From Sphingomicrobium aestuariivivum (GTDB lineage Bacteria > Pseudomonadota > Alphaproteobacteria > Sphingomonadales > Sphingomonadaceae), in the NCBI RefSeq assembly GCF_024721585.1, contig NZ_CP102629.1, positions 1,684,501 through 1,748,500 of the forward strand: 64,000 nt of DNA, in the 5' to 3' direction. Under the pieces are notes generated by a model. It made no database searches and was not told the origin of the DNA. It saw only the letters and a list, made by a program, of their open reading frames with translations. The position numbers and the translations under genes are program-made. Of the stretch, positions 1-64,000 are shown piece by piece. Position 1 is the first letter of the stretch. Each line of letters begins with the position of its first letter.

Positions 1-1687
<1,687 letters not shown>

Positions 1688-1858
1688 CCTAGGCTTATCT
1701 GTTATGGGCGCGCGAGAAGGCGCGAACCTATCGCGAATTGCGGCCTCTATAGAGAGACGGCCCCGATAGCTCAAGGCCGCAAAAAGGGCCGGGGCGGGCG
1801 ACTTTACGATAGCCCCCCCGAACCTTATGTGCAGAGCCGAACGCACAGAGGAAAAATC

Positions 1859-2437
1859 ATGACCGAAGACGAGGTTCTGGCCGAATTCCGTAGCGCCGAT
1901 GCGCTGCTGGAAGGACATTTCATCCTTTCCTCGGGCAAACGCAGTGCCGCCTACCTGCAATGCGCGCGCGTGCTGATGGAGCCGGCCCGCGCCGCGCGCC
2001 TCGCCGAAGCGCTGGCCGCGAAAATCCCCGCCGACGTGCGCGACTCCATCGATGCGGTCGTCTCGCCCGCGATGGGCGGGGTGATCATCGGCCATGAAAT
2101 GGGCCGCGCGCTGGGCAAGCCCGCCATGTTTCTCGAGCGCCCCGAGGGTACCTTCCACCTGCGCCGAGGATTCGCACTGGAGAAAGGTGCCAAGGTGCTG
2201 ATGGTCGAGGACGTGGTGACCACCGGCCTGTCGAGCCGCGAGGCGATCGAGGCGGTGGCCGAGGAAGGCGGCGAAGTGGTGGGCGAGGTCAGTCTCGTCG
2301 ATCGCGGCGGCGGTGACAGCCTCGGCGTGCCTTATTGGGCGCTCGTGAAGCTCGACATCCCCGCTTACGATCCCGACGCACTGCCGCCCGAACTGGCCGC
2401 GATTCCCGCGATCAAGCCCGGCAGCCGCGCTTCGTGA
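1859..2437 (+). CDS. pyrE: Orotate phosphoribosyltransferase
   Basis: This cytoplasmic enzyme converts orotate and PRPP to orotidine 5'-monophosphate in pyrimidine synthesis. The protein has 192 residues. The PRPP-binding motif [11 protein letters not shown] lies at residues 113-123, and the N-terminal part has the family's [11 protein letters not shown] stretch. The ATG at 1859 follows a weak GAGGAAA ribosome site. It is divergent from ctaC across 171 bases that should hold both promoters. Its stop overlaps the GTG start of the next gene, so the downstream serine hydrolase is probably translated by coupling. Confidence 0.95.
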
Positions 2438-3474
2438 GGGCGCTGGCCGCGCTCCTGCCGCTCGCGCTGGTCGCCTGCGCGCCGTCCGTCGCCGAGGTCG
2501 CGCCCGAGCCGGCACCGCCGCTGCTCGAGGAAGGCGCCGACCCGCTGACGGCGGTGATCGAGCAATATGGCTTCGAGGGCGAGGTCGCCCTGTCGCGTGG
2601 GCCGGCGGCGGACGACTATAGCTATCGCGGCGGTCCGGCGGAGGCCGTGTGGCCGTGGGCGTCGGTGACCAAGCAGGTCGTCGCCATCATCGTCATGCAG
2701 GAAGTGGAGGCGGGGCGCCTGTCGCTCGATGCGCCCGTGTCCGATTATGTCGACTGGGCGGGCGAGGGCCCTGCCGCGCCGAGCCTGCGGCAGCTCCTCC
2801 GGCACCAGTCGGGGCTTTTTGACCCCGAGGACCAGCCCGGATTCGACGGCGATACCGGCTTCCCGCTCGACCTCGATGACTGCATCGCCCGCCGCGGCGC
2901 GCCGGGCGGCGATTTCGATTACAGCAATTGCGACACGCTGCTCGTGGCCCGCGTGCTCGAGGCGGTGACGCAGCACGACCTTGGCGCGCTTTATCGCGAG
3001 CGCATCGGCATGCCGCTCGGCCTCACCTCCTCGGGCCTCGTCACCGCCACGACCCCGCTGGCGCCGAGCGCGGGCGGGACGACTGCCGAGCGGATCGCGG
3101 CCTATGGAGCGGCAGGGGCACTTGCCGGTCCCACGAGCGACCTGATCGCCATCGACGAAGGGCTGATGGCGGGGGCGCTACTCGGGGCGGATGCGCTGGC
3201 GACCTTGTGGCAGGGCGATCCGGCGGTCGGCTATTCGGCGCTCGGGCAATGGGAATTTACGGCCCCGCTCGCCGGCTGCGAGGCGCCGGTGCGGATCGTC
3301 GAGCGCCGCGGCGCCATCGGCAGCTACCAGGCGCGCAACTATATCCTGCCCGAACAGGGGCTCGCGCTGGTCGCCTTCACCGGCCTTGGCGAGGACATGT
3401 TCGGTTTCGGCGAGATCTGGACGGGCAGCGGCTTTTCGCACGACCTGTTGGCAGCGGCGGCGTGCGGCGCATGA
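2434..3474 (+). CDS. Serine hydrolase of the class C beta-lactamase fold, lipoprotein
   Basis: The 346-residue product belongs to the beta-lactamase/DD-peptidase-like serine hydrolases. The catalytic S-x-x-K is seen as SVTK near residue 75 and the Y-x-N motif as YSN near residue 168. The GTG start at 2434 overlaps the pyrE stop (GTGA). It gives a signal peptide ending LALVAC, a likely lipobox, so the enzyme should be anchored in the envelope. The substrate cannot be told from the sequence; such proteins include esterases, peptidases and beta-lactamases. It sits inside an overlapping run from pyrE to the AI-2E-type permease, which need not reflect a shared function. Confidence 0.82.
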
Positions 3475-4214
3475 CCCCGACGAAACTTCGCCTCGGGGTC
3501 AATATCGACCATGTCGCGACCGTGCGGAACGCGCGCGGCGGCGATCACCCCGATCCGGTGCGTGCCGCCGAGATCGTCGCCAGCGTCGGCGGCGATGGCA
3601 TTACCGCGCACCTGCGCGAGGACCGGCGGCATATCCGCGATGCCGACCTCCGGCGTATCCAGGAGGCGACCGACCTGCCGCTCAACCTCGAGATGGCGGC
3701 GACCGAGGAAATGCTCGAGATCGCGCTCCGGCACAGCCCGCACGCCGCCTGCATCGTGCCCGAGAAGCGCGAGGAGCGGACGACCGAGGGCGGGCTCGAC
3801 GCCGACGGGCTGCACAACCAGCTCGCCCCCATCGTCACCCGGCTGTCGGACGCGGGCATTCGCGTGTCGCTCTTCATCGAGGCCGAGGAGCGCCAGCTCG
3901 ATGCCGCGCTCCGGCTCGGCGCGCCGGTGGTGGAATTCCACACCGGCGAATATGCGCACGCCTTCCTCGACGGCGATTCGGAAAAGCTGGCGCGCGAATT
4001 GAAACGCATCGCCGACATGGCCGCGCTCGCCGCAAAGAACGGCATCGAGCCCCATGCCGGCCACGGCCTCACCTACGAGAATGTGCAGCCGATCGCCGCC
4101 ATCCCGCAGATCGCCGAACTCAACATCGGCCATTATCTCGTTGGCGAAGCGATCTTCGTCGGGCTCGAGGCGGCGGTGTGGCGGATGCGCGAGTTGATGG
4201 ACGAGGCGCGATGA
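3471..4214 (+). CDS. pdxJ: Pyridoxine 5'-phosphate synthase
   Basis: PdxJ condenses 1-deoxy-D-xylulose 5-phosphate with aminoacetone 3-phosphate in the DXP-dependent vitamin B6 pathway. The 247-residue product begins with the family hallmark [14 protein letters not shown] and carries HLREDRRHI and FIEAEERQL further on, and [11 protein letters not shown] and [10 protein letters not shown] near the end. The ATG overlaps the upstream stop (ATGA at 3471-3474), and its own stop overlaps the next start. Linkage to acpS two genes downstream is the common alphaproteobacterial arrangement. Confidence 0.97.
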
Positions 4215-4507
4215 TGGCCACCGCCACGATCCGCAAATCTACCGCGCTCCGGCTCGTCATGCTTTTCGTGGCGGCACAGGCGCTGCTCTTCTGGGCGGCG
4301 GCGGCGTGGTTCGGCTTCCTGTTCCGCGTCGAATTCGGCTGGGTCGCCGCGGCCCTGATCGGCTTCTTCGCGCTGCAGATGGTTTCGGCAGGATGGTTCT
4401 TCCTGTCGGGCCGCCATGACCGAACCCCGAGCGCGGGCCACCTTGTCGCCCATGTGCTGATCGTCGTGCCGCCGACGATCGCGCTGGCACTGCATGTCGG
4501 GAGCTAG
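4211..4507 (+). CDS. Small membrane protein of unknown function
   Basis: This 98-residue protein has three or so hydrophobic stretches, roughly residues 14-35, 43-65 and 78-97, and no recognisable domain. It overlaps the pdxJ stop by ATGA and ends three bases before acpS, so it is almost certainly translated within the pdxJ-acpS-lepB operon. MM at the start leaves two possible initiators three bases apart. No function can be assigned from sequence. The size, frame continuity and tight overlaps support a real gene. Confidence 0.75.
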   Translation: MMATATIRKSTALRLVMLFVAAQALLFWAAAAWFGFLFRVEFGWVAAALIGFFALQMVSAGWFFLSGRHDRTPSAGHLVAHVLIVVPPTIALALHVGS

Positions 4508-4510
4508 GCG

Positions 4511-4912
4511 ATGATCATCGGGCTCGGCAGCGACCTGTGCAACATCGAGCGGATCACCAATTCGCTCGAGCGTTTCGGCGAACGTTTCGAGATGCGCGTC
4601 TTCACCGAGGTCGAGCGCGCCAAGGCCCGCCGTCGCCCCTTCACCATTGCCGGCACCTACGCCAAGCGCTTCGCCGCCAAGGAGGCTTTTTCCAAGGCGG
4701 TGGGCACGGGCTTCAAGCGCGGCGTCTACATGAAGGACATCGGGGTGGTGAACGCACCCTCGGGCGCGCCGACGCTGGCGCTGACCGGCGGGGCGCAGGC
4801 GCGGCTTGACGAACTCACCCCCGAGGGCCACCGCATCCACGTCCATGTGACCCTGACCGACGACCATCCCTGGGCGCAGGCCTTCGTCATCCTCGAAGCC
4901 AAGCCCCTCTGA
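4511..4912 (+). CDS. acpS: Holo-[acyl-carrier-protein] synthase
   Basis: AcpS transfers 4'-phosphopantetheine from coenzyme A to Ser of apo-ACP, which activates it for fatty acid synthesis. The 133-residue protein shows the family Mg-binding residues in [12 protein letters not shown] (Asp8) and [14 protein letters not shown] (the Glu near residue 58). Length matches the group I phosphopantetheinyl transferases. It lies between the small membrane protein and lepB in one operon. Confidence 0.96.
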
Positions 4913-4923
4913 AGAGTTTTTTC

Positions 4924-5898
4924 GTGAGCGACACCGAGACCCCCGCGCCCGAGACCCCCGCGACGCCGCCCGTCGAAACGGCGGGCAAGACGCCGGCGCG
5001 CAAGCCCCGCAACCTGCGCGAGACGGGCGCCTTCCTGTGGCGCGAGCTTAAAGGGTTGTTCTGGGTGATGCTGGCGGTGCTGGGCTTCCACAGCTTCATC
5101 GCCAAGCCCTTCTACATCCCGTCCGAATCGATGATGCCCGTGCTGCTCGAGGGCGACCGGCTGGTCGTCTCGAAATTCCCTTATGGCTACAGCCATGTCA
5201 GCCCGACCATTCCCAATCCGGCGGCGCTGACGCGGATGCTGATCCTGCGCGGGCCCGCCGAGCCGTGGAGCGTGACCCTGCCCGAAATGGAAGGGCGACT
5301 GTTCGGCAGCTATCCAACACGCGGCGATATCGTCATCGTCACCCCGCCGGGGCGCTCGGACGATTATATCAAGCGCGTGATCGGCCTGCCCGGCGACACC
5401 ATCGCCATGACCGGCGGCCGCCTGGTGCTCAACGGCAAGCAGGTGACGTCCGAAAAACGCCCTGCCGCGCTCATCCCCGTCGATGCCAATGCGCCGTGTC
5501 ACATCATGGACGGGACGCGGGTGAAGGGCGCCGACGGCGCGCTCTACTGCCGCCTGCCGATCGTGCGCGAGACGCTGCCGGGTGGCGTGAGCTACGACAC
5601 GGTCGACCTCGGCTACCGCCGCTCGAGCGACGAGTTCGGGCCGATCACCGTGCCGGAAGGCCATGTCTTCCTGCTCGGCGACAATCGCGACAGCTCGGCC
5701 GACAGCCGCGTGCCGCTGGCGCAAGGGGGGCTGGGCGGCCCCGTGCCCGTCGAGCGGATCGGCGGGCGCGCCGAATTCATCACTTTCTCGCTCGATGGCA
5801 GCGCGACGCTCAACCCCGCGACCTGGTGGTCGAGCTTGCGTGACGGTCGAAGCTGGTCCAGCCTCAGGGGAACGACCGCGACCGGCATGGAGGACTGA
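4924..5898 (+). CDS. lepB: Signal peptidase I
   Basis: This inner-membrane protease removes signal peptides from exported proteins. The 324-residue protein has a Pro/Thr-rich cytoplasmic N-terminus, one transmembrane helix near residues 44-60, and the catalytic serine in IPSESM (Ser69). The lysine of the Ser/Lys dyad is in DDYIKRVIGLPGD, and the box E motif GDNRDSSADSR is present. The start is a GTG. Its stop shares bases with the ATG of the next gene (TGATG). The insertion of about 30 residues between the first two boxes is longer than in short LepB proteins. Confidence 0.96.
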   Translation: MSDTETPAPETPATPPVETAGKTPARKPRNLRETGAFLWRELKGLFWVMLAVLGFHSFIAKPFYIPSESMMPVLLEGDRLVVSKFPYGYSHVSPTIPNPAALTRMLILRGPAEPWSVTLPEMEGRLFGSYPTRGDIVIVTPPGRSDDYIKRVIGLPGDTIAMTGGRLVLNGKQVTSEKRPAALIPVDANAPCHIMDGTRVKGADGALYCRLPIVRETLPGGVSYDTVDLGYRRSSDEFGPITVPEGHVFLLGDNRDSSADSRVPLAQGGLGGPVPVERIGGRAEFITFSLDGSATLNPATWWSSLRDGRSWSSLRGTTATGMED

Positions 5899-7001
5899 TG
5901 AGCCCGAGCCTTGAAGAGCAGACCGCAGGCCCGACGGAGATCGAGGACCCGCGGCTTCGCTTCGAGGTCAAGAAGGCGCTCATCTGGATCGGGCTCATCA
6001 TGCTGGCGGCGGGCGTCGTGCTGCTCGCCGCGCCGCTTCTCCTCATCACCGGCGGGATGGTCTTTGCCGTGATGCTCGATGGTGGCACGCGGCTCCTCGG
6101 GCGCATCCTGCCGATCGCGCGCGGCTGGCGCCTGCTGATCGTCATCATGGCCTTCTTCGGCTTCATCGGCTGGACCGGCTGGTATGCCGGCACCTCCTTC
6201 TTCGAACAGTTCGCCACCCTGCGCGACACGGTCGCCGGGCAGATCGCGCGATTGTTCGATTGGGGGCAGCGGATCGGCGTCATCAACGAGCTGACGGTCG
6301 AGCGGGTGGAGACCACCCTGTTCGATTCGGTCGGGCGCGTGACCAGCATCCTCGGCACCGCGCTGGGCGCTATCACGGGGGCGATCCTGATGATCGTCAT
6401 CGGCATCTTCGTGGCCGCCGAGCCGCGGCTCTACGACCGCGGGGTGGCGTGGATGTTGCCCACGCGCACGCGCCCGAAATTCTACGAGATCTCCGACCAT
6501 GTCGGCTATGCGCTGCGGCGCCTCCTCGCGGGGCGACTTCTCGGGATGTTCATCGAGGGGGTATTCACCTTCATCATGCTGACGGTGGTGGCGCAGGCGA
6601 TCGGTATCGGCACCTTCCCGCTCGCCGCGCTGCTGGCGCTGCTCACGGGCCTGCTCGCCTTCATCCCCAATGTCGGGGCCTTCGTGTCGGGGGTGCTGAT
6701 GGTGGCGATGGGTTTCTCGCTGTCGAACGAGGCGGGCTTCTACGCCATCTTCGTCTATCTCTTCGTCCAGAATTTCGACGGCTATGTCGTCATCCCGATG
6801 ATCGCCAAGAAGACGGTCGACCTCGCGCCCGCGCTGGTGCTGGCGATGCAGATCGTGATGGGCACCTTGTTCGGGATCCTCGGCCTCTTGCTCGCCGATC
6901 CGCTCATCGCGGCGATCAAGGCGGCGCTCGAGCAATATTCGAAGGTAACGCCGAACAAGTCGGCTGACCTTCCAGACAAAGAAGAACGCCCGGCCAGCTG
7001 A
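5898..7001 (+). CDS. AI-2E/PerM family membrane permease
   Basis: This 367-residue protein is a polytopic member of the AI-2E transporter superfamily (PF01594), with paired N-terminal helices at about residues 25-65, a central soluble stretch and C-terminal helices carrying the family's LLALLTGLLAFIPNVG. Members have been tied to autoinducer-2 export, sodium/proton exchange or unknown cargo, so the substrate is open. Its start overlaps the lepB stop. Its own stop codon lies within a strong terminator hairpin, marking the end of the pyrE-to-permease run. Confidence 0.85.
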   Translation: MSPSLEEQTAGPTEIEDPRLRFEVKKALIWIGLIMLAAGVVLLAAPLLLITGGMVFAVMLDGGTRLLGRILPIARGWRLLIVIMAFFGFIGWTGWYAGTSFFEQFATLRDTVAGQIARLFDWGQRIGVINELTVERVETTLFDSVGRVTSILGTALGAITGAILMIVIGIFVAAEPRLYDRGVAWMLPTRTRPKFYEISDHVGYALRRLLAGRLLGMFIEGVFTFIMLTVVAQAIGIGTFPLAALLALLTGLLAFIPNVGAFVSGVLMVAMGFSLSNEAGFYAIFVYLFVQNFDGYVVIPMIAKKTVDLAPALVLAMQIVMGTLFGILGLLLADPLIAAIKAALEQYSKVTPNKSADLPDKEERPAS

Positions 7002-7014
7002 AGCTGACCGGGCG
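6987..7014. terminator. Bidirectional terminator hairpin
   Basis: An inverted repeat CGCCCGG..AGCT/AGCT..CCGGGCG spans the stop codon of the permease gene. It is followed by TCTCTTGTTT on the plus strand and TTCTTCTTTG on the minus strand. It separates two convergent genes and probably ends transcription from both. Confidence 0.8.
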
Positions 7015-7043
7015 TCTCTTGTTTCCTGGCGTGGGCCGTCCGC

Positions 7044-7580
7044 TTATTCGGCGGGAGCGGCCTCCTCACCGGCTTCGGGCGGCAGCGGCTGGGGTGCCTG
7101 CTGCTGCATCATCAGCGCGGCGCCGCGGACCACATCGACAATCTCGATGTCGAAGTAGAGGTCCGCGCCGGCGGGAATGATGCTGCCCGGGGGCGGGTTG
7201 TCGCCATAGGCCAGCTCGGCGGGGATGCGCACCTTGTAGGAGCCACCGGGACGCATCGCCTGGAGCGCTTCGGAGAAACCGGCAACCGTCTGGGCCGGCA
7301 GCATGGGCACCGGACGACCGTCGCTCGTGTCGAACACGCGGCCGTCGGCAAGGCTGCCGGTATAGTTGACGAAGGCGCCGTCGACCACGTCGATGGTCTC
7401 GCCCTCACCCTCGACGAGGGTGCGGATCGATACGCCGCTCTCGGTCGTCTCGGCCTGGAGCGGACGGGTCGCGGCCCAGGCGACGGCAAAGCCGAGCACC
7501 ATGAGCGCGACGATCGCGACCCAGAATTTGGCGACCGATCCCTTGGCGATCGGACGAAGCGGGACCTGCGTGACCGACAT
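7044..7580 (-). CDS. FKBP-type peptidyl-prolyl cis-trans isomerase, membrane-anchored
   Basis: The 178-residue product has a single N-terminal transmembrane segment near residues 18-38, then an FKBP domain (VNYTGSLADGRVFDTS, then GFSEALQAMRPGGSYKVRIPAELAYG). The fold catalyses Xaa-Pro isomerisation, here presumably in the periplasm. The final 20 residues are Pro/Glu/Gln-rich. The start is the ATG behind AGGGGGAAGG; an in-frame TTG just before it is less likely. It follows rpsU by about 25 bases and may share its transcript. Confidence 0.92.
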   Translation of the reverse strand: MSVTQVPLRPIAKGSVAKFWVAIVALMVLGFAVAWAATRPLQAETTESGVSIRTLVEGEGETIDVVDGAFVNYTGSLADGRVFDTSDGRPVPMLPAQTVAGFSEALQAMRPGGSYKVRIPAELAYGDNPPPGSIIPAGADLYFDIEIVDVVRGAALMMQQQAPQPLPPEAGEEAAPAE

Positions 7581-7604
7581 CAACCTTCCCCCTGCAAGAA
7601 GGTC

Positions 7605-7811
7605 CTAGCGACCGCCTTCGCGTTCCATGCGCTTGCGCTCGAGCTTGCGGGCGCGGCGAACGGCGGCAGCCTTTTCGCGGGCACGCTTTTCCGAGGGCTT
7701 CTCGTAATGACGGCGCAGCTTCATCTCGCGATACACGCCTTCACGCTGCAGCTTCTTCTTGAGCGCGCGCAGCGCCTGGTCGACGTTATTGTCGCGAACG
7801 ATAATCTGCAT
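7605..7811 (-). CDS. rpsU: Small ribosomal subunit protein bS21
   Basis: This 68-residue basic protein is bS21. It starts [20 protein letters not shown] and has the usual Lys/Arg-rich helical C-terminus. S21 takes part in translation initiation on the 30S subunit. A purine-rich AAGGAGCTGGTGG precedes the start. A hairpin lies just upstream in the leader and may serve in regulation. Confidence 0.98.
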
Positions 7812-8143
7812 AAAAAACCACCAGCTCCTTTAGTCCCGCCGGAGGGTTGGACAGGCGGGATTGTCCATAGAGAATCGGGCCGCGGACGCCCGAACGGGCC
7901 GCAGCGAGGTCGCGCCCTTAGCAACCTTGGGCCAGCTGTTCAACCGCCAGCACAGCTTTTCATCGCCTTGCCGACACCTTGGCTCGGGCTGCCGTTTAAT
8001 ATGGATAAGTTCCGACCGTCATCGGTGAACCGTTGCGGCGAAAGGACGAATGGAACCCCACCTCATGTCGCGTTAACTTTTTGATAGGTATAAGAAAAGA
8101 CGTTGAGTGCATGGAGTGACACACGAGAGCGGGGAAGTTTGTA
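7812..8143. other. 332-base divergent intergenic region
   Basis: The region separates rpsU (minus) from the Tat-exported L,D-transpeptidase (plus). I find no convincing small gene in either direction. It holds the rpsU ribosome site and leader hairpin on the left and a GGGGAAG ribosome site on the right. An A/T-rich stretch TTTTTGATAGGTATAAG near 8078-8094 is a plausible core promoter for the rightward gene. Confidence 0.6.
7834..7860 (-). promoter_or_regulatory. Leader hairpin upstream of rpsU
   Basis: A perfect 7-base inverted repeat TCCCGCC/GGCGGGA with a 13-base loop lies 22 bases upstream of the rpsU ATG on the minus strand, immediately before the Shine-Dalgarno region. Ribosomal protein leaders often hold such structures. 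A regulatory role here is inference. Confidence 0.4.
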
Positions 8144-8809
8144 GTGACGGATCTGGGGCGGCGTACGCTTTTGAAAGGTGCAGTGGCGGGGGCAGCGGGT
8201 TTGGCGCTTCCGGGAGCCGCATTCGCGCAGCCGGTCCCGCGCATCGTCCGCCCCGGCCAGCAGGGTGCCATGTTCGTCGACCAGGCCGCGCCCGCAGGGA
8301 TCAATCCCCTGCTGTTCGCCAAGGCCAAGGCGGCGCTCAATGCGCACCGCACCCGCATCCGCCATCACGACCGCATCGGCATCGTCGATTATTCGAAGCA
8401 TAGCTCGGAGAAGCGCTTCCACATCGTCGACCTCGCCTCGGGGCAGGTCGAGAATTTCCTCGTCACGCACGGCAGCGGTTCGGACCGCAGCCACAATGGC
8501 TTCCTCGACCAGTTCTCGAACCGGCATGGCAGCCATGCCAGTTCGCAGGGCGCCTATGCGACGGCCAACCGCTATCACGGCAAATACGGCCTCTCGATGA
8601 AGCTCCAAGGCCTCGACTTCACCAATTCGAACGCCATGTCGCGCTACATCGTCATGCATTCGGCCGATTATGCCGAAGCGGGCATGGTGCGCCGCCACGG
8701 CAAGCTCGGGCGGAGCCAAGGTTGTTTCGCCTGTGGCAAGCGCGACCATTGGCAGGCGATGAACCTGCTCGGCGACGGGCGCCTCCTCTACGCCGACAAG
8801 CTGGCGTAG
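8144..8809 (+). CDS. Murein L,D-transpeptidase catalytic domain protein, Tat-exported
   Basis: The 221-residue product begins with a twin-arginine signal (RRTLLKGAVAGAAGLALPG) and resembles the YkuD_2 group of murein L,D-transpeptidases (PF13645). The conserved MHSADY segment and GRSQGCFAC hold the likely catalytic His and Cys (Cys about residue 194). It should act on peptidoglycan in the periplasm. The GTG start at 8144 follows GGGGAAG; an upstream ATG soon meets a stop. The gene is monocistronic, with a strong terminator after it. Confidence 0.88.
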   Translation: MTDLGRRTLLKGAVAGAAGLALPGAAFAQPVPRIVRPGQQGAMFVDQAAPAGINPLLFAKAKAALNAHRTRIRHHDRIGIVDYSKHSSEKRFHIVDLASGQVENFLVTHGSGSDRSHNGFLDQFSNRHGSHASSQGAYATANRYHGKYGLSMKLQGLDFTNSNAMSRYIVMHSADYAEAGMVRRHGKLGRSQGCFACGKRDHWQAMNLLGDGRLLYADKLA

Positions 8810-8836
8810 AGGCTTTCACTGGCGAGCATGGACAAG

Positions 8837-8867
8837 GGCGGGGCGTCTGGGCGACCCGCCTTTTTTT
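8837..8867 (+). terminator. Rho-independent terminator
   Basis: The stem GGCGGG/CCCGCC is followed directly by seven T residues. It ends the L,D-transpeptidase transcript. Confidence 0.85.
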
Positions 8868-8954
8868 CGAGCGCGCCAAATTCAATGTTGCAGGCGGAGC
8901 AGTCGGCAGACAGGCTGGGCACCGCCGATCCTAATGCGTGCCAGGGGGACCTTC

Positions 8955-9569
8955 ATGAAACGTCCGTTTCACCGCTCCATGGGAAAGATCTTTCTCTTCG
9001 AGATCGTCTTCCTGTTCACCGCGACCCTCGCGGCGCGCCATCTTGTCGGCAGGGCCGAGACCAGCGGGACGCTGCATGCCTGCGACACCGGTTGGGGAGA
9101 AAGGCTGCCCTATTTCCAGGATCACGTTGCCGCTTATTGTGCCGATGAAGCAGCGCGCCAGCTGATTGCCGCCTATTTCCTCTCAGGGCTGGCCGTCTAC
9201 GTCCTGACGACCTTGTTGGCGATGACCAGCGCCAAGATCGCCAGCCATGATGGCGGCCCGCTTGTCGACGAGCGATTTATCAAACGTCCCTTGCTGGTGA
9301 AGCTGGGCTGCTGGGTTCTGTTCGTGGGCGGCGTTGGCCTCTGGCTGTACGGCGTGGACGGTGCCCGCGGCGACTATCAGGTCTTCGACAGCTCGACGGG
9401 CGAGTTTGTCGGCGCGCTGTTCGTGACCAGCCTGTGCCTGCCCTTCATGCAGTTCATGGCGACGCAGATCGGGCGCCGGGGCGGGACGGTCCGGAGAGCG
9501 ATCGATACCGACCAGCGCGAGGTTCTTGGCACCCTGCTGGAGCGTGCGGTCAAGGAGCAAAAGCGCTAG
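8955..9569 (+). CDS. Membrane protein of unknown function
   Basis: This 204-residue protein has hydrophobic segments at about residues 13-30, 71-92, 116-138 and 154-172 and a charged C-terminus, and it matches no family I recognise. A periplasmic loop between the first two helices has Cys residues (HACDTGWG, AAYCADEA) that could pair. The ATG at 8955 was preferred over the upstream in-frame ATG because AGGGGGA lies seven bases before it. It lies between two L,D-transpeptidase genes but is separated from both by terminators, so a link is not implied. Confidence 0.7.
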   Translation: MKRPFHRSMGKIFLFEIVFLFTATLAARHLVGRAETSGTLHACDTGWGERLPYFQDHVAAYCADEAARQLIAAYFLSGLAVYVLTTLLAMTSAKIASHDGGPLVDERFIKRPLLVKLGCWVLFVGGVGLWLYGVDGARGDYQVFDSSTGEFVGALFVTSLCLPFMQFMATQIGRRGGTVRRAIDTDQREVLGTLLERAVKEQKR

Positions 9570-9576
9570 AAAAGAA

Positions 9577-9602
9577 AAACCCTGCCGGTGAGGGCAGGGT
9601 TT
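9577..9602. terminator. Bidirectional terminator between convergent genes
   Basis: The stem AAACCCTGCC/GGGCAGGGTTT with a short GGTGA loop has A-rich and T-rich flanks, so it can work for transcripts from both sides. Confidence 0.85.
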
Positions 9603-9628
9603 TCCGGTTCAGTTCGTCCGGGTCGAGC

Positions 9629-11056
9629 CTAGTTGGCGCTGGCGACCTCTTCGCCAAGCGGGGCGAGGGGGTCGGCGGCCTGCTCGATCTCCTCGGCCCC
9701 GGGCATCGGCACCGTGCCGGCGTCATTGAGCGCCTGCAGCACCTGGCCGTCGCGGTCGTAGATGTCCTCATAGGCGAGGATCGAGCCGTCGCCCTTGGCC
9801 GCCACCGACATGTAGACGATGTAGACCGGGATCGGGTTGACGAATTTGGCGCCCGTATTCTCGCCCGAATTGACGACGTCGACCGTCTTTTGCGCCGACC
9901 AGTCGCCGCCGTCTTCCTCGAGCAGCATGGTGGCGAGGCCGAGGATGTTCTCGGTGCGGATGCAGCCGTGCGAATAGGCGCGCGCCTCGGTGTCGAACAG
10001 GCCGCGGGCGTTGGTGTCGTGCAGGTAGATGAGGTGCGGATTGTACATCACGAACTTCACCCGGCCGAGCGCATTGGTCGGCCCCGGCGGCTGGCGCCAG
10101 CGCACGACATTGCCGTCGGCGTCCTTGACCGCCTCGTAGCCGCCCTTGCCGCGGATCTCGGGTTCGATCGACTTGGGCACGTTCCAATAGGGGTTGAAGA
10201 TGACCCCCGTCGCCTCGGCCATGAGCTGCGGCGTCGGTGTGCGCTTGGCACCCGCGACGGCGCGATGGCGCGACTTGGTCACGCCATCCTCGACCAGCGC
10301 GGCGGTATAGGCCGGCACGTTGACGATGATGTAGCGATCCCCGAGGTCGCGCGGCAGCCAGCGCCAGCGGTCGAGGTTCAGGCGGATGTCGGCGATCTTC
10401 TCCGCATCGGCCGCATCGCCCTTGGCACGCTCGGCTTCGAGCGCGTTGACCAGCGCCGCATATTGCGGGTGGGTGGGGGCCAGCTGGTCGAGCGAATTGG
10501 TGATCGAGGCCGAGGCGATGGCCTGCGCGGTATAGCCGCGCAGGCTGCCGTCTTCGGCGAAGTCGGTGTCCTTGATGTGCCAATCGACGCGGCCGTCCTG
10601 GCCGACATGGCCGAGCGCTAGGTCGCGCGCGAGTTTCTCGAAAAGTTCGGTCGCGGCGACCGACATGGCGTCATAGTCGCCGGCGGCGATCGCGGCATCC
10701 ACCGCGGCGCGATCATAGTCGGCGGCATCGAGGCCGAGCGTGTCGATGGTGTCGATATAGCTCAGGAGCTCCTCGACATCGGCGACCTGCCAGAAGGGAA
10801 TCTGTTCCACGGGTTCGACCGGCCACATCGGCGCGCCCAGCTCGCGCTCGGGCGAGGCGGGGAGGAGATGCTGGTCGGGCCCGGACTGCGCTTTGCCGGT
10901 CGCGGCGGGCGCGGTCTCGCCCGGCACCTCGGCGGCGGGCAGCTCGACCGGGTCGACCTGCGGCACGGCAGGCGGCGTCGGCGCGGCGTCCTGCGCGGCC
11001 AGCGAGGCGGGCAGGAGGATGGTGGCGGCAGCAAGCGAGCGAAGCGAACGGGTCAT
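9629..11056 (-). CDS. L,D-transpeptidase of the YcbB type
   Basis: The 475-residue exported protein has a signal peptide (MTRSLRSLAAATILLPASLA), a long Ala/Pro-rich linker, an alpha-helical scaffold region, and a YkuD catalytic domain. The catalytic motif SHGCIR sits near residues 362-367, and GVIFNPYWNVPKSI near residue 280 is typical of YcbB-like enzymes. These form 3-3 cross-links in peptidoglycan from tetrapeptide donors. It is unlike the short enzyme at 8144, so the cell has two L,D-transpeptidase types within 3 kb. An AGGA site precedes the ATG. Confidence 0.9.
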   Translation of the reverse strand: MTRSLRSLAAATILLPASLAAQDAAPTPPAVPQVDPVELPAAEVPGETAPAATGKAQSGPDQHLLPASPERELGAPMWPVEPVEQIPFWQVADVEELLSYIDTIDTLGLDAADYDRAAVDAAIAAGDYDAMSVAATELFEKLARDLALGHVGQDGRVDWHIKDTDFAEDGSLRGYTAQAIASASITNSLDQLAPTHPQYAALVNALEAERAKGDAADAEKIADIRLNLDRWRWLPRDLGDRYIIVNVPAYTAALVEDGVTKSRHRAVAGAKRTPTPQLMAEATGVIFNPYWNVPKSIEPEIRGKGGYEAVKDADGNVVRWRQPPGPTNALGRVKFVMYNPHLIYLHDTNARGLFDTEARAYSHGCIRTENILGLATMLLEEDGGDWSAQKTVDVVNSGENTGAKFVNPIPVYIVYMSVAAKGDGSILAYEDIYDRDGQVLQALNDAGTVPMPGAEEIEQAADPLAPLGEEVASAN

Positions 11057-11312
11057 GGAAAATCCTGCAGGACCAAGGGATTGACGACACCCCACATGTC
11101 GTCTTCTGCCCCCCGGATAGCAAGGCTGGACAATATACAAGCTGAACGGCCAGCACCAGCGATTCGGCACGCGTCCGGACGCCCCGCGATCACGCCCGGT
11201 CGCGGCCGCGCGGCTCAAGCCTTCGAGAAACTTCCCCCTTTTGCGAATTTGTGACTATAAGGCGCGCGAATTGACCGCCTCGGGCGGACGGAAAAAGGAC
11301 GAACGGAAACTC

Positions 11313-11627
11313 ATGGTCGAAGCGCGAATCGCGGAAGTCGATCCGGCGGCCGAACGGCGGCGCTCGAAGCGCCAGCCGGTCGATGTCGACGCGCAGGTCC
11401 GCGAAATGGGCGCCGAGGGCAGCGAGGCGCGCCTCGTCAACATCTCGGCGCACGGCTTTTCCGCCGAAGTGCCGGGGCACGAGTTCGATACCGGCATGCG
11501 CATCTGGCTGATCATCCCGAACCGCGACCGCGCCAGCGCGATGGTCAAGTGGATCGCGGGCGACCGTCTCGGTGCCGAATTCTTCGAGGAAGTGGACGTT
11601 ACCGGTCTCGTCGGCGACGAGGACTAG
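11313..11627 (+). CDS. PilZ domain protein
   Basis: This 104-residue single-domain protein shows both parts of a PilZ c-di-GMP site: the Arg-rich ERRRSKRQP near residue 13 and VNISAHG near residue 47, matching the D/N-x-S-x-x-G consensus. It probably works as a c-di-GMP effector. The ATG at 11313 was chosen because an earlier in-frame start would add an unconserved basic stretch; GGAAAC precedes it. Its stop and that of the convergent tesA share the bases CTAG. The GGDEF-EAL protein at 42452 is a candidate source of signal, though not linked. Confidence 0.88.
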   Translation: MVEARIAEVDPAAERRRSKRQPVDVDAQVREMGAEGSEARLVNISAHGFSAEVPGHEFDTGMRIWLIIPNRDRASAMVKWIAGDRLGAEFFEEVDVTGLVGDED

Positions 11628-12265
11628 TCGAGCAGCGGCACCAGCCGCGCCGTGAACGCCGTCACGATCTGCTTCACCCCTTCGAAATTGGGATGCACGC
11701 CGTCGGGGAGCAGCAGCCCCGCGCGGCTCGCGCCTTCGGGGACGAAGGGCAGGACGGGTATGCCATAGCGCTCGCCGAGCGCGGGATAGACGGCATCGAA
11801 GGCGGCGACATAGTCGGGGCCGTAGTTGCGCGCGGCGGGGATGGCGGCGAGCACCACCTCGATCTCGCGCGCCTGCAGCGCCTCGATCATCGCGGCGAGA
11901 TTCTCCTCGGTGACCGACGGGTCGAGCGCGCGCAGCATGTCGTTGCCGCCCAACTCGAGGATGGCCACGTCGGGCAGCTCCTCGAGGCTGTCGAGCGTCC
12001 AGCCGAGGCGTTCGCGCCCTTGGGCGCTGGTATCGCCCGACACGCCCGCATCGATCACGGTGGCGGCCAGCCCCTCGCGGCGCAGGGCGTCCTCCAGTTG
12101 GGGCGCGAAGCCGAGACCTTCGGCAAGGCCGTAACCTGCCGTCAGGCTGTCGCCGAACGCGAGGATGGTAACGCCGCGCGGCTCCGCGACTTTCGCCGTT
12201 TCCTGCGCCCCGCCTGCAGAAAGCGGCGCGACGAGGAAGGCGAGAAGGAGAAGGATGCGCAGCAT
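11624..12265 (-). CDS. tesA: TesA-type arylesterase / lysophospholipase, SGNH hydrolase
   Basis: The 213-residue exported protein has a signal peptide of about 20 residues and the four SGNH blocks: GDSLTAGYG (Ser in block I), GVSGDTS (Gly), LGGNDMLR (Asn) and DGVHPN (Asp/His). Members hydrolyse acyl thioesters, aryl esters or lysophospholipids in the periplasm. It is divergent from the ABC genes that follow, the usual tesA-ybbA-ybbP arrangement of proteobacteria. That layout supports the call. Confidence 0.93.
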   Translation of the reverse strand: MLRILLLLAFLVAPLSAGGAQETAKVAEPRGVTILAFGDSLTAGYGLAEGLGFAPQLEDALRREGLAATVIDAGVSGDTSAQGRERLGWTLDSLEELPDVAILELGGNDMLRALDPSVTEENLAAMIEALQAREIEVVLAAIPAARNYGPDYVAAFDAVYPALGERYGIPVLPFVPEGASRAGLLLPDGVHPNFEGVKQIVTAFTARLVPLLD

Positions 12266-12342
12266 GGTCGAAGGTCGGGCTAGCGCGTTCGGCCCTCGCC
12301 CGCAATTGCCAAGCTGCCCAACTGCCCCTAGCCCCGAGAGCC

Positions 12343-13014
12343 ATGACCCAGACCCTCCTCGATCTTTCCGACGTCCATCTTTCCCTCGGCCAGGGCGCGG
12401 CCCGCGTCGACATCCTCAAGGGTGTCGATCTCAAGCTGTCGTCGGGCGAGACGCTCGCCATCCTCGGCCCCTCGGGCTCGGGCAAGTCCTCGCTGCTCGC
12501 GGTGATGGCGGGGCTCGAGCGCGCCGATAGCGGCAGCGTCGAAGTGGCGGGCGAGGACCTTGCCGGGCTCGGCGAGGACGGGCTGGCGCGGCTGCGCGGC
12601 CGACACGTCGGGATCGTCCTCCAGGATTTCCAGTTGCTGCCGACGATGACGGCGCGCGAAAATGTCGCTGTGCCGCTCGAACTTGCCGGCGCCAAGGACG
12701 CCTTCGCGCGCGCGGAGGCCGAACTGGCGCGCGTCGGGCTGGGCGAACGGCTGACCCACTATCCGAGCGAACTGTCGGGTGGCGAGCAGCAGCGGGTAGC
12801 CATCGCCCGCGCCACCGCGCCCGGCCCCGCGCTCCTGCTCGCCGACGAGCCGACCGGCAATCTCGACACCACCACGGGGGCGGGGATCGCCGACCTGTTG
12901 TTCGAACGCGCCGCCGAGCGCGAGGCGGGGCTCGTCATCATCACCCATGACGCGGGGCTGGCGGCGCGCTGTGACCGCACCGTGCACATGCGCGACGGGA
13001 AGCTCGCCGAATGA
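12343..13014 (+). CDS. ABC transporter ATP-binding protein, YbbA/LolD type
   Basis: This 223-residue ATPase has Walker A GPSGSGKSS, the signature LSGGEQQRVAIARA and Walker B LLADEPTGNLD. These are typical of the MacB/LolD class that works with FtsX-like permeases in mechanotransmission or lipoprotein handling rather than simple import. Its stop overlaps the ATG of the permease gene. The next-door tesA points to YbbA rather than LolD. Confidence 0.92.
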   Translation: MTQTLLDLSDVHLSLGQGAARVDILKGVDLKLSSGETLAILGPSGSGKSSLLAVMAGLERADSGSVEVAGEDLAGLGEDGLARLRGRHVGIVLQDFQLLPTMTARENVAVPLELAGAKDAFARAEAELARVGLGERLTHYPSELSGGEQQRVAIARATAPGPALLLADEPTGNLDTTTGAGIADLLFERAAEREAGLVIITHDAGLAARCDRTVHMRDGKLAE

Positions 13015-15482
13015 TCGGCTGGACGCTGGCGCGGCGCGACCTCAAGGGCGGACGCGCGGGCCTCGGCCTCCTGTTCGCCTGCCTGCTCCTGTCGGTCGCG
13101 GGGCTGGCGGCGGTGTTGAGCCTCGTCGCCTCGATGAACAGCGCGATCGACGAGAATGGTCGCGCGCTGTTGGGCGGCGACCTGCTCGTCAGCCAGGCGC
13201 AGCGCCCCGCAACCGCCGAGGAGCGCGCCGCGATGGATGCGCTCGGAACGGTGAGCGAGGCGGTGGCGACCCGCTCGATGCTGCGCCGCGACGATGCCAT
13301 CGCGCTCGTCGACCTGCGCGGCGTCGATGCGCTCTTCCCGCTGGCGGGCGAAATCACGCTGCAGGGCCGCGCGCCCGATGCCGCGGACGAGATCGCACTG
13401 GGGCGCGGCGCGGCGCGCCAGCTCGGGCTCGACGTCGGGGACAATGTTTCGCTGGGCACCGCCGACTATGTCGTCGCGGGGCTGATCGACCGCATGCCCG
13501 GCGGCACCTTCCTCTTTGCCCCGCCAGCGCTGGTCACGAGCGAGGGGCTGGCGCGCAGCGGGCTGGTCGTGCCCGGCAGCCTCGTCGATTATCAGTATCG
13601 CATCGCCCTCGATGATCCCGCCGCGCTCGAGGGCGCGGAGGAGACGCTGCTCGCCGCGCTCGAACCGATCGGCTGGGAAGCGACGACGCGCGAAGGGGCG
13701 AGCCGCGGCACGCAGCGCTTTGTCGCGATGGCGGGCGACATGCTTCTCGTCATCGCCATCGCCGCGCTGGGCATCGGCGCGCTCGGTATCGGCGCGGCGA
13801 TGCGCGCCTTTGCCACCTCGCGGCAGGCGGCGGTGGCGCGGTTGAAACTCATCGGTGCCCAGCGCCGCGACCTTGCTGCCATGCTCGGGATCGAGATCCT
13901 GCTCGCGGTGGGGCTTGCGCTGCTGCCCGCGCTGCTGATCGGCGCGGCAGTGCCGCCGCTGCTCGAGGATTTGCTCGCCGACCGTTTCCCCGTGGCGCCC
14001 GATGTCGGGCCGCACTGGGGCGCGCTGGCGCTGGCGGCGGGAATCGCGGTCGCGGTGACGCTGGCGGTGGCATGGCGCCCGCTGCTCGGGGCGCTGCGCA
14101 CCGCGCCCAAGGCGCTGCTGCGCGCCGATGCGGGCAGCGGCCGGCTGCGCGGGCGGCGGACCGACTGGCTCGTGCCTGCGCTCGCCGCGCTCATCGCGGT
14201 GGCGCTGCTGCTGCTCGGTTCGGACAGCTGGCGGCTGGCGGCGGTGGCGATCGCCGCGCTGGCAGTGCTCGCGCTGCTCTTCTGGCTGCTCGGGTGGGTG
14301 ATCCAGTTCATGGCGAGGCGCGCCAGCGGACGCGGCGGGCCGATCGCGCGGCTCGGCGTGGCGGCGCTGCATCGGCCGGGCAATGCGACCCGCGCGCTGA
14401 CGGTCGCACTGGGGCTCGGCCTGTCGATCCTCGTCGCGCTGGCGGCGACCAGCCAGAGCCTGCTTGGCGAACTCGACGGGGCGATCCCCGAGCGCGCGCC
14501 CTCGCACTTCATCACCGACCTGCCGCGCGGCAGCGGCGATGCGCTGGCGGCGCTGGTCGAGGAGGAAATCCCCGGCGCCACCTTGCGCGTCGTGCCGAGC
14601 CTGCGCGGATCGGTCAGCGCGGTCGACGGCGTGGCGGTGGCAGACCTGCCCGAGGAGCGCCGCAGCTGGCTTACCAGCGGCGACCGCGGGCTGACCTGGT
14701 CGGCGGGCGTGCCCGAGGGCAACAAGCTTACCGCGGGCGACTGGTGGGCGGAGGATTATGACGGCCCGCCGCTCGTCAGCCTCGAGGAAGAGGCGGCGCG
14801 CGATCTCGGCCTGTCGGTCGGCGACACGCTGACGCTGTCGATCGCGGGACGCGAGGTCACCGCGACCATCGCCTCGCTGCGCAGCGTCGACTGGCGCAGC
14901 TTCGGCTTCAATTTCGGCATCGTCTTCGCGCCCGGCGCGCTCGAACAAGCCCCGCATGTGCTGATGGCGACGATCGAGCCCGAGGGGCGCGAGATCCCGC
15001 AGGGCTTCGAGGCCAAGCTGGCGCGGCGCTTCCCGACGGCAAGCGCCATCTCGGTGGCGGGCGTGCTCGAGGACGTGCGCTCGGTGCTGACCGCATTGGA
15101 TGCGGCGGTGCGGATCGCGACCCTGCTCGCCATCCTCATCGGGGTGGTGGTGCTGACCGGCTCGGTGCTGGCAACGCGGGCGGCGCGGGCACGCGATCTC
15201 GTGCTGTTGCGCCTCGTCGGCGCGCGCGGGGCCCAGCTCGTCGGCACCCAACTGGTCGAATTCGCGATCCTCAGCCTCGGCGCGGTGCTCACCGCCATCC
15301 TCGCCGGCATCACGGTGGCACGCTTCGTCGTCGCCGACCGGTTCGAGATCCCCTTCGCACCCGATGCCGGCGCGATCGCGGGGCTGGCGCTGGCCACCGT
15401 CGCGGTGGCGATCGGCAGCGCGATGCTCGCGGTCCGGCCGGCGCTCAAGCGGCGTCCGGCGGCGGCGTTGCGGGCGCATTGA
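13011..15482 (+). CDS. FtsX-like ABC permease, YbbP type
   Basis: The 823-residue protein has about ten transmembrane segments and two FtsX-like modules (the first around residues 245-350, the second near the C-terminus), which fits YbbP rather than the four-helix LolC/E. It should pair with the ATPase just upstream, with which it overlaps by ATGA. YbbAP has been linked to envelope maintenance, but its cargo is not settled. There is no sign of frameshift. Confidence 0.9.
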   Translation: MIGWTLARRDLKGGRAGLGLLFACLLLSVAGLAAVLSLVASMNSAIDENGRALLGGDLLVSQAQRPATAEERAAMDALGTVSEAVATRSMLRRDDAIALVDLRGVDALFPLAGEITLQGRAPDAADEIALGRGAARQLGLDVGDNVSLGTADYVVAGLIDRMPGGTFLFAPPALVTSEGLARSGLVVPGSLVDYQYRIALDDPAALEGAEETLLAALEPIGWEATTREGASRGTQRFVAMAGDMLLVIAIAALGIGALGIGAAMRAFATSRQAAVARLKLIGAQRRDLAAMLGIEILLAVGLALLPALLIGAAVPPLLEDLLADRFPVAPDVGPHWGALALAAGIAVAVTLAVAWRPLLGALRTAPKALLRADAGSGRLRGRRTDWLVPALAALIAVALLLLGSDSWRLAAVAIAALAVLALLFWLLGWVIQFMARRASGRGGPIARLGVAALHRPGNATRALTVALGLGLSILVALAATSQSLLGELDGAIPERAPSHFITDLPRGSGDALAALVEEEIPGATLRVVPSLRGSVSAVDGVAVADLPEERRSWLTSGDRGLTWSAGVPEGNKLTAGDWWAEDYDGPPLVSLEEEAARDLGLSVGDTLTLSIAGREVTATIASLRSVDWRSFGFNFGIVFAPGALEQAPHVLMATIEPEGREIPQGFEAKLARRFPTASAISVAGVLEDVRSVLTALDAAVRIATLLAILIGVVVLTGSVLATRAARARDLVLLRLVGARGAQLVGTQLVEFAILSLGAVLTAILAGITVARFVVADRFEIPFAPDAGAIAGLALATVAVAIGSAMLAVRPALKRRPAAALRAH

Positions 15483-15532
15483 GGACAGGCGCGCCAAGCC
15501 CGCTTCGTCAAAAGTGACTCGAATCCTGTCCT
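15482..15532 (+). repeat. 8-base inverted repeat after the permease gene
   Basis: AGGACAGG at 15482-15489 and CCTGTCCT at 15525-15532 are perfect reverse complements 35 bases apart, followed by AAATTAAG. It could be a weak terminator or an operator for the small zinc-ribbon gene. Confidence 0.35.
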
Positions 15533-15596
15533 AAATTAAGACTTTGGAAACCCTTTCGGTCGGGCGGACGTTTATGCGGGTTGAAAGGAAGCCCGA

Positions 15597-15860
15597 ATGA
15601 GCCAGGTCCCGCAGATGAACCACGACATGGTCAGCCAATCGCATGACCGCGGCTATCACGCCGTCTATCGCGAGGCCGAAGTGAACCATTGTCCGGGCTG
15701 CGGGCGCACCCACTGGCTGGTCGGACGGACCTCGGCCGAATGTGCCTTCTGCGCGACGGCGCTGCCGCTCGAGGGCGCGGTGCTCGACCAGGGGCCGGTC
15801 GACTTCATCATCGCCCATCGTCCCAAGCGCGAGACGCATCGCGACGTCTGGGCCGCCTGA
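15597..15860 (+). CDS. Small zinc-ribbon-like protein
   Basis: The 87-residue protein has two Cys pairs, CPGCG near residue 32 and CAFC near residue 49, so it probably binds one zinc. A GGAAGCC site precedes the ATG. A second ATG (residue 7) is an alternative start. I do not recognise its role; small zinc-ribbon proteins of this sort may bind nucleic acid or protein. It stands alone between a permease and a convergent cyclophilin. Confidence 0.75.
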   Translation: MSQVPQMNHDMVSQSHDRGYHAVYREAEVNHCPGCGRTHWLVGRTSAECAFCATALPLEGAVLDQGPVDFIIAHRPKRETHRDVWAA

Positions 15861-15878
15861 ACCCAACCGTAGCGCGTC

Positions 15879-16766
15879 CTATTCGGCGGCGCGCACCGGC
15901 ACCTGCACATTGCACACATCCACCCCGCCCGCGGGGACGTCGTAGAAGGCGTCGTCGCGGTTGGCGCGCACCGCGACGTAGCGCGCGAATGCCTCGCTGT
16001 CGGAGCGCAGCACCTCGTAGTTCGGGCGATCCTCGGGCGCCAGCATGTCGGCGAGGATCACGCTCTTGATGGGCGCGGCGACCTCGCCTTCTGGATACAT
16101 GCCGAGCACCTCGGTGCCGCGGGTGAGCGAGGTGTAATGCGCCATCCCGTCGACGACGCGGCCGACGATGGCGATATTGCGGTCGAGATGGCGCGGGGCG
16201 TGGCCGATGACGGCATAGAGCTCCTCGCCGGTGCCGGTGTCGGGGCTCATGTTGCGGCCGACGCCGACCGCACCATAGCAATGGGTGAGGCTCGCCGTGC
16301 CGTCCGAGTAAAGGGCGACGGGCCAGCCGTCCGAAAAGCCGACGGCGGCGGCATAGCTGTCGCGCATGCCGAAGCCGTTCACGGCAAGGCCCTCGATCGA
16401 GCGGACATATTCGGCGGGCGGGGTTTCCTCGACCCCGGCAGGCAGTTCGGGCTGGTCGTCGCGGTGGCCCCACTGGACGACATAATTGTCCTGTACGCGA
16501 TAGACCGAGGCGCCACCGCCGGTCCAATAGCCGGCGCGCGCCATGGCCTGGATGTTGGCGACATGGACGGGGGCGAAGGTCGAGTTGAGCTCGATCGCCA
16601 CCTCGCTGTCGTCGGCTAGCGTGACAAGGAGGAGATGGTCGGGCGCGATGGCGCGCCAGGCCTCGGCGGGCGCGGCGGCGACGACTTCGCCCGGGGTCTG
16701 CCCCGCGACGTCGGGATCGACCTCCTGCGCGAGAAAGGCGGCAAGGGCGATGGCGGCGGTCAGCAT
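15879..16766 (-). CDS. Cyclophilin-type peptidyl-prolyl isomerase, exported
   Basis: The 295-residue protein has a short signal peptide (MLTAAIALAAFLAQ), then a divergent cyclophilin domain: ELNSTFAPVHVANIQAMAR, YRVQDNYVVQWG and VGRNMSPDTGTG-type segments are in the expected order. An insertion of some 60 residues separates the second and third segments. It should fold proteins in the periplasm. The ATG at 16766 was picked for its CTCCT-complementary GGAGATCCTCCT context; an upstream in-frame start would add residues ahead of the signal peptide. Confidence 0.85.
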   Translation of the reverse strand: MLTAAIALAAFLAQEVDPDVAGQTPGEVVAAAPAEAWRAIAPDHLLLVTLADDSEVAIELNSTFAPVHVANIQAMARAGYWTGGGASVYRVQDNYVVQWGHRDDQPELPAGVEETPPAEYVRSIEGLAVNGFGMRDSYAAAVGFSDGWPVALYSDGTASLTHCYGAVGVGRNMSPDTGTGEELYAVIGHAPRHLDRNIAIVGRVVDGMAHYTSLTRGTEVLGMYPEGEVAAPIKSVILADMLAPEDRPNYEVLRSDSEAFARYVAVRANRDDAFYDVPAGGVDVCNVQVPVRAAE

Positions 16767-16901
16767 AGGAGGATCTCCGGACGGGAAAAACGGGTCGGGC
16801 GCCACCATGCCAGCGGGGGGTGAAAGCGCAAGGGCGCGTCAACCGCGCATCAAAATTCGCGTGCCGGGAAACAAAGTGCAAAGTGGATCATTGCTCCTTG
16901 C

Positions 16902-17057
16902 ATGGAGATGGACACGACCCCCCGGCTTTCGCCCCGCGAATTGAGGACCATGGCGCAGACGAGTGCCGATCCCACCATTCGCCGCGCCCTCAAAACCCTT
17001 GCGCAGGACTATGAGGAGGAGGCATCGAGGCCGGTGCGAGGGGAGAAGTGGATTTGA
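16902..17057 (+). CDS. Small conserved-looking hypothetical protein (51 residues)
   Basis: This short reading frame encodes 51 residues, starting MEMDTTPRLSPRELRT and ending RPVRGEKWI. It is hydrophilic, with a helical look and an acidic centre (AQDYEEE). Codon use follows the genome and the downstream lipoprotein gene starts inside its last four codons, which suggests coupled translation. I do not know the family. A second ATG is two codons downstream. There is no clear Shine-Dalgarno for the first. Confidence 0.6.
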   Translation: MEMDTTPRLSPRELRTMAQTSADPTIRRALKTLAQDYEEEASRPVRGEKWI

Positions 17058-17482
17058 TCTTCAGGAAGTCGTTGCCAGTCATGGCCTGTGCCGCGTTGCT
17101 CCAGGGGTGCGGTGAACCCGCCCCGACCGAGGATGCCCCGGTGACCGTGCGCTCCGAAGCGCAGAACCGGATGTTCGACCTCTCCCCCGTCAATCGCGAT
17201 ATCGCGCTCAAGCGCGCCATCCGCGCGAGCGGGCTGCGCTGCGAGCGGGTGACGCGCTCGGGCTATGTCGCCGATTACGAGAATCTCATGATGTGGACCG
17301 CGAGCTGCGACGACGGGCGCGACTGGGCGATCTTCATCGGTGCCGACGATTCGGCGCAGGTCCGCAATTGCGTCGATGTCGCCGAGCAGGGCCTGCCGGC
17401 CTGCGAGATCACCCGCGCCGACAGCGAGGGGCAGAACCAGCCCGAGCTTGGCGAGGTCGAGCCCGGCTCGAACGAGCCCTAG
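17048..17482 (+). CDS. Small lipoprotein of unknown function
   Basis: The 144-residue protein starts at a GTG behind GAGGGGAGAA and has a signal peptide with the lipobox LLQGC at about residues 17-21. The mature part holds Cys residues (LRCERV, ASCDDGRD, RNCVDV, PACEIT) that may pair in the periplasm, and a Glu/Asn/Pro-rich tail. No known domain is visible. Its stop shares CTAG with the convergent B2 gene of the lasso-type cluster, but it lies on the other strand and need not belong to it. Confidence 0.75.
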   Translation: MDLIFRKSLPVMACAALLQGCGEPAPTEDAPVTVRSEAQNRMFDLSPVNRDIALKRAIRASGLRCERVTRSGYVADYENLMMWTASCDDGRDWAIFIGADDSAQVRNCVDVAEQGLPACEITRADSEGQNQPELGEVEPGSNEP

Positions 17483-17901
17483 GCGCCGGCCGCCGCCTTT
17501 TGCGGCGGGAAGCGTGCGATTTCCACGAACTCATGGGCGTTGCGGTGGCCCACCACCGGCAGTTCGCCCGAACTCACCCAGACATGCGCCTCGAGCCCGT
17601 CCACGCCGCGGCGGGTGCCGTAGTGCAGCAGGACATCGCGCCGGCGCCGCTCGAGCATGCGCATGGCGACGATGGCCTGGATGAAACATTCGGTCTTCCA
17701 CGGCAGCCGGCGGGCCCAGCCGCGGGTGGCGCGCTCGATGAGGTCGCGCTCCTCCATCGTGGCGCCCGGACGGTGGCGCTGGCGGGTCGGCACGAGCGCC
17801 TCGAAGGGGCGCGACCGGAGCGCGGCGGCAGCGGCGAGATGGTCGCCGAGTGCCTCGATGACGACGCGGGCGGGAAGGCGGCGCACGGGATTTTCGCTCA
17901 C
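17479..17901 (-). CDS. Lasso peptide biosynthesis B2 protein (leader peptidase)
   Basis: This 140-residue protein is a stand-alone B2 of the transglutaminase-like family PF13471. It cuts the leader from the precursor and hands the core to the cyclase. The catalytic Cys72 is in KTECFIQA and His106 in LEAHVWV, with the usual spacing. The GTG start overlaps the stop of the C gene (GTGA, 17898-17901), so the two are coupled. It has no PqqD-like part, which is encoded separately at 21721. Pro/Arg-rich N-terminal residues 38-48 are a little unusual. Confidence 0.9.
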   Translation of the reverse strand: MSENPVRRLPARVVIEALGDHLAAAAALRSRPFEALVPTRQRHRPGATMEERDLIERATRGWARRLPWKTECFIQAIVAMRMLERRRRDVLLHYGTRRGVDGLEAHVWVSSGELPVVGHRNAHEFVEIARFPPQKAAAGA

Positions 17902-19661
17902 GGGCAGCCGTCCTCGACCCATTGCGAGAAGGCGGCGCAGGTCATCGCGCGCCCCAGATGGATGCGGTAGCGAATGACCTGGTCCTCGTCGTCCCAGCCG
18001 CTGGCGGGCCAGTCGTCGAGGGCGCGGCGCATGGCGCGGGCGTTGAACAGATGCGCGCCGGCATGGCCTGCCTCGAGCCGCTCGAGGATGTTGCGCATGA
18101 GCCCCGCATCGCGCAGCGCGGCGGCGCGCCAGTCGGCACCCTGTGCGGCGGTCATCACCGGTTCGCGGATGGCGGGCGGCAGGCGCGGGTCGAGCATGGC
18201 GCGCTGGAGCCAGCGCGAGCGGCCCTCGTGGCGGTAGATATGTTCGGGCAGGCGCAGGCAGAACTCGACCAGCTCGCGCTGCGCGTAAGGGTCGACGAGC
18301 GTGACGCCGTGGCGCAGCTGGGCGGCGCGGGTGCGCGGGGCGGGGTCGAGCTGGAGGATATATTCGCGCAACCGGCGCTCTGGCACCCAGCTGCCGTCGG
18401 CATTGTTGTCGATGCGGATGCCGGCGTCGACCTCGGGGCGGAGCGCGGCGCGGATGTCGCCCGACCAACGGTTGGCGAACAGCGCGCCTGCGTGGCGCCA
18501 GCCCGCGGGGATGGCGAGGAGCCGCGCCAGCCAGCGCGGCGGGGCGGCGCGCAGCGAGGCGCGGATGTCGCGCCCGCCATTGGCGAGGATGAGCGAGGCC
18601 CAGCGCCCCCACTGGCCGCGCGCGGCGGCCGCAATGGTCGGGCGCACGCCATTGTGGCCGAGCGTATAATTGCCCTGCATCCCGTCGAGCATGCGGTTCA
18701 TGCCGAGGTCGGCGGCAAGCGCCTGGCAACCGTCGACCCAGCCGAGATTGGACGGATTGTACATGGGGCGCTGGAAGGCGGCGAAGCCCCAGTTGAGGGC
18801 ATCGCGCAGCCCGCTCGGCGCGGCGCGCAGGCGGTGGTGCTCGCTGCCGAGGTCGAGGCTGCGCAGGCCGGCGTGGGCGAGCGGATATTCATCGACCAGC
18901 TGGATCGTCGAGGGATCGGCATGGGCGGATGGCGAGCCGGTGATGGCGCGCGGGCTGCGGCCCATCGCGGCGAGCCGCGTGAGGATGACGTTGCTGTCGA
19001 CGCCCGCCGAGAGGAAGAGGTCGCCGCGTTCGCGGTGGATGCCGCGGTCGAGCAGGCGCGTGGCCTCTGCCAGTGCCTCGTCGAAGCTGATGTCGAGGGC
19101 TGAGAAATCGGGCTCCCACCAGCGTGCGACACGCACCTCGTCGCCGCGCATCTCGACGACATGGCCGGGGGGCACGCGGCTGACGCCGATGTAAGGGGTG
19201 CGAGGTCCCTCTTCGGGCAATGTCAGGAAGAAGCGCGCCAGCCACTTGTCGTCGAGCCGCGGGGCGCCGAGCTGGCGGGCGAGCGGGAGAGGATCGCGTG
19301 CCAGCAGGATCCGGCCGTCGCCGGTGGCGGCGTAATGGAGCGGACGATGGCCGAGCGCGTCGCGGAAGAGGATCGCGATGTCGGGCCCGGTGAACAGCCC
19401 GGCGAAGCCGCCTTCGATGAGGTCGAAGGCCGCTGCATCGTCAGCGACAAGCAGCGACAGGATGCGGTCGAGCGTGTCCGCGTCGGGCAGGATGTCGGCA
19501 TCGAGCCAGAGCGCGAAGCCGTCGCGCTCATGGGCGGGAGGGGGTGTGTCGGCGGGAGAGCCCCCGGGAACGACGTGCCGGGGGAGGGGGAATTCGGAAT
19601 CGGGTTGCGGCGTCAGCTGCAATTCATCGACTTGCCGACCTTGGTATATTGTCCCTCGCAC
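17898..19661 (-). CDS. Lasso-type macrolactam synthetase (asparagine-synthetase-like C protein)
   Basis: This enzyme should adenylate the acidic side chain of the core and join it to the new N-terminus. From the GTG start it has 587 residues. The C-terminal domain has the ATP pyrophosphatase loop FLSAGVDSNV near residues 216-225. The N-terminal glutaminase-like domain is degenerate and has no Cys nucleophile, as in lasso C proteins. The start is uncertain: a GTG at 19661 lies inside the second precursor gene, and a TTG at 19622 overlaps its last codons. No ATG is available in frame upstream of the conserved region. Coupling with the precursor is likely either way. Confidence 0.85.
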   Translation of the reverse strand: MRGTIYQGRQVDELQLTPQPDSEFPLPRHVVPGGSPADTPPPAHERDGFALWLDADILPDADTLDRILSLLVADDAAAFDLIEGGFAGLFTGPDIAILFRDALGHRPLHYAATGDGRILLARDPLPLARQLGAPRLDDKWLARFFLTLPEEGPRTPYIGVSRVPPGHVVEMRGDEVRVARWWEPDFSALDISFDEALAEATRLLDRGIHRERGDLFLSAGVDSNVILTRLAAMGRSPRAITGSPSAHADPSTIQLVDEYPLAHAGLRSLDLGSEHHRLRAAPSGLRDALNWGFAAFQRPMYNPSNLGWVDGCQALAADLGMNRMLDGMQGNYTLGHNGVRPTIAAAARGQWGRWASLILANGGRDIRASLRAAPPRWLARLLAIPAGWRHAGALFANRWSGDIRAALRPEVDAGIRIDNNADGSWVPERRLREYILQLDPAPRTRAAQLRHGVTLVDPYAQRELVEFCLRLPEHIYRHEGRSRWLQRAMLDPRLPPAIREPVMTAAQGADWRAAALRDAGLMRNILERLEAGHAGAHLFNARAMRRALDDWPASGWDDEDQVIRYRIHLGRAMTCAAFSQWVEDGCP

Positions 19662-19756
19662 AGGTTCCCGTTCGTCGCCATGCGCGCATGCTTGGCAGGA
19701 ACGCGATCGAGACGCGGACAGGACCAGACGGCTTTGTTGACGGTCATCTTGGACAT
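19613..19756 (-). CDS. Lasso-type precursor peptide A2 (47 residues)
   Basis: The leader has W11-S-C-P14-R-L16, the counterpart of the Y-x-x-P-x-L element that B1 proteins bind. After ARM at residues 24-26 follows ATNGNLCEGQYTKVGKSMNC and a final Ser. Glu34 is the only acidic residue after the leader, so it must be the ring acceptor if a lasso forms. Cys33 and Cys46 could make a ring-to-tail disulfide. An in-frame ATG 18 bases upstream would give six more residues. It aligns with A1 without gaps as far as residue 46. Its 3' end overlaps the start region of the C gene. Confidence 0.85.
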   Translation of the reverse strand: MSKMTVNKAVWSCPRLDRVPAKHARMATNGNLCEGQYTKVGKSMNCS

Positions 19757-19799
19757 ACTAGTGGATCCGAACATGAAATACAGGCTGATTTCACCGCGT

Positions 19800-19859
19800 T
19801 ACCTAATAAGAGGTAGCGTTCGCGTCTACAGCTATATTTAACCGAGCGTTAAATTAACG
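19800..19859. promoter_or_regulatory. A/T-rich spacer with two inverted repeats upstream of A2
   Basis: The 116-base gap between the two precursor genes is much richer in A/T than its surroundings. It holds TACCT-aataag-AGGTA at 19800-19815 and the 13-base palindrome CGTTAAATTAACG at 19847-19859, directly after the A1 stop. These could be an attenuator and operator or promoter for A2-C-B2. No long T run follows either repeat in the minus direction. Confidence 0.4.
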
Positions 19860-19872
19860 GGATCGCGCGGGC

Positions 19873-20019
19873 TCAGCTGCCGCAGAGCCGCGACTTGCCG
19901 ATCTTGCCCGAGCAGCCCTCCGCCGAAGGCCCGTTGCCGGGCATGCGGGCGCTCTTCGCCTCGAGGCGGGCGAGCTTGGGCGCCATCCAGGGCGCTTTGG
20001 GGGTGACGGTTTCGGTCAT
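19873..20019 (-). CDS. Lasso-type precursor peptide A1 (48 residues)
   Basis: The gene encodes MTETVTPKAP, W11-M-A-P14-K-L16, ARLEAKSARM to residue 26, then PGNGPSAEGCSGKIGK, SRLC and a terminal Gly-Ser. It shares with A2 the W-x-x-P-x-L element, the ARM triplet, N29-G30, Glu34-Gly35, Lys39, G-K-S at 41-43, Cys46 and the final Ser. Glu34 is the only possible acceptor; a ring of seven would start at Gly28. Cys36 and Cys46 both lie behind the putative ring. It sits 46 bases after the exporter gene, across a palindrome. Confidence 0.87.
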   Translation of the reverse strand: MTETVTPKAPWMAPKLARLEAKSARMPGNGPSAEGCSGKIGKSRLCGS

Positions 20020-20036
20020 ATCGAATCGGCACCGTT

Positions 20037-20048
20037 CTGTTTAAACAG
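20037..20048. promoter_or_regulatory. 12-base palindrome upstream of A1
   Basis: CTGTTTAAACAG is a perfect palindrome 18 bases upstream of the A1 start, between it and the exporter stop. It may be a repressor site or part of a promoter for the precursors; no regulator gene is present in the cluster. Confidence 0.4.
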
Positions 20049-20065
20049 TGATGCTTGACGATCCG

Positions 20066-21724
20066 TTAAACCTGTCTGTTGAGCGTCACGATGCGGTCCG
20101 CGAGCGCCTGGCTCTGCGGGCGGTGGGAGACCATCAGCGCGGTGAGATCGGGGGCCATCCGGCGGATGTTGGCGACGAGCGCGGCCTCGGCCTCGAGGTC
20201 GAGCGCGGCGGTGGCCTCGTCGAGGATGAGGAGGCGTGGGCGGCGCAACAGCGCGCGGGCCAGCGCGAGCCGTTGCCGTTCGCCGCCCGAGAGGGTGGCG
20301 CCATGTTCGCCGAGCGGGCGATCGAGCGCGGGGCCGAAGCGGCTGCGCAGGGCCGAGAGGCCGAGCGCGTCGAGCAATGCATCTACCCTTGCGTCCGGGG
20401 CGCCCGCGTCGAGGCCGAGCATGGCACGCGGCGTGTCCCCGAGAAGGAGGTCGTCCTGCCCGACATAGGCGAGGCCCGCGGCCCAACCGTCATGGCGCGT
20501 GAGGTCGACCAACTGGCCGTCGAGGGTGATGCTGCCGCCAAGCGGCGGGACGAGCCCCGCGATCGTATCGAGGACGAGCGACTTGCCCGTGCCCGAGGGG
20601 GCGACGAGCGCGGTCCAGCTGCCGCGTTCCAGCGCGAGGTCGACGGGCGCGGTGGCAATACCGTCGGCGATGCCCGCGACAAGGCCGCTTGCCTCGAGGC
20701 GGCGCCAGTCGGCGGGCGCGTCGCCCGAAAGCGGTACGGGGGCGGGAGCGGCGCTGGCTTGGGCAAGGAGGGCGGACAGCTCTGCGAAACCCGGCGCATT
20801 GACCGCGATCCCCTGCCACGCGTCGAGCAGCGCGCGCAGTGGCGCATAGAGGCGCGCGAAGAGGATGACGAGGAGGATGAGGAGCGCGGGCGCGAGGTCG
20901 AACAGGAAGAGGCCGGCGTAAAGCAGGGCGACGAGGCTGGCGGCGGCGACCAGCTGGGCGACGGTGGCGGCGCGGATCTGGCCGTCGTCGATGGCGACAT
21001 AGGCGTCGCGCTCGGCGGCGAGGCGCGCGGCATAACGGTCGAGGAAGGCGCTGGTGCGCCCCTCGGCGAGCGCGGCCTTGAGGCCGGCGCGCAGGCGGTG
21101 GGCTTCGTCCACGCTGAGACCGCTCAGCGTCGTGAGGCCGACGGCAGCGCGCTGGCTGGCGCGCAGGAAAGGAAGGCCGACCGCCATGCTGGCCAGCGCC
21201 AGCGCAACGGCGGTCAGGGTGAGCGCGGGCGAGAGGAAGAGCGCGATCGCGCCCTGCACCCCGATGATGAAAGCGGTGACGATGACCTGCTCGACATAAG
21301 CGGCGGCAGTGGCGCTGCGCGTCACGTCATGCTGGAGGAGGCGCTGGAGGCGGGCGGGGCCGAGCAGCTCGGCCTCGCGCCAGCCGATGCGCAGCAGCGC
21401 GTCCGCGACGGCTTCGCGCAACCCGGCCGGATAGCCCTGCGCAAGGCGGGTGCGCAGCCGCCCGCGCCATTCGACCAGCAGCGCGCGCAGGGTCATGACG
21501 AGGAGGAAAAGGAGGAGCAGCGTGCCCGTGCCCGGAAGCGCGGGGAGCCAGTCTGGCAATGCGCCGCGACCCGCCTCGCTCGCGCTGGCGAGGACGGGAA
21601 CGAGGAGGAGGAGCCCTGCGCCCTCGGCGAGCGCGGCGACGAGCGACACCGCGACGAGCCGGTCCAGCCGTGCGCCTTCGCGGGCGCGCAGGTCGGCAAG
21701 GAGGGCGCGGGCCTCGCGCGTCAT
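20066..21724 (-). CDS. Lasso-type ABC exporter (D protein)
   Basis: The 552-residue half-transporter joins a six-helix membrane domain (about residues 1-320) to an ATPase domain with Walker A APSGTGKS, signature LSGGERQRLALARA and Walker B LLILDEAT. Such D proteins export the mature peptide and give the producer immunity. The ATG at 21724 overlaps the stop of the PqqD-like gene (ATGA). The membrane domain is more Ala/Leu-rich than usual. No C39 peptidase domain is attached, consistent with a separate B2 protease. Confidence 0.9.
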   Translation of the reverse strand: MTREARALLADLRAREGARLDRLVAVSLVAALAEGAGLLLLVPVLASASEAGRGALPDWLPALPGTGTLLLLFLLVMTLRALLVEWRGRLRTRLAQGYPAGLREAVADALLRIGWREAELLGPARLQRLLQHDVTRSATAAAYVEQVIVTAFIIGVQGAIALFLSPALTLTAVALALASMAVGLPFLRASQRAAVGLTTLSGLSVDEAHRLRAGLKAALAEGRTSAFLDRYAARLAAERDAYVAIDDGQIRAATVAQLVAAASLVALLYAGLFLFDLAPALLILLVILFARLYAPLRALLDAWQGIAVNAPGFAELSALLAQASAAPAPVPLSGDAPADWRRLEASGLVAGIADGIATAPVDLALERGSWTALVAPSGTGKSLVLDTIAGLVPPLGGSITLDGQLVDLTRHDGWAAGLAYVGQDDLLLGDTPRAMLGLDAGAPDARVDALLDALGLSALRSRFGPALDRPLGEHGATLSGGERQRLALARALLRRPRLLILDEATAALDLEAEAALVANIRRMAPDLTALMVSHRPQSQALADRIVTLNRQV

Positions 21725-22014
21725 GCCTCGACGATCACCAGTCCGGCCTCGCGGGCCTGTTCGAGGAAGGGCAGGATGTCGGCGAGGCACTGCTCGGGGC
21801 TGACGTCATGGTCGGCGACCATCGCCTCGACCAGCGCGGCCACGGTCGTGCCCCCGCCGATCCGGTCCCACAGGAGGGTGGCGATGGGGTCGAGCCCGAA
21901 GACGTCGCCCGCGCGCGGGTCGAGCGCCATCAATTCGCCATCGACGCGGCCGGTCGGGATGGTCTCGTTGCGCCGGATGCGCGTTTCGGGGGTCAGGGGG
22001 GGTGCCTTTGCCAT
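21721..22014 (-). CDS. PqqD-like lasso B1 protein (RiPP recognition element)
   Basis: The 97-residue product has the PqqD fold (PF05402): a winged-helix domain that binds the leader of the precursor and presents it to B2. The central GDVFGLDPIATLLWDRIGG is typical. The leader motif of the precursors at residues 11-16 is its expected ligand. Its start is only 40 bases from that of the divergent kinase. The upstream in-frame codons would start within that gap and are less likely. Confidence 0.9.
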   Translation of the reverse strand: MAKAPPLTPETRIRRNETIPTGRVDGELMALDPRAGDVFGLDPIATLLWDRIGGGTTVAALVEAMVADHDVSPEQCLADILPFLEQAREAGLVIVEA

Positions 22015-22054
22015 GCCCGTTGGGGTAAGCCGCCCCCAGATGGAGGGCAAGAGG

Positions 22055-22939
22055 ATGCACGGTCACGGCGCCTTCGGGCTGCACTTTGCAAGCGAATTGC
22101 CGCTGCCCGAGCTATATGCCGCCGAGGGGGAGGCGGATGTCGTCATCCGCTTCGGCCGCGATGCTGCGCTCGAGCCCGACCTCGAGACCGACTGGCGGGT
22201 GGAGGAGGACGGCACGGTCGCCTTCGAACTCCACGGCATCCGCTACCGCGTGCGCGAGGGGCGCGAGATCCATGTGACCGCGCCCGAGGAGACGCCCGAG
22301 GCGATGGTGCGGGTGTGGTTGCTCGGTTCGGTGATGGGCGCGCTGTTGCTCCAGCGCGGGATGCTTACCGTCCATGCCAATGCGGTGGCATTCGGCGAGG
22401 GCGACGCGGCGGCCTTCCTCGGCGACAGCGGGGCGGGCAAGTCGACGCTGGCGGCGAGCCTCCGGCAGGCGGGGCTGCGGCCGCTGTGCGACGATTTGCT
22501 GGCGATCCAGTTCGACGGGGAGGGCGCGTGGGTGCGACCCGGCATCCCGCGGATCAAGCTCGGGCCGGTGGGCGCCGACGCGCTGGGCATCAGCCTCGAG
22601 GGGCTGCCCAAGGTGGCGCCCGACATCGACAAGTACCAGCTGCCGCTCGACCGCTCGGCGCCGTGGCAGGACCGCTTCCGGCTGTCACGGCTCTACCGGC
22701 TCGACCAGGGGGAGTTCGCCATCACCCCGATCCGCGGGCAGGAAGCCGCGCTGGCGATGCTCGACAACCTGTTCCGTCCCGCGATCGGCGAGGAACTGGC
22801 CGATGACGACCGCCGCTTCGTGCAGGCGATGCGGCTGGCCAATGATTGCGCGACCTTCGCTTTCGCGCGGCCGTTCCGCCTCGACGAGGCGGTCGACAAT
22901 GCGCGCCGGCTGAAGGCGCATCTCGACACGGCGCTGTAG
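22055..22939 (+). CDS. HPr-kinase-like protein of the lasso-type cluster
   Basis: The 294-residue protein has a C-terminal HPr kinase/phosphorylase-like domain with Walker A GDSGAGKST at residues 123-131, preceded by LTVHANAV and followed by LCDDLLAI, the two other conserved patches of this family. Kinases of this kind phosphorylate the C-terminal Ser of the paeninodin precursor. Both precursors here end in Ser, so the same reaction is a fair guess. The ATG at 22055 sits eight bases behind GGAGG; an earlier in-frame ATG at 22040 lacks such a site. Confidence 0.85.
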   Translation: MHGHGAFGLHFASELPLPELYAAEGEADVVIRFGRDAALEPDLETDWRVEEDGTVAFELHGIRYRVREGREIHVTAPEETPEAMVRVWLLGSVMGALLLQRGMLTVHANAVAFGEGDAAAFLGDSGAGKSTLAASLRQAGLRPLCDDLLAIQFDGEGAWVRPGIPRIKLGPVGADALGISLEGLPKVAPDIDKYQLPLDRSAPWQDRFRLSRLYRLDQGEFAITPIRGQEAALAMLDNLFRPAIGEELADDDRRFVQAMRLANDCATFAFARPFRLDEAVDNARRLKAHLDTAL

Positions 22940-22953
22940 CGCGAACAGCAAAA

Positions 22954-22979
22954 AACGCCCCCGAAAGCTCGGAGGCGTT
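22954..22979. terminator. Bidirectional terminator between kinase and rpmJ
   Basis: The stem AACGCC..CCGA/TCGG..GGCGTT separates two convergent genes; a run of six T follows on the minus strand, so it is strongest for rpmJ. Confidence 0.8.
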
Positions 22980-23021
22980 CAATGCTGTCTCAAGACCTGC
23001 GCTTGGGCAGGCGCCGGAGGC

Positions 23022-23147
23022 TTAGCCCTGGCGCGCCTTGAAGCGGCGGTTGGTCTTGTTGATCACATAGGTGCGACCGCGACGACGGATGACGCGGCAA
23101 TCGCGGTGACGCGACTTCAGCGATTTCAACGAGTTACGGATCTTCAT
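23022..23147 (-). CDS. rpmJ: Large ribosomal subunit protein bL36
   Basis: The 41-residue basic protein [20 protein letters not shown] and so on is bL36. It has only one Cys (Cys17), so it is the zinc-free type. It is a part of the 50S subunit. Monocistronic; the stem-loop behind it ends the transcript. Confidence 0.96.
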
Positions 23148-23209
23148 GTCGCAAAACCTTGCAGATAAAGTGATTCTGTTTTTCGGGAGCCGAAAAGTCT
23201 GAGCGCCAC

Positions 23210-24853
23210 CTAGGGGTTGACGCTGGCGGAGTCAAGCGCGGCCGGACGTGTCGCGCGCGCATCGCCCGGCGCGAAGCGGTCGCCGAAGAAGGTGCCTGCA
23301 TACCAGAGCGGGCGTTCCTCGTCCGCCGCAATGGTTTCGGCGATGCGATAGTTGAGATCGGCATATTTGGCGAGCGCGTCCCATTGCAGCGGCTGCGACA
23401 GGTCATCGCCCGCCTGGTGGTAGCGCTCGGCGAAGAAGGCGCCCCACTGCTCCTCGCCGCCATTGGCATAGCCGGTGAAGAGGAGGATGGCGGGCACGCC
23501 CTCTTGCGCGAAGGCATAATGGTCCGAGCGCACGAAGATATTCTGTTCGGGCATGGGGTCGGACGAGACGGTGATGCCGAGGCTGGCGCCCGCATCGGCG
23601 ACCTTCTCGGCGACGCTGTTATATTGTGCCCCGAAGGCGACGACATCGGTGAAGTCGTAGAGCGGCACGGGCATGTCGAGATTGACGTTGGCGACGATCC
23701 TGTCGGTCGGCACGGTCGGGTGGGCGGCATAATAATAGGCGCCGAGCAGGCCCATTTCCTCGGCCGAGAGGGCGATGAAGGTGACGCTGCGCGGCGGGGC
23801 CTTGTCGGCGAGCGTGAACAGGCGCGCGGCCTCGAGCATGGTGGCGATGCCAGCGGCATTGTCGAGCGCACCGTTGAAGATCTTGTCCTCGCCGCGCGTC
23901 TCGGGCTTGACCCCGACATGATCGAGGTGGGCGGACATGATGACATGTTCGTCTGCAAGCTCGGGATCGCTACCGGGCAGGCGGGCGATGACATTGGGGC
24001 TGGTGAAGGCCTCGTGGGCCGAGCTGACGCTGGCGGCGAGGCTGGCGTCGGTCGCGACCGCGGCAACGGCGCCGCCATTGCGGGCGGCTTCGACATGATC
24101 GGTGAGGTCGGTACCGAGCACGGCCTCGGCGCCTGCCTTGGTGAGGATGCCGCTCAGCTGCAGCGCGCCGGGGAGCGAGCCGGGGCTGCCGTCGGGGGCG
24201 ATCCAGTCGACCTTGGGGTTCTTGCGAAGATAGCCGATGAAGTTGCGGGCGCGGGCGTCATCGGCGCGGCTGATTTCGAAGAAGCCGACCGCGCCATTGG
24301 CTGCGGCAGTCTTGGCCTTGGCCGATGACAAATGCGCGGCGACATCGCCTTCGATTCCCTCCGGCAGGCCGCCAATGGCGATCACGATCTTGCCCGTGAC
24401 GTCCTTGCCCGCATAATCGTCATGGCCGAGCAGCGGCTCGTCGAGGCCGTAGCCGACGAAGACGACATCGGCATCGACCGCCACCTCTTCGCCGCGCGCA
24501 TTGGCGGTGATGACATAGTCTTCATCGGCCAGCGCGGTGGCGGTGCCATTCACCGTCGCGACTGCTTCGGTGCCGGTGAGGCGAGCGCGAATGAAGGGGA
24601 CGTCCTGGTACCAGCTGCCGTCGGGGCCGCCGGGCTCGAGGCCAATCGCGCGGAACTCGCTGACCACGTAGAGCGCGGCGAGGTCATAGCCGCGGGTTCC
24701 CGACTGGCGGCCTTCGAGCAGGTCGTCGGCGAGATATTCGACATGGGCGCGGACCTGGTCGGCATCGGCGCGCGGGGCGCTGTCGAGCGAGGTCGCGGGG
24801 GTTTCGGCGGCAAGCGCGAGGCCTGCGGTGAGGAGAAGCGGGAGACTGGGCAC
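23210..24853 (-). CDS. M28 family metallopeptidase, exported
   Basis: The 547-residue protein has a signal peptide, a PA (protease-associated) insert around residues 130-260 and an M28 aminopeptidase domain. The zinc ligands are all visible: [30 protein letters not shown] and a His in [10 protein letters not shown]. Members remove N-terminal residues from peptides in the periplasm. The start is a GTG with only a weak site upstream. It lies next to the lasso-type cluster but on the other side of rpmJ; a link to the lasso peptide is not shown. Confidence 0.9.
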
Positions 24854-25031
24854 GGGATCCGTTCCGATCGTTAAATGGGCGTTTGGCGGAGAAGCGTAAC
24901 GGGCCCGCGTGCGATGGCGAGCCTTTTTCGACGAGGAGACGGGCCGAGCAAGCTCGACGGACGGGCTTTTCCTTCCGCGCCGCCTTGCCTAGAGAGGGCG
25001 GCAACCAAGAGAATAGCAGCGAAAGAGCTTC

Positions 25032-26177
25032 ATGACCCTATCCGTGACCAGCGCCTTCGACAGCGGCAACATCCGCCTTGTCTCCCAGCAGGGCGACCGC
25101 CTCGAACTGGAGATCGTCAAGGATCACCAGTCGGACTTCTACCAGTGGTTCCACTTCAAGCTGGTCGGCGGTGCGGGGCGCGAGGTCGAGCTCGCCATCA
25201 CCAATGCGGGCGGCGCGGCCTATGTCGACGGCTGGCCCGGCTATGAAGCGCTGATGAGCATCGACCGCGAGGACTGGACCCGCGTCAAGGCGACCTCCTA
25301 CGAGGACGGCACGCTGACGATCCGCCTCGTGCCCGATACCGACTGCGTCTATCTCGCTTATTTCGTGCCCTATTCGATGGACCGGCACCTCGATCTCGTC
25401 GCGACCGTCGCGGCGCTGCCCGATGTCGAATATCGCAGCCTCGGCAAGACGATCGACGGGCAGGACCTCGACTATTTCGTGATGGGCGAGGGCGATCTCG
25501 TCGTCTGGCTCTATGCGCGCCAGCATCCGGGCGAGAGCATGGCCGAATGGTGGATGGAAGGCGCGCTCGAGAAGCTCACCGATCCCGACGATCCGGTCAG
25601 CCGCAACCTCTTGAAGCAGTGCACCTTCCACATCGTGCCCAACATGAACCCCGACGGGTCCAAGCGCGGGCACCTTCGCACCAATGCGGTCGGCACCAAC
25701 CTCAACCGCGAATGGGACAATCCGACCGCGGAGAAGAGCCCCGAGGTTCTCTACGTGCGCAACCGCATGGACGAGACCGGCGTCGACTTCGCGATGGACG
25801 TGCATGGCGACGAGGCCATTCCGGCCAACTTCCTCGCGGGCTTCGAGGGGATTAAGAGCATCACCGACGAGCAGTATGGCCTGTTCAAGAAATTCAGTTC
25901 GACGCTGGTGACCAATTCGCCCGACTTCCAGGAGCAGAAGGGTTATGAGGTCTCCAAGCCGGGTGAAGCGAACCTCAGCATGTCGACCACGCAGGTCGCC
26001 GAGCGCTTCGGTGCGGTGTCGATGACGCTGGAAATGCCCTTCAAGGACAATGACGACCTGCCCGATCCCGTCTACGGCTGGTCGACCGAGCGGTGCAAAT
26101 ATCTGGCCGAGGCCTGCCTTTCGAGCCTCAACCAGATGCTGCCCGACCTCAAGGCCTATCGCGGCAAGGGGAAATAA
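25032..26177 (+). CDS. M14 family zinc carboxypeptidase, cytosolic type
   Basis: The 381-residue protein has an N-terminal beta-rich domain (about residues 1-125) and a carboxypeptidase domain with the motif ARQHPGESMAEWW (His and Glu ligands near 163-166), NPDGSKRGHLRTN, and the third ligand His in MDVHGDE. The Glu in TLEMPF is the general base. There is no signal peptide, so it is cytosolic like the CCP/M14D family. Substrate unknown. gpmA follows at a distance of two bases. Confidence 0.9.
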   Translation: MTLSVTSAFDSGNIRLVSQQGDRLELEIVKDHQSDFYQWFHFKLVGGAGREVELAITNAGGAAYVDGWPGYEALMSIDREDWTRVKATSYEDGTLTIRLVPDTDCVYLAYFVPYSMDRHLDLVATVAALPDVEYRSLGKTIDGQDLDYFVMGEGDLVVWLYARQHPGESMAEWWMEGALEKLTDPDDPVSRNLLKQCTFHIVPNMNPDGSKRGHLRTNAVGTNLNREWDNPTAEKSPEVLYVRNRMDETGVDFAMDVHGDEAIPANFLAGFEGIKSITDEQYGLFKKFSSTLVTNSPDFQEQKGYEVSKPGEANLSMSTTQVAERFGAVSMTLEMPFKDNDDLPDPVYGWSTERCKYLAEACLSSLNQMLPDLKAYRGKGK

Positions 26178-26179
26178 GC

Positions 26180-26869
26180 ATGGGTGCCAAGCTGATCCTC
26201 GTCCGCCACGGCCAGTCGCAGTGGAACCTCGAGAACCGCTTCACCGGCTGGTGGGACGTCGACCTCACCGACAAGGGAGTCGCCGAGGCCCGCAATGCGG
26301 GCGAGGTGATGAAGGAGAAGGGCATCGCCCCGACCCGCGCCTTCACCTCGATGCAGACCCGCGCCATCCGCACGCTGCACCTCGCGCTCCATTCGCTGGG
26401 GCGGCTGTGGATCCCCGTGACCAAGGACTGGCATTTGAACGAGCGCCACTATGGCGGGCTCACCGGCATGAACAAGCAGGAGATGCGCGACAAGGTGGGC
26501 GACGAGCAGGTCCACATCTGGCGCCGCAGCTTCGACGAGCCGCCGCCCGCGCAGGAGGAAGACGACAAGTACCGGATGGACGATGATCCTCGCTATACCG
26601 GTGTCGACGTCCCCGCGACCGAGAGCCTCAAGGACACGATCGCGCGCGTGCTGCCATATTACGAGGCGAACATCCGCCCCCATCTCGAGGCGGGCGAGAC
26701 GGTCATCGTCTCGGCGCACGGCAACAGCCTTCGCGCGCTGGTCAAGCATCTGTCGGGCATTTCGGACGATGACATCACGGGGCTCGAGATCCCGACGGGG
26801 CGCCCGATCATCTACGAATTCGACGATGGCATGCAGCCGGGCGAGCGGCGCTATCTCGACGAGGCCTGA
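26180..26869 (+). CDS. gpmA: 2,3-bisphosphoglycerate-dependent phosphoglycerate mutase
   Basis: The enzyme interconverts 3- and 2-phosphoglycerate in glycolysis. The 229-residue protein has the catalytic His in LVRHGQSQWN (His9), ERHYGG, and the second His in VSAHGNSLRA. It lies two bases behind the M14 gene. Confidence 0.95.
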   Translation: MGAKLILVRHGQSQWNLENRFTGWWDVDLTDKGVAEARNAGEVMKEKGIAPTRAFTSMQTRAIRTLHLALHSLGRLWIPVTKDWHLNERHYGGLTGMNKQEMRDKVGDEQVHIWRRSFDEPPPAQEEDDKYRMDDDPRYTGVDVPATESLKDTIARVLPYYEANIRPHLEAGETVIVSAHGNSLRALVKHLSGISDDDITGLEIPTGRPIIYEFDDGMQPGERRYLDEA

Positions 26870-26939
26870 GCCGTTGAAGGCGGGCCCCGTGTGGCCTAAG
26901 TGAAGTCCACGACATTTCGGCAAACGGGGGAATGAACGC

Positions 26940-27413
26940 GTGAAAGTCGGCATCATCATGGGGAGCCAGTCCGACTGGGAGACGATGGCGCGCGCCGCCG
27001 CGATCCTCGAGGAATTCGGCGTGGACCATGAAGTGAAGATCGTCTCGGCGCATCGCACGCCCGACCGTCTCTACGATTATGCGAAGAGCGCGCGGGAGCG
27101 CGGACTGCACGCGATCATCGCGGGCGCCGGCGGCGCCGCGCATCTGCCCGGCATGGTCGCCGCGCTGACGCCGGTGCCGGTGCTCGGCGTGCCGGTGCGC
27201 TCGAAAGCGCTGTCGGGGCAGGACAGCCTGCTGTCGATCGTCCAGATGCCCGCGGGCGTGCCGGTGGCCACCTTCGCCATCGGCGAGGCGGGGGCGGCCA
27301 ATGCGGCGCTCTTCGCGGTCGCCCAGCTGGCGGTGAACGACGATGGCCTGGCGACAAAGCTCGACGACTGGCGCAAGGCGCAGACCGAAAAGGTCGGGGA
27401 GACCCCGCAATGA
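26940..27413 (+). CDS. purE: N5-carboxyaminoimidazole ribonucleotide mutase
   Basis: PurE moves the carboxyl group of N5-CAIR to form CAIR in purine synthesis. The 157-residue protein starts at GTG and shows GSQSDWE, the active-site SAHRTP and [12 protein letters not shown], as in class I PurE. Its stop overlaps the start of purK (ATGA), so the two steps are made together. Confidence 0.96.
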
Positions 27414-28471
27414 CTCCGCTGCCGCCCGGATCGACCATCGGTATCGTCGGCGGGGGGCAGCTCGGTCGCATGCTCTGCCTCGCCGCCCAGCGCATGGGGT
27501 ATCGCACCCACGTCTACGCGCCCGATCCCGCGCCGCCGGCGAGCGAGAGCGCCTCGCTCTACGTGTGCGCCGACTATCAGAATTCGGATGCGCTGGCGGC
27601 CTTTGCCAACGAGTGCGACGTCGTCACCTACGAATTCGAGAATTTGCCCGTCGCGCCGCTGGAGGCGATGGGGGACAAGCTGCGTCCCGGCACGCGCAGC
27701 CTCGCCATCGCGCAGGACCGCGCGGCGGAAAAGCGCTTCATCGAGGAACATGGTGGCACGGTCGCCAACTGGCGTCCCGTCAGCGAGACGAGCGACCTCG
27801 ACGGACTTGAGGAGGCGATCGGCTTTCCGCTCGTCCTCAAGTCGCGGCGCCTTGGCTATGACGGCAAGGGGCAGGCGTGGGTCCGCGAGAAGGGCCAGCT
27901 GATGGACGCGTGGGAAGCGATCGGGCGCGAGCCGGCGGTCGCCGAGGCCGCGGTCGACTTCGCCGCCGAATTCTCGATCCTCGTCGCGCGCCGCGCCGAC
28001 GACACGCTCGCCGTGTGGAACGCACCGCGCAACATCCATGACGGCGGTATCCTCCGGCGCTCCGAAGTGCCCGCGGGCGAGCCGGTCGAGGAGCAGGTCG
28101 AGGAAGCCGTCGCCATCGCCTGCAGGCTGGCGCAGGAACTCGGCCATATCGGCGTGATGGCGGTCGAATTCTTCGCCACTGCCGAAGGCCCGCTCGTCAA
28201 CGAGATCGCGCCGCGTGTGCACAATAGCGGGCACTGGACCATCGAGGGTTCGCAGTGCAGCCAGTTCGAGCAGCACCTCCGCTGCATCGCCGACCTGCCG
28301 CTGGGCGACCCGGCGCTGGTCAGCCCGCGCGTGACGATGGACAATCTCATCGGCAGCGATGTCGACCTGTGGGCCGAGCTGCTCGCCGAACCCGGCGCGC
28401 ACCTCCACCTCTATGGCAAGAAGGAAGCCCGCCCGGGCCGCAAGATGGGGCACGTTACCCGCCTCGGCTGA
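27410..28471 (+). CDS. purK: N5-carboxyaminoimidazole ribonucleotide synthase
   Basis: PurK uses ATP and bicarbonate to carboxylate AIR. The 353-residue ATP-grasp protein has [11 protein letters not shown] at the N-terminus, [12 protein letters not shown], and [18 protein letters not shown] near the active site. It is followed by a strong terminator, so purEK is a two-gene unit. Confidence 0.96.
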
Positions 28472-28500
28472 GGCGCCCACGTTCTCCTAGTCCAAATGGA

Positions 28501-28538
28501 AAAGGGGCGCGCCACCCGCCTGGGTGACGCGCCCCTTT
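28501..28538. terminator. Bidirectional terminator after purK
   Basis: AAAGGGGCGCG pairs with CGCGCCCCTTT across an inner ACCC/GGGT stem. It lies between the convergent purK and M16 genes and works in both directions. Confidence 0.88.
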
Positions 28539-28556
28539 CTTTCGGGCCCTGGCGGC

Positions 28557-31394
28557 TTATTCGCCGTCGAAGGCGCGGGTTTCGTAGGTCACGCCCGCGG
28601 CATCGAGCTGCGGCGCGACGACATCGGCATCGCCGACGATGACCCAGATGAAGTCCTCGGGGTCGATGACCGCGCGGATCGCCTGGTCGAGGCTCTCGCG
28701 GGTCTGCGCCTCATATTTGGCGGGCAGCGTCTCGTAATAGTCCATCGGACGGCCGAGCTCGACATTGTTGCGGATGCCGCCGAGCACCGAGGTCGAGGTC
28801 TCGAAGGCCCCGGGCAGCGAGGCGATGTTCGAGGCCTTGATGCGGGTGATTTCCTCTTCCGAAAGGCCGTTGGCGGTCAGGAAGTCGACCGTCTGGTCCT
28901 GCAGCGCCTTGAGGCTGTCGGCGGTGCGGTCGGCCTGGACCGGTGCCGAGAAGCCGTAGCGCACGTCATTGTCGGTGCGGGTCACCGAGCCGCGCACACC
29001 GTAGGACCAGCCCTTGGTTTCGCGCAGGTCCATGTTGATGCGGCTGAGGAAGTTGCCCCCGAGCGCTTCGTTGGCGGCATTGAGGTCGACGAGGTCGGCC
29101 TTCGGGTCGATCGGCAGGAGCTGCGCGCCGGCGATGATCGACTGCGGCGAGTCCGGACGGTCGAGCAGGATCACGACCGGTTCGTCGGGACGCACCGGGC
29201 GGTCGGGAAAGACCTTCGCGCCGGCCGCGGTGGCGGGCGCCTGCCAGTCCCCGAGCTCGGCCTCGAGCGCGGCCTTGACCTCGGCCAGCGACAGGTTGGA
29301 GGTCACGTAGATCTCCATATTGTCGGGACGGATATAGGCCTGGTGGAAGGCGGTGAGGTCGCCGGCATCGATGCTGTTGATCGCCGCGACGTCGCCATAG
29401 GGGCTGCCGCCATAGGGATCGGCCTCACCATAGATGATGGCGGGGAGCGTGTCGGCGATGAGCCCGTTGGGGCTCTTCAGCGAGCGGGCGCGGTTGGCCA
29501 GCGTCTGGCTGCGCACGCGCTCGATCGCGTCAGCCTCGAAGTCGGGCTGGCGCAGCATGGTGCCGAACAGGTCGAGCGTCTGGTCGAGATTGACCGACAG
29601 CGCGCTCATGCTCGCGGTGGTTTCATCGAGGCTCGATCCGAAGCCGATGTTGGCACCGAGCGATTCGGTCTTCTCGGCGATTTCCTGCGCGTCCATGCCA
29701 CCGGCGCCCTCGTCGAGCAGGCTGGTGGTCATCGAGGCCAGGCCGCGCTTGTCCATCGGGTCGGCAGCGCTGCCGGCGTCGAATTCGACGATCATGTTGG
29801 TCACCGGCACGGTATCGCGCATGGCGTAATAGACGGTCGCGCCGTTCGACAGCGTGGTGGTTTCCACATCGGGGAAGTCGAGCGCGGCGGTCGGGTAGAC
29901 CGGCGGCTTTTCGCGCGGTGTGATCTCGTAATCGGCGGCAACGGCGCTTTCCGGCTGCGGGCCGGTGGCGCCCTGCGCTTCCTCATAGCCCTGGCGTTCG
30001 CCCGGCATCAGCGTGATGGTGAGCGAGGGGCGCGACAGCCACTTGGCAGCGGCGGCCTGCACATCGGCCGGCGTCAGCGCAGCCAGTGCGGCGAGGTCTT
30101 CGGAATATTGGTCGCTGTCGCCATTGTAGAGCAGGCCCTCGGCCAGCGTGTTGGCCTTGCCGCCGAAACCGCCGACGGATTCGAGCCCGCGGACCTGGCC
30201 GGCGAGATAGTTGGTGACCGCGCGGTCGACTTCTTCCTGCGTCGGGCCGTTGATGACGAAATCGGTCATCACCGACTGGAGGTTGAGTTCGAGCGCCTCG
30301 ATCTCGGTTCCTTCCTTGGCCTCGCCGCCGAGCTGGAAAAAGCCGACGCGGTGGTTGGGCGAATAGGAGGAGTAGGCGAAGTTGGCGATTTCCTTGCCGC
30401 GCACCAGCTCGGCATCGAGGCGGCTCGACGACAGGCCGCCGAGGATCGAGGAGGCGATGTAGAGCGCATAGCGGTCATCGTCCTGCAGGCCCGGCATGGC
30501 CCAGTTCTTGATGACCCGCGGGCGCGAGACATTGTCGTACATGACATGGCGACGGGGCGCATCGAAGGTGGGCACCTCGGCCATCGCGGGCGTCAGCTGG
30601 GGACCGCGCTCGATGGCGCCGAAATATTTCTCGACGAGCGGCCTGGCGGTCTCGACATCGACATCGCCGGCAAGGACGAGGACGGCATTGTTGGGGCCGT
30701 AATTGTCGATGAACCACTGCTGGACGTCGCCGAGGCTGGCGCTGTCGAGGTCGGCCATCGAGCCGATCGGCAGGTGGCCGTAGGGGTGATCCGGCCCGAA
30801 CAGGCGTTCGAACACCTCGTACCAGACGAGGCCGCCCGGCTGGTTGTCGCGCTGGCGCTTCTCGTTCTGGACGACGCCGCGCTGGTTATCGAGCTTTTCC
30901 TGCGTCACCGCGCCGAGCAGGTAGCCCATGCGATCGCTTTCCATGAACAGGACGCGCTCGAGGGCGCCGGTCGGCACGTTCTGGAAATAGTTGGTGCGGT
31001 CGAAGCTGGTGGTGCCGTTCAGGTTGGTGGCACCGATTTCCTCGGTGTAGGTGAAATAGTCGCCCGGCAGGTTTTCCGAGCCGTTGAACATGAGATGTTC
31101 GAACAGGTGGGCGAAACCGGTCTTGCCCTCGGGCTCGTCCTTCGAGCCGACATTGTACCAGACGCTGGCCGCGACGATCGGCGCCTTGCGGTCCTCATGG
31201 ACGATGACGGTGAGGCCGTTGTCGAGCTGGAAGGTCTCGTGCGGGATGCTGACCTGGCTCGCGAGCTCGGCGACGGGGTCGGCTTGCGCCGCGGTCGCGG
31301 CGGGCGTGGCCACCGCCATCGTGTCGGTGGTCGAGCAGGCAGCAAGCAGCGATCCGCTGGCGAGCAGCAGCGCGGTCATGGGCAGACGGGACAT
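28557..31394 (-). CDS. M16 family metallopeptidase, two-module lipoprotein
   Basis: The 945-residue protein has a lipoprotein signal (LLAACS) and four M16 domains in pitrilysin-type order. The first bears the zinc motif HLFEH near residue 91; the second half (from about 490) lacks a catalytic HxxEH and is the structural partner. Such enzymes degrade peptides in the periplasm. A GGAG site precedes the ATG at 31394. The product appears complete, with both halves in one chain. Confidence 0.92.
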   Translation of the reverse strand: MSRLPMTALLLASGSLLAACSTTDTMAVATPAATAAQADPVAELASQVSIPHETFQLDNGLTVIVHEDRKAPIVAASVWYNVGSKDEPEGKTGFAHLFEHLMFNGSENLPGDYFTYTEEIGATNLNGTTSFDRTNYFQNVPTGALERVLFMESDRMGYLLGAVTQEKLDNQRGVVQNEKRQRDNQPGGLVWYEVFERLFGPDHPYGHLPIGSMADLDSASLGDVQQWFIDNYGPNNAVLVLAGDVDVETARPLVEKYFGAIERGPQLTPAMAEVPTFDAPRRHVMYDNVSRPRVIKNWAMPGLQDDDRYALYIASSILGGLSSSRLDAELVRGKEIANFAYSSYSPNHRVGFFQLGGEAKEGTEIEALELNLQSVMTDFVINGPTQEEVDRAVTNYLAGQVRGLESVGGFGGKANTLAEGLLYNGDSDQYSEDLAALAALTPADVQAAAAKWLSRPSLTITLMPGERQGYEEAQGATGPQPESAVAADYEITPREKPPVYPTAALDFPDVETTTLSNGATVYYAMRDTVPVTNMIVEFDAGSAADPMDKRGLASMTTSLLDEGAGGMDAQEIAEKTESLGANIGFGSSLDETTASMSALSVNLDQTLDLFGTMLRQPDFEADAIERVRSQTLANRARSLKSPNGLIADTLPAIIYGEADPYGGSPYGDVAAINSIDAGDLTAFHQAYIRPDNMEIYVTSNLSLAEVKAALEAELGDWQAPATAAGAKVFPDRPVRPDEPVVILLDRPDSPQSIIAGAQLLPIDPKADLVDLNAANEALGGNFLSRINMDLRETKGWSYGVRGSVTRTDNDVRYGFSAPVQADRTADSLKALQDQTVDFLTANGLSEEEITRIKASNIASLPGAFETSTSVLGGIRNNVELGRPMDYYETLPAKYEAQTRESLDQAIRAVIDPEDFIWVIVGDADVVAPQLDAAGVTYETRAFDGE

Positions 31395-31492
31395 GAACTT
31401 CTCCGGGAGATTGACGTCGTTACGCCCGCGTTCATGCACCCCGTTTCCGGCAACCGCAATACGGCACTCTGCAGACGGCGGTGAACGCCCTC

Positions 31493-32269
31493 CTAACGAC
31501 CCGGACGCAAATCCTCGTTGGGAATGATCCGGTAGCGCGCCTCGATGAGGCTGAAGATGCCGAACAGGATGAGGCCGATGCACAGGAGCGTGAAGACCGT
31601 GCCCATGTCCTTGAGGCTGGCGAGCGCGCCGGGCAGGCCCTTGGCCGCATCGGCATTGCCGGTTGCCTGGATGACGGCCCAGCCCGAGACGATGAAGACG
31701 ATCCCGCGGGCCAGATGGCCGGCCAGCCCGAGCCAGCCGACAAAGGGCGGGGTGCCCGCCGCGAGGCCGCGCAGGAAGTCGCGCGTGACGCCCTTCTTGA
31801 TCTGGTAGACGCCGGCGATGAGGATGCCCGCGCCGGTGGCGAGCAGCAGCCAGTCGGGCGCCATGGCGGCGGCTTCCTCGGTGCCGTCGCCCGAGCCGCC
31901 CGACCCGAAGACGGTCTTGGCGGCGAGGAAGGCGAGGATCCAGTAGCCGACCCCGCCGACGATATAGAAGAAGCGCTTGGCCTTGCCCTTGGCATCGTCG
32001 TCAAAGCCCTCGAGGTTCTTCACCGCATCGAAGATCTTCCACAGCCCGTATCCGAAGGCCCCGATCATGATGATCCACAGGAGGACGGTCCCCGCGGGCA
32101 GTTCCTCGACCTGCTTGAACAGCTCGGACGAGCTGTCGGGCGCGCTGGCGGATAGCGCAACATAGCCGAGGAGGATGTAGATGAGGCCGCGCGCGACATA
32201 GCCGACGCGGGTCCAGTTCTCTAGGCTGGAAGCGGTGGATTCGAGACTCGACGTGGTGACCATGCGCAT
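31493..32269 (-). CDS. DUF1206 integral membrane protein
   Basis: The 258-residue protein has six transmembrane helices in three similar pairs, each with a G-x-x-A-R-G or G-H-L-A-R-G-like start (VGYVARGLIYIL, LAGHLARGIVFI), the DUF1206 pattern (PF06724). No function is known. GGGAG stands five bases before the ATG at 32269; an ATG two codons later is possible. Confidence 0.88.
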   Translation of the reverse strand: MRMVTTSSLESTASSLENWTRVGYVARGLIYILLGYVALSASAPDSSSELFKQVEELPAGTVLLWIIMIGAFGYGLWKIFDAVKNLEGFDDDAKGKAKRFFYIVGGVGYWILAFLAAKTVFGSGGSGDGTEEAAAMAPDWLLLATGAGILIAGVYQIKKGVTRDFLRGLAAGTPPFVGWLGLAGHLARGIVFIVSGWAVIQATGNADAAKGLPGALASLKDMGTVFTLLCIGLILFGIFSLIEARYRIIPNEDLRPGR

Positions 32270-32411
32270 GAAACTCCCTGTTATCCACGAGGAGACGAGC
32301 GGCAGGCCGTGACGGTTCCGAAAGTGCTGACAGGCGCGCCAATCGCTGCTAGCTGGCGTGCCAATATGGCCGTGGAACATCCGCCGGCCCTTCAGCTTTC
32401 AGAAGAATCAC

Positions 32412-34232
32412 ATGGCCGATCTCGAAAAAATCCGTAATTTCAGCATCATCGCGCATATCGATCATGGCAAGTCGACGCTTGCCGACCGGCTCATCCAGGT
32501 CACGGGCGGGCTGACCGAACGCGAGATGAAGCAGCAGGTGCTCGACAATATGGAGATCGAGCAGGAGCGCGGGATCACCATCAAGTCGCAGACGGTGCGC
32601 CTCAACTGGCAGGCGGCCGACGGCGAGACCTATGAGCTCAACCTCATGGACACGCCCGGCCACGTCGACTTCGCCTATGAAGTCTCGCGCAGCCTTGCCG
32701 CCTGCGAAGGCGCGCTGCTGGTCGTCGACGCGGCGCAGGGCGTCGAGGCGCAGACGCTCGCCAACGTCTACCAGTCGATCGAGCACGATCACGAGATCGT
32801 ACCCGTCATCAACAAGATCGACCTGCCCGCCGCCGACCCCGAGAAGGTCAAGCTCGAGATCGAGGAAGTCATCGGGCTCGACAGTTCGGACGCGGTCGAG
32901 GCGAGCGCCAAGTCGGGCATCGGCATCGAGGACATCCTGCAGGCGATCGTCGACAAGATCCCGCACCCGAGCGGCGACCGCGATGCGCCGCTCAAGGCCA
33001 TGCTCGTCGATAGCTGGTACGACCCCTATCTCGGGGTCGTCATCCTCGTGCGCGTGGTCGAGGGCAGCCTGAAGCGCGGGCAGAAGATCAAGTTCATGCA
33101 GGCGGGCACCGAGCATCTCATCGACCGCGTCGGCTGCTTCACCCCCAAGAGGGTCGAACTCGAAAGCCTCGAGGCGGGCGAGATCGGCTTCATCACCGCG
33201 CAGATCAAGGAAGTCAGCCAGACCGCGGTCGGCGACACGATCACCACGGTGAAGAACCCGACCGACAAGCCGCTGCCGGGCTTCAAGGAAGTGCAGCCGG
33301 TGGTGTTCTGCGGGCTCTTCCCCGTCGATGCGGCGGACTTCGAGAAGCTGCGCGAGAGCCTCCACAAGCTGCGCCTCAACGATGCGAGCTTCAGCTTCGA
33401 GATGGAGACATCGGCGGCGCTCGGCTTCGGCTTCCGCTGCGGCTTTCTCGGTCTCCTCCACCTCGAGATCATCCAGGAGCGGTTGACCCGCGAATATGAC
33501 CTCGACCTCATCACGACCGCGCCGAGCGTCGTCTATACGATGCACCTGTCGCACTCGAAGACCGAGGATGCGCAGACGATCGAGCTGCACAATCCGGCGG
33601 ACTATCCTGATGTGAACCGGATCGAGAGCATCGAGGAGCCGTGGATCAAGGCGACCATCTACACCCCTGACGAATATCTGGGCGGGATCCTCAAGCTGTG
33701 CCAGGACCGGCGCGGGATCCAGAAGGACCTGACCTATGTCGGCGGGCGCGCGCAGGTGGTCTACGAACTGCCGCTCAACGAGGTGGTGTTCGATTTTTAC
33801 GACCGGCTGAAGTCGATCTCACAGGGCTATGCGAGCTTCGATTACGAGCAGATCGGCAACCGCGAGGGCGACCTCGTGAAGATGAGCATCCTCGTCAACG
33901 AAGAAGCGGTCGATGCGCTCTCGATGATCGTCCACCGCTCGACCGCCGAGAGCCGCGGCCGCGGCATGTGCGAACGGTTGAAGGACCTCATCCCGAGGCA
34001 CTTGTTCAAGATCCCCGTCCAGGCCGCGATCGGCGGCAAGGTCATCGCCCGCGAGACGATCAGCGCGATGCGCAAGGACGTGACGGCGAAGTGCTATGGC
34101 GGCGACGCCACGCGCAAACGCAAGCTCCTCGAGAAGCAGAAGAAGGGCAAGGCGAAGATGCGCGAATATGGCAACGTCTCGATCCCGCAGGAAGCCTTCA
34201 TCGCCGCGCTCAAGATGGGGGATGAGGGCTAG
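32412..34232 (+). CDS. lepA: Elongation factor 4 (LepA)
   Basis: The 606-residue translational GTPase has G1 [10 protein letters not shown]3 DTPGHVDF and G4 NKIDLP in the N-terminal domain, and the LepA-specific C-terminal domain ending in [19 protein letters not shown]. LepA acts on stalled or assembling ribosomes. The start MADLEKIRN is the family start; upstream in-frame codons are not conserved. A hairpin begins within the stop codon. Confidence 0.97.
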
Positions 34233-34294
34233 GATCGCCGAGCAGAAGGCGGCGATTGCGCGAGCAATCGTGCCTTCTGTCGAGAGGCGATCCT
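34231..34294. repeat. Large hairpin at the lepA stop codon
   Basis: Three nested stems (AGGATCGCC/GGCGATCCT, AGAAGGC/GCCTTCT and CGATTGC/GCAATCG) form a 64-base structure with 23 base pairs and a GCGA loop, which is a GNRA tetraloop if transcribed. No T run follows. It could be a terminator or a remnant of a mobile palindromic element. Confidence 0.7.
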
Positions 34295-34306
34295 GATCGG
34301 CCGGCG

Positions 34307-34355
34307 GGTCGGCATAGCCGAACCCGTTCGACGACGGCAGGCCGCCCTGCCGTCG
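34307..34355. repeat. Two further hairpins before the restriction island
   Basis: CGGGT-CGGC/GCCG-A-ACCCG (34307-34328) and CGACGGCAG/CTGCCGTCG (34332-34355, six-base loop) follow the large hairpin. All three lie between lepA and the lower-GC island. Confidence 0.6.
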
Positions 34356-34366
34356 ATATCGTCCGA

Positions 34367-35308
34367 CTACCCGCTTGCATTGTCGAGCAGGCGGAGCAAT
34401 TCCGCAGTGTCAATCCCGTAGGCTTCGACCAGATCAGCTTGAGTAATCTTCAGGCCCAAAGCCTGCAATTTTGCCGACCTGGCGCCGAACAGGCGAAGCA
34501 GAAGTTCAAGGCGTTCGTGAGTGGCGGCATGGTGCAGTTTTCGATGGCAGGTCGGGCAGAGGGCAACAATGTTTGCTTGAGAATCCAGTGTTGGATCGTG
34601 CGAGGCTTGAGTCGATAGGGGTACGAGATGGTGAGCTTCTACGAAGGGCTCACCTGAGACCGCCGAGGTGAAGGTTGCGTGTCGCTCTCCGTCGACCTCC
34701 GCCTCGCATCGAAAACCAGCCTGTCGGATTGCCGCCAGTGCGATCTTCGGATCCCTTGGATACCTCTCACCGGAAAATTTCACGGGCTTTTTTGCGGCGG
34801 CATCCTCGATTGCCTGCTGAAAAGTTGCATCCTCGCTCTCGTCATCGAAGACATAGCGTTCCTTGTCGTTCACGACATCTGCGCGCTTCGCATTCCGTAG
34901 GGTTGCAAGGGAAGAGGGCGTGATCGTACCGACAAACGGGTTCGGCTCACCCTTTCTAGTGAAGATGTAGAACAGCTCATCCGCCTTTAGATCGATAATC
35001 GAATTCGTGCCATATAGACGCAATTCGCTCCCAGTCTGTTTGGGCAGCAAGATCCGCAAAGACTCCAAGGAGGGATTTCCTACGAGGTGAGGGTTCACAA
35101 GAAAATTTTTGTATTCGGATTTCCCATCTGGCGCGGCACCTCCCCTACGCGCAAAACTACCTTCGTGGTAACGCGTAAAAAGAACGCTTTTCTCAAACCT
35201 ATCCAAAGTAACACTTCGGTCTCGCGTGGCCTCCCTCACAGTGATTTTCGAGATCGCACCGTTTTCCGCACCAAAAGCAGTCAACTGTTCTGTCGTCATT
35301 CGAGGCAT
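34367..35308 (-). CDS. HNH endonuclease, probable restriction enzyme
   Basis: The 313-residue protein has an unrecognised N-terminal region of about 190 residues and a C-terminal HNH nuclease domain: EAHHLVPLS (residues 224-232), Asn246 and CPTCHRKLHH (251-260). Cys201, Cys251 and Cys254 could be structural zinc ligands. It lies in the same direction as vsr and dcm, so it is probably the restriction partner of the methylase; the specificity is unknown. GGAGGGTGATC precedes the ATG at 35308. GC content is well below the neighbours, a sign of transfer. Confidence 0.8.
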   Translation of the reverse strand: MPRMTTEQLTAFGAENGAISKITVREATRDRSVTLDRFEKSVLFTRYHEGSFARRGGAAPDGKSEYKNFLVNPHLVGNPSLESLRILLPKQTGSELRLYGTNSIIDLKADELFYIFTRKGEPNPFVGTITPSSLATLRNAKRADVVNDKERYVFDDESEDATFQQAIEDAAAKKPVKFSGERYPRDPKIALAAIRQAGFRCEAEVDGERHATFTSAVSGEPFVEAHHLVPLSTQASHDPTLDSQANIVALCPTCHRKLHHAATHERLELLLRLFGARSAKLQALGLKITQADLVEAYGIDTAELLRLLDNASG

Positions 35309-35455
35309 GATCACCCTCCTTTGCATCCAATACGGATATACATAACCGGCAAACCGGACAATTCAACCGGCCGGTCGGGTAAATGCAGGGGAACTCGGGT
35401 CGATCCAGTATAAGCATATGAATTGACGATGAAAAAATATCAAAACTTATGTGGA

Positions 35456-35911
35456 TCAGACGCCTCGAATGTCGAAATCTTCTGTTTTGCGTCGGATTGA
35501 GGCGATAAGTCGTTGTGCGAGGGTTAATCGGGGAAGTTGTTTCCGTCCCTTCAGCGCGCACTCCCACACTGTCAATACGCGCCAGTCTGCGGCGGTTAGG
35601 ATAGCGATGTGTTTGGCATCTCGCTGCTTGTTGGCCTCCACCTTATCTGCCCAAAAGTCGGTATTCGATTTCGGAAGGCGATATAGGTGGCACGCTTCAT
35701 GGCCATGCCAGAAGCATCCGTGGACAAAAATAGCCGCGTTCCACTTCGGGAGCACAATGTCCGGCCGAGTATCGAGAATTTTCTTGTTTAGCCGAAATCG
35801 AAACCCTGATCGATGCAATACGCTCCGGACAATCAACTCTGGCTTGGTATTCCGGTTTTTGATTCCGGACATCATTTCGCTACGTTTTTGTGGCGAGACG
35901 ATATCAGCCAA
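35456..35911 (-). CDS. vsr: Very short patch repair endonuclease
   Basis: Vsr nicks next to T:G mismatches that arise when 5-methylcytosine deaminates. The 151-residue protein keeps the E. coli residues in the same numbering: Asp51 (TRPDIVLPKW), His64 and His69 (FVHGCFWHGH). Its start overlaps the end of dcm by eight bases, as expected for a repair enzyme tied to the methylase. Like its neighbours, it is less GC-rich than the genome. Confidence 0.95.
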   Translation of the reverse strand: MADIVSPQKRSEMMSGIKNRNTKPELIVRSVLHRSGFRFRLNKKILDTRPDIVLPKWNAAIFVHGCFWHGHEACHLYRLPKSNTDFWADKVEANKQRDAKHIAILTAADWRVLTVWECALKGRKQLPRLTLAQRLIASIRRKTEDFDIRGV

Positions 35912-37013
35912 GAGCTGTTTGATCAGTTATTGCTTGGGCTTTACCTAGCTGCGAGACCATAGCCTGTGCCAGGGCCCTGATGACAGGGACCGAAACCGAA
36001 TTGCCGAACTGTCGATAGAGTTGTGTATCTGAACAGGCATCCAGCTCGAACCATTCGGGAAAACCTTGAATGCGCGCGCATTCCCTCGGGGTCAGTCGGC
36101 GGGGGTTGCGGCCAAGAGTGCTTTGATCGATCAGGATTTCGCGACCATCCTTATAATAGCGCGATGTAATCGTATTGCAGTACGGCGCGTCATGGCTGAA
36201 CACCTTATGGCCAAAGCCATTACCTTTGGCCTCGTGTCTCGCCATCCGTCTCTGCAGCCCGTCCCAGAGACGATCACTGATCGTATAGCCCGTGACAGAA
36301 TTGCTTCCTTGTGGCTCCAGAGCATGCGCTAAAAGGGAGACATCTTCCCGCCCCTCAAGACCATCAAAAAACGTATCGAAATCGACTTCACCGAACTGAC
36401 TTCTGTCGAACCCGACAATATAAATTCTCTCGCGGTTCTGCGGTACGCCAAATTCCGTGGCTCCGATGACCTTAAAACCGACAGAATAATCAAGGCGCTT
36501 GGATAGCGATTTTCGCGCTTCGAGCGACATAGGGATTTCATCGGGCACTGCTACGTCGGAGTCCCCCCGCAGGATCGAAAGGATTGTTTCGAGCGTGCGG
36601 CCTTTGTCATGTCCACGAAGCTGTTTTACATTCTCGAGCAGGAACATGGCTGGACGGTGCTCGGCCAATATTCTCTGGATTTCGAAGAACATGGTCCCTC
36701 GCGTATCCATGAATCCCTGCTTCAGCCCTGCGTTGGAAAACGCCTGGCAGGGAAAGCCCGCCAAGAGGAGGTCGTGCGCGCCAATCTTCTTGGCGGAAAT
36801 TTGGGAGATATCTCCCTCCGGCAAATGACCGAAATTGCGTTCGTAAGTCCGTTGGGCAAATTTGTCCCATTCCGAACTGAAAACGCAATGACCGCCGAGT
36901 TCATCGAACGGAATACGCATCCCACCTATGCCGGCAAACAGGTCGATGAACCGGAAATTCCGGCCTTTTCCAAAATCGGGTTTGGGTTGGGCTAGCGCCT
37001 CGGACAGCTTCAT
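35904..37013 (-). CDS. dcm: DNA (cytosine-5-)-methyltransferase
   Basis: The 369-residue enzyme holds all main m5C motifs: I FIDLFAGIGGMR, IV GFPCQAFSNAG with Cys89, VI LENVKQL, VIII QNRERIYIVG, IX RRLTPRECARIQGFP and X YRQFGNSV. The target-recognition region between VIII and IX is about 90 residues long and gives no specificity clue. The ATG at 37013 (MKLSEAL) was preferred to an upstream start. It leads a dcm-vsr-HNH operon. Confidence 0.95.
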   Translation of the reverse strand: MKLSEALAQPKPDFGKGRNFRFIDLFAGIGGMRIPFDELGGHCVFSSEWDKFAQRTYERNFGHLPEGDISQISAKKIGAHDLLLAGFPCQAFSNAGLKQGFMDTRGTMFFEIQRILAEHRPAMFLLENVKQLRGHDKGRTLETILSILRGDSDVAVPDEIPMSLEARKSLSKRLDYSVGFKVIGATEFGVPQNRERIYIVGFDRSQFGEVDFDTFFDGLEGREDVSLLAHALEPQGSNSVTGYTISDRLWDGLQRRMARHEAKGNGFGHKVFSHDAPYCNTITSRYYKDGREILIDQSTLGRNPRRLTPRECARIQGFPEWFELDACSDTQLYRQFGNSVSVPVIRALAQAMVSQLGKAQAITDQTALG

Positions 37014-37135
37014 AATTCGACTTTCTTTCGGTCGTTTACGACTGCCATGCCTATATCGGCAATGCAATATCGTCCACGTTTTGTTCTCGAATTCCGCCCC
37101 GAATTGGCGACTATTGTGCTATGACTTCGCCCCCC

Positions 37136-38029
37136 TCACAACCGCTTGATCATCATCCCCCCGGGCCCCTGCTCGAACCCTCGCGCGATCAGCTCCTCTC
37201 GCGTCACGTCGCGATAGTCCTTGGGGTGGCGCTCGCCGAGGCGGGTCTTGGCCTGGGCCTGCTCGATGGTGGCGCTGGCGTTGGGGTCGGTGGGGGTTTC
37301 GGGCGCCGGCTCCTCCGCTTCTTCCGCCGCGAGGACGGGGAGGGGCGGGGTGTCGGGGGTGGATCGCTCGCCCGAAGTGCTGGCTCTCCACGCCGCATCG
37401 CGGGCGGCTTGCTCGCGCACCGCCTCCCAGTCGACCTTACCGTAGAGCACTTCCCAGGCGGCGCGCTTGTCGGGGTCGTCCATGATCTTCGCGCGCTCGT
37501 CCTGCGTGTGTTCGGCGGCGAGGCGCTGCAGGCGTTCGAGGATCGCGGCGCGGGCGGCGGCGACCTGTTCGGCGTCGGGGCCGTGGTGGTCGGTGAAGTC
37601 GACCTTGGGCGGGCGGCCTCTCGCCTTGCGGGGGAGGATCGCGCTGCGGCGGGCCTCGCGCTGTTCGTCATGTTCGGCGGCGAGGTCCTCGAGATTGTCC
37701 TTGAGGAGGGCGAGTTCGCGTTCGCGGTAGAGGTCGAGCGCATTGTCCCAGGCCTCGGCGAAGCTGCGGCCCTTGGGGTGCTTGCGCAGGCGCTCGGCGC
37801 CGTTGGGCCAGCGGCCGATGGCGCGGGCGGCGGGGCGGACGTTGCCGGTGGTGGCGAGCGCGGCGATGAAGGCGCGCTGATGCTCCCCGGTCCAGGTGTT
37901 GGCGTGGCTCTTTACCGGCACGGGGGTGAAGGCGAGGAGCTCGGCAAGCTCGGCGAAGCGATCATCGCCGGCGGCGCCGCGGGCGCGGCAGAGATCGCAC
38001 AGGACGGGAATAAGGGGCTGGTCTGGCAT
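37136..38029 (-). CDS. Terminase-small-subunit-like / HTH protein of unknown function
   Basis: The 297-residue protein has a region at about residues 40-90 (WTGEHQRAFIAALATTGNVR, AARAIG, then LRKHPKGRSFAEAW) that resembles the helix-turn-helix of phage terminase small subunits and related chromosomal proteins. An arginine-rich stretch and a Pro/Glu-rich linker follow. GGAG precedes the ATG at 38029. GC content is that of the chromosome, so it may not be part of the restriction island next to it. Confidence 0.6.
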   Translation of the reverse strand: MPDQPLIPVLCDLCRARGAAGDDRFAELAELLAFTPVPVKSHANTWTGEHQRAFIAALATTGNVRPAARAIGRWPNGAERLRKHPKGRSFAEAWDNALDLYRERELALLKDNLEDLAAEHDEQREARRSAILPRKARGRPPKVDFTDHHGPDAEQVAAARAAILERLQRLAAEHTQDERAKIMDDPDKRAAWEVLYGKVDWEAVREQAARDAAWRASTSGERSTPDTPPLPVLAAEEAEEPAPETPTDPNASATIEQAQAKTRLGERHPKDYRDVTREELIARGFEQGPGGMMIKRL

Positions 38030-38228
38030 AAGGCGGCTCCGGGGACTGGCGCCTGCCACTTTATCGCAAGGGGTGCGCTGTAGGACAGGGCACGGCGTCG
38101 TGGGCACCCAAAGCGGTTTCGGTTGCGTTCAGGAACGGATCCGTATAGGGGCCACAGCACATATCGGCGCAGCGTGACGTCCCGTATCCGGGAACCGGCG
38201 CCCTTCACTCTCCTAGAGCTTCTCTTTT

Positions 38229-38265
38229 CACGCAGGGTCGCATCGCAAGCCAACCCTGCTGCGTG
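38229..38265 (+). promoter_or_regulatory. 5' leader hairpin of rhlE
   Basis: CACGCA-GGGT and ACCC-TGC-TGCGTG form a bulged stem 50 bases before the helicase start. Leaders of cold-induced helicases often have such structure; that this one is cold-responsive is only a guess. Confidence 0.35.
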
Positions 38266-38315
38266 AGCGGTGCATGCGTGCACGCTCGCGCCGCTCTTTA
38301 TTTGAAAGAACATCC

Positions 38316-39941
38316 ATGAGCTTTTTTGCCAAGCTTGGCCTCGCCAAGCCGATCCTGCGCGCCTTGCAGGAACAGAATTATTCGACCCCGACCCCGATCC
38401 AGGAGCAGGCGATCCCGTCGCTTCTCGAAGGCCGCGACCTCATGGGGATCGCGCAGACGGGCACGGGCAAGACGGCGGCCTTTTCGCTGCCGTCCATTCA
38501 CCGCCTCCTCGAGCGCGGCTTCGTGATGCGCCAGCCGGCCTCGTGCCGCATGCTGGTGCTCTCGCCGACGCGTGAGCTCGCCGCGCAGATCGCCACCTCG
38601 ATCAAGGGCTATTCGAAGGGCACGGGCCTCAAGACGCACGTGGTCTTCGGCGGCAAGCCGATCACTGCGCAGGCGCGCGGGCTCACTGGCGGCACGGACA
38701 TCCTCGTCGCCACCCCGGGGCGTCTCCTCGACCTTATCGACCGGCGCGCGCTGACGCTGCGCAATGTCGAGATCTTCGTGCTCGACGAGGCCGACCAGAT
38801 GATGGACCTCGGCTTCATCAAGCCGCTCCAGCAGATTGCGCGCATGCTGCCCAAGGAGCGCCAGTCGCTCTTCTTCTCGGCGACCATGCCCAAGGCGATC
38901 GCCGACCTGGGGCGCCAGTTCATCTCCGATCCGGTGAAGGTCGAGGTGACCCCGCCGTCGACCACCGCCGAGCGGATCGACCAGTCGGTCACCTTCATCG
39001 ACCAGCGCGAGAAGCAGGCGCTGTTGACGCTGCGCATCCGTGACGGCCTGCGCGACAATTCGATCGACCGCGCGCTCGTCTTCACCCGCACCAAGCATGG
39101 CGCCGACCGTGTCGTGCGGCATCTCGTCGGGGCGGGCATCGAGGCGGCCGCGATCCACGGCAACAAGAGCCAGGGCCAGCGCACCGCTGCCTTGAACGGC
39201 TTTCGTGAAGGCAAGCTGCGCATCCTCGTGGCGACCGACATCGCCGCGCGCGGCATCGACGTGCCGGGCGTGAGCCACGTCTTCAACTTCGAGCTGCCCA
39301 ACGTGCCCGAGCAATATGTCCACCGTATCGGCCGTACCGCGCGTGCGGGGCGCGAAGGCGAGGCGATCAGCTTCTGCGCGCCTGATGAAAAGGCCTATCT
39401 GCGCGACATCGAGCGGCTCACCGGCGTGAAGCTCAACCCCGCGCGCCTGCCCGACAATTTCAACCAGCAGGCTGGCGCGCTGCCCAAGCCGGTCTCGCGC
39501 GGGGAGACGCAGGGGCGCTGGACGCCGACGGGCGAGGATGAGGGGGACGGCGTCAACAGCCGTCCGCCGCACCAGCGCCGTCCGCGCACCGGTGGCCACA
39601 AGGTCAAGCCCCGTCACGGCGGTGCCGGCGGGTTCGAGCGCCGCGAGAGCGGCGAGGGCGGCGAGCGTCGCGGTCCCAAGAAACGCTTCAACAACGAGGC
39701 CGGCGGCCAGCGCGACGAGCGTCGCGGGCAGGGCCAGCAGCGCGGCGGCGAGGGTTTCCAGCGCCGCGAACGCCATGAAGGCGGCGAGGGCGGCGAGCGT
39801 CGCGGTCCCAAGGCGGGACAGCAGCGCCGCAACGGCCCGCCGCGCGGCAAGTTCGCGGGAAGCGCGGAAAATGGCGATAAACGCGGTCCGCGCGGGCCCC
39901 AGCGCAAGGGCCGTCCGCAGCGCCGCGGCGCCCCGGCCTGA
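38316..39941 (+). CDS. rhlE: DEAD-box RNA helicase, RhlE type
   Basis: The 541-residue protein has AQTGTGKTAAF (motif I), VLDEADQMMDLGF (II), FFSATMP (III), FVFTRTKHGADR, ATDIAARGID (V) and HRIGRTARAG (VI). The C-terminal 130 residues are rich in Arg/Gly/Glu repeats such as GGEGGERRGPK, occurring twice. It should unwind structured RNA in ribosome assembly or decay. The start at 38316 (MSFFAKLGL) matches the family. A leader hairpin lies upstream. Confidence 0.93.
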   Translation: MSFFAKLGLAKPILRALQEQNYSTPTPIQEQAIPSLLEGRDLMGIAQTGTGKTAAFSLPSIHRLLERGFVMRQPASCRMLVLSPTRELAAQIATSIKGYSKGTGLKTHVVFGGKPITAQARGLTGGTDILVATPGRLLDLIDRRALTLRNVEIFVLDEADQMMDLGFIKPLQQIARMLPKERQSLFFSATMPKAIADLGRQFISDPVKVEVTPPSTTAERIDQSVTFIDQREKQALLTLRIRDGLRDNSIDRALVFTRTKHGADRVVRHLVGAGIEAAAIHGNKSQGQRTAALNGFREGKLRILVATDIAARGIDVPGVSHVFNFELPNVPEQYVHRIGRTARAGREGEAISFCAPDEKAYLRDIERLTGVKLNPARLPDNFNQQAGALPKPVSRGETQGRWTPTGEDEGDGVNSRPPHQRRPRTGGHKVKPRHGGAGGFERRESGEGGERRGPKKRFNNEAGGQRDERRGQGQQRGGEGFQRRERHEGGEGGERRGPKAGQQRRNGPPRGKFAGSAENGDKRGPRGPQRKGRPQRRGAPA

Positions 39942-39960
39942 CTTTTGACGTAGCAAAAGG

Positions 39961-39979
39961 GGGGGAGGCGATCTCCCCC
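39961..39979 (+). terminator. Terminator after rhlE
   Basis: GGGGGAG and CTCCCCC flank a five-base loop, followed by TCTATT. Confidence 0.65.
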
Positions 39980-40017
39980 TCTATTGCCTGATCGTTAATT
40001 GCGGTTAAGCTTCCCCT

Positions 40018-42432
40018 ATGGAGCGAATGGGGGAACACGAGTCGCCCTCTTTGCCTTCGGGGGAAGGGGATGCGCCGGGCCGTGATGCACGGGACGGGCT
40101 GACACGCACCCACAACATCGGTCGCGAGCTCCGCCTCCTCCTTGCCAACCTGCCCGATCGCGTCGACTTCGACAGCGTCGTGGCGCTGGCCGACGCGCTG
40201 CCCGTGATGATCGCTTATTGCGATACCGAGCTGCGCTACCGCTTCGTCAACCAGCCGCTCGCCGACTGGCTGAACCGCAGTCGCGAAGCGATGATCGGGA
40301 GGCGCATCGCCGACATGATGGGCCCCGAAAGCTATGCCGCGCGCGAGCCCATGCTCAAGAAGGCGCTGGCTGGCGAGAACCAGTTCTATGCCGCCGAATA
40401 TAGCCATCCGAGCAAGGGCGACCTGGTCACCGAGGCCGAATATATCCCCCATGTCGGCAGCGACGGGACGGTGCTCGGCCTCATCCTCATCATCAGCGAC
40501 ATCACCGGCCAGCGCGGTGCCGAACGCGCGCTGCGCGAAAGCGAGGACCGCTTCCGCCGCATCGCCGATTCAGCGCCCGTGCCGATCTGGGTCGCGGGGC
40601 AGGACGGCACGCGCGAATTCATCAACCAGGCCTATGCCGACTTCCTCGGTCTGCCGCGCGAGGCTGCCGCCGAGATCGACTGGGTCGATCTTGTCCATCC
40701 CGACGATGCCCAAGCGACCCGCGAGGCGCTGGTCGAGGGCCTGAAGGCGGGCAGGGCCTTCTCCTTCTGTCCGCGGATCCGGCGCCATGACGGGGTCTAT
40801 CGCTATCTCGCGGTGCAGGTGCAGCCGCGGATCGATGCCGAGGAGCGCGTCGATGGCTATATCGGCACTGCCAGCGACGTCACCGCGGCCAAGGAAGCCG
40901 AGAGCCGGCTGCGCCGCGAGGTCGCCGACAAGCGCGGCGAACTGGCCTCGAGCGAGATGCGCTTTCGCGCCGTTTTCGACACGCTCGACATGGTCGCGCT
41001 GATCGATCTCAAGGGCTGCTATCTCGACATGAATCGTGCCGCGCGCTCGGTGCTCGGCGAGGAAGCGGTGCTGTCGGGCAAGAAGGCGTGGGAATTGCCG
41101 CCGGTGGCCGACCACCCCGCCAATGCGGCGGTGATGCGAAAGCTCATCGAGCGGGCCGCGCGGGGGCATGAGGGACGCGCCGAGATCGACCTCGACCTCG
41201 AGACCGAATATGCCACCCACCTCCTGTCGATCCGCCCGGTTCGGGACGAGGAGGGGCGGCCGCAATATCTGGTCGGCGAGGCGCGCGACGTGAGCGCGCT
41301 CAAGGCCGCCGAGAGCCAGCTGCGCCAGTCGCAGAAGATGGAAGCGCTCGGCCAGCTTACGGGCGGCATCGCGCATGACTTCAACAACCTCCTGACCGTC
41401 GTGCTCGGCGGGCTCGATCTCATTTCCAAGCGGGTCGAGGACGAAAAGCTCAAGCGCTATGCCGACAATGCGCTCGCCGCCGCGCAGCGCGGGGCACGGC
41501 TGACCGGCCAGCTCCTGTCCTTCAGCCGTACCCAGAAACTGGAGGTCCGCCCGGTGCGGATCGCCGACATGAAGCGCGAAGTCGGGCCGTTGATCGCCAA
41601 TGCGATGGGCGGGCGCTACGAGGTGCAATGGAAGGTCGAGGACGGGGGCGAACGGATCCTCGCCGACCTGACGCAGCTCGAGGTGGCGCTGCTCAACCTG
41701 GCGATCAACGCGCGCGACGCGATGGAGCGCGGCGGTCGGCTGGTGGTCGAAACACGGCGCGTGCATCGCGAGGGCGGCGACGACCTGCCGGCCGGCGATT
41801 ATCTCGAGCTCAGCGTGTCGGACAGCGGCAGCGGCATGGCACCGCGCACGCTCCAGAAGGCATTCGAGCCCTTCTTCACCACCAAGGAAGTGGGCAAGGG
41901 CACGGGGCTCGGCCTGTCGATGGTCTATGGGATGGTGCGCCAGTCAGGCGGCAGTGCGCGCATCGACAGCACGCTCGGGAAGGGTACCACCGTGCGGCTC
42001 TACTTCAGGCTCGCGGAGGCGGAGGCAGACAGCGGCGATGCGGTCGCGGCGGCACGGCACTGCGCCGAAAACATCGAGGGCCGGTCGATCCTCGTCATCG
42101 ATGATGACAGCGATGTGCGTGCTTTCGTCTCGCAGACGCTGGAGGACCTTGGCGCCAAGGTCAGCCGCGCCGCCGACGGGGCGCAGGGGCTCGATGTGTT
42201 CCGCAAGGTGCGGCCCGACATCGCGCTGATCGATTTCGCCATGCCCGGCCTGTCGGGGGCCGAGGTCGCGGCAAGGCTGCTCGAGCGCCATCCCGACCAG
42301 CCCATCCTCTTCATGTCGGGCTATAGCGAGACCGACGCCATCCGCGCGGTCGCGCCCGAGGCGCCGATCCTCGTCAAACCCTTCTCGCCCGATGCGCTCG
42401 AGGAAGCGCTGTGCCGGCTCCTGACCGACTGA
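40018..42432 (+). CDS. PAS-domain hybrid histidine kinase
   Basis: The 804-residue cytoplasmic protein has three PAS domains (about residues 55-165, 175-295 and 320-430), a HWE-unlike dimerisation helix with the His in GGIAHDFNN near residue 455, an ATPase domain (NLAINARDAM, FFTTKEVGKGTGLGL) and a C-terminal receiver domain with VIDDDSD, IDFAMPG (Asp to be phosphorylated) and LVKPF. There is no membrane segment, so it senses a cytosolic cue. The output partner is not nearby. It converges with the GGDEF-EAL gene. Confidence 0.92.
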   Translation: MERMGEHESPSLPSGEGDAPGRDARDGLTRTHNIGRELRLLLANLPDRVDFDSVVALADALPVMIAYCDTELRYRFVNQPLADWLNRSREAMIGRRIADMMGPESYAAREPMLKKALAGENQFYAAEYSHPSKGDLVTEAEYIPHVGSDGTVLGLILIISDITGQRGAERALRESEDRFRRIADSAPVPIWVAGQDGTREFINQAYADFLGLPREAAAEIDWVDLVHPDDAQATREALVEGLKAGRAFSFCPRIRRHDGVYRYLAVQVQPRIDAEERVDGYIGTASDVTAAKEAESRLRREVADKRGELASSEMRFRAVFDTLDMVALIDLKGCYLDMNRAARSVLGEEAVLSGKKAWELPPVADHPANAAVMRKLIERAARGHEGRAEIDLDLETEYATHLLSIRPVRDEEGRPQYLVGEARDVSALKAAESQLRQSQKMEALGQLTGGIAHDFNNLLTVVLGGLDLISKRVEDEKLKRYADNALAAAQRGARLTGQLLSFSRTQKLEVRPVRIADMKREVGPLIANAMGGRYEVQWKVEDGGERILADLTQLEVALLNLAINARDAMERGGRLVVETRRVHREGGDDLPAGDYLELSVSDSGSGMAPRTLQKAFEPFFTTKEVGKGTGLGLSMVYGMVRQSGGSARIDSTLGKGTTVRLYFRLAEAEADSGDAVAAARHCAENIEGRSILVIDDDSDVRAFVSQTLEDLGAKVSRAADGAQGLDVFRKVRPDIALIDFAMPGLSGAEVAARLLERHPDQPILFMSGYSETDAIRAVAPEAPILVKPFSPDALEEALCRLLTD

Positions 42433-42451
42433 GCGGGGCAATGGCGGGTCG

Positions 42452-44794
42452 TTAGCCCGCCTTGCGCGACAGGCCGACGACCATCTGGTTGGCGCGCTCG
42501 TAGGTGAGCGGGCGGCCGAAGAGATAGCCCTGGATGGTGTCGACACCGAGGCTGCGCATGCGCTCGAAATCCTCGGCCGTCTCGACGCCCTCGGCGGTGA
42601 CGTTCATGCGGAACGACTTGGCGAGCTGGACGATCGACTTGATGATCGCGACATTTTCCTCGCGGGTGCCGGCTTCGCGCACGAAGCTGCCGTCGATCTT
42701 CAGCTTGTGGAAGACCGCCTTGTTCAGATAGCCGATCGAGGAATAGCCGGTGCCGAAATCGTCCAATGCGATGCCGACGCCGAGCTGGCGCAGGCGCTGG
42801 AGGATTTCGAGCGTGGCCGAATTGTTGCCGAGGAAGACGCCCTCGGTGACCTCGAGTTCGAGGCGGTTGCCCGGCACCTTGTGACGCGCCAGCGCCTGGC
42901 TGACGAGCTGGGGCAGCGAGGGCATCTGGATCTGCTTGGGGCTGACGTTGACCGCGACGGTGATCGGTTCGGGCCATTGCGACAGCGTCTTGCAGGCCTC
43001 CTCGATGACCCACTGGCCGATTTCCATCATCAGGCCGCACTCTTCGGCGATCGGGATGAAGACCGGCGGGGGCACGAGGCCGCGCTTGGGGTGGTTCCAG
43101 CGGATGAGCGCCTCGAAGCCGATGAGCTTCTGGTCCTTGGCCGAGACGAGCGGCTGGTAGAGGAGGTGGAACTGCTTCGACGCGATGGCGGCGCGAAGGT
43201 CGCTCTCGAGGCGGACGCGGTCCTCCTGCTCGCTCATCAGTTCCGAGGAGAAATATTTGGCCACGCCGCGACCGGCATTCTTGGCTTCGTAGAGCGCAAG
43301 GTCGGCCTTGAGGATGAGGTCGTCGACGGTGGCGCCGTCGATGGGACCGAAGGCGCAGCCGATCGAGACGCCGATGCGGATCTCGATCTGGTCGATCATA
43401 TAGGGTTCGGCGACCGAGGTGATGATGCGGTCGGCTAGCGCCTGCACGCCCTTCCGGCTCTGCGCGTCCTTGATGATGATGGCGAATTCGTCGCCGCCCA
43501 TGCGCCCGACATGGCCCATGTCGCCAACCTCGTCGACGAGGCGCTTGGCGACCGCCTGGAGAACGGCATCGCCCTTGGGGTGGCCGAAGGTGTCGTTGAC
43601 CGGCTTGAAGCCGTCGAGGTCGAGGAACATGATTGCGCAAGGGACATTGGAGCTGGTCGCATTGCGCAGCGCCTCGCCCGCGAGCTGGCGCACGCGACCA
43701 CGGTTGGGCAGCCCCGACAGCACGTCGACATTGGCGAGGTGGGTGAGGCGTTCCTGCTGCTGGCGCACCTCGGTGATGTCCGAGCCCACGCCGCGGAAGC
43801 CGGCAAAGCGGCCGGCATGGTCGATGATGGGATCGCCCGCGAGGCTGATCCAGCGCCCGCCGCGCTGGGTATCGAGCTGCATCTCGAGATTCTGGAAGGG
43901 CTTGTGGTCGTAGAGGACCTCGCCGAATTCCTTCTGCCCGCCGAGCAGGGCGGGGAGCGAATGGCCGATGATCGCCGAGGAGGGGCGCCCGATGAGCGCG
44001 ACCATGCGGCTGGACAGGTAGGTGACGCGGTTTTCCTCGTCGACCTGCCACAGCCAGCCGACACCGCGCTTTTCATATTCCTGGAGGAGGAGCGAGGCGC
44101 TCTCGGACTGCGAGCCGACGTCGGCGTTGGTCTTGAGCTGGTGGAAGGCCCAGCGCGCGACGGTCATGACGCCTGCCATGGCCACGCCGATGACGAAGAT
44201 GATCGCGACCATATGCTCGAACGGCACGGTGTCGCGGCCGATGAAGAGATTGACGCACAAGGCGGTGACGAAGACCGTCATCCACGTCATGGCGGCAGTC
44301 GGCACGGCGACGAGGCCGAGGGCCGCGACGCCGAGGCCGGCGATGACGGAGGCGGCGATGATCTGGTCCGACGGGCCGAGGCCTGCGAACACCATCATCG
44401 GCAGGCTCAGCCAGACGGCGGCGCGCAGCGCGACGTCGGAGATCATCAGCCAGTGCGGCACGCGGCGGCCCGAGCGGCCGATATGGGTGATTGCCTGGCG
44501 ACGCGCGAGCATGGTCATGAGGACATTGATGACCGCCACGCCGAGGATCCAGCCGCCCATCAGGACGACCTCGATCGAGCTATGCATCGAGGCGGCGAAC
44601 AGGAGCGCGGCGAGGATGTTGGCGGCGGCGAAGAAGGGCGCGAGCTGGGCACGGCTGATCAGCTGCACGTCGCGCAGGGGAGTCGAGGCCTGGTCGTCAT
44701 GCACGCCCTGCGCGACGCCGAGCGAGGCGCCGTCAGGCAATTTTGCCGAAATCATGCGTTTGTAGCGGTCGGGTGCCTGATACATTCGACTCAC
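42452..44794 (-). CDS. Membrane-bound GGDEF-EAL protein with PAS domain
   Basis: The 780-residue protein has about six N-terminal membrane helices (residues 40-215), a PAS domain (240-345), a GGDEF domain with intact GGDEF (about 443) and an EAL domain with FEALIRW (about 573) and DDFGTGYSS. It should both make and break c-di-GMP, with the balance unknown. AGGAG lies three bases before the GTG start; an ATG three codons on is an alternative. PilZ at 11313 is a possible effector. Confidence 0.92.
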   Translation of the reverse strand: MSRMYQAPDRYKRMISAKLPDGASLGVAQGVHDDQASTPLRDVQLISRAQLAPFFAAANILAALLFAASMHSSIEVVLMGGWILGVAVINVLMTMLARRQAITHIGRSGRRVPHWLMISDVALRAAVWLSLPMMVFAGLGPSDQIIAASVIAGLGVAALGLVAVPTAAMTWMTVFVTALCVNLFIGRDTVPFEHMVAIIFVIGVAMAGVMTVARWAFHQLKTNADVGSQSESASLLLQEYEKRGVGWLWQVDEENRVTYLSSRMVALIGRPSSAIIGHSLPALLGGQKEFGEVLYDHKPFQNLEMQLDTQRGGRWISLAGDPIIDHAGRFAGFRGVGSDITEVRQQQERLTHLANVDVLSGLPNRGRVRQLAGEALRNATSSNVPCAIMFLDLDGFKPVNDTFGHPKGDAVLQAVAKRLVDEVGDMGHVGRMGGDEFAIIIKDAQSRKGVQALADRIITSVAEPYMIDQIEIRIGVSIGCAFGPIDGATVDDLILKADLALYEAKNAGRGVAKYFSSELMSEQEDRVRLESDLRAAIASKQFHLLYQPLVSAKDQKLIGFEALIRWNHPKRGLVPPPVFIPIAEECGLMMEIGQWVIEEACKTLSQWPEPITVAVNVSPKQIQMPSLPQLVSQALARHKVPGNRLELEVTEGVFLGNNSATLEILQRLRQLGVGIALDDFGTGYSSIGYLNKAVFHKLKIDGSFVREAGTREENVAIIKSIVQLAKSFRMNVTAEGVETAEDFERMRSLGVDTIQGYLFGRPLTYERANQMVVGLSRKAG

Positions 44795-44858
44795 GCGCTC
44801 CTATGATGAGAGCGTGAGTCGTAGGCCCGTGGTGGTTACGACGGGGTTAAGGCCGTGG

Positions 44859-46784
44859 TTAACCCTGCGTTGATTGCGCTACGTCAGCCTCGCCGCCGAG
44901 GCCCATTTCATCGAGTTCCTGGTAGGTCACCGGATGATAGAGCGGGCGGGCGCGGGGATAGATGTCCCTGGCGATCGGCAGGCCCCATTCCTCGTCCTCG
45001 GCCAGCGCGGTGAAGAGCGGGCGGACGAACTTGCGGCGGCCCTGGCTGGTGAGGAAATCGTCGAGCCGCGCAACGGCGGGGTCGTAACGGTTCTCGACCG
45101 CCAGCTTGAGCCAGAGGAAGAGGATTTCGTTATTGCCCGTCGCGTTGAGGCCGAACGCCTCGTCGAGCGCGGCGAGGCGTTCGTCGGTAAGGTCGGTGTC
45201 GATCTTGCCGAGGAAGCGCAGCCTTTCGGCGGTGTTCCATTCGGCCCAGCCGAGGCTGGCGGGGTCGGCGCCGCCGTCGAAATCGACGACCGCGGCATCG
45301 ACCGCGGCGAAGGCATCGGCGTTGCCGCGCGCGATATTGTCGGGAAGCCCCGCCTCGTAGATCCACTCGTTGAGGCCGAAGGCGGCGATCTTCTCCTCGT
45401 CGCCCTCGAACAGCTGCTGCGCGACCGCCTCGAAGAACATGGAGGAAGTCACGGGCTCGAAGGCATGGTCGTCGAACCACTGGCGGATGAAGGCGTCGAA
45501 CTTCTCGCGCCCGACCTCGGCCTCGAGGGTGCGCAGGAAGGCGGCGCCCTTGTCATAGGGGATGTCGGTAAAGCCATCGTCGGGATGGCGGCCGGCAAGG
45601 TCGACCGCGAGCACCTGGTCGCGTTTCTCGAGTTCGGCGATGGCGCCGTCGGTGGCGTCGAGCGAGAGGCTGACGGCCTGGTCGAAGGCTTCCTCGCCAT
45701 AGACCGCCTCGACGATGCGCTGCTCGGCATAGACGGTCATGCCCTCGTTGAGCCAGAAGTCGGCCCAGGTGGCGTTGGTCGCAAGGTTGCCCGACCAGCT
45801 GTGGGCGAGTTCGTGCGCAATGAGCGCGGTCAGCGACTTGTCACCCGCGATGAAGGTCGGGGTGAGGAAGGTGAGGACGGGGTTCTCCATGCCGCCGAAG
45901 GGGAAGCTGGGGGGCAGGACGATCATGTCGTAGCGGTCCCAGCGATAGGGGCCGAACAGCTTTTCGGACGCCGTGATCATGCGCTCGGTATCGGCCAGTT
46001 CGGCGGCCGCCTCGTCGAGCATCCCGGGCTCGGCCCAGACGCCGGTGCGCAGGCCGAGCGGGCGGAACTCGATGTCGCCGACCGCGATGGCGATGAGATA
46101 GGGCGGGACCGACTTGTCCATTTCGAAGGAGAAGATGCGGTGGTCGGGGCCGTCGGGGACGGGGTCGCCGGCCGACGGCGCGCTCATGACGGCGGTCAGC
46201 GGGTTGGGAACGCGGATCTTCGCTTCCCAAGTCTGGCGGATGCCGGGGCTGTCCTGCGTCGGGATCCACGAACGGTTGAGGATCGACTGGCCCTGCGAAA
46301 AGAGGAAGGGATGCTCCTTGCCCGAGGTCTGTTCGGGGCTGAGGAACTGGAGCGCGTCGCTGTCGGGGGCGGCGACATAGTCGATCACGATCTGCTCGTT
46401 GCCGCCCAAGGTGACGGTAATCGGCTGGCCGAGCTCCTCGCTGCCGTCGCCGACCGTATAGTCGAGCGCGCTGCCGTCGGGCGCGGTGATCGAGTTGATG
46501 GTGAGATTGCGGCTGTCGAGGACGATCTCGGTGGCATCTTCGGCGACATCGAGGTCGAGGGTCGCGATGCCCGACACGCGCTTGGTGTCGAAGTCCATGT
46601 CGAGATCGAGCGCGACATGGTGGACGCGCGCCTCCAAGGGCTTGGCGAAGCTGTGCTGGTCGACGGCGTCCTCGCGGTCGAGGATCGGGGCGATGGTCGG
46701 GTCGCTGCCCGTGGCGGCATCGTCGCGGGTCGAACAGCCTGCAAGGGCAAGCGCCCCGAGGGCGATAAACGCGAGACGAACCAT
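44859..46784 (-). CDS. M1 family metallopeptidase, lipoprotein
   Basis: The 641-residue protein has a lipoprotein signal (ALAGCS), the exopeptidase motif GGMEN and zinc motif HELAHSW with a distal Glu in NEGMTVYAEQ. The C-terminal 160 residues are the helical leukotriene-A4-hydrolase type. It should cut N-terminal residues from peptides in the periplasm. AGGAG precedes the ATG at 46784. Confidence 0.94.
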   Translation of the reverse strand: MVRLAFIALGALALAGCSTRDDAATGSDPTIAPILDREDAVDQHSFAKPLEARVHHVALDLDMDFDTKRVSGIATLDLDVAEDATEIVLDSRNLTINSITAPDGSALDYTVGDGSEELGQPITVTLGGNEQIVIDYVAAPDSDALQFLSPEQTSGKEHPFLFSQGQSILNRSWIPTQDSPGIRQTWEAKIRVPNPLTAVMSAPSAGDPVPDGPDHRIFSFEMDKSVPPYLIAIAVGDIEFRPLGLRTGVWAEPGMLDEAAAELADTERMITASEKLFGPYRWDRYDMIVLPPSFPFGGMENPVLTFLTPTFIAGDKSLTALIAHELAHSWSGNLATNATWADFWLNEGMTVYAEQRIVEAVYGEEAFDQAVSLSLDATDGAIAELEKRDQVLAVDLAGRHPDDGFTDIPYDKGAAFLRTLEAEVGREKFDAFIRQWFDDHAFEPVTSSMFFEAVAQQLFEGDEEKIAAFGLNEWIYEAGLPDNIARGNADAFAAVDAAVVDFDGGADPASLGWAEWNTAERLRFLGKIDTDLTDERLAALDEAFGLNATGNNEILFLWLKLAVENRYDPAVARLDDFLTSQGRRKFVRPLFTALAEDEEWGLPIARDIYPRARPLYHPVTYQELDEMGLGGEADVAQSTQG

Positions 46785-46897
46785 CGAAAACTCCTGCCAA
46801 CCGTGTCTGCCGTGCGACGAGGCCAAAAGCTGCGCCTCTAGGAAACACTGCATCTGCGCCTTATGTTGCGCCAGCGCAACCATGATGGAGCAAGCAT

Positions 46898-48124
46898 TTG
46901 GCGAGCGAGCCTGTATCGGGGCTGAAGCAGTCAGGCAGGGACGAGCGACCCGCGCGCCGTGAGCGCGTCGGGGGCACGTCGGTCGAGCAGGCCGCGCGCA
47001 AGGCGGGCGACAGCGCCGCTGCCGGCGTGCCCGAGGGACAGGTCATCGGCGCGGTCGGCCTCGACCGGCCCTTCTTCTCCGACAAGAACCGCGCTTTCTG
47101 GCTGCTCCAGAGCTTTGGCTGGTCGGGCTATCTCATCCTCAGGTACCTGACCGGGGTGGTGAACGGCTTCCAGCCGATCGTCTTCCTGTTCCACTGCCTG
47201 ATCATCACCGCGACGGGCTATTCGCTGACCCTCCTGATGGCGGCGCTCTACAAGCGGCTGATCAAGCTGCAGGCGGCAATCACCATGCTGGTGTCGATCG
47301 CCACGGTGGTGCTCGCCTCGGTGCTGTTCAGCTTCCTCGAGACGTGGAGCATCTCGACCTTCGTCAACCCGACCTTCGAGCCGCGCGGGACACAATTCCT
47401 CGGCGCGATGGTGCTCGACTTCGCGCTGCTCGCGGCGTGGACCGCGCTCTATTACGGGATCAACTATTACCTGCTCCTGGAAGAGCAGATCGACCAGCGC
47501 CGCGCGCTCGAGAGCCAGGCCTCGGCGGCGCAGCTGGCGATGCTGCGCTACCAGCTCAATCCGCACTTCCTATTCAACACGCTCAACAGCATTTCCACGC
47601 TGGTGCTCCTGTCCGAGCGCGAGCGGGCCAATGCGATGCTGGCGCGGCTGTCGAGTTTCCTTCGCTATACACTCGCTAACGAGCCCACCGCGCAGGTGCC
47701 GCTGGCCAAGGAAATCGACACGCTCAAACTCTATCTCGAGATCGAGAAGATGCGCTTCGAGGAACGGCTGAAGCCGCATTTCCGGATCGAGGCGGAAGCC
47801 GCCGGCGTGCCGGTGCCGAGCCTCATCCTCCAGCCGCTGATCGAGAATGCGATCAAATATGCGGTGACACCCGCCGAGAATGGCGCCGATATCTGGATCA
47901 ACGCACGCCGCGAGGGGCAGCACGTGCGGATCGAAGTGTCGGATTCGGGGGCCGGCGGGGCGGTGGTGAGCGAGAGCCAGTCGACGGGACTCGGCCTTGC
48001 CAACACCCGCGAACGACTGATCGCCGCTTATGGTTCGGACAGTCGTTTCGAGACGAAAACGAACGAAAAGGGGGGCTTCAGCGTTATCCTCCACATACCC
48101 CTTGGTAAGAAAGACGAAGAATGA
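46898..48124 (+). CDS. LytS/AlgZ-type sensor histidine kinase
   Basis: The 408-residue protein has four membrane helices (about residues 65-190) and a His_kinase domain of the LytS group with the His in LNPHFLFNTLNS near residue 227, NAIKYAV and a glycine-rich ATP lid (GLGLANTRERL). It starts at a TTG behind GGAG, and its first 60 residues are Arg/Ala-rich without a clear role. Its stop overlaps the response regulator (ATGA). Confidence 0.92.
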   Translation: MASEPVSGLKQSGRDERPARRERVGGTSVEQAARKAGDSAAAGVPEGQVIGAVGLDRPFFSDKNRAFWLLQSFGWSGYLILRYLTGVVNGFQPIVFLFHCLIITATGYSLTLLMAALYKRLIKLQAAITMLVSIATVVLASVLFSFLETWSISTFVNPTFEPRGTQFLGAMVLDFALLAAWTALYYGINYYLLLEEQIDQRRALESQASAAQLAMLRYQLNPHFLFNTLNSISTLVLLSERERANAMLARLSSFLRYTLANEPTAQVPLAKEIDTLKLYLEIEKMRFEERLKPHFRIEAEAAGVPVPSLILQPLIENAIKYAVTPAENGADIWINARREGQHVRIEVSDSGAGGAVVSESQSTGLGLANTRERLIAAYGSDSRFETKTNEKGGFSVILHIPLGKKDEE

Positions 48125-48924
48125 CCATCCGTACCCTATTGGTCGACGACGAACCGCTCGCCACGCAGGGCCTCCAGCTGAGGCTCGAGGCACATGACGA
48201 TGTCGAGGTGATCGGCACCGCCAACAATGGCCGCGAGGCGATCCGGCAGACCAAGACGCTGAAACCCGATCTCGTCTTCCTCGACATCCAGATGCCGGGG
48301 TTCGACGGTTTCTCGGTGATCTCGGGGCTGATGGAGGTCGAGCCGCCGCTGTTCGTCTTCGTCACCGCCTATTCGGACCATGCGGTAAAGGCGTTCGAAT
48401 CCAAGGCGGTCGACTATCTGGTCAAGCCGGTCGAGGAGGATCGCCTCGCCGAAACGCTCGACCGCGTGCGCCAGCGACTGGCCGAGAAGGGCGCGGCGCG
48501 CAAGGCGCGCAAGCTCGAGGAAGCACTGAACGAGCACGCCCCCGAGGCCGCCAGCGAATTGTCCAAGCAGGACCCGAGCGCGCCGGCGGCGAGCCGCTAT
48601 GAAAGCGTCATCAACATCCGCGACCAGGGGCAGATCTTCCGCGTCGACGTCGAGGATATCGAGCGTATCGATGCCGCGGGCGACTACATGTGCATCCAGA
48701 CGGGCGACAATACGCTGATCCTGCGCGAGACGATGAAGGACCTCGAGAAGCGGCTCGACCCGCGCAAGTTCCAGCGCGTCCACCGCTCGACCATCGTCAA
48801 CCTCGACAAGGTCAAGCAGGTCAAGCCGCACACCAATGGCGAATGCTTCCTGATCCTCGGCTCGGACGCCGAGGTAAAGGTGTCACGCAGCTATCGCGAC
48901 GTGGTGGCGCGGTTCGTGCATTAG
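48121..48924 (+). CDS. LytTR family response regulator
   Basis: The 267-residue protein has a receiver domain (LLVDDEP, phosphoacceptor Asp near 57 in FLDIQMPG, VKPVEEDR) and a LytTR DNA-binding domain from about residue 160 (ERIDAAGDYMCIQT, FQRVHRSTIVNL). It should be activated by the kinase immediately upstream. Targets are unknown. Confidence 0.94.
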   Translation: MTIRTLLVDDEPLATQGLQLRLEAHDDVEVIGTANNGREAIRQTKTLKPDLVFLDIQMPGFDGFSVISGLMEVEPPLFVFVTAYSDHAVKAFESKAVDYLVKPVEEDRLAETLDRVRQRLAEKGAARKARKLEEALNEHAPEAASELSKQDPSAPAASRYESVINIRDQGQIFRVDVEDIERIDAAGDYMCIQTGDNTLILRETMKDLEKRLDPRKFQRVHRSTIVNLDKVKQVKPHTNGECFLILGSDAEVKVSRSYRDVVARFVH

Positions 48925-48930
48925 GGCGGG

Positions 48931-49746
48931 CTAAAGGTCGGCCGCCTCCCATCGCGCCCGCCCGCGGCGTTCGATGTCGGCGCGGGCGTCGTCGGGGATG
49001 AGCTGTTCGACCCATTCGCCGGTGCATTTTCGACCCTGCTCCTCGGCAAGGACGACGCACAGGAAGGCGGCGTCGTCGAGCAAGTCGTTGCGATAGCGTT
49101 GGAAGACGGCCTGATTGCGGACCGCGAAATTGACGGCGTCGGCAAATTCCCTGTCGGCGCAATAGGCCTCGCGATCGAAGACCATCCGCATCCCCCTGCC
49201 TTCGTCCGAACCGCTGGCGTGGACGGCGAGCCGGGGGTCCTCGGGGCGAAGGAATTCTTCCTGCGAGCGGAAATTGGGTAGCTGCCCCTTCACGTAGTTG
49301 AGGCTATTGCGATAAAAGTCGACCGCGAGACGGGCGTCGGCGGACAGCGCGGAGACGCCGACCGAATTGACGAGTTCGTCATAGACGCCGCTCGGCGGGT
49401 CGATCATCTCGTACAGCTGGACCGACCAGAGACTCTGGAAGGCGGCATCGTCGGGGCAGCGGCCTGCCGCGAGGTCACGCGCCGCGCTGCGCGCCAGTGG
49501 CAGCTCTTCCTCGCGCTGCGAGGTGCGCCGCCAGATCAGACCCAAGGCGGTGCGGGCTTCTTCGAGAAGTTGCGCCTCGATCCGGCCCAGACGCGCGGCA
49601 TCGCGGCGATTTTCGGCAAATTCGCTCAATTGGAAGGCGGCGAAGATCGAGAGAAAGACGATGACGCCCTCGATGGCGAGAAGCGCCCATTCGGTCGGGC
49701 CGATGCCGCCGACTGCACTCCTGACCTTGCGCCACAAGACGATCAT
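48931..49746 (-). CDS. Membrane-anchored protein of unknown function
   Basis: The 271-residue protein has one transmembrane segment near residues 20-42 and a long, largely helical domain with no known motif. Cys residues (GRCPDD, EAYCADRE, FLCVVL, GRKCTGE) may pair outside the cytoplasm. Both a GTG (49749) and an ATG (49746) could start it; the ATG is used here. It is convergent with the LytTR gene and may be unrelated to it. Confidence 0.75.
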   Translation of the reverse strand: MIVLWRKVRSAVGGIGPTEWALLAIEGVIVFLSIFAAFQLSEFAENRRDAARLGRIEAQLLEEARTALGLIWRRTSQREEELPLARSAARDLAAGRCPDDAAFQSLWSVQLYEMIDPPSGVYDELVNSVGVSALSADARLAVDFYRNSLNYVKGQLPNFRSQEEFLRPEDPRLAVHASGSDEGRGMRMVFDREAYCADREFADAVNFAVRNQAVFQRYRNDLLDDAAFLCVVLAEEQGRKCTGEWVEQLIPDDARADIERRGRARWEAADL

Positions 49747-49802
49747 CACTGCCCCCCGCTCTGGAGACTAACCTGCGTCAAGCGACCATCGGGGGCAAGC
49801 GC

Positions 49803-50345
49803 TTATGCGGCGCCTTCGCGAGGCGCGGTGGCGAGGAGCCACAGGCCGAAGAGGATCTCGCTGGCGGCAACGAGCAGCGCGACGCTCAGCGCGGGGAGGC
49901 CCTCGCCCCAGATGGCGTAGCCGCCGATCGCGGTGACCACTGCTGCCAGTCCCCAGAAGCGCACATCGCCATAGGCCGTGCGGAAGGCGAAGAAGTGGGT
50001 GCCGACCGCGATGGCGACCAGCGGGAAGACATAGTCGGGGCGGCTGCCGAGGAAGAGGTGGGCGATGACGATGCCTGCGATCATCGCGAGCGTGCTCTCG
50101 AGCGCGACGCGGCCGAGGGGGTTCTCCTTGGCGGCAGGCGCGCGGCCGAAGAGGAAGCGGCAGATCAGCATGGCCGAGGGAAAGATGAACATGCCGGTGA
50201 CGAAGAGGACGGCATAGCCGGTGGGCACGCCCTCGGCGTTGGCGACGAGGCCGGCAGCGAGCCAGAAGAGGCCCGAGACGATAAGGCCCGGGCCGCCGCC
50301 CACGAAGGCGCGGCGGAGGTCGGCCTGGGCGTTGGCGATGGTCAT
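49803..50345 (-). CDS. DUF7010-like membrane protein
   Basis: The 180-residue protein has six hydrophobic segments and the conserved-looking GRAPAAKENPLGRVALEST. I think it belongs to the DUF7010 group, with moderate confidence. Its start overlaps the stop of the MATE gene (ATGA), so it is cotranscribed with it. Function unknown. Confidence 0.7.
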   Translation of the reverse strand: MTIANAQADLRRAFVGGGPGLIVSGLFWLAAGLVANAEGVPTGYAVLFVTGMFIFPSAMLICRFLFGRAPAAKENPLGRVALESTLAMIAGIVIAHLFLGSRPDYVFPLVAIAVGTHFFAFRTAYGDVRFWGLAAVVTAIGGYAIWGEGLPALSVALLVAASEILFGLWLLATAPREGAA

Positions 50346-51679
50346 GATGCTTTCTCCAGGGTGGGATCACGGTCGATGGCCCGTGTGAGGCGCGGCAGCG
50401 CGAGGCGCTGGAAGACGGCGCGGGCGATGAGGAAGAGGGTGAAGCTCAGCCACAGGCCGTGGTTGCCGAGGCTCCATGTCGCCCACAGGCTGACGGCATA
50501 GACGGCGGTGCCGCCGATCATGGTGAGGAGCAGCGCGCGGGTCCACGAGGCGCCGACATAGACGCCGTCGTAGATGAAGCCCGCCACGCCCGCGAAGGGC
50601 AGGACGACGAGCCAGGGCGAGACGAACATGGCGGCGGCGGCGACCTCGCGGGTGGCGGCGAAGCTCTCGATCAGCGGCACGGCGAAGGCGCCGAAGAAGA
50701 GGCTGACCAGCGCGGCGGCGCCGAAGCCGCGGAACAGGATGGCACGGGTCAGCCGCTCGAAGCGGACGCGGTCGGCGGCGCCCTTGGCTTCGCCGTTCAG
50801 CACCTGCGCGGCATTTTCGAAGCCGTCGAGGAAGAGCGCGGAGAAAAGGAAGAACTGGAAGAGGATGGCATTGGCGGCAAGGACCACCGGCCCGCGCTCG
50901 GCACCGATGCGGGTCAGCGCGGCGAGCGCGAGGCTGAGGATCACCGTGCGAAGAAACAGGTCGCGGTTGACCGAGAGGAAGGGCAGGAGCCGCTCGCGCG
51001 ACAGGACTTTCTCGCGCAGCGCGGCACCGATCGCCTCGCGGTTGGCGGCAAGGACCACCGCGCCCGCCACGCCGAGCTTGGCATATTCGGCGATGAGGCT
51101 CGACCAGCCGATGCCCGCGATGCCCATGTCGAGGCGCAGCACGAAGAGCAGGCCGAGGGCGACATTGAGGAGGTTGTAGCCGACCTCGATGACGAGGACG
51201 GCGGTCATGCGGCGCTGGCCCACGAGCATGCCGACGAGCGCGAGGTTCATGAGCACGCCCGGCGCCGACCAGTAGCGGATGCCGGCATAGATGCGCGCGG
51301 CGGTCATCACCTCGCCCTTAGCGCCCAGCGCCTCGAGGAGGAGGGGGAGGAGGACGGGCTTGAGTGCAAGGAGGAGGAGCGCGATGACGAGGCCGACGGC
51401 GAGCCCGCGCAGGAGGGTGGCGGCCTGCTCGACGGGCCCCACCCGCGTGCCCGCCTGCGCGACGAGGCCGGTCGTGCCCGTCTTGAGGAAATTCATCACG
51501 GTGAAGAGCAGGGCGAAGAGCCGCGCGCCGAGATCGACCGCGCCCTGCGCCGGCGCGCTGCCGAGGCGGCCGACGATCCACAGGTCGGCCACGCCGATCA
51601 ATGCGGTGGCGACATTGGTGATCATCGCCGGAATGGCGATGGCCCAGATCAGCCTGCTGTCGATCTTCCCCCCTGTCAT
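50342..51679 (-). CDS. MATE family efflux transporter
   Basis: The 445-residue protein has twelve membrane helices in two halves and the family's early sequence AIPAMITNVATALIGVADLWIVG. DinF-type MATE proteins export drugs or metabolites against a sodium or proton gradient. Substrate unknown. It is overlapped by the DUF7010-like gene downstream and is divergent from the VOC gene. Confidence 0.92.
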   Translation of the reverse strand: MTGGKIDSRLIWAIAIPAMITNVATALIGVADLWIVGRLGSAPAQGAVDLGARLFALLFTVMNFLKTGTTGLVAQAGTRVGPVEQAATLLRGLAVGLVIALLLLALKPVLLPLLLEALGAKGEVMTAARIYAGIRYWSAPGVLMNLALVGMLVGQRRMTAVLVIEVGYNLLNVALGLLFVLRLDMGIAGIGWSSLIAEYAKLGVAGAVVLAANREAIGAALREKVLSRERLLPFLSVNRDLFLRTVILSLALAALTRIGAERGPVVLAANAILFQFFLFSALFLDGFENAAQVLNGEAKGAADRVRFERLTRAILFRGFGAAALVSLFFGAFAVPLIESFAATREVAAAAMFVSPWLVVLPFAGVAGFIYDGVYVGASWTRALLLTMIGGTAVYAVSLWATWSLGNHGLWLSFTLFLIARAVFQRLALPRLTRAIDRDPTLEKAS

Positions 51680-51720
51680 CCCGCGATGCTATGCACAGGC
51701 TTCACGACAGGGGAAGCGAA

Positions 51721-52101
51721 ATGGCTGGAATCACGGGTCTGGGCGGCGTGTTCGTCAAGCGCAAGGACGTCGAGGCGTCGACGAAGTGGTACAAGGAGGT
51801 GCTCGGCATCGCGGGTGAATATGGCCCCGTCTTCCGCTGGTCGGACGAGCCGCAGGACGATCCGTTCAGCCTCCTGTCGAGCTTTGCCGAGGACACGACC
51901 TATCTCGATCCGGGCACCATGCCCTTCATGATCAATTTCCGCGTCGACGATCTCGACGCCTTCCAGGCCGAACTGGAAGCCAAGGGCGTGGAGATCCTCG
52001 GGCGGCAGGACGAGCCCTATGGCAAGTTCGCGTGGCTCCTCGATCCCGACGGCATCAAGATCGAGCTGTGGGAGCAGATCGGGCCGGCGCCCACAGAGTA
52101 G
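51721..52101 (+). CDS. VOC family (glyoxalase-like) protein
   Basis: The 126-residue protein has one vicinal-oxygen-chelate domain pair: GVFVKRKDVEASTKWYKEVLG at the N-terminus, and the second half ending FAWLLDPDGIKIELWEQ with the Glu ligand. Members bind a divalent metal and act as glyoxalases, dioxygenases or resistance proteins; no closer call can be made. GGGGAAG precedes the ATG at 51721. Confidence 0.9.
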   Translation: MAGITGLGGVFVKRKDVEASTKWYKEVLGIAGEYGPVFRWSDEPQDDPFSLLSSFAEDTTYLDPGTMPFMINFRVDDLDAFQAELEAKGVEILGRQDEPYGKFAWLLDPDGIKIELWEQIGPAPTE

Positions 52102-52104
52102 CCG

Positions 52105-52914
52105 CTAGCGATCAGAAATGCGCCAAACCACGGGGAAGATATAGGCGCCGGACACGGCATTGCCCGCCGCATCGCGGGGCGGCGAGGAGGCGCGGTATCG
52201 GCGGAAGAGCACTTTGCAGGTCGGCTCGTCGAGGATTTCGTGGCCGCTCGATTGCCAGACTTCGCAGTGCTCGATCCGGCCTTCGGCATTGACGACATAG
52301 AGGATGGGGACGGTGCCGCTGATACTGCGGTCCAGCGCAGCGCGCGGATAATCGTCCCCACGATAGGTCGAGGCGATATGCGGGGAGGGGGCGGTGACGG
52401 GCCGCTCGATGAGGTCGGGCGTGAGATTATGTTCGGCCCACAGATCGACCATACAATCGCGCAGCGCGGTCTCGAGCGCGTGGGCCTCGGGGACCTCGAG
52501 CGTCAACACGACCTCGCCTTGTGCCGCAAAATCGATCCGCCTGGGGACATGGGTAGTGGCATTGTCGGGATAGAAATCCATCGCGGCCGCGAGCTTTTCG
52601 CCGTTGGCGAGGTCGCCCATCGCCACCTGCGCGCTGTGGGCCGTCGACGGTGCGCCGGGCAGGTCCCAGCGGGCCTCGTCCAGCATCGGCATGGCGGGCG
52701 GGTCGACGAATTTCACGAGGAGCTGGCCCTTCTTGCCGAGCATGTCGGGCTTGAAAGCCAGCGCGAGCCTGCCCAGCGCGGCATGGTCGAAGGTACGCAT
52801 CGCGAGGCACTGCCGGTCGCCATAATCGACCGACCATGGGCCCTCGGGCGTGGCGAGGGTCGAGGCGTCGGCGGGGGCGGCGGCGAGCGCCAGCGCGGTG
52901 AGGGTAAGCGACAT
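52105..52914 (-). CDS. Exported protein with TonB C-terminal-like domain
   Basis: The 269-residue protein has a signal peptide and a C-terminal domain (about residues 170-265) like TonB_C: YPRAALDRSISGTVPILYVV, then EVWQSSGHEILDEPTCKVLFRR. No N-terminal transmembrane helix that would interact with ExbD is kept, and no Pro-rich spacer. It may be a periplasmic protein of unknown role, not a true energy transducer. It lies next to ABC genes and is transcribed with them. Confidence 0.75.
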   Translation of the reverse strand: MSLTLTALALAAAPADASTLATPEGPWSVDYGDRQCLAMRTFDHAALGRLALAFKPDMLGKKGQLLVKFVDPPAMPMLDEARWDLPGAPSTAHSAQVAMGDLANGEKLAAAMDFYPDNATTHVPRRIDFAAQGEVVLTLEVPEAHALETALRDCMVDLWAEHNLTPDLIERPVTAPSPHIASTYRGDDYPRAALDRSISGTVPILYVVNAEGRIEHCEVWQSSGHEILDEPTCKVLFRRYRASSPPRDAAGNAVSGAYIFPVVWRISDR

Positions 52915-52935
52915 GGGAACTCTCCGTTAAGACAA

Positions 52936-54159
52936 TCAGCTCGCCTTGCGGCGGCGCCACGGCCAGCGGATCGGCTTGCCCGACTTGAGCACGCTTTTCC
53001 TGAAGATGCTGGCGGCGCCCTTGAGGATGAGCGCGACCCAGAGCGCCTGCCACAGGAGCGCGACGAGATGGGGCCAGAGGGCGTCGACTTCTGCGGCCCG
53101 CGCGATCATCGCGAAGGGGCTGGTGAAGGGGAAGATCGCGGCGGCGATGGCGTTGCGCCCATAGGGATCGCCGACCGCCATCTGCGCGCCGAGGAAGATG
53201 ACCACCTGGATCATCGTCACCGGCATCGACAGCGTCTGCACCTCGCGCACGGTCGAGGCCTGCGCGCCGATGCCGAGGAAGGCCGCGCCAAGCAGCAGGT
53301 AGCTGGTCGCGAAATAGAGAAGGCCCAGGAGGATGAAGACCGGCCAGCCGACCGCGGGGGCGGGGGGCACGAGCGCGAAATCGCCGCCACCGAAAGCGAA
53401 GAGCGCGAGGATGATGGTCGCGATCCACACCGTGATACCGGTGAGCGAGATGGCGAGCATGGCGAACAGCTTGCCGATGAAGATGCTGTCGACGGGCACG
53501 GCGGAAGCGAGCACCTCGATCGCCTTGTTGCCCTTCTCCTCGAGCATCTGGGAGAGGAGCATGCCGGCAAGCAGGATGGTGACGAAGAAGAGGATGAGCT
53601 GGCCCATGCGCGCGGTGATGACCTGCGCGAATTCGGTACGCGAGGCGGTGGTGCGCAGCGTGCGGACTTCGAGCGGCGGGTCGTGGACGGTGAAGGCGGC
53701 GCCCGCTTCGCCTCGGCGGGCCTCGACGATGAAGGCCTCGAGCTGGTGGGCGGTGCGCGAATGTTCGCCCATCGTGCCGGTCAGGACCGGCGCATCGAGA
53801 GGACCTTCGAGCACACCGAGGACAGGGCGCTCGGTGCGCGACAGCAGCGCCTTGCGCTGGGCGTCGGTATCGGCCTCGGGCTCGACCTGTTCGAGCTGCA
53901 CGAAGCCGCCGCCGGGGGCAAGGATGCCCAGCCGGTCGCGCGCGGCCTCGAGGTTGGCGACCTCCTCGGCGCTGGCGACCACCGCGACGACGGGTTCGAC
54001 GTCGTTGGAGGCGATGTTGGTGCCGACCGCGCCGAACAGGACACCGATACCGACGGGAAAGAGCGGGCCGATGAGGAAGAAGAGGAAGGTCTTCGACATG
54101 ACGGTCGCGAAATAGTCGCGGCGGCCGATGACGAAGGCGGCGCGGATGATTTCCTTCAC
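52936..54159 (-). CDS. ABC-2 type permease, NatB-like
   Basis: The 407-residue protein has one N-terminal helix, a large extracytoplasmic domain (about residues 45-180) and five helices after it, as in NatB/YhaP-type permeases. EEKGNKAIEVLASAVP is a signature of this group. The GTG start overlaps the stop of the ATPase gene (GTGA). Probable export of sodium or lipid-like cargo, unconfirmed. Confidence 0.88.
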   Translation of the reverse strand: MKEIIRAAFVIGRRDYFATVMSKTFLFFLIGPLFPVGIGVLFGAVGTNIASNDVEPVVAVVASAEEVANLEAARDRLGILAPGGGFVQLEQVEPEADTDAQRKALLSRTERPVLGVLEGPLDAPVLTGTMGEHSRTAHQLEAFIVEARRGEAGAAFTVHDPPLEVRTLRTTASRTEFAQVITARMGQLILFFVTILLAGMLLSQMLEEKGNKAIEVLASAVPVDSIFIGKLFAMLAISLTGITVWIATIILALFAFGGGDFALVPPAPAVGWPVFILLGLLYFATSYLLLGAAFLGIGAQASTVREVQTLSMPVTMIQVVIFLGAQMAVGDPYGRNAIAAAIFPFTSPFAMIARAAEVDALWPHLVALLWQALWVALILKGAASIFRKSVLKSGKPIRWPWRRRKAS

Positions 54160-55103
54160 GAGCGGGCATCCTTCTTCATCTGGGCGGCGACCGCCTCGCC
54201 CGCGATGGCGACGAAGGCGTCGTGCAGGCCGGGGCGCTCGATCGACAGCGTGTCGATGCCCGCGCCATGGTCGATCAGGCTCTTGAGCATCTTCTCGGGG
54301 CCGCTGCCCGGCAGCTCGAAGCGGAATTCGTTGCCCGAGCGGCGCGCATCGGCGGGCAGGTCGGCGAGCCACGGGCCGTCGGCCTCGCGGGTGCGCAGGT
54401 TGACGATGGGGGAGAGGCGGTTGCGCGCCTCGTCGACCCCGCCCTCGAAGGCGATGGCGCCATTGGCGATGATCGCGACCTTCTCGCACAGGCGCTCGGC
54501 ATGGGCGATGACATGGGTCGAGAAGATCACCGTGGTGCCCTCGGCGGCGAGACGCCGGATGAGGTCTTCGAGCTTGCCCTGGTTGATCGCGTCGAGACCC
54601 GAAAAAGGCTCGTCGAGGACGACGAGGCGGGGGCGGTGGACGATGGTGCCGAGGAGCTGCACCGTCTGCGCCATGCCCTTCGACAGGGAGCGGATCGGCT
54701 TGTCGACCCATTCGGCAAGGCCGTGGCCCTCAAGCAGTTCGACCGCGCGGGGGCGACCCTCTTTCAGCGGCAGGCCGCGCAGCGCGCCCATGAAGGCGAT
54801 GGCCTCCTTCGCGCTCATCGCGGGATAGAGGCCGCGCTCCTCGGGCAAGTAGCCGACATCATGGGCGACGCGCAGCGGGTGCTCGTTGCCGAGCAGGGTG
54901 CGGTGGCCGCTGTCGGGATCGATGATGCCGAGCATCATGCGCAGCGTCGTCGTCTTGCCCGCGCCATTGGGGCCGAGGAAGCCATAGATGGAGCCGGCGG
55001 GGACCGACAGGCTGGCGCCGTCGACCGCGGTCTTTCCATCGAAGGTCTTGACGAGGTCGGTCGCCTCGGCGGCGAGGCCCTCGATGGGAGCAGTGGCGTT
55101 CAT
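54156..55103 (-). CDS. ABC transporter ATP-binding protein, NatA-like
   Basis: The 315-residue ATPase has Walker A GPNGAGKTT, signature LSKGMAQ and Walker B VVLDEPFSG. A C-terminal extension of about 90 residues follows. It pairs with the permease just downstream. The ATG at 55103 is preceded by AGGGG; an upstream in-frame start is less likely. Confidence 0.92.
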   Translation of the reverse strand: MNATAPIEGLAAEATDLVKTFDGKTAVDGASLSVPAGSIYGFLGPNGAGKTTTLRMMLGIIDPDSGHRTLLGNEHPLRVAHDVGYLPEERGLYPAMSAKEAIAFMGALRGLPLKEGRPRAVELLEGHGLAEWVDKPIRSLSKGMAQTVQLLGTIVHRPRLVVLDEPFSGLDAINQGKLEDLIRRLAAEGTTVIFSTHVIAHAERLCEKVAIIANGAIAFEGGVDEARNRLSPIVNLRTREADGPWLADLPADARRSGNEFRFELPGSGPEKMLKSLIDHGAGIDTLSIERPGLHDAFVAIAGEAVAAQMKKDARS

Positions 55104-55132
55104 CCCCTGATTTGGTAAGGGCTGGTGTCCTG

Positions 55133-56170
55133 ATGGCAAGCCTCGAATCCCGCATATCCCAAGAAGCGACGGCGCTGGGCTTTGCCGCCTGCGGCTTCGC
55201 GCGCGCCGATGCGGCCGACGCGGCGGGGGAGGATTTGCGCGCCTTCGTCGCCGAGGGGCGGCATGGCGAGATGGGCTGGATGGAGGAACGGCTTCACCAC
55301 CGCGTCGGGGTCAGGGCGCTGTGGCCCGAGGCGAAAAGCGTGATCGCCTTGGGGCTGTCCTACGCGCCCGCGACCGATCCGCGCGCGCTGGCGGACGCGC
55401 CGACGCGGGGACGGATCAGCGTCTATGCGCAGGGCGCCGACTATCACAAGCTCGTCAAGCAGAAGCTGAAGGCGCTGGCCCGCTGGCTGGTCGCGGAAGA
55501 GCCGTGCGAGGTGAAGGTGTTCGTCGATACCGCGCCGGTGATGGAAAAGCCGCTGGCGGCGGCGGCGGGGATCGGCTGGCAGGGCAAGCATACGAACGTG
55601 CTCAACCGCACCCACGGCAACTGGCTGTTCCTCGGCATCATCTACACGACGCTGGAGCTCGAGCCGTCGGCACCCGCCAAGGTGCATTGCGGCAGCTGCA
55701 CCGCCTGTATCGCCGACTGTCCGACAGGCGCGATCACCGCGCCGCACCGGATCGATGCGCGAAAATGCATCAGCTACCTGACCATCGAGCATCCGGGGCC
55801 GATCCCCGAGGCCTATCGCGACGCGATGGGCAACCGCATCTACGGCTGCGACGACTGCCTTGCGGCCTGTCCGTGGAACCGCTTTGCCGACCCTTCGCAG
55901 GGGCATGAGAAGTTCAGGCCGCGCGCCGAGCTGGCGGCGCCCGAGCTCGCCGACCTGCTGCAACTGGACGATGCGGGGTTTCGCGAGATGTTCGCGGGCT
56001 CGCCGATCAAGCGCATCGGCAGGAACCGCATGATCCGCAATTGCCTCATCGCGGCGGGCAATAGCGGGGAGGAGGCCCTGCTCGAGAGGATCGAGCCGCT
56101 GCTTGGCGATCCCGACCCGGTGGTCGCCGAGGCGGCGGGCTGGGCGAAAGCGAAACTGCTGGCGGGCTAG
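55133..56170 (+). CDS. queG: Epoxyqueuosine reductase
   Basis: QueG reduces epoxyqueuosine in tRNA to queuosine, using cobalamin and two 4Fe-4S clusters. The 345-residue protein has both cluster motifs: CGSCTACIADCPTG and CDDCLAACPWN, plus CISYLTIEH. The start MASLESR was preferred to a start seven codons upstream. Its stop shares CTAG with the convergent lipoprotein gene. Confidence 0.95.
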   Translation: MASLESRISQEATALGFAACGFARADAADAAGEDLRAFVAEGRHGEMGWMEERLHHRVGVRALWPEAKSVIALGLSYAPATDPRALADAPTRGRISVYAQGADYHKLVKQKLKALARWLVAEEPCEVKVFVDTAPVMEKPLAAAAGIGWQGKHTNVLNRTHGNWLFLGIIYTTLELEPSAPAKVHCGSCTACIADCPTGAITAPHRIDARKCISYLTIEHPGPIPEAYRDAMGNRIYGCDDCLAACPWNRFADPSQGHEKFRPRAELAAPELADLLQLDDAGFREMFAGSPIKRIGRNRMIRNCLIAAGNSGEEALLERIEPLLGDPDPVVAEAAGWAKAKLLAG

Positions 56171-56547
56171 CGCTGCGCTTCCAATGCGCGGATGCAGGCG
56201 TCGCGGTCGACGCTCGACCCGTCGGGGCCGCGTGCCTCGACATGCGTCGTCTCGGTGCCGCCGCGGCGGTTGGGGTAGAGATAGGCATCGAGCGTGCAGC
56301 CCGGCGCCTTCCACTGGAGCATGAGGCTTTCGCCCTCGGGCACCTGAAGCGCGGGGCTGCCGAAGCGGCCGAGCAGGGTGGCCGCGCCCATGCCGATGAG
56401 CGCGCCGGCGCTGGCGGGCGCGGTGGCGGCGACGAGCGAATAGTTGGCCGAGGGGATGGGCGGGCGCGCCGAGGTCGCGCGCGAACCGCAGGCACCGAGT
56501 GACATTGCGGCGGCCCCGAGGGCAAGGATGGCAAGGCGGTGGTTCAC
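56167..56547 (-). CDS. Small lipoprotein of unknown function
   Basis: The 126-residue protein starts at GTG and has a signal peptide with lipobox LGAC near residue 20. A Gly/Ala-rich stretch near residues 50-65 (SAGALIGMGAATLLG) is followed by a small domain with two Cys (PGCTLD, RDACIRAL) near the end that may pair. I recognise no family. Confidence 0.72.
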   Translation of the reverse strand: MNHRLAILALGAAAMSLGACGSRATSARPPIPSANYSLVAATAPASAGALIGMGAATLLGRFGSPALQVPEGESLMLQWKAPGCTLDAYLYPNRRGGTETTHVEARGPDGSSVDRDACIRALEAQR

Positions 56548-56717
56548 GGCGCGGGCAACTCCAACTGGCAGGGCCGCCAGCCTAATCGGGCGCGGCGCAT
56601 GCGCCAACCGGATTCGACGCGGGCAGAGAACGGAATGGCGCCCGCGTTGACAGGCGCGGGCCATGGGCGGAAAATCGGGGCTTCGAGCGACGTGCCATGC
56701 CCGGAGGGGGTGCCTTC

Positions 56718-57989
56718 ATGTCGACTGCCGTTGCCCTGGTTCGACCCTATGCGGTCGCCGCCCTGCTCGGCGGCGCGGTCGGGCTGGTGTCGGCCGCCTT
56801 CCTCGGCGCGGTGCATGTGCTGCAGCGGCTGGTGTGGGACGTCGTCCCCGCCACGCTGCCTTGGTGGCAGGGCCATCGCGCCGCGGCGACGCTTCTCACC
56901 TGCACGCTCGGCGGGCTCCTCGTCGGGCTGGTCAATCGCGGGGCGGGAGGCGGCGTGCATGCGCAGGAGGGGCCGCACGATCTCGAGGAGAGCCTCGTGC
57001 AATCGGAGGATCCGCGCACCGGCGGGGCGGCGCTGGCGCGGCTGGCCACGTTGGGGGTGGTGTCGCTCGGGTTCGGCGCGGCGCTGGGGCCCGAGGCGCC
57101 GCTGATCGCGCTGGTCGCGGGAATGGCGGCGAACCTTCGCGGCGTGCTCCACCTCGCGCGCGACGAGGCGGTGCAGCTGTCGCTGGCGGCCGCCTTGGGC
57201 GGGCTGTTCGGCGCCCCGCTCGGCGCGGTGGCGATGCCGGTCGAGAAGGCCTCGCCGCCGGTGCTGCGCGAACGGGTCGCGCGGATCGCGCCCTCGCTCT
57301 TGGCAGCGATCGCGGGGCTGTGGGTGCTGCTCCTCATCCTGCCCGAAGGCTCGCTCCATCCGCTGACCTTCGCGCATACGCTGGCACTGCCGCAGACGGG
57401 GCGGCCGGGGCTCGAGGTGCTGGCGTGGATCGGCGCGGCGGCCGTGGGCGGGCTGGCGGGATGGGCGCTGCTCCTCGCCATCCCCGCGCTCCAGCATCGG
57501 GTTGCCCGCGCCATTCCCGCGCTGCCGCTGCGGGGCATGGCGGGCGGGCTGGTGCTCGGCATCATGGGGGCGATCACCCCGCTCGCGCTCTTCTCGGGGC
57601 ATGAGGGCATCCAGCATGTCTACAACGAGGTGGCGACCATCGGCGCATGGGCGCTGGTCGGGCTGGCGCTCGTCAAGGCGGTGGCGCTCGTCGCCTGCCT
57701 CGCCACCGGCTGGTTCGGCGGGCAGATTTTTCCGGCGGCGATGGTGGGCACCACGCTCGGGCTGGCGGTGGCGGCGCTGTTCGGGGGCGATGCGGTGGCG
57801 GGCGCGGCGGCGGCGGGTCTTGTCGCCGCCTCCGCGGTGCTGATGCAGCGGCCGGTCGCGGCGCTCCTCGTCTTCCTCTTCTTCCTGCCGGGCGGCACGC
57901 TGGTCGCCTCCGCGCTCGGGGCGGCGGTGGGGGCGCTCGTGCTGGCGCTGGCGGGACGCGGCGGGACGGGGCGGGCGCGGGCCCACTGA
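56718..57989 (+). CDS. ClC-family anion channel/exchanger
   Basis: The 423-residue protein has about ten membrane helices in the ClC order. The gating-Glu motif reads GPEAP in place of GREGP, and GQIFP keeps the third motif. The first motif (GSGIP, with the anion-binding Ser) is not recognisable; GAGGGVHA stands in its place. The ion bound may differ. The start at 56718 is eight bases behind GGAGGGG. Confidence 0.85.
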   Translation: MSTAVALVRPYAVAALLGGAVGLVSAAFLGAVHVLQRLVWDVVPATLPWWQGHRAAATLLTCTLGGLLVGLVNRGAGGGVHAQEGPHDLEESLVQSEDPRTGGAALARLATLGVVSLGFGAALGPEAPLIALVAGMAANLRGVLHLARDEAVQLSLAAALGGLFGAPLGAVAMPVEKASPPVLRERVARIAPSLLAAIAGLWVLLLILPEGSLHPLTFAHTLALPQTGRPGLEVLAWIGAAAVGGLAGWALLLAIPALQHRVARAIPALPLRGMAGGLVLGIMGAITPLALFSGHEGIQHVYNEVATIGAWALVGLALVKAVALVACLATGWFGGQIFPAAMVGTTLGLAVAALFGGDAVAGAAAAGLVAASAVLMQRPVAALLVFLFFLPGGTLVASALGAAVGALVLALAGRGGTGRARAH

Positions 57990-58067
57990 AGGCGGCGGGA
58001 CTTGCTTATTGAGGGGGGCTCCAATAGGGGCGCAGGCGATTGTTTTTCCATCCAAGGCCCAAGTGAA

Positions 58068-59066
58068 ATGACCCAGCCCCGTCTCGCCGTGCTCGCCATC
58101 GGCAATGCCATCGTCGACGTGATCAGCGACGCCAGCGAGGAATTCCTCGAAGAGCAGTCGCTCGACAAGGGATCGATGCGCCTCATCGACGAGGCCGAGG
58201 CCGAGCGCCTCTACGACCTGATGGGCGCGGGCCGCGAAGTGTCGGGCGGCTCGGCGGGCAACACCGCCGCGGGCATCGCCGCGCTGGGCGTGAAGACGGG
58301 CTTCATCGGGCAGGTCGCCGACGACCAGCTCGGTGCCATCTACAAGCATGACATCGAGGCCGCGGGCGTGGAATTCCTCGTGCCGCCGAGCGCCGATACC
58401 GAGGCCGCCACCGCGCGCTGCCTCATCCTCGTCACCCCCGATGCGCAGCGCACGATGAACACCTTCCTCGGCGCCGCGCAGGAACTGCCCGCCGCCGCCA
58501 TCGCCGACGACATCATCGCCGATGCCGGCATCCTCTATCTCGAGGGCTATCTGTGGGACCCCGAAGCGCCGCGCATGGCGATGGAAAAGGCCATCGACGT
58601 GGCGCGGGGCGCTGGGCGCAAGGTGGCCTTCACCCTGTCGGACACCTTCTGCATCGATCGCCACCGCGACGATTTCATCCGCCTCATCGACGAGGGCCGG
58701 ATCGACATCCTCTTCGCCAACGAGGCCGAAGCCAAGGCGCTGGCGGGCAAGGGCGACCTCGACGAAGCCGTCGAGTGGATCGCCCCCAAGGTGCCGCTGC
58801 TCGTGGTGACTCGCTCGGAAAAGGGCGCCATCGCGGTCGAGGACGGCCACCGCGCCCGCGTCGGCGCGCAGCCGATCAAGGCGCTCGTCGACACCACCGG
58901 TGCCGGCGACCTGTTCGCGGCGGGCTTCCTCGCGGGGATGGCGCAGGAGCGCGACCTCGAGGAATGCCTCAAGATGGGCGCCATCGCGGCGGCCGAGGTG
59001 ATCCAGCATTATGGCGCGCGTCCCGAAGAGGACCTGCGCGCGCTGGTTGCCCGCAAGCTGGCCTAG
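58068..59066 (+). CDS. Adenosine kinase (PfkB family)
   Basis: The 332-residue sugar kinase has GNAIVDV at the N-terminus, GGSAGNTAAGIA near residue 60 and DTTGAGDLFAAGF with the catalytic Asp near residue 280. Among PfkB proteins it resembles bacterial adenosine kinases. It should make AMP from adenosine with ATP. A strong terminator follows. Confidence 0.9.
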   Translation: MTQPRLAVLAIGNAIVDVISDASEEFLEEQSLDKGSMRLIDEAEAERLYDLMGAGREVSGGSAGNTAAGIAALGVKTGFIGQVADDQLGAIYKHDIEAAGVEFLVPPSADTEAATARCLILVTPDAQRTMNTFLGAAQELPAAAIADDIIADAGILYLEGYLWDPEAPRMAMEKAIDVARGAGRKVAFTLSDTFCIDRHRDDFIRLIDEGRIDILFANEAEAKALAGKGDLDEAVEWIAPKVPLLVVTRSEKGAIAVEDGHRARVGAQPIKALVDTTGAGDLFAAGFLAGMAQERDLEECLKMGAIAAAEVIQHYGARPEEDLRALVARKLA

Positions 59067-59086
59067 GCCAGCGTCCACTGACAAAG

Positions 59087-59125
59087 GAAAAGGCCCGGCG
59101 GGAGACGATCCCGCCGGGCCTTTTT
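59087..59125 (+). terminator. Rho-independent terminator
   Basis: AAAGGCCCGGCGGGA/TCCCGCCGGGCCTTT with a five-base loop and a run of five T. Confidence 0.92.
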
Positions 59126-59146
59126 CGTTGGGGCTGGACCCTGTCC

Positions 59147-60589
59147 CTAGCCGAGCAGGCCGGGGAAGAGGCCGAACAATAGCACCAGCCCGACCGCGAT
59201 GGGGCAGAGCCACGCGATCAGGAAGCGCCACAGCTTGAACATGCCGCCCGACAGGCCGGTCGCCGCCTGCATCATCTTGCGGTCGGCCTTCCAGCCGATG
59301 AAGATCGACAGGATCATGACGCCGACGGGCAGCATGATCTTGCCGGTGAAGCCGTCGATGGTGTCGAGGATGTCGGCATTCTCGAAGATGCCCCAGAAGC
59401 CTAGCGGACGCACGTCGGACAGGACGTTGTAGCCCAAGAGCGCGAACACCCCGAGGCCGAAGGCGCCGAGACCGAAGATGGTGGCCGAGGTATGACGGCT
59501 CCACTTGAGTTCGCCCTTGCCCCATGCGGTCGGTACCTCGAGCAGCGAGACCGAACTGGTCAGCGCGGCCACGAAGATGAGGAGGAAGAAGAGGAAGCCG
59601 ATCAGCGCGCCGCCGGGCATCGTCTGGAAGGCGACGGGCAGCGCCTGGAAGACGAGCGTCGGGCCGCCCGCCGGGTCGAGCGACGCGCCGAAGACGATCG
59701 GGAAGATCATCAGGCCCGCGAGCAGTGCGACGCCGGTATCGGCGAGCGCGATGGTCGCCGCGGTCCCGCCAAGCCCGCCCGACTGCTTGATATAGCTGCC
59801 GTAGGTGATGAGGCCGGCGACGCCGAGCGAGAGCGAGAAGAGCGCCTGGCCCAGCGCTTCGTTGATCACCTGCGGGGTGAGCTTGGAGAAGTCGGCGGTG
59901 AACAGGAAGGCGGTCGCCTCGCTGAAATTGCCGGCAAAGGCGCCGTAGATGGTGATGCCGATGAGCAGGAAGAAGAAGATCGGCATGAGGATGGTGGCCG
60001 CCTTCTCGATGCCCGAATGCACGCCGCGGCTGACCACGAACCAGGTCACGCCCATGAAGGCGGCATGGAGGCCGAGCAGCAGGGGCCAGTTGCCCAGAAG
60101 GGCGCCGAGGCGCGACTGGATCTGCTCGTTATTCTCGCCCGCGAAGGCGCCGCCGAGCGGATCGCCGCGACCGATGGCGGAGACGAGCTCGCCGCCCATG
60201 ACGCCCGCATAATAGAGCACCCAGCCGGCCACGACCGAATAGAAGGAAAGGATGAGGAAGGCGCCGATGGTGCCGAGCGTCGCGGTGATCGACCAGCCGG
60301 TCGAGGCGTTGGAGCGTCGCGCGACATCGCGCACCGAGCCGACCGCGTCGGTCTGGCCGATGCGCCCGGTGGCGATTTCGGCCAGCACCAGCGGCAGGCC
60401 GAGGAGCGCCACGAAGGCGACATAGACGAGGACGAAGGCACCGCCGCCATTTTCCCCCGCGAGCGTGGGGAAGCGCCAGATATTGCCCAGACCGACCGCT
60501 GCGCCGACGGCAGCGAGAATGAAGGCACTACGGCTCGACCAACCTTCCTTGGCCGATGCACTGCCCATCGCGGCTCCCTTGGAAACCAT
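59147..60589 (-). CDS. Sodium-dependent neurotransmitter-symporter family transporter
   Basis: The 480-residue protein is a NSS/SNF transporter. AAVGAAVGLGNIWRFP near residue 30 is the sodium/substrate-binding first helix; about 12 membrane helices follow. Bacterial members mostly import amino acids. The ATG at 60589 is behind GGAGGG; a TTG just before it is not used. Confidence 0.93.
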   Translation of the reverse strand: MVSKGAAMGSASAKEGWSSRSAFILAAVGAAVGLGNIWRFPTLAGENGGGAFVLVYVAFVALLGLPLVLAEIATGRIGQTDAVGSVRDVARRSNASTGWSITATLGTIGAFLILSFYSVVAGWVLYYAGVMGGELVSAIGRGDPLGGAFAGENNEQIQSRLGALLGNWPLLLGLHAAFMGVTWFVVSRGVHSGIEKAATILMPIFFFLLIGITIYGAFAGNFSEATAFLFTADFSKLTPQVINEALGQALFSLSLGVAGLITYGSYIKQSGGLGGTAATIALADTGVALLAGLMIFPIVFGASLDPAGGPTLVFQALPVAFQTMPGGALIGFLFFLLIFVAALTSSVSLLEVPTAWGKGELKWSRHTSATIFGLGAFGLGVFALLGYNVLSDVRPLGFWGIFENADILDTIDGFTGKIMLPVGVMILSIFIGWKADRKMMQAATGLSGGMFKLWRFLIAWLCPIAVGLVLLFGLFPGLLG

Positions 60590-60681
60590 CAAAACCCTCC
60601 CCGGAGAAAAACTGTTGGCGCGAAGTGGTAACGGGCAAAATCGCGCCCGCCTAGTGCGTTAGCGCAACGCCCTTTCGAAGA

Positions 60682-61059
60682 TTACTTGCAGAGCATCGGC
60701 CCCAGCGGCTCGCCCGCGAACAGGTGGACGTGCAGGTGGGGCACTTCCTGGCCTGCGCGCTGGCCGACATTGGCGAGCATGCGATAGCCCTGCTGCTCCA
60801 TCCCGCGATCGCGCGCGACCTTGCCGACGAGGCGGACGAAATCGAGGATTTCCTCGTCCGACGCCTTGGCGGTGAAATCGTCCCAGCTGACATATTGCCC
60901 CTTGGGAATGACGAGGATGTGGTGCGCCGCGAGCGGATTGATGTCGTGGAAGGCGAAGCTGTGGTCGGTCTCGGCTTCCTTGTGGCAGGGCAGCTCCCCG
61001 CTCAGGATCTTGGCGAAGACATTGTCCGGATCATAGGGCTTGGTGGCATCGATCGGCAT
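60682..61059 (-). CDS. HIT family protein (HINT-like)
   Basis: The 125-residue protein has the histidine triad HLHVHLFAG near residue 110 and ILSGELPCHK near residue 18. Members hydrolyse nucleoside phosphoramidates or other nucleotide conjugates. It is divergent from sspB. Confidence 0.95.
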   Translation of the reverse strand: MPIDATKPYDPDNVFAKILSGELPCHKEAETDHSFAFHDINPLAAHHILVIPKGQYVSWDDFTAKASDEEILDFVRLVGKVARDRGMEQQGYRMLANVGQRAGQEVPHLHVHLFAGEPLGPMLCK

Positions 61060-61128
61060 GGATGTGCGGCTCTCTCGTGACTAGCGTTTCCCTTGACCCA
61101 TCGCGCATGCGGGTTCACGAGGCAAGCC

Positions 61129-61605
61129 ATGACCGACGAGACCCCCGAGAGCCTGATTCCCTATGACGAAATCGTGCAGGAAGCGCTGCGCGCGGTGGTC
61201 GGCCGTGTCCTGACCAGCGTTGCCACGCAGGGAGGGCTGCCGGGCGGGCACCATTTCTACATCACCTTCCGCACGCGCCATCCGGGCGTCGACATCCCCG
61301 CGCATCTCTCCGAGCGTTTTCCCGAGGAGATGACGATCGTCATCCAGCACCGCTTCTGGGACCTCAACGTGGACGCGGACGGTTTCTCGGTCGGCCTCAG
61401 CTTCGGCGGCGTGCCTTCGACCCTGCGCGTGCCCTTTGCCGCGGTGACCGACTTCGTCGATCCGGCGGTCGAATTCAGCCTCAAGTTCCACGCGAACGAG
61501 GAGGATGAAGCGCCGGGCCCCGAGGGCAATGGCGATGCGCCCAAGCCCGAACCGGTCGAGGACGGCTCCAACGTCGTCGCGGTCGACTTCACCAAGAAGA
61601 AGTAG
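61129..61605 (+). CDS. sspB: SspB-like ClpXP adaptor
   Basis: The 158-residue protein resembles the alphaproteobacterial SspB, which brings ssrA-tagged proteins to ClpXP. The core has LPGGHHFYITFRT, HPGVDIP and RFWDLNVDADGFSV; the C-terminus is acidic and ends with the VVAVDFTKKK, like the ClpX-binding tail of SspB. The ATG at 61129 gives the usual N-terminus. Confidence 0.92.
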   Translation: MTDETPESLIPYDEIVQEALRAVVGRVLTSVATQGGLPGGHHFYITFRTRHPGVDIPAHLSERFPEEMTIVIQHRFWDLNVDADGFSVGLSFGGVPSTLRVPFAAVTDFVDPAVEFSLKFHANEEDEAPGPEGNGDAPKPEPVEDGSNVVAVDFTKKK

Positions 61606-61617
61606 CGCGGCGGCGGC

Positions 61618-61959
61618 GTGAACCCGCTCGCCGCGATCCTGTTCGCGCTCATCGCGCCCCCGCTCATCGCGCTGTTCTGGGACGGGCGCCGGCTCCACCG
61701 GTTGCGCCAGCGCGCGAGGGCCGAGGGGGTGGACCCCGCGCCGGCCAGCGTCCCCCGCTATCTCGCGCGGGCGTGGCCGGCCTTCCTGACCGCCAGCCTC
61801 GGCATCGGCCTCACCATCTCTCTCATGCGAAGCTTTTCCGCGGTATTGCCGGAGCATGCCGAACTGCTGCTGTTCGCGCCCTTCGCGCTGGCCGCGATCA
61901 GGATCCAGCACGCATCGGTGCGAGGGATCGAGGCGGCGATGTTCGACAGGAAGCGTTGA
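61618..61959 (+). CDS. Small membrane protein of unknown function
   Basis: The 113-residue protein starts at GTG 12 bases after sspB and has two or three hydrophobic segments (about residues 5-20, 55-72 and 80-95) and a basic stretch between. I recognise no family. It converges on rimK with only four bases between the stops. Confidence 0.65.
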   Translation: MNPLAAILFALIAPPLIALFWDGRRLHRLRQRARAEGVDPAPASVPRYLARAWPAFLTASLGIGLTISLMRSFSAVLPEHAELLLFAPFALAAIRIQHASVRGIEAAMFDRKR

Positions 61960-61963
61960 GCGG

Positions 61964-62869
61964 TCAGCCGCGGCCGCGGGTGCCGGTGCGACCTTCCTTG
62001 TAGGTCTTTTCCAGATATTCGATGATCTTGCCCGCGACGTCGATCTCGGTCGACTTCTCGAGGCCTTCGAGACCGGGCGAGGAATTCACTTCCATCACCA
62101 CGGGGCCCTGGTTGCCGCGCAGGATGTCGACGCCGCACACGCGCAGGCCCATCGTCTTGGCGGCCAGCGTGGCGGTCTTGCGCTCGATCGCGGTGATCTT
62201 GACCGGCTCGGCCGAACCGCCGCGGTGGAGGTTGGAACGGAAGTCGCCTTCCTTGCCGGTGCGCTTCATCGCGGCGACGACCTTGTCGCCGATGACGAAG
62301 CAGCGGATGTCCGAGCCGCCGGCTTCCTTGATGAACTGCTGGGTGAGGATGTTGGTGCCCACGCCCGCGAAGGCCTGGATGATCGATTCGGCGGCCTTCT
62401 GCGTCTCGCCGAGCACCACGCCGATCCCCTGCGTGCCCTCGAGCAGCTTGACGACGACGGGCGCGCCGCCCGCCATCTCGATGATTTCCTCGGCGCGGCT
62501 GGTCTGGTGCGCGAAGACGGTGACGGGCAGGCCGACGCCCTTGCGCGCGAGGAGCTGCATCGAGCGCAGCTTGTCGCGACTGCGGCTGATGGCGACGCTC
62601 TCGTTCAAGGGAAAGACGCCCATCATCTCGAACTGGCGCAGGACGGCCGTGCCGTAAAAGGTGACGCTCGCGCCAATGCGCGGGATGACCGCGTCATATT
62701 TGGGCAGGTCCTCGCCCTTGTAGCGGATCGTCGGGCGGTTGGAGGTGATGTTGATGTAGCATCGCAGGTGGTCGATCACGTCGATCTGGTGGCCGCGTTC
62801 CTCCGCCGCCGCGACGAGCCGCTTGTGCGAGTAGAGGTTGGCGTTGCGGCACAGCAGTGCGATTCTCAT
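61964..62869 (-). CDS. rimK: RimK family ATP-grasp ligase
   Basis: RimK adds glutamate residues to the C-terminus of ribosomal protein bS6 in E. coli. The 301-residue protein has the ATP-grasp core: [32 protein letters not shown] and [14 protein letters not shown]. The C-terminus is rich in Arg/Gly/Thr. Its start overlaps the stop of the protease-like partner, a pair known in proteobacteria. Confidence 0.93.
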
Positions 62870-63315
62870 GCGGGGACCCCCTTGGGCGGCTTGTTACGAG
62901 TGACGAATGATTGTGCCGGATCAACGAGCCAGCGTCCATTGAGTGCCTGGCGGCCGATCAGCATGCGGAAACCCATCGAGTCGCGGTTGGTCAGCGTCAA
63001 TTCGATCGGATAGGTCGCATCGCCCATTTCGAGGTCGACGGCAATGACGAAGCGGCGCTGCTTCATGCCGTTGGAGGAGGTGATGACGCGGGTGTCGAGG
63101 AGCGGGCATTCGCAGGCGATTTCCTCGCTGTCGTTGCGCTGCTCGGGATGGAGGTTGAAGCGCACGTGCTCGACGCCGTCCTTTTTGAAATGATGGACGT
63201 CCCAGGCGTGGATCGCGCTGGTCTTGGCGCCGGTGTCGATCTTGGCCTTGATGGCGCGCACGCCGAGGCCGGGAAGGGCGACCCATTCGCGCCAGCCCAC
63301 AATCGGTCGATCCAT
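62866..63315 (-). CDS. RimK-linked retropepsin-like protease (PF05618)
   Basis: The 149-residue protein has [13 protein letters not shown] near residue 25, the D-T/S-G-like motif of aspartic proteases, and LIGRQAL near residue 122. It is of the putative ATP-dependent zinc protease family often paired with rimK and called RimB. It may act on glutamylated proteins; this is inference. It overlaps rimK by ATGA. Confidence 0.88.
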
Positions 63316-63386
63316 ATGCCTCGTCCCCTCGACAGTCGCCCCCCGCTTGGGCTAGCGCGCGCCCCAAAGTCAATTGGAGAGCGAAT

Positions 63387-64000
63387 ATGAGCGACATCCG
63401 CATCGAGAGCGACAGCATCGGCGACATCGAGGTGCCTGCTGCTGCCTATTGGGGCGCACAGACCCAGCGCAGCTTGCAGAACTTCCCCTTCTCGGAGCGC
63501 GAGCGCATGCCGATGGGGATCGTCAAGGCGCAGGCCATCGTCAAGCAGGCCGCCGCGCGGGTCAATCGCAAGCACGGGCTCGACGAGGACCTCGCCGATG
63601 CGATGGAAGATGCCGCCCAGTCGATCATCCAGGGCAAGCGCGATGGCGAATTCCCGCTGACCATCTGGCAGACGGGCTCGGGCACGCAGACCAACATGAA
63701 CGTCAATGAAGTGATCGCGGGCATCGCCAACGAGGCATTGAGCGGGCAGCGCGGCGGCAAGGAGCCGGTCCACCCCAACGATCACGTCAACAAGTCGCAG
63801 AGCTCGAACGACAGCTTCCCGACCGCGCTCCACGTCTCGGCGGTACTGGCGACCGAGAACGAGCTCTTCCCCGCGCTCGACCGACTGACCGCGAGCCTTG
63901 CCGCCAAGGCCAAGGAATTCGACCATATCGTCAAGATCGGCCGCACCCACACGCAGGACGCCACCCCGCTGACGCTGGGGCAGGAGTTCTCGGGCTATGT
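63387..64000 (+). CDS. fumC: Fumarate hydratase class II (N-terminal part)
   Basis: The gene starts at 63387 behind a GGAGAG and runs off the right edge; 204 residues are present. The start [20 protein letters not shown] and [27 protein letters not shown] and [20 protein letters not shown] are class II fumarase signatures. The TCA enzyme hydrates fumarate to malate. Active-site His is in the GRTHTQD stretch. Confidence 0.96.

Follow-up and report, generated by a model that had tools for sequence, protein, structure and literature searches.

The window, i.e., the whole 64,000-nucleotide stretch of DNA that we analyzed, contains at 17479-22939 a lasso-type gene set in which B1, D, A1, A2, C and B2 lie on the minus strand and a kinase gene, K, is encoded divergently on the plus strand. 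We consider it likely that this locus specifies a lasso peptide pathway of the kinase type, whose chemistry and action in trans we deduce from the sequence. The products would most likely be lasso peptides carrying phosphate, derived from A1 and A2 plus two precursors encoded far from the cluster. The cluster is of a known kind (paeninodin/Syan-like, split-B, kinase-type), for which both a Trp motif and a kinase are ordinary.

Gene content and synteny of the locus

A preliminary description of this DNA had listed separate B1, B2, C and ABC exporter genes together with two precursors of 48 and 47 residues, and all of them were found where it had placed them:

22040..22939, plus strand: K, HprK/PEPCK-fold kinase, 299 aa, 25-bp gap to B1
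21721..22014, minus strand: B1, discrete RRE (PqqD-like), 97 aa, PF05402 E 9e-18
20066..21724, minus strand: D, ABC exporter, 552 aa, PF00005 E 7.5e-27, start overlapping the B1 stop by 4 nt
19873..20019, minus strand: A1 precursor, 48 aa, predicted leader 20019-19945 and core 19944-19876, MPGNGPSAEGCSGKIGKSRLCGS
19613..19756, minus strand: A2 precursor, 47 aa, predicted leader 19756-19682 and core 19681-19616, MATNGNLCEGQYTKVGKSMNCS
17898..19622, minus strand: C, asparagine-synthetase-like lasso cyclase, 574 aa, PF00733 E 2e-13, predicted TTG start
17479..17901, minus strand: B2, transglutaminase-like leader peptidase, 140 aa, GTG start, 4-nt overlap with the C stop

B is not fused, B1 and B2 being encoded by distinct genes separated by 3.8 kb. 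B2 scored 60 bits against the NCBIfam model NF033537 (lasso_biosyn_B2; cut-off 33) and matched PF13471 with an E value of 1e-15; its Cys72 and His106 are invariant among 12 homologues. For B1, all three PDB matches were lasso RREs (9x90, 5v1u and 6jx3), and its scores lie below the cut-offs of the NCBIfam lasso-specific B1 models. C scores above the PF00733 gathering score and below the cut-off of the NCBIfam cyclase model NF033535; its fold match is the TsnB9/beta-lactam synthetase/AsnB family, and its catalytic residues are kept in an alignment of nine homologues. C used as a query against the genome contigs confirmed no relative. The gene set, the B2 score and the conservation of the precursors bear out the earlier proposal of a lasso-type RiPP cluster, lasso topology being a prediction.

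K belongs to this lasso system. It matches TIGR04352 (HprK-related kinase A) with an E value of 4e-6, below the cut-off of that model, and its AlphaFold model (pLDDT 93) retrieved PEPCK (E 4e-9) and the HprK/P structures 3tqf and 1kkl (E 2e-5) in Foldseek. His112, Gly131, Gly133, Lys134, Ser135, Asp151 and Asp152 are invariant among 12 homologues and match the His/P-loop/Asp-Asp motif described for lasso kinases in PMC10368454, where two glycines of that motif were dispensable in BsfK.

C most likely starts at the TTG at 19622, inside the last codons of A2, as predicted from relative L025, in which the matching TTG is the sole ATG, GTG or TTG upstream in the C frame. The GTG at 19661 was rejected as a start since it is absent from L025. 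A hairpin was seen by eye early in C, and a scan for sigma-70 promoters found none.

The preliminary description also called the order B1-D-A1-A2-C-B2 with a divergent kinase unusual. The order itself is real, but it recurs in eight relatives of the same genus, though not genus-wide, and it is thus not unique to the window strain. The chromosomal site between the PPI gene and rpmJ is common to all eight relatives whose locus spans both sides. These data bear on whether the cluster is decaying and inactive, which we regard as very improbable. C does lack an ATG start, and the relative G006 (locus L027) has frame-broken pieces of B2 and K; against decay, all frames of the window locus are open and its genes overlap, eight relatives share the syntenic site, and amino-acid changes are fewer than silent ones.

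Conservation of the precursors and predicted position of the leader cut

W-x-x-P-x-L occupies residues 11-16 in both A1 and A2, as had been claimed, and the conservation on which the precursor calls had been made to depend was found as well. A profile of nine precursors, searched against 71 same-genus genomes, found 16 matches with E < 1e-9, spread over 10 of these genomes; the next best match had an E value of 0.0018. Fourteen of the 16 lie within lasso loci and the other two are an unlinked pair in the window's own genome, designated A3 and A4. As A1 and A2 are conserved in 10 genomes, we ruled out that they are chance ORFs. Outside the cluster, a motif scan covering 53 kb of the window and requiring a Trp/Tyr motif, T/I/V/A at -2 and an acidic residue at core 7-9, returned no candidate precursor. 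Each of A1 and A2 has an orthologue in L025 and a same-position copy in L026; compared with L025, dN is 0.25 and dS 0.73 for A1, and 0.30 and 0.57 for A2, point estimates from fewer than 50 codons each. Unconvincing small ORFs from the locus scans and false candidates in L045, L145 and L160 were set aside, and L073 was left out as a duplicate of L034.

In the 16 window-type precursors, Trp, Pro, Ala(-2), the Glu acceptor and Gly are all invariant. A scan unfiltered at -2 had yielded nine of these precursors along with five belonging to a second type; the remaining seven were obtained with the profile, which already contained the Ala. Glu9 of the predicted core is present in A1-A4, within the range of Asp/Glu at core 7-9 that goes with a [Y/W]xxPx[L] leader. 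A C-terminal Ser, the presumed phosphate acceptor, ends A1-A4 and 14 of the 16 overall, the exceptions being both L026 precursors, which lack it despite a kinase.

The leader would most likely end at Ala(-2)-Arg(-1)|Met, with Ala in the place of Thr(-2), giving Glu9 rings and leaving Met, an unusual residue at that position, as core residue 1. The resulting Trp(-15)/Pro(-12)/Leu(-10) register is that of the PbaA leader in PDB 9x90 and also fits kinase-lasso precursors of Bacillota that have Thr(-2) and Asp9; we therefore placed the cut at R25|M26. A cut one residue later (Ala-Arg-Met|Pro/Ala), with mostly Glu8 rings and Arg(-2), would give L028 and L045 a classical Thr(-2)-Met(-1)|Gly1, and a ring size of 8 is permitted. 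This reading nevertheless appears improbable, considering that several residues (Arg, Gln, Thr, Leu, Gly) would then occur at -2 where the other register has Ala throughout, that Pro, a poor nucleophile, would be the first residue of A1, A3 and A4, and that Trp would stand at -16 and not at PbaA's -15, although -16 and -17 are known in other lasso leaders. Cleavage at Met|Pro was rejected on these three grounds.

A Tyr of the RRE is suspected to contact Thr(-2). Its position, occupied by Val38 in the window B1, carries Val, Cys or Ala in all 27 tabulated systems with Ala(-2), and Tyr in all 17 with Thr(-2). In a rapidly built kinase tree, many forks of which are weak, the contrast amounts to one clade-level change, so that relatedness alone could yield it. 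The later motif scans accepted only T, I, V or A at -2 and were blind to other residues there, and several Thr(-2) controls could be spaced differently, with Ala or Ile then falling at -2. Most controls have their Thr(-2) register at -15; it is -16 in L079, L096 and L106, and -17 in L099, L105 and L108. L105 can alternatively be read as Ile at -2. The residues of L140, L146-L149 and L151-L161 were taken by eye from unaligned sequence segments. Left out of the table were L082 and L112 (ambiguous -2; in L112, the Val of B1 falls in a gap-rich segment), the second B1 of L085 (Leu), L111 (Thr, without precursor), and B1 proteins without a called precursor, carrying either Cys or Ala (L043, L147, G029, G020) or Tyr (L074, L075, L077, L091, L093, L094, L095, L101, L103, L104, L109). 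Residues other than Thr at -2, namely Ile, Val and Ala, are in print (PMC10368454), and Thr(-2) was therefore not treated as an exclusive criterion. The same source reports that an Ile(-2)Ala change in BsfA stops leader removal; Ala(-2) would thus work only if the window's B1/B2 pair differs. The Ala(-2)/RRE switch is a natural experiment on the joint formation of the -2 pocket by RRE and peptidase.

We propose that B1 would grip the leader via Trp(-15), Pro(-12) and Leu(-10), that K would phosphorylate the C-terminal Ser of the linear precursor, and that B2 would cut after Ala(-2)-Arg(-1), with Val38 of B1 contributing to the pocket for Ala(-2). C would then activate Glu9 and link it, around the tail, to the Met1 amine released by the cut, and D would export the product. 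Oxidation of the Cys pairs would follow, and the predicted disulfides differ, A1 having Cys11-Cys21 outside the ring (class IV-like) and A2 Cys8-Cys21 as a ring-tail bridge (class III-like). The same machinery may mature the unlinked A3 and A4 too. For lasso forms with the disulfide and one phosphate, the calculated [M+H]+ values are 2252.961 (A1), 2395.954 (A2), 2301.970 (A3) and 2254.929 (A4); the corresponding values for unphosphorylated forms are 2172.995, 2315.988, 2222.004 and 2174.963.

The tails are Gly/Ser/Lys-rich and poor in aromatics (none in A1, Tyr12 alone in A2), and a threaded lasso is therefore not obvious. This raises the alternative of a phosphorylated product without threading, either linear or cyclic, like the family of linear polyphosphorylated peptides (LPP), whose clusters have an RRE, an HprK-like kinase and an NTP transferase in common with lasso clusters, and an exporter too, some of them lying in capsule loci (PMC13381572). 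We give it little credence: LPP systems have no cyclase and remove the leader by signal peptidase, whereas C and B2 are present and conserved here, and the acidic acceptor Glu does not vary among the 16 precursors.

Unlinked precursors and dispersal in the genus

The window's genome has one B1, one B2, one C and one lasso K for four precursors; K has one further short match (E 8e-4). A3 and A4 lie 1.64 Mb from the cluster along the contig (0.70 Mb in the opposite direction, should the chromosome be circular) and adjoin the genome's only NTP_transf_5 gene. Their leader is as in A1 and A2 and their core is near-identical. Between A3 and A4, dN is 0.22 and silent sites are saturated (pS 0.76).

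These two genes could be a relic, or be matured by enzymes other than the window cassette, which we judge rather unlikely. No lasso machinery was found within about 7 kb on either side of them. In addition, 46 of 71 same-genus genomes have NTP_transf_5 above its cut-off. In G002, G013 and G077 this gene neighbours the same DUF305 gene, but no precursor was detected there, and a linked NTP-transferase/precursor locus was therefore rejected as a general rule. On the contrary, the shared leader and core, a protein kept while silent sites are saturated, and the single B1, B2 and C matches of this genome argue for maturation by the window cassette; moreover, the precursors found in sister species would likewise need machinery encoded elsewhere.

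Looking across the genus, we could place B1, B2 and C in 20 genomes, in 12 of which they are distributed over two or three distant sites, these 20 having been picked because of hits (G064, G065 and G078, with weak B1/B2 matches, are out of the table), and some precursors stand alone, away from machinery. In a number of related bacteria the genes of the same pathway appear to be scattered round the genome, so that cluster-based searches would overlook them. We lean slightly towards a trans-acting, scattered pathway in many species of the genus, in which B1 and B2, each present once per genome, would lie up to about 1 Mb from one another and from an A-C unit and still constitute a single pathway through a matched Ala(-2) leader and non-Tyr RRE. 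The window cluster would then be the compact version, supplemented by two precursors next to an NTP-transferase gene at a second site. We hold this less firmly since C-like genes are not single-copy in every genome of the set. RiPP genome mining expects adjacent genes and could overlook scattered pathways, together with their products, or classify them as incomplete.

Ala(-2), A3/A4, the cysteine pairs and the dispersal in sister species are points beyond the preliminary description. A literature search, at abstract level and partly off-topic, found no unlinked lasso precursors or scattered lasso genes; the Ala(-2)/RRE covariation and the unlinked genes, given here as new points, may already be in print.

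Comparison with known systems

Isopeptidase-type lasso clusters of proteobacteria, e.g., sphingopyxin, are also lasso pathways in Sphingomonadales, and have the A-C-B order, a fused B, an isopeptidase and a TonB receptor. We rejected this type for the window because B is not fused and because a Pfam scan of the seven flanking proteins, two of which matched nothing, found no isopeptidase or TonB receptor types. The contrast that the preliminary description drew with the usual proteobacterial type is fair, as the B protein was intact in every proteobacterial lasso system characterized by 2016 (PMC5067487). Trp for Tyr is not a novelty, considering that [Y/W]xxPx[L/V/I/F/A] is already the published form of the B1-binding motif and that a structure exists of a WxxPxL leader in complex with its RRE (PMC13381572).

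Lasso systems that combine a split B with a kinase have been described before, among them that of Sphingobium yanoikuyae with SyanB2 and SyanK (PMC10368454, PMC9266682). Paeninodin-type systems (PadeK, ThcoK, SyanK, PsmK) share with the window discrete B1 and B2, C, an HprK-like kinase, a Trp/Tyr-xxPx-Leu leader and, in most precursors, a C-terminal Ser. They combine Thr(-2) with Tyr, whereas the window combines Ala(-2) with Val in B1; the present system also has two clustered plus two unlinked precursors and Cys pairs, and may differ too in its kinase, which is divergent from the operon. The bsf cluster of Bradymonas sediminis is alike in its kinase, split B and non-Thr residue at -2 (Ile(-2)), and Ile/Val(-2) is reported in Sphingomonadales also; it differs in that BsfB1 retains Tyr, the Bsf core ends in Asp, and BsfK phosphorylates a ring Ser, Ser3 (PMC10368454). 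Finally, A1 and A2, each with one predicted disulfide, ring-tail or in the tail, resemble class III (BI-32169) and class IV (LP2006, pandonodin) peptides (PMC9266682), but in the window both predicted bridge types would come from one cluster. If one cluster does yield ring-tail and tail disulfide lassos, phosphorylated, it would be a useful peptide scaffold.

Genes of the cluster

The preliminary description had proposed a lasso-type RiPP cluster of unusual gene order at 17479-22939, and every gene it named was located within this interval.

Features of the cluster (window coordinates)
17479-17901, minus strand: B2, leader peptidase; clear domain match, curated lasso model passed
17898 to predicted TTG start 19622, minus strand: C, cyclase; clear domain match
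19613-19756, minus strand: A2, precursor of 47 aa
19873-20019, minus strand: A1, precursor of 48 aa
20066-21724, minus strand: D, ABC exporter; clear domain match
21721-22014, minus strand: B1, discrete RRE (PqqD-like); clear domain match
22040-22939, plus strand: K, HprK/PEPCK-fold kinase; weak kinase-model sequence matches, predicted-structure match

Among the curated lasso models, that for B2 scored above its cut-off and the lasso-specific B1 and C models scored below theirs. By sequence K matched kinase models weakly, and its predicted structure (pLDDT 93) matched PEPCK and HPr kinase. Moreover, His112, the P-loop and Asp151-Asp152 of K are invariant across 12 homologues, the same His/P-loop/Asp-Asp set that PMC10368454 gives as the lasso-kinase motif. 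We also looked for an isopeptidase or a TonB receptor, and found neither in a scan of seven flanking proteins, two of them without a match of any kind.

The B1 and D genes share 4 nt, as do C and B2. The start of C is most likely the TTG at 19622, within the final codons of A2; in the relative L025 the corresponding TTG is the sole ATG/GTG/TTG upstream in the C frame, and in L026 a TTG lies just past the A2 stop. As C is predicted to start inside the 3' end of A2, the two genes are probably translationally coupled. Immediately 5' of the A2 start codon, at 19757-19768, stands the 12-base string GGATCCACTAGT, which is known from cloning-vector polylinkers; the genome being a single contig, this is probably a coincidence. 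On the other side, rpmJ (L36; 23022-23147) lies tail-to-tail with K, with a terminator-like hairpin at 22953-22980 in between.

Precursors and their RRE partners

The two proposed precursors proved to belong to a conserved set, since Trp11, Pro14, Ala24, Glu34 and Gly35 (A1 numbering) are common to all 16 window-type precursors. Bacillota kinase-lasso control precursors mostly carry Trp(-15), Thr(-2), Asp9 and a C-terminal Ser, and the PbaA leader was solved bound to its RRE via Trp(-15), Pro(-12) and Leu(-10), according to PMC13381572. Applying this register, the window leader is predicted to end at Arg25/Met26 with Ala at -2, and the ring to close on Glu9. In L025 and L026 the second precursor has Glu8, not Glu9, as its predicted ring residue. 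The genus also has another leader type, ending AG-x-AE/, whose Ala is equally far from Trp. No obvious plugs were seen in the precursor tails. The terminal Ser is absent in 2/16 precursors, both of them in L026 (5345-5740), where the K gene is retained and the phosphate may go to another site.

In PMC10368454, an RRE tyrosine is suspected of touching Thr(-2), and Ala(-2) precursors are credited to an earlier prediction by Kretsch et al. 2023. Results showed that the suspected position of B1 is Val, Cys or Ala in 27/27 tabulated Ala(-2) systems, 18 with B1 and precursor co-located and nine with them far apart within one genome, and Tyr in 17/17 loci read as Thr(-2), counts that leave out L082 and L112 (ambiguous -2), the second L085 B1 (Leu), L111 (Thr, no precursor) and B1 loci without a called precursor.

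Residue at the RRE position (L, fetched loci; G, genomes of the comparison set)
Val, Ala(-2), co-located: window, L025, L026, L068, L071
Cys, Ala(-2), co-located: L028, L045, L069, L070, L034, L035, L041, L046, L072, L100, L146, L148, L149
Cys, Ala(-2), B1 far from precursor: G004, G063, G022, G473
Ala, Ala(-2), B1 far from precursor: G021, G017, G011, G032, G069
Tyr, Thr(-2): L076, L079, L080, L081, L083-L088, L090, L096, L097, L099, L105, L106, L108

On the kinase tree each trait, the -2 residue and the RRE residue, changes once among the labelled rows, and this is therefore one evolutionary contrast, not many. We infer from these sequences that Ala(-2) and a non-Tyr RRE could form a matched pocket.

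Cysteine pairs were found in the cores of 7/16 precursors (the window pair, the L025 pair, one of the L026 pair, and A3 and A4, a distant pair of the window's own genome). Both Cys11 and Cys21 of A1 lie outside the Glu9 ring; A2 has Cys8 within the ring and Cys21 near the C-terminal end. By the class definitions in PMC9266682, the predicted bridges would be class IV-like in A1 and class III-like in A2. A similar ring Cys and penultimate Cys occur in L080, from an uncultured proteobacterium.

Distribution and scattering of the genes

Searching elsewhere for precursors beside B1, B2 and C genes, as the preliminary description had suggested, revealed eight relatives in which the K / B1-D-A-C-B2 arrangement recurs. 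L025, L026 and L068 have two precursors each, and L028, L045, L069, L070 and L071 one each; in L069 an additional NTP_transf_5 gene separates A from D. A ninth relative, L029, is cut off by the end of its contig beyond A. A PPI gene and rpmJ flank the cluster in 8/8 relatives whose locus spans both sides, and rpmJ adjoins K in all eight relatives as well as in the window. In another genome, G006, K and B2 are present as frame-broken pieces (L027, 9524-10570), and the lasso pathway may have been lost.

B2 matches (E <= 0.001) were found in 23/61 genomes, all within the 37 of the same genus (window's own counted), and in 0/24 genomes of other families. With the precursor profile, 10 of the 71 genomes from the same genus were hit at E < 1e-9, with 16 matches in all. 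In an even draw of 397 genomes of the family, precursor matches at E <= 1e-5 turned up in five, of which four belong to the same genus; the window-type precursor therefore looks rare outside it.

We also compared B1, B2 and C positions in 25 genomes of the genus, picked for having hits, each with a single match to B2 and a single match to B1. C-like matches exceeded one in G021, G022, G024, G032 and G068, and the copy used was that adjoining the precursor, else B1 or B2. Leaving out three genomes with weak B1/B2 matches (G064, G065, G078), the remaining 22 comprised 8 compact, 6 with the genes in two places, 6 in three places and 2 with C unplaced, so that B1/B2/C are scattered in 12/20 of these hit-selected genomes with C placed (G021, G032, G017, G011, G004, G063, G069 and others; L141-L164). 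Separated genes lie 67 to 974 kb apart, by the shortest way round for contigs of known length, or on different contigs in the draft G008. Among the separate sites fetched, an ABC exporter adjoins B1 at 7/10, K adjoins B2 in G021, G032, G029 and G020 and is absent at the others, and an Ala(-2) precursor lies close upstream of C at 10/11, the exception being G009. A limited literature search found no published description of lasso genes lying unlinked or scattered, a result that speaks weakly for novelty.

G473, of another genus, has a B1-C-B2 locus (L140, 9364-11966) where no local precursor was found. Its sole profile match (E 9e-7), a lone Ala(-2) lasso-type precursor (L138, 8661-8813), is separated from that locus by 1.9 Mb along the contig in one direction and about 1.4 Mb in the other, and overlaps the start of an ORF resembling, by eye, a TPR/2OG-oxygenase protein.

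In the window's own genome, A3 and A4 (G000:C1:60547-60696 and 60879-61028; L067, 7548-8029) are separated from the cluster by 1.64 Mb of contig, or by 0.70 Mb in the opposite direction if it is circular. No match to B1, B2, C, D or K was found in the surrounding 17 kb, and the genome has one match each for B2, B1 and C, and one K plus one short match at E 8e-4. A3 and A4 differ by a dN of 0.22, with silent sites saturated. They are adjoined by the sole NTP_transf_5 gene of the genome (PF14907, E 2e-33), then by an exopolysaccharide-type gene. A direct tie to this transferase is weakened, because the family is above cut-off in 46/71 same-genus genomes and three relatives with NTP_transf_5 beside the same DUF305 gene showed no detected precursor.

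Place among lasso pathways

In conclusion, the cluster is best read as a kinase-type lasso pathway that would phosphorylate its peptides, the product and chemistry being predictions. We would guess that D secretes the peptide, and likewise that it acts at the cell surface or against neighbours. Worth pursuing are the Ala(-2) with a non-Tyr RRE, the four precursors at two sites and the scattered machinery in sister species. The cluster itself is confirmed and belongs to a class already known.
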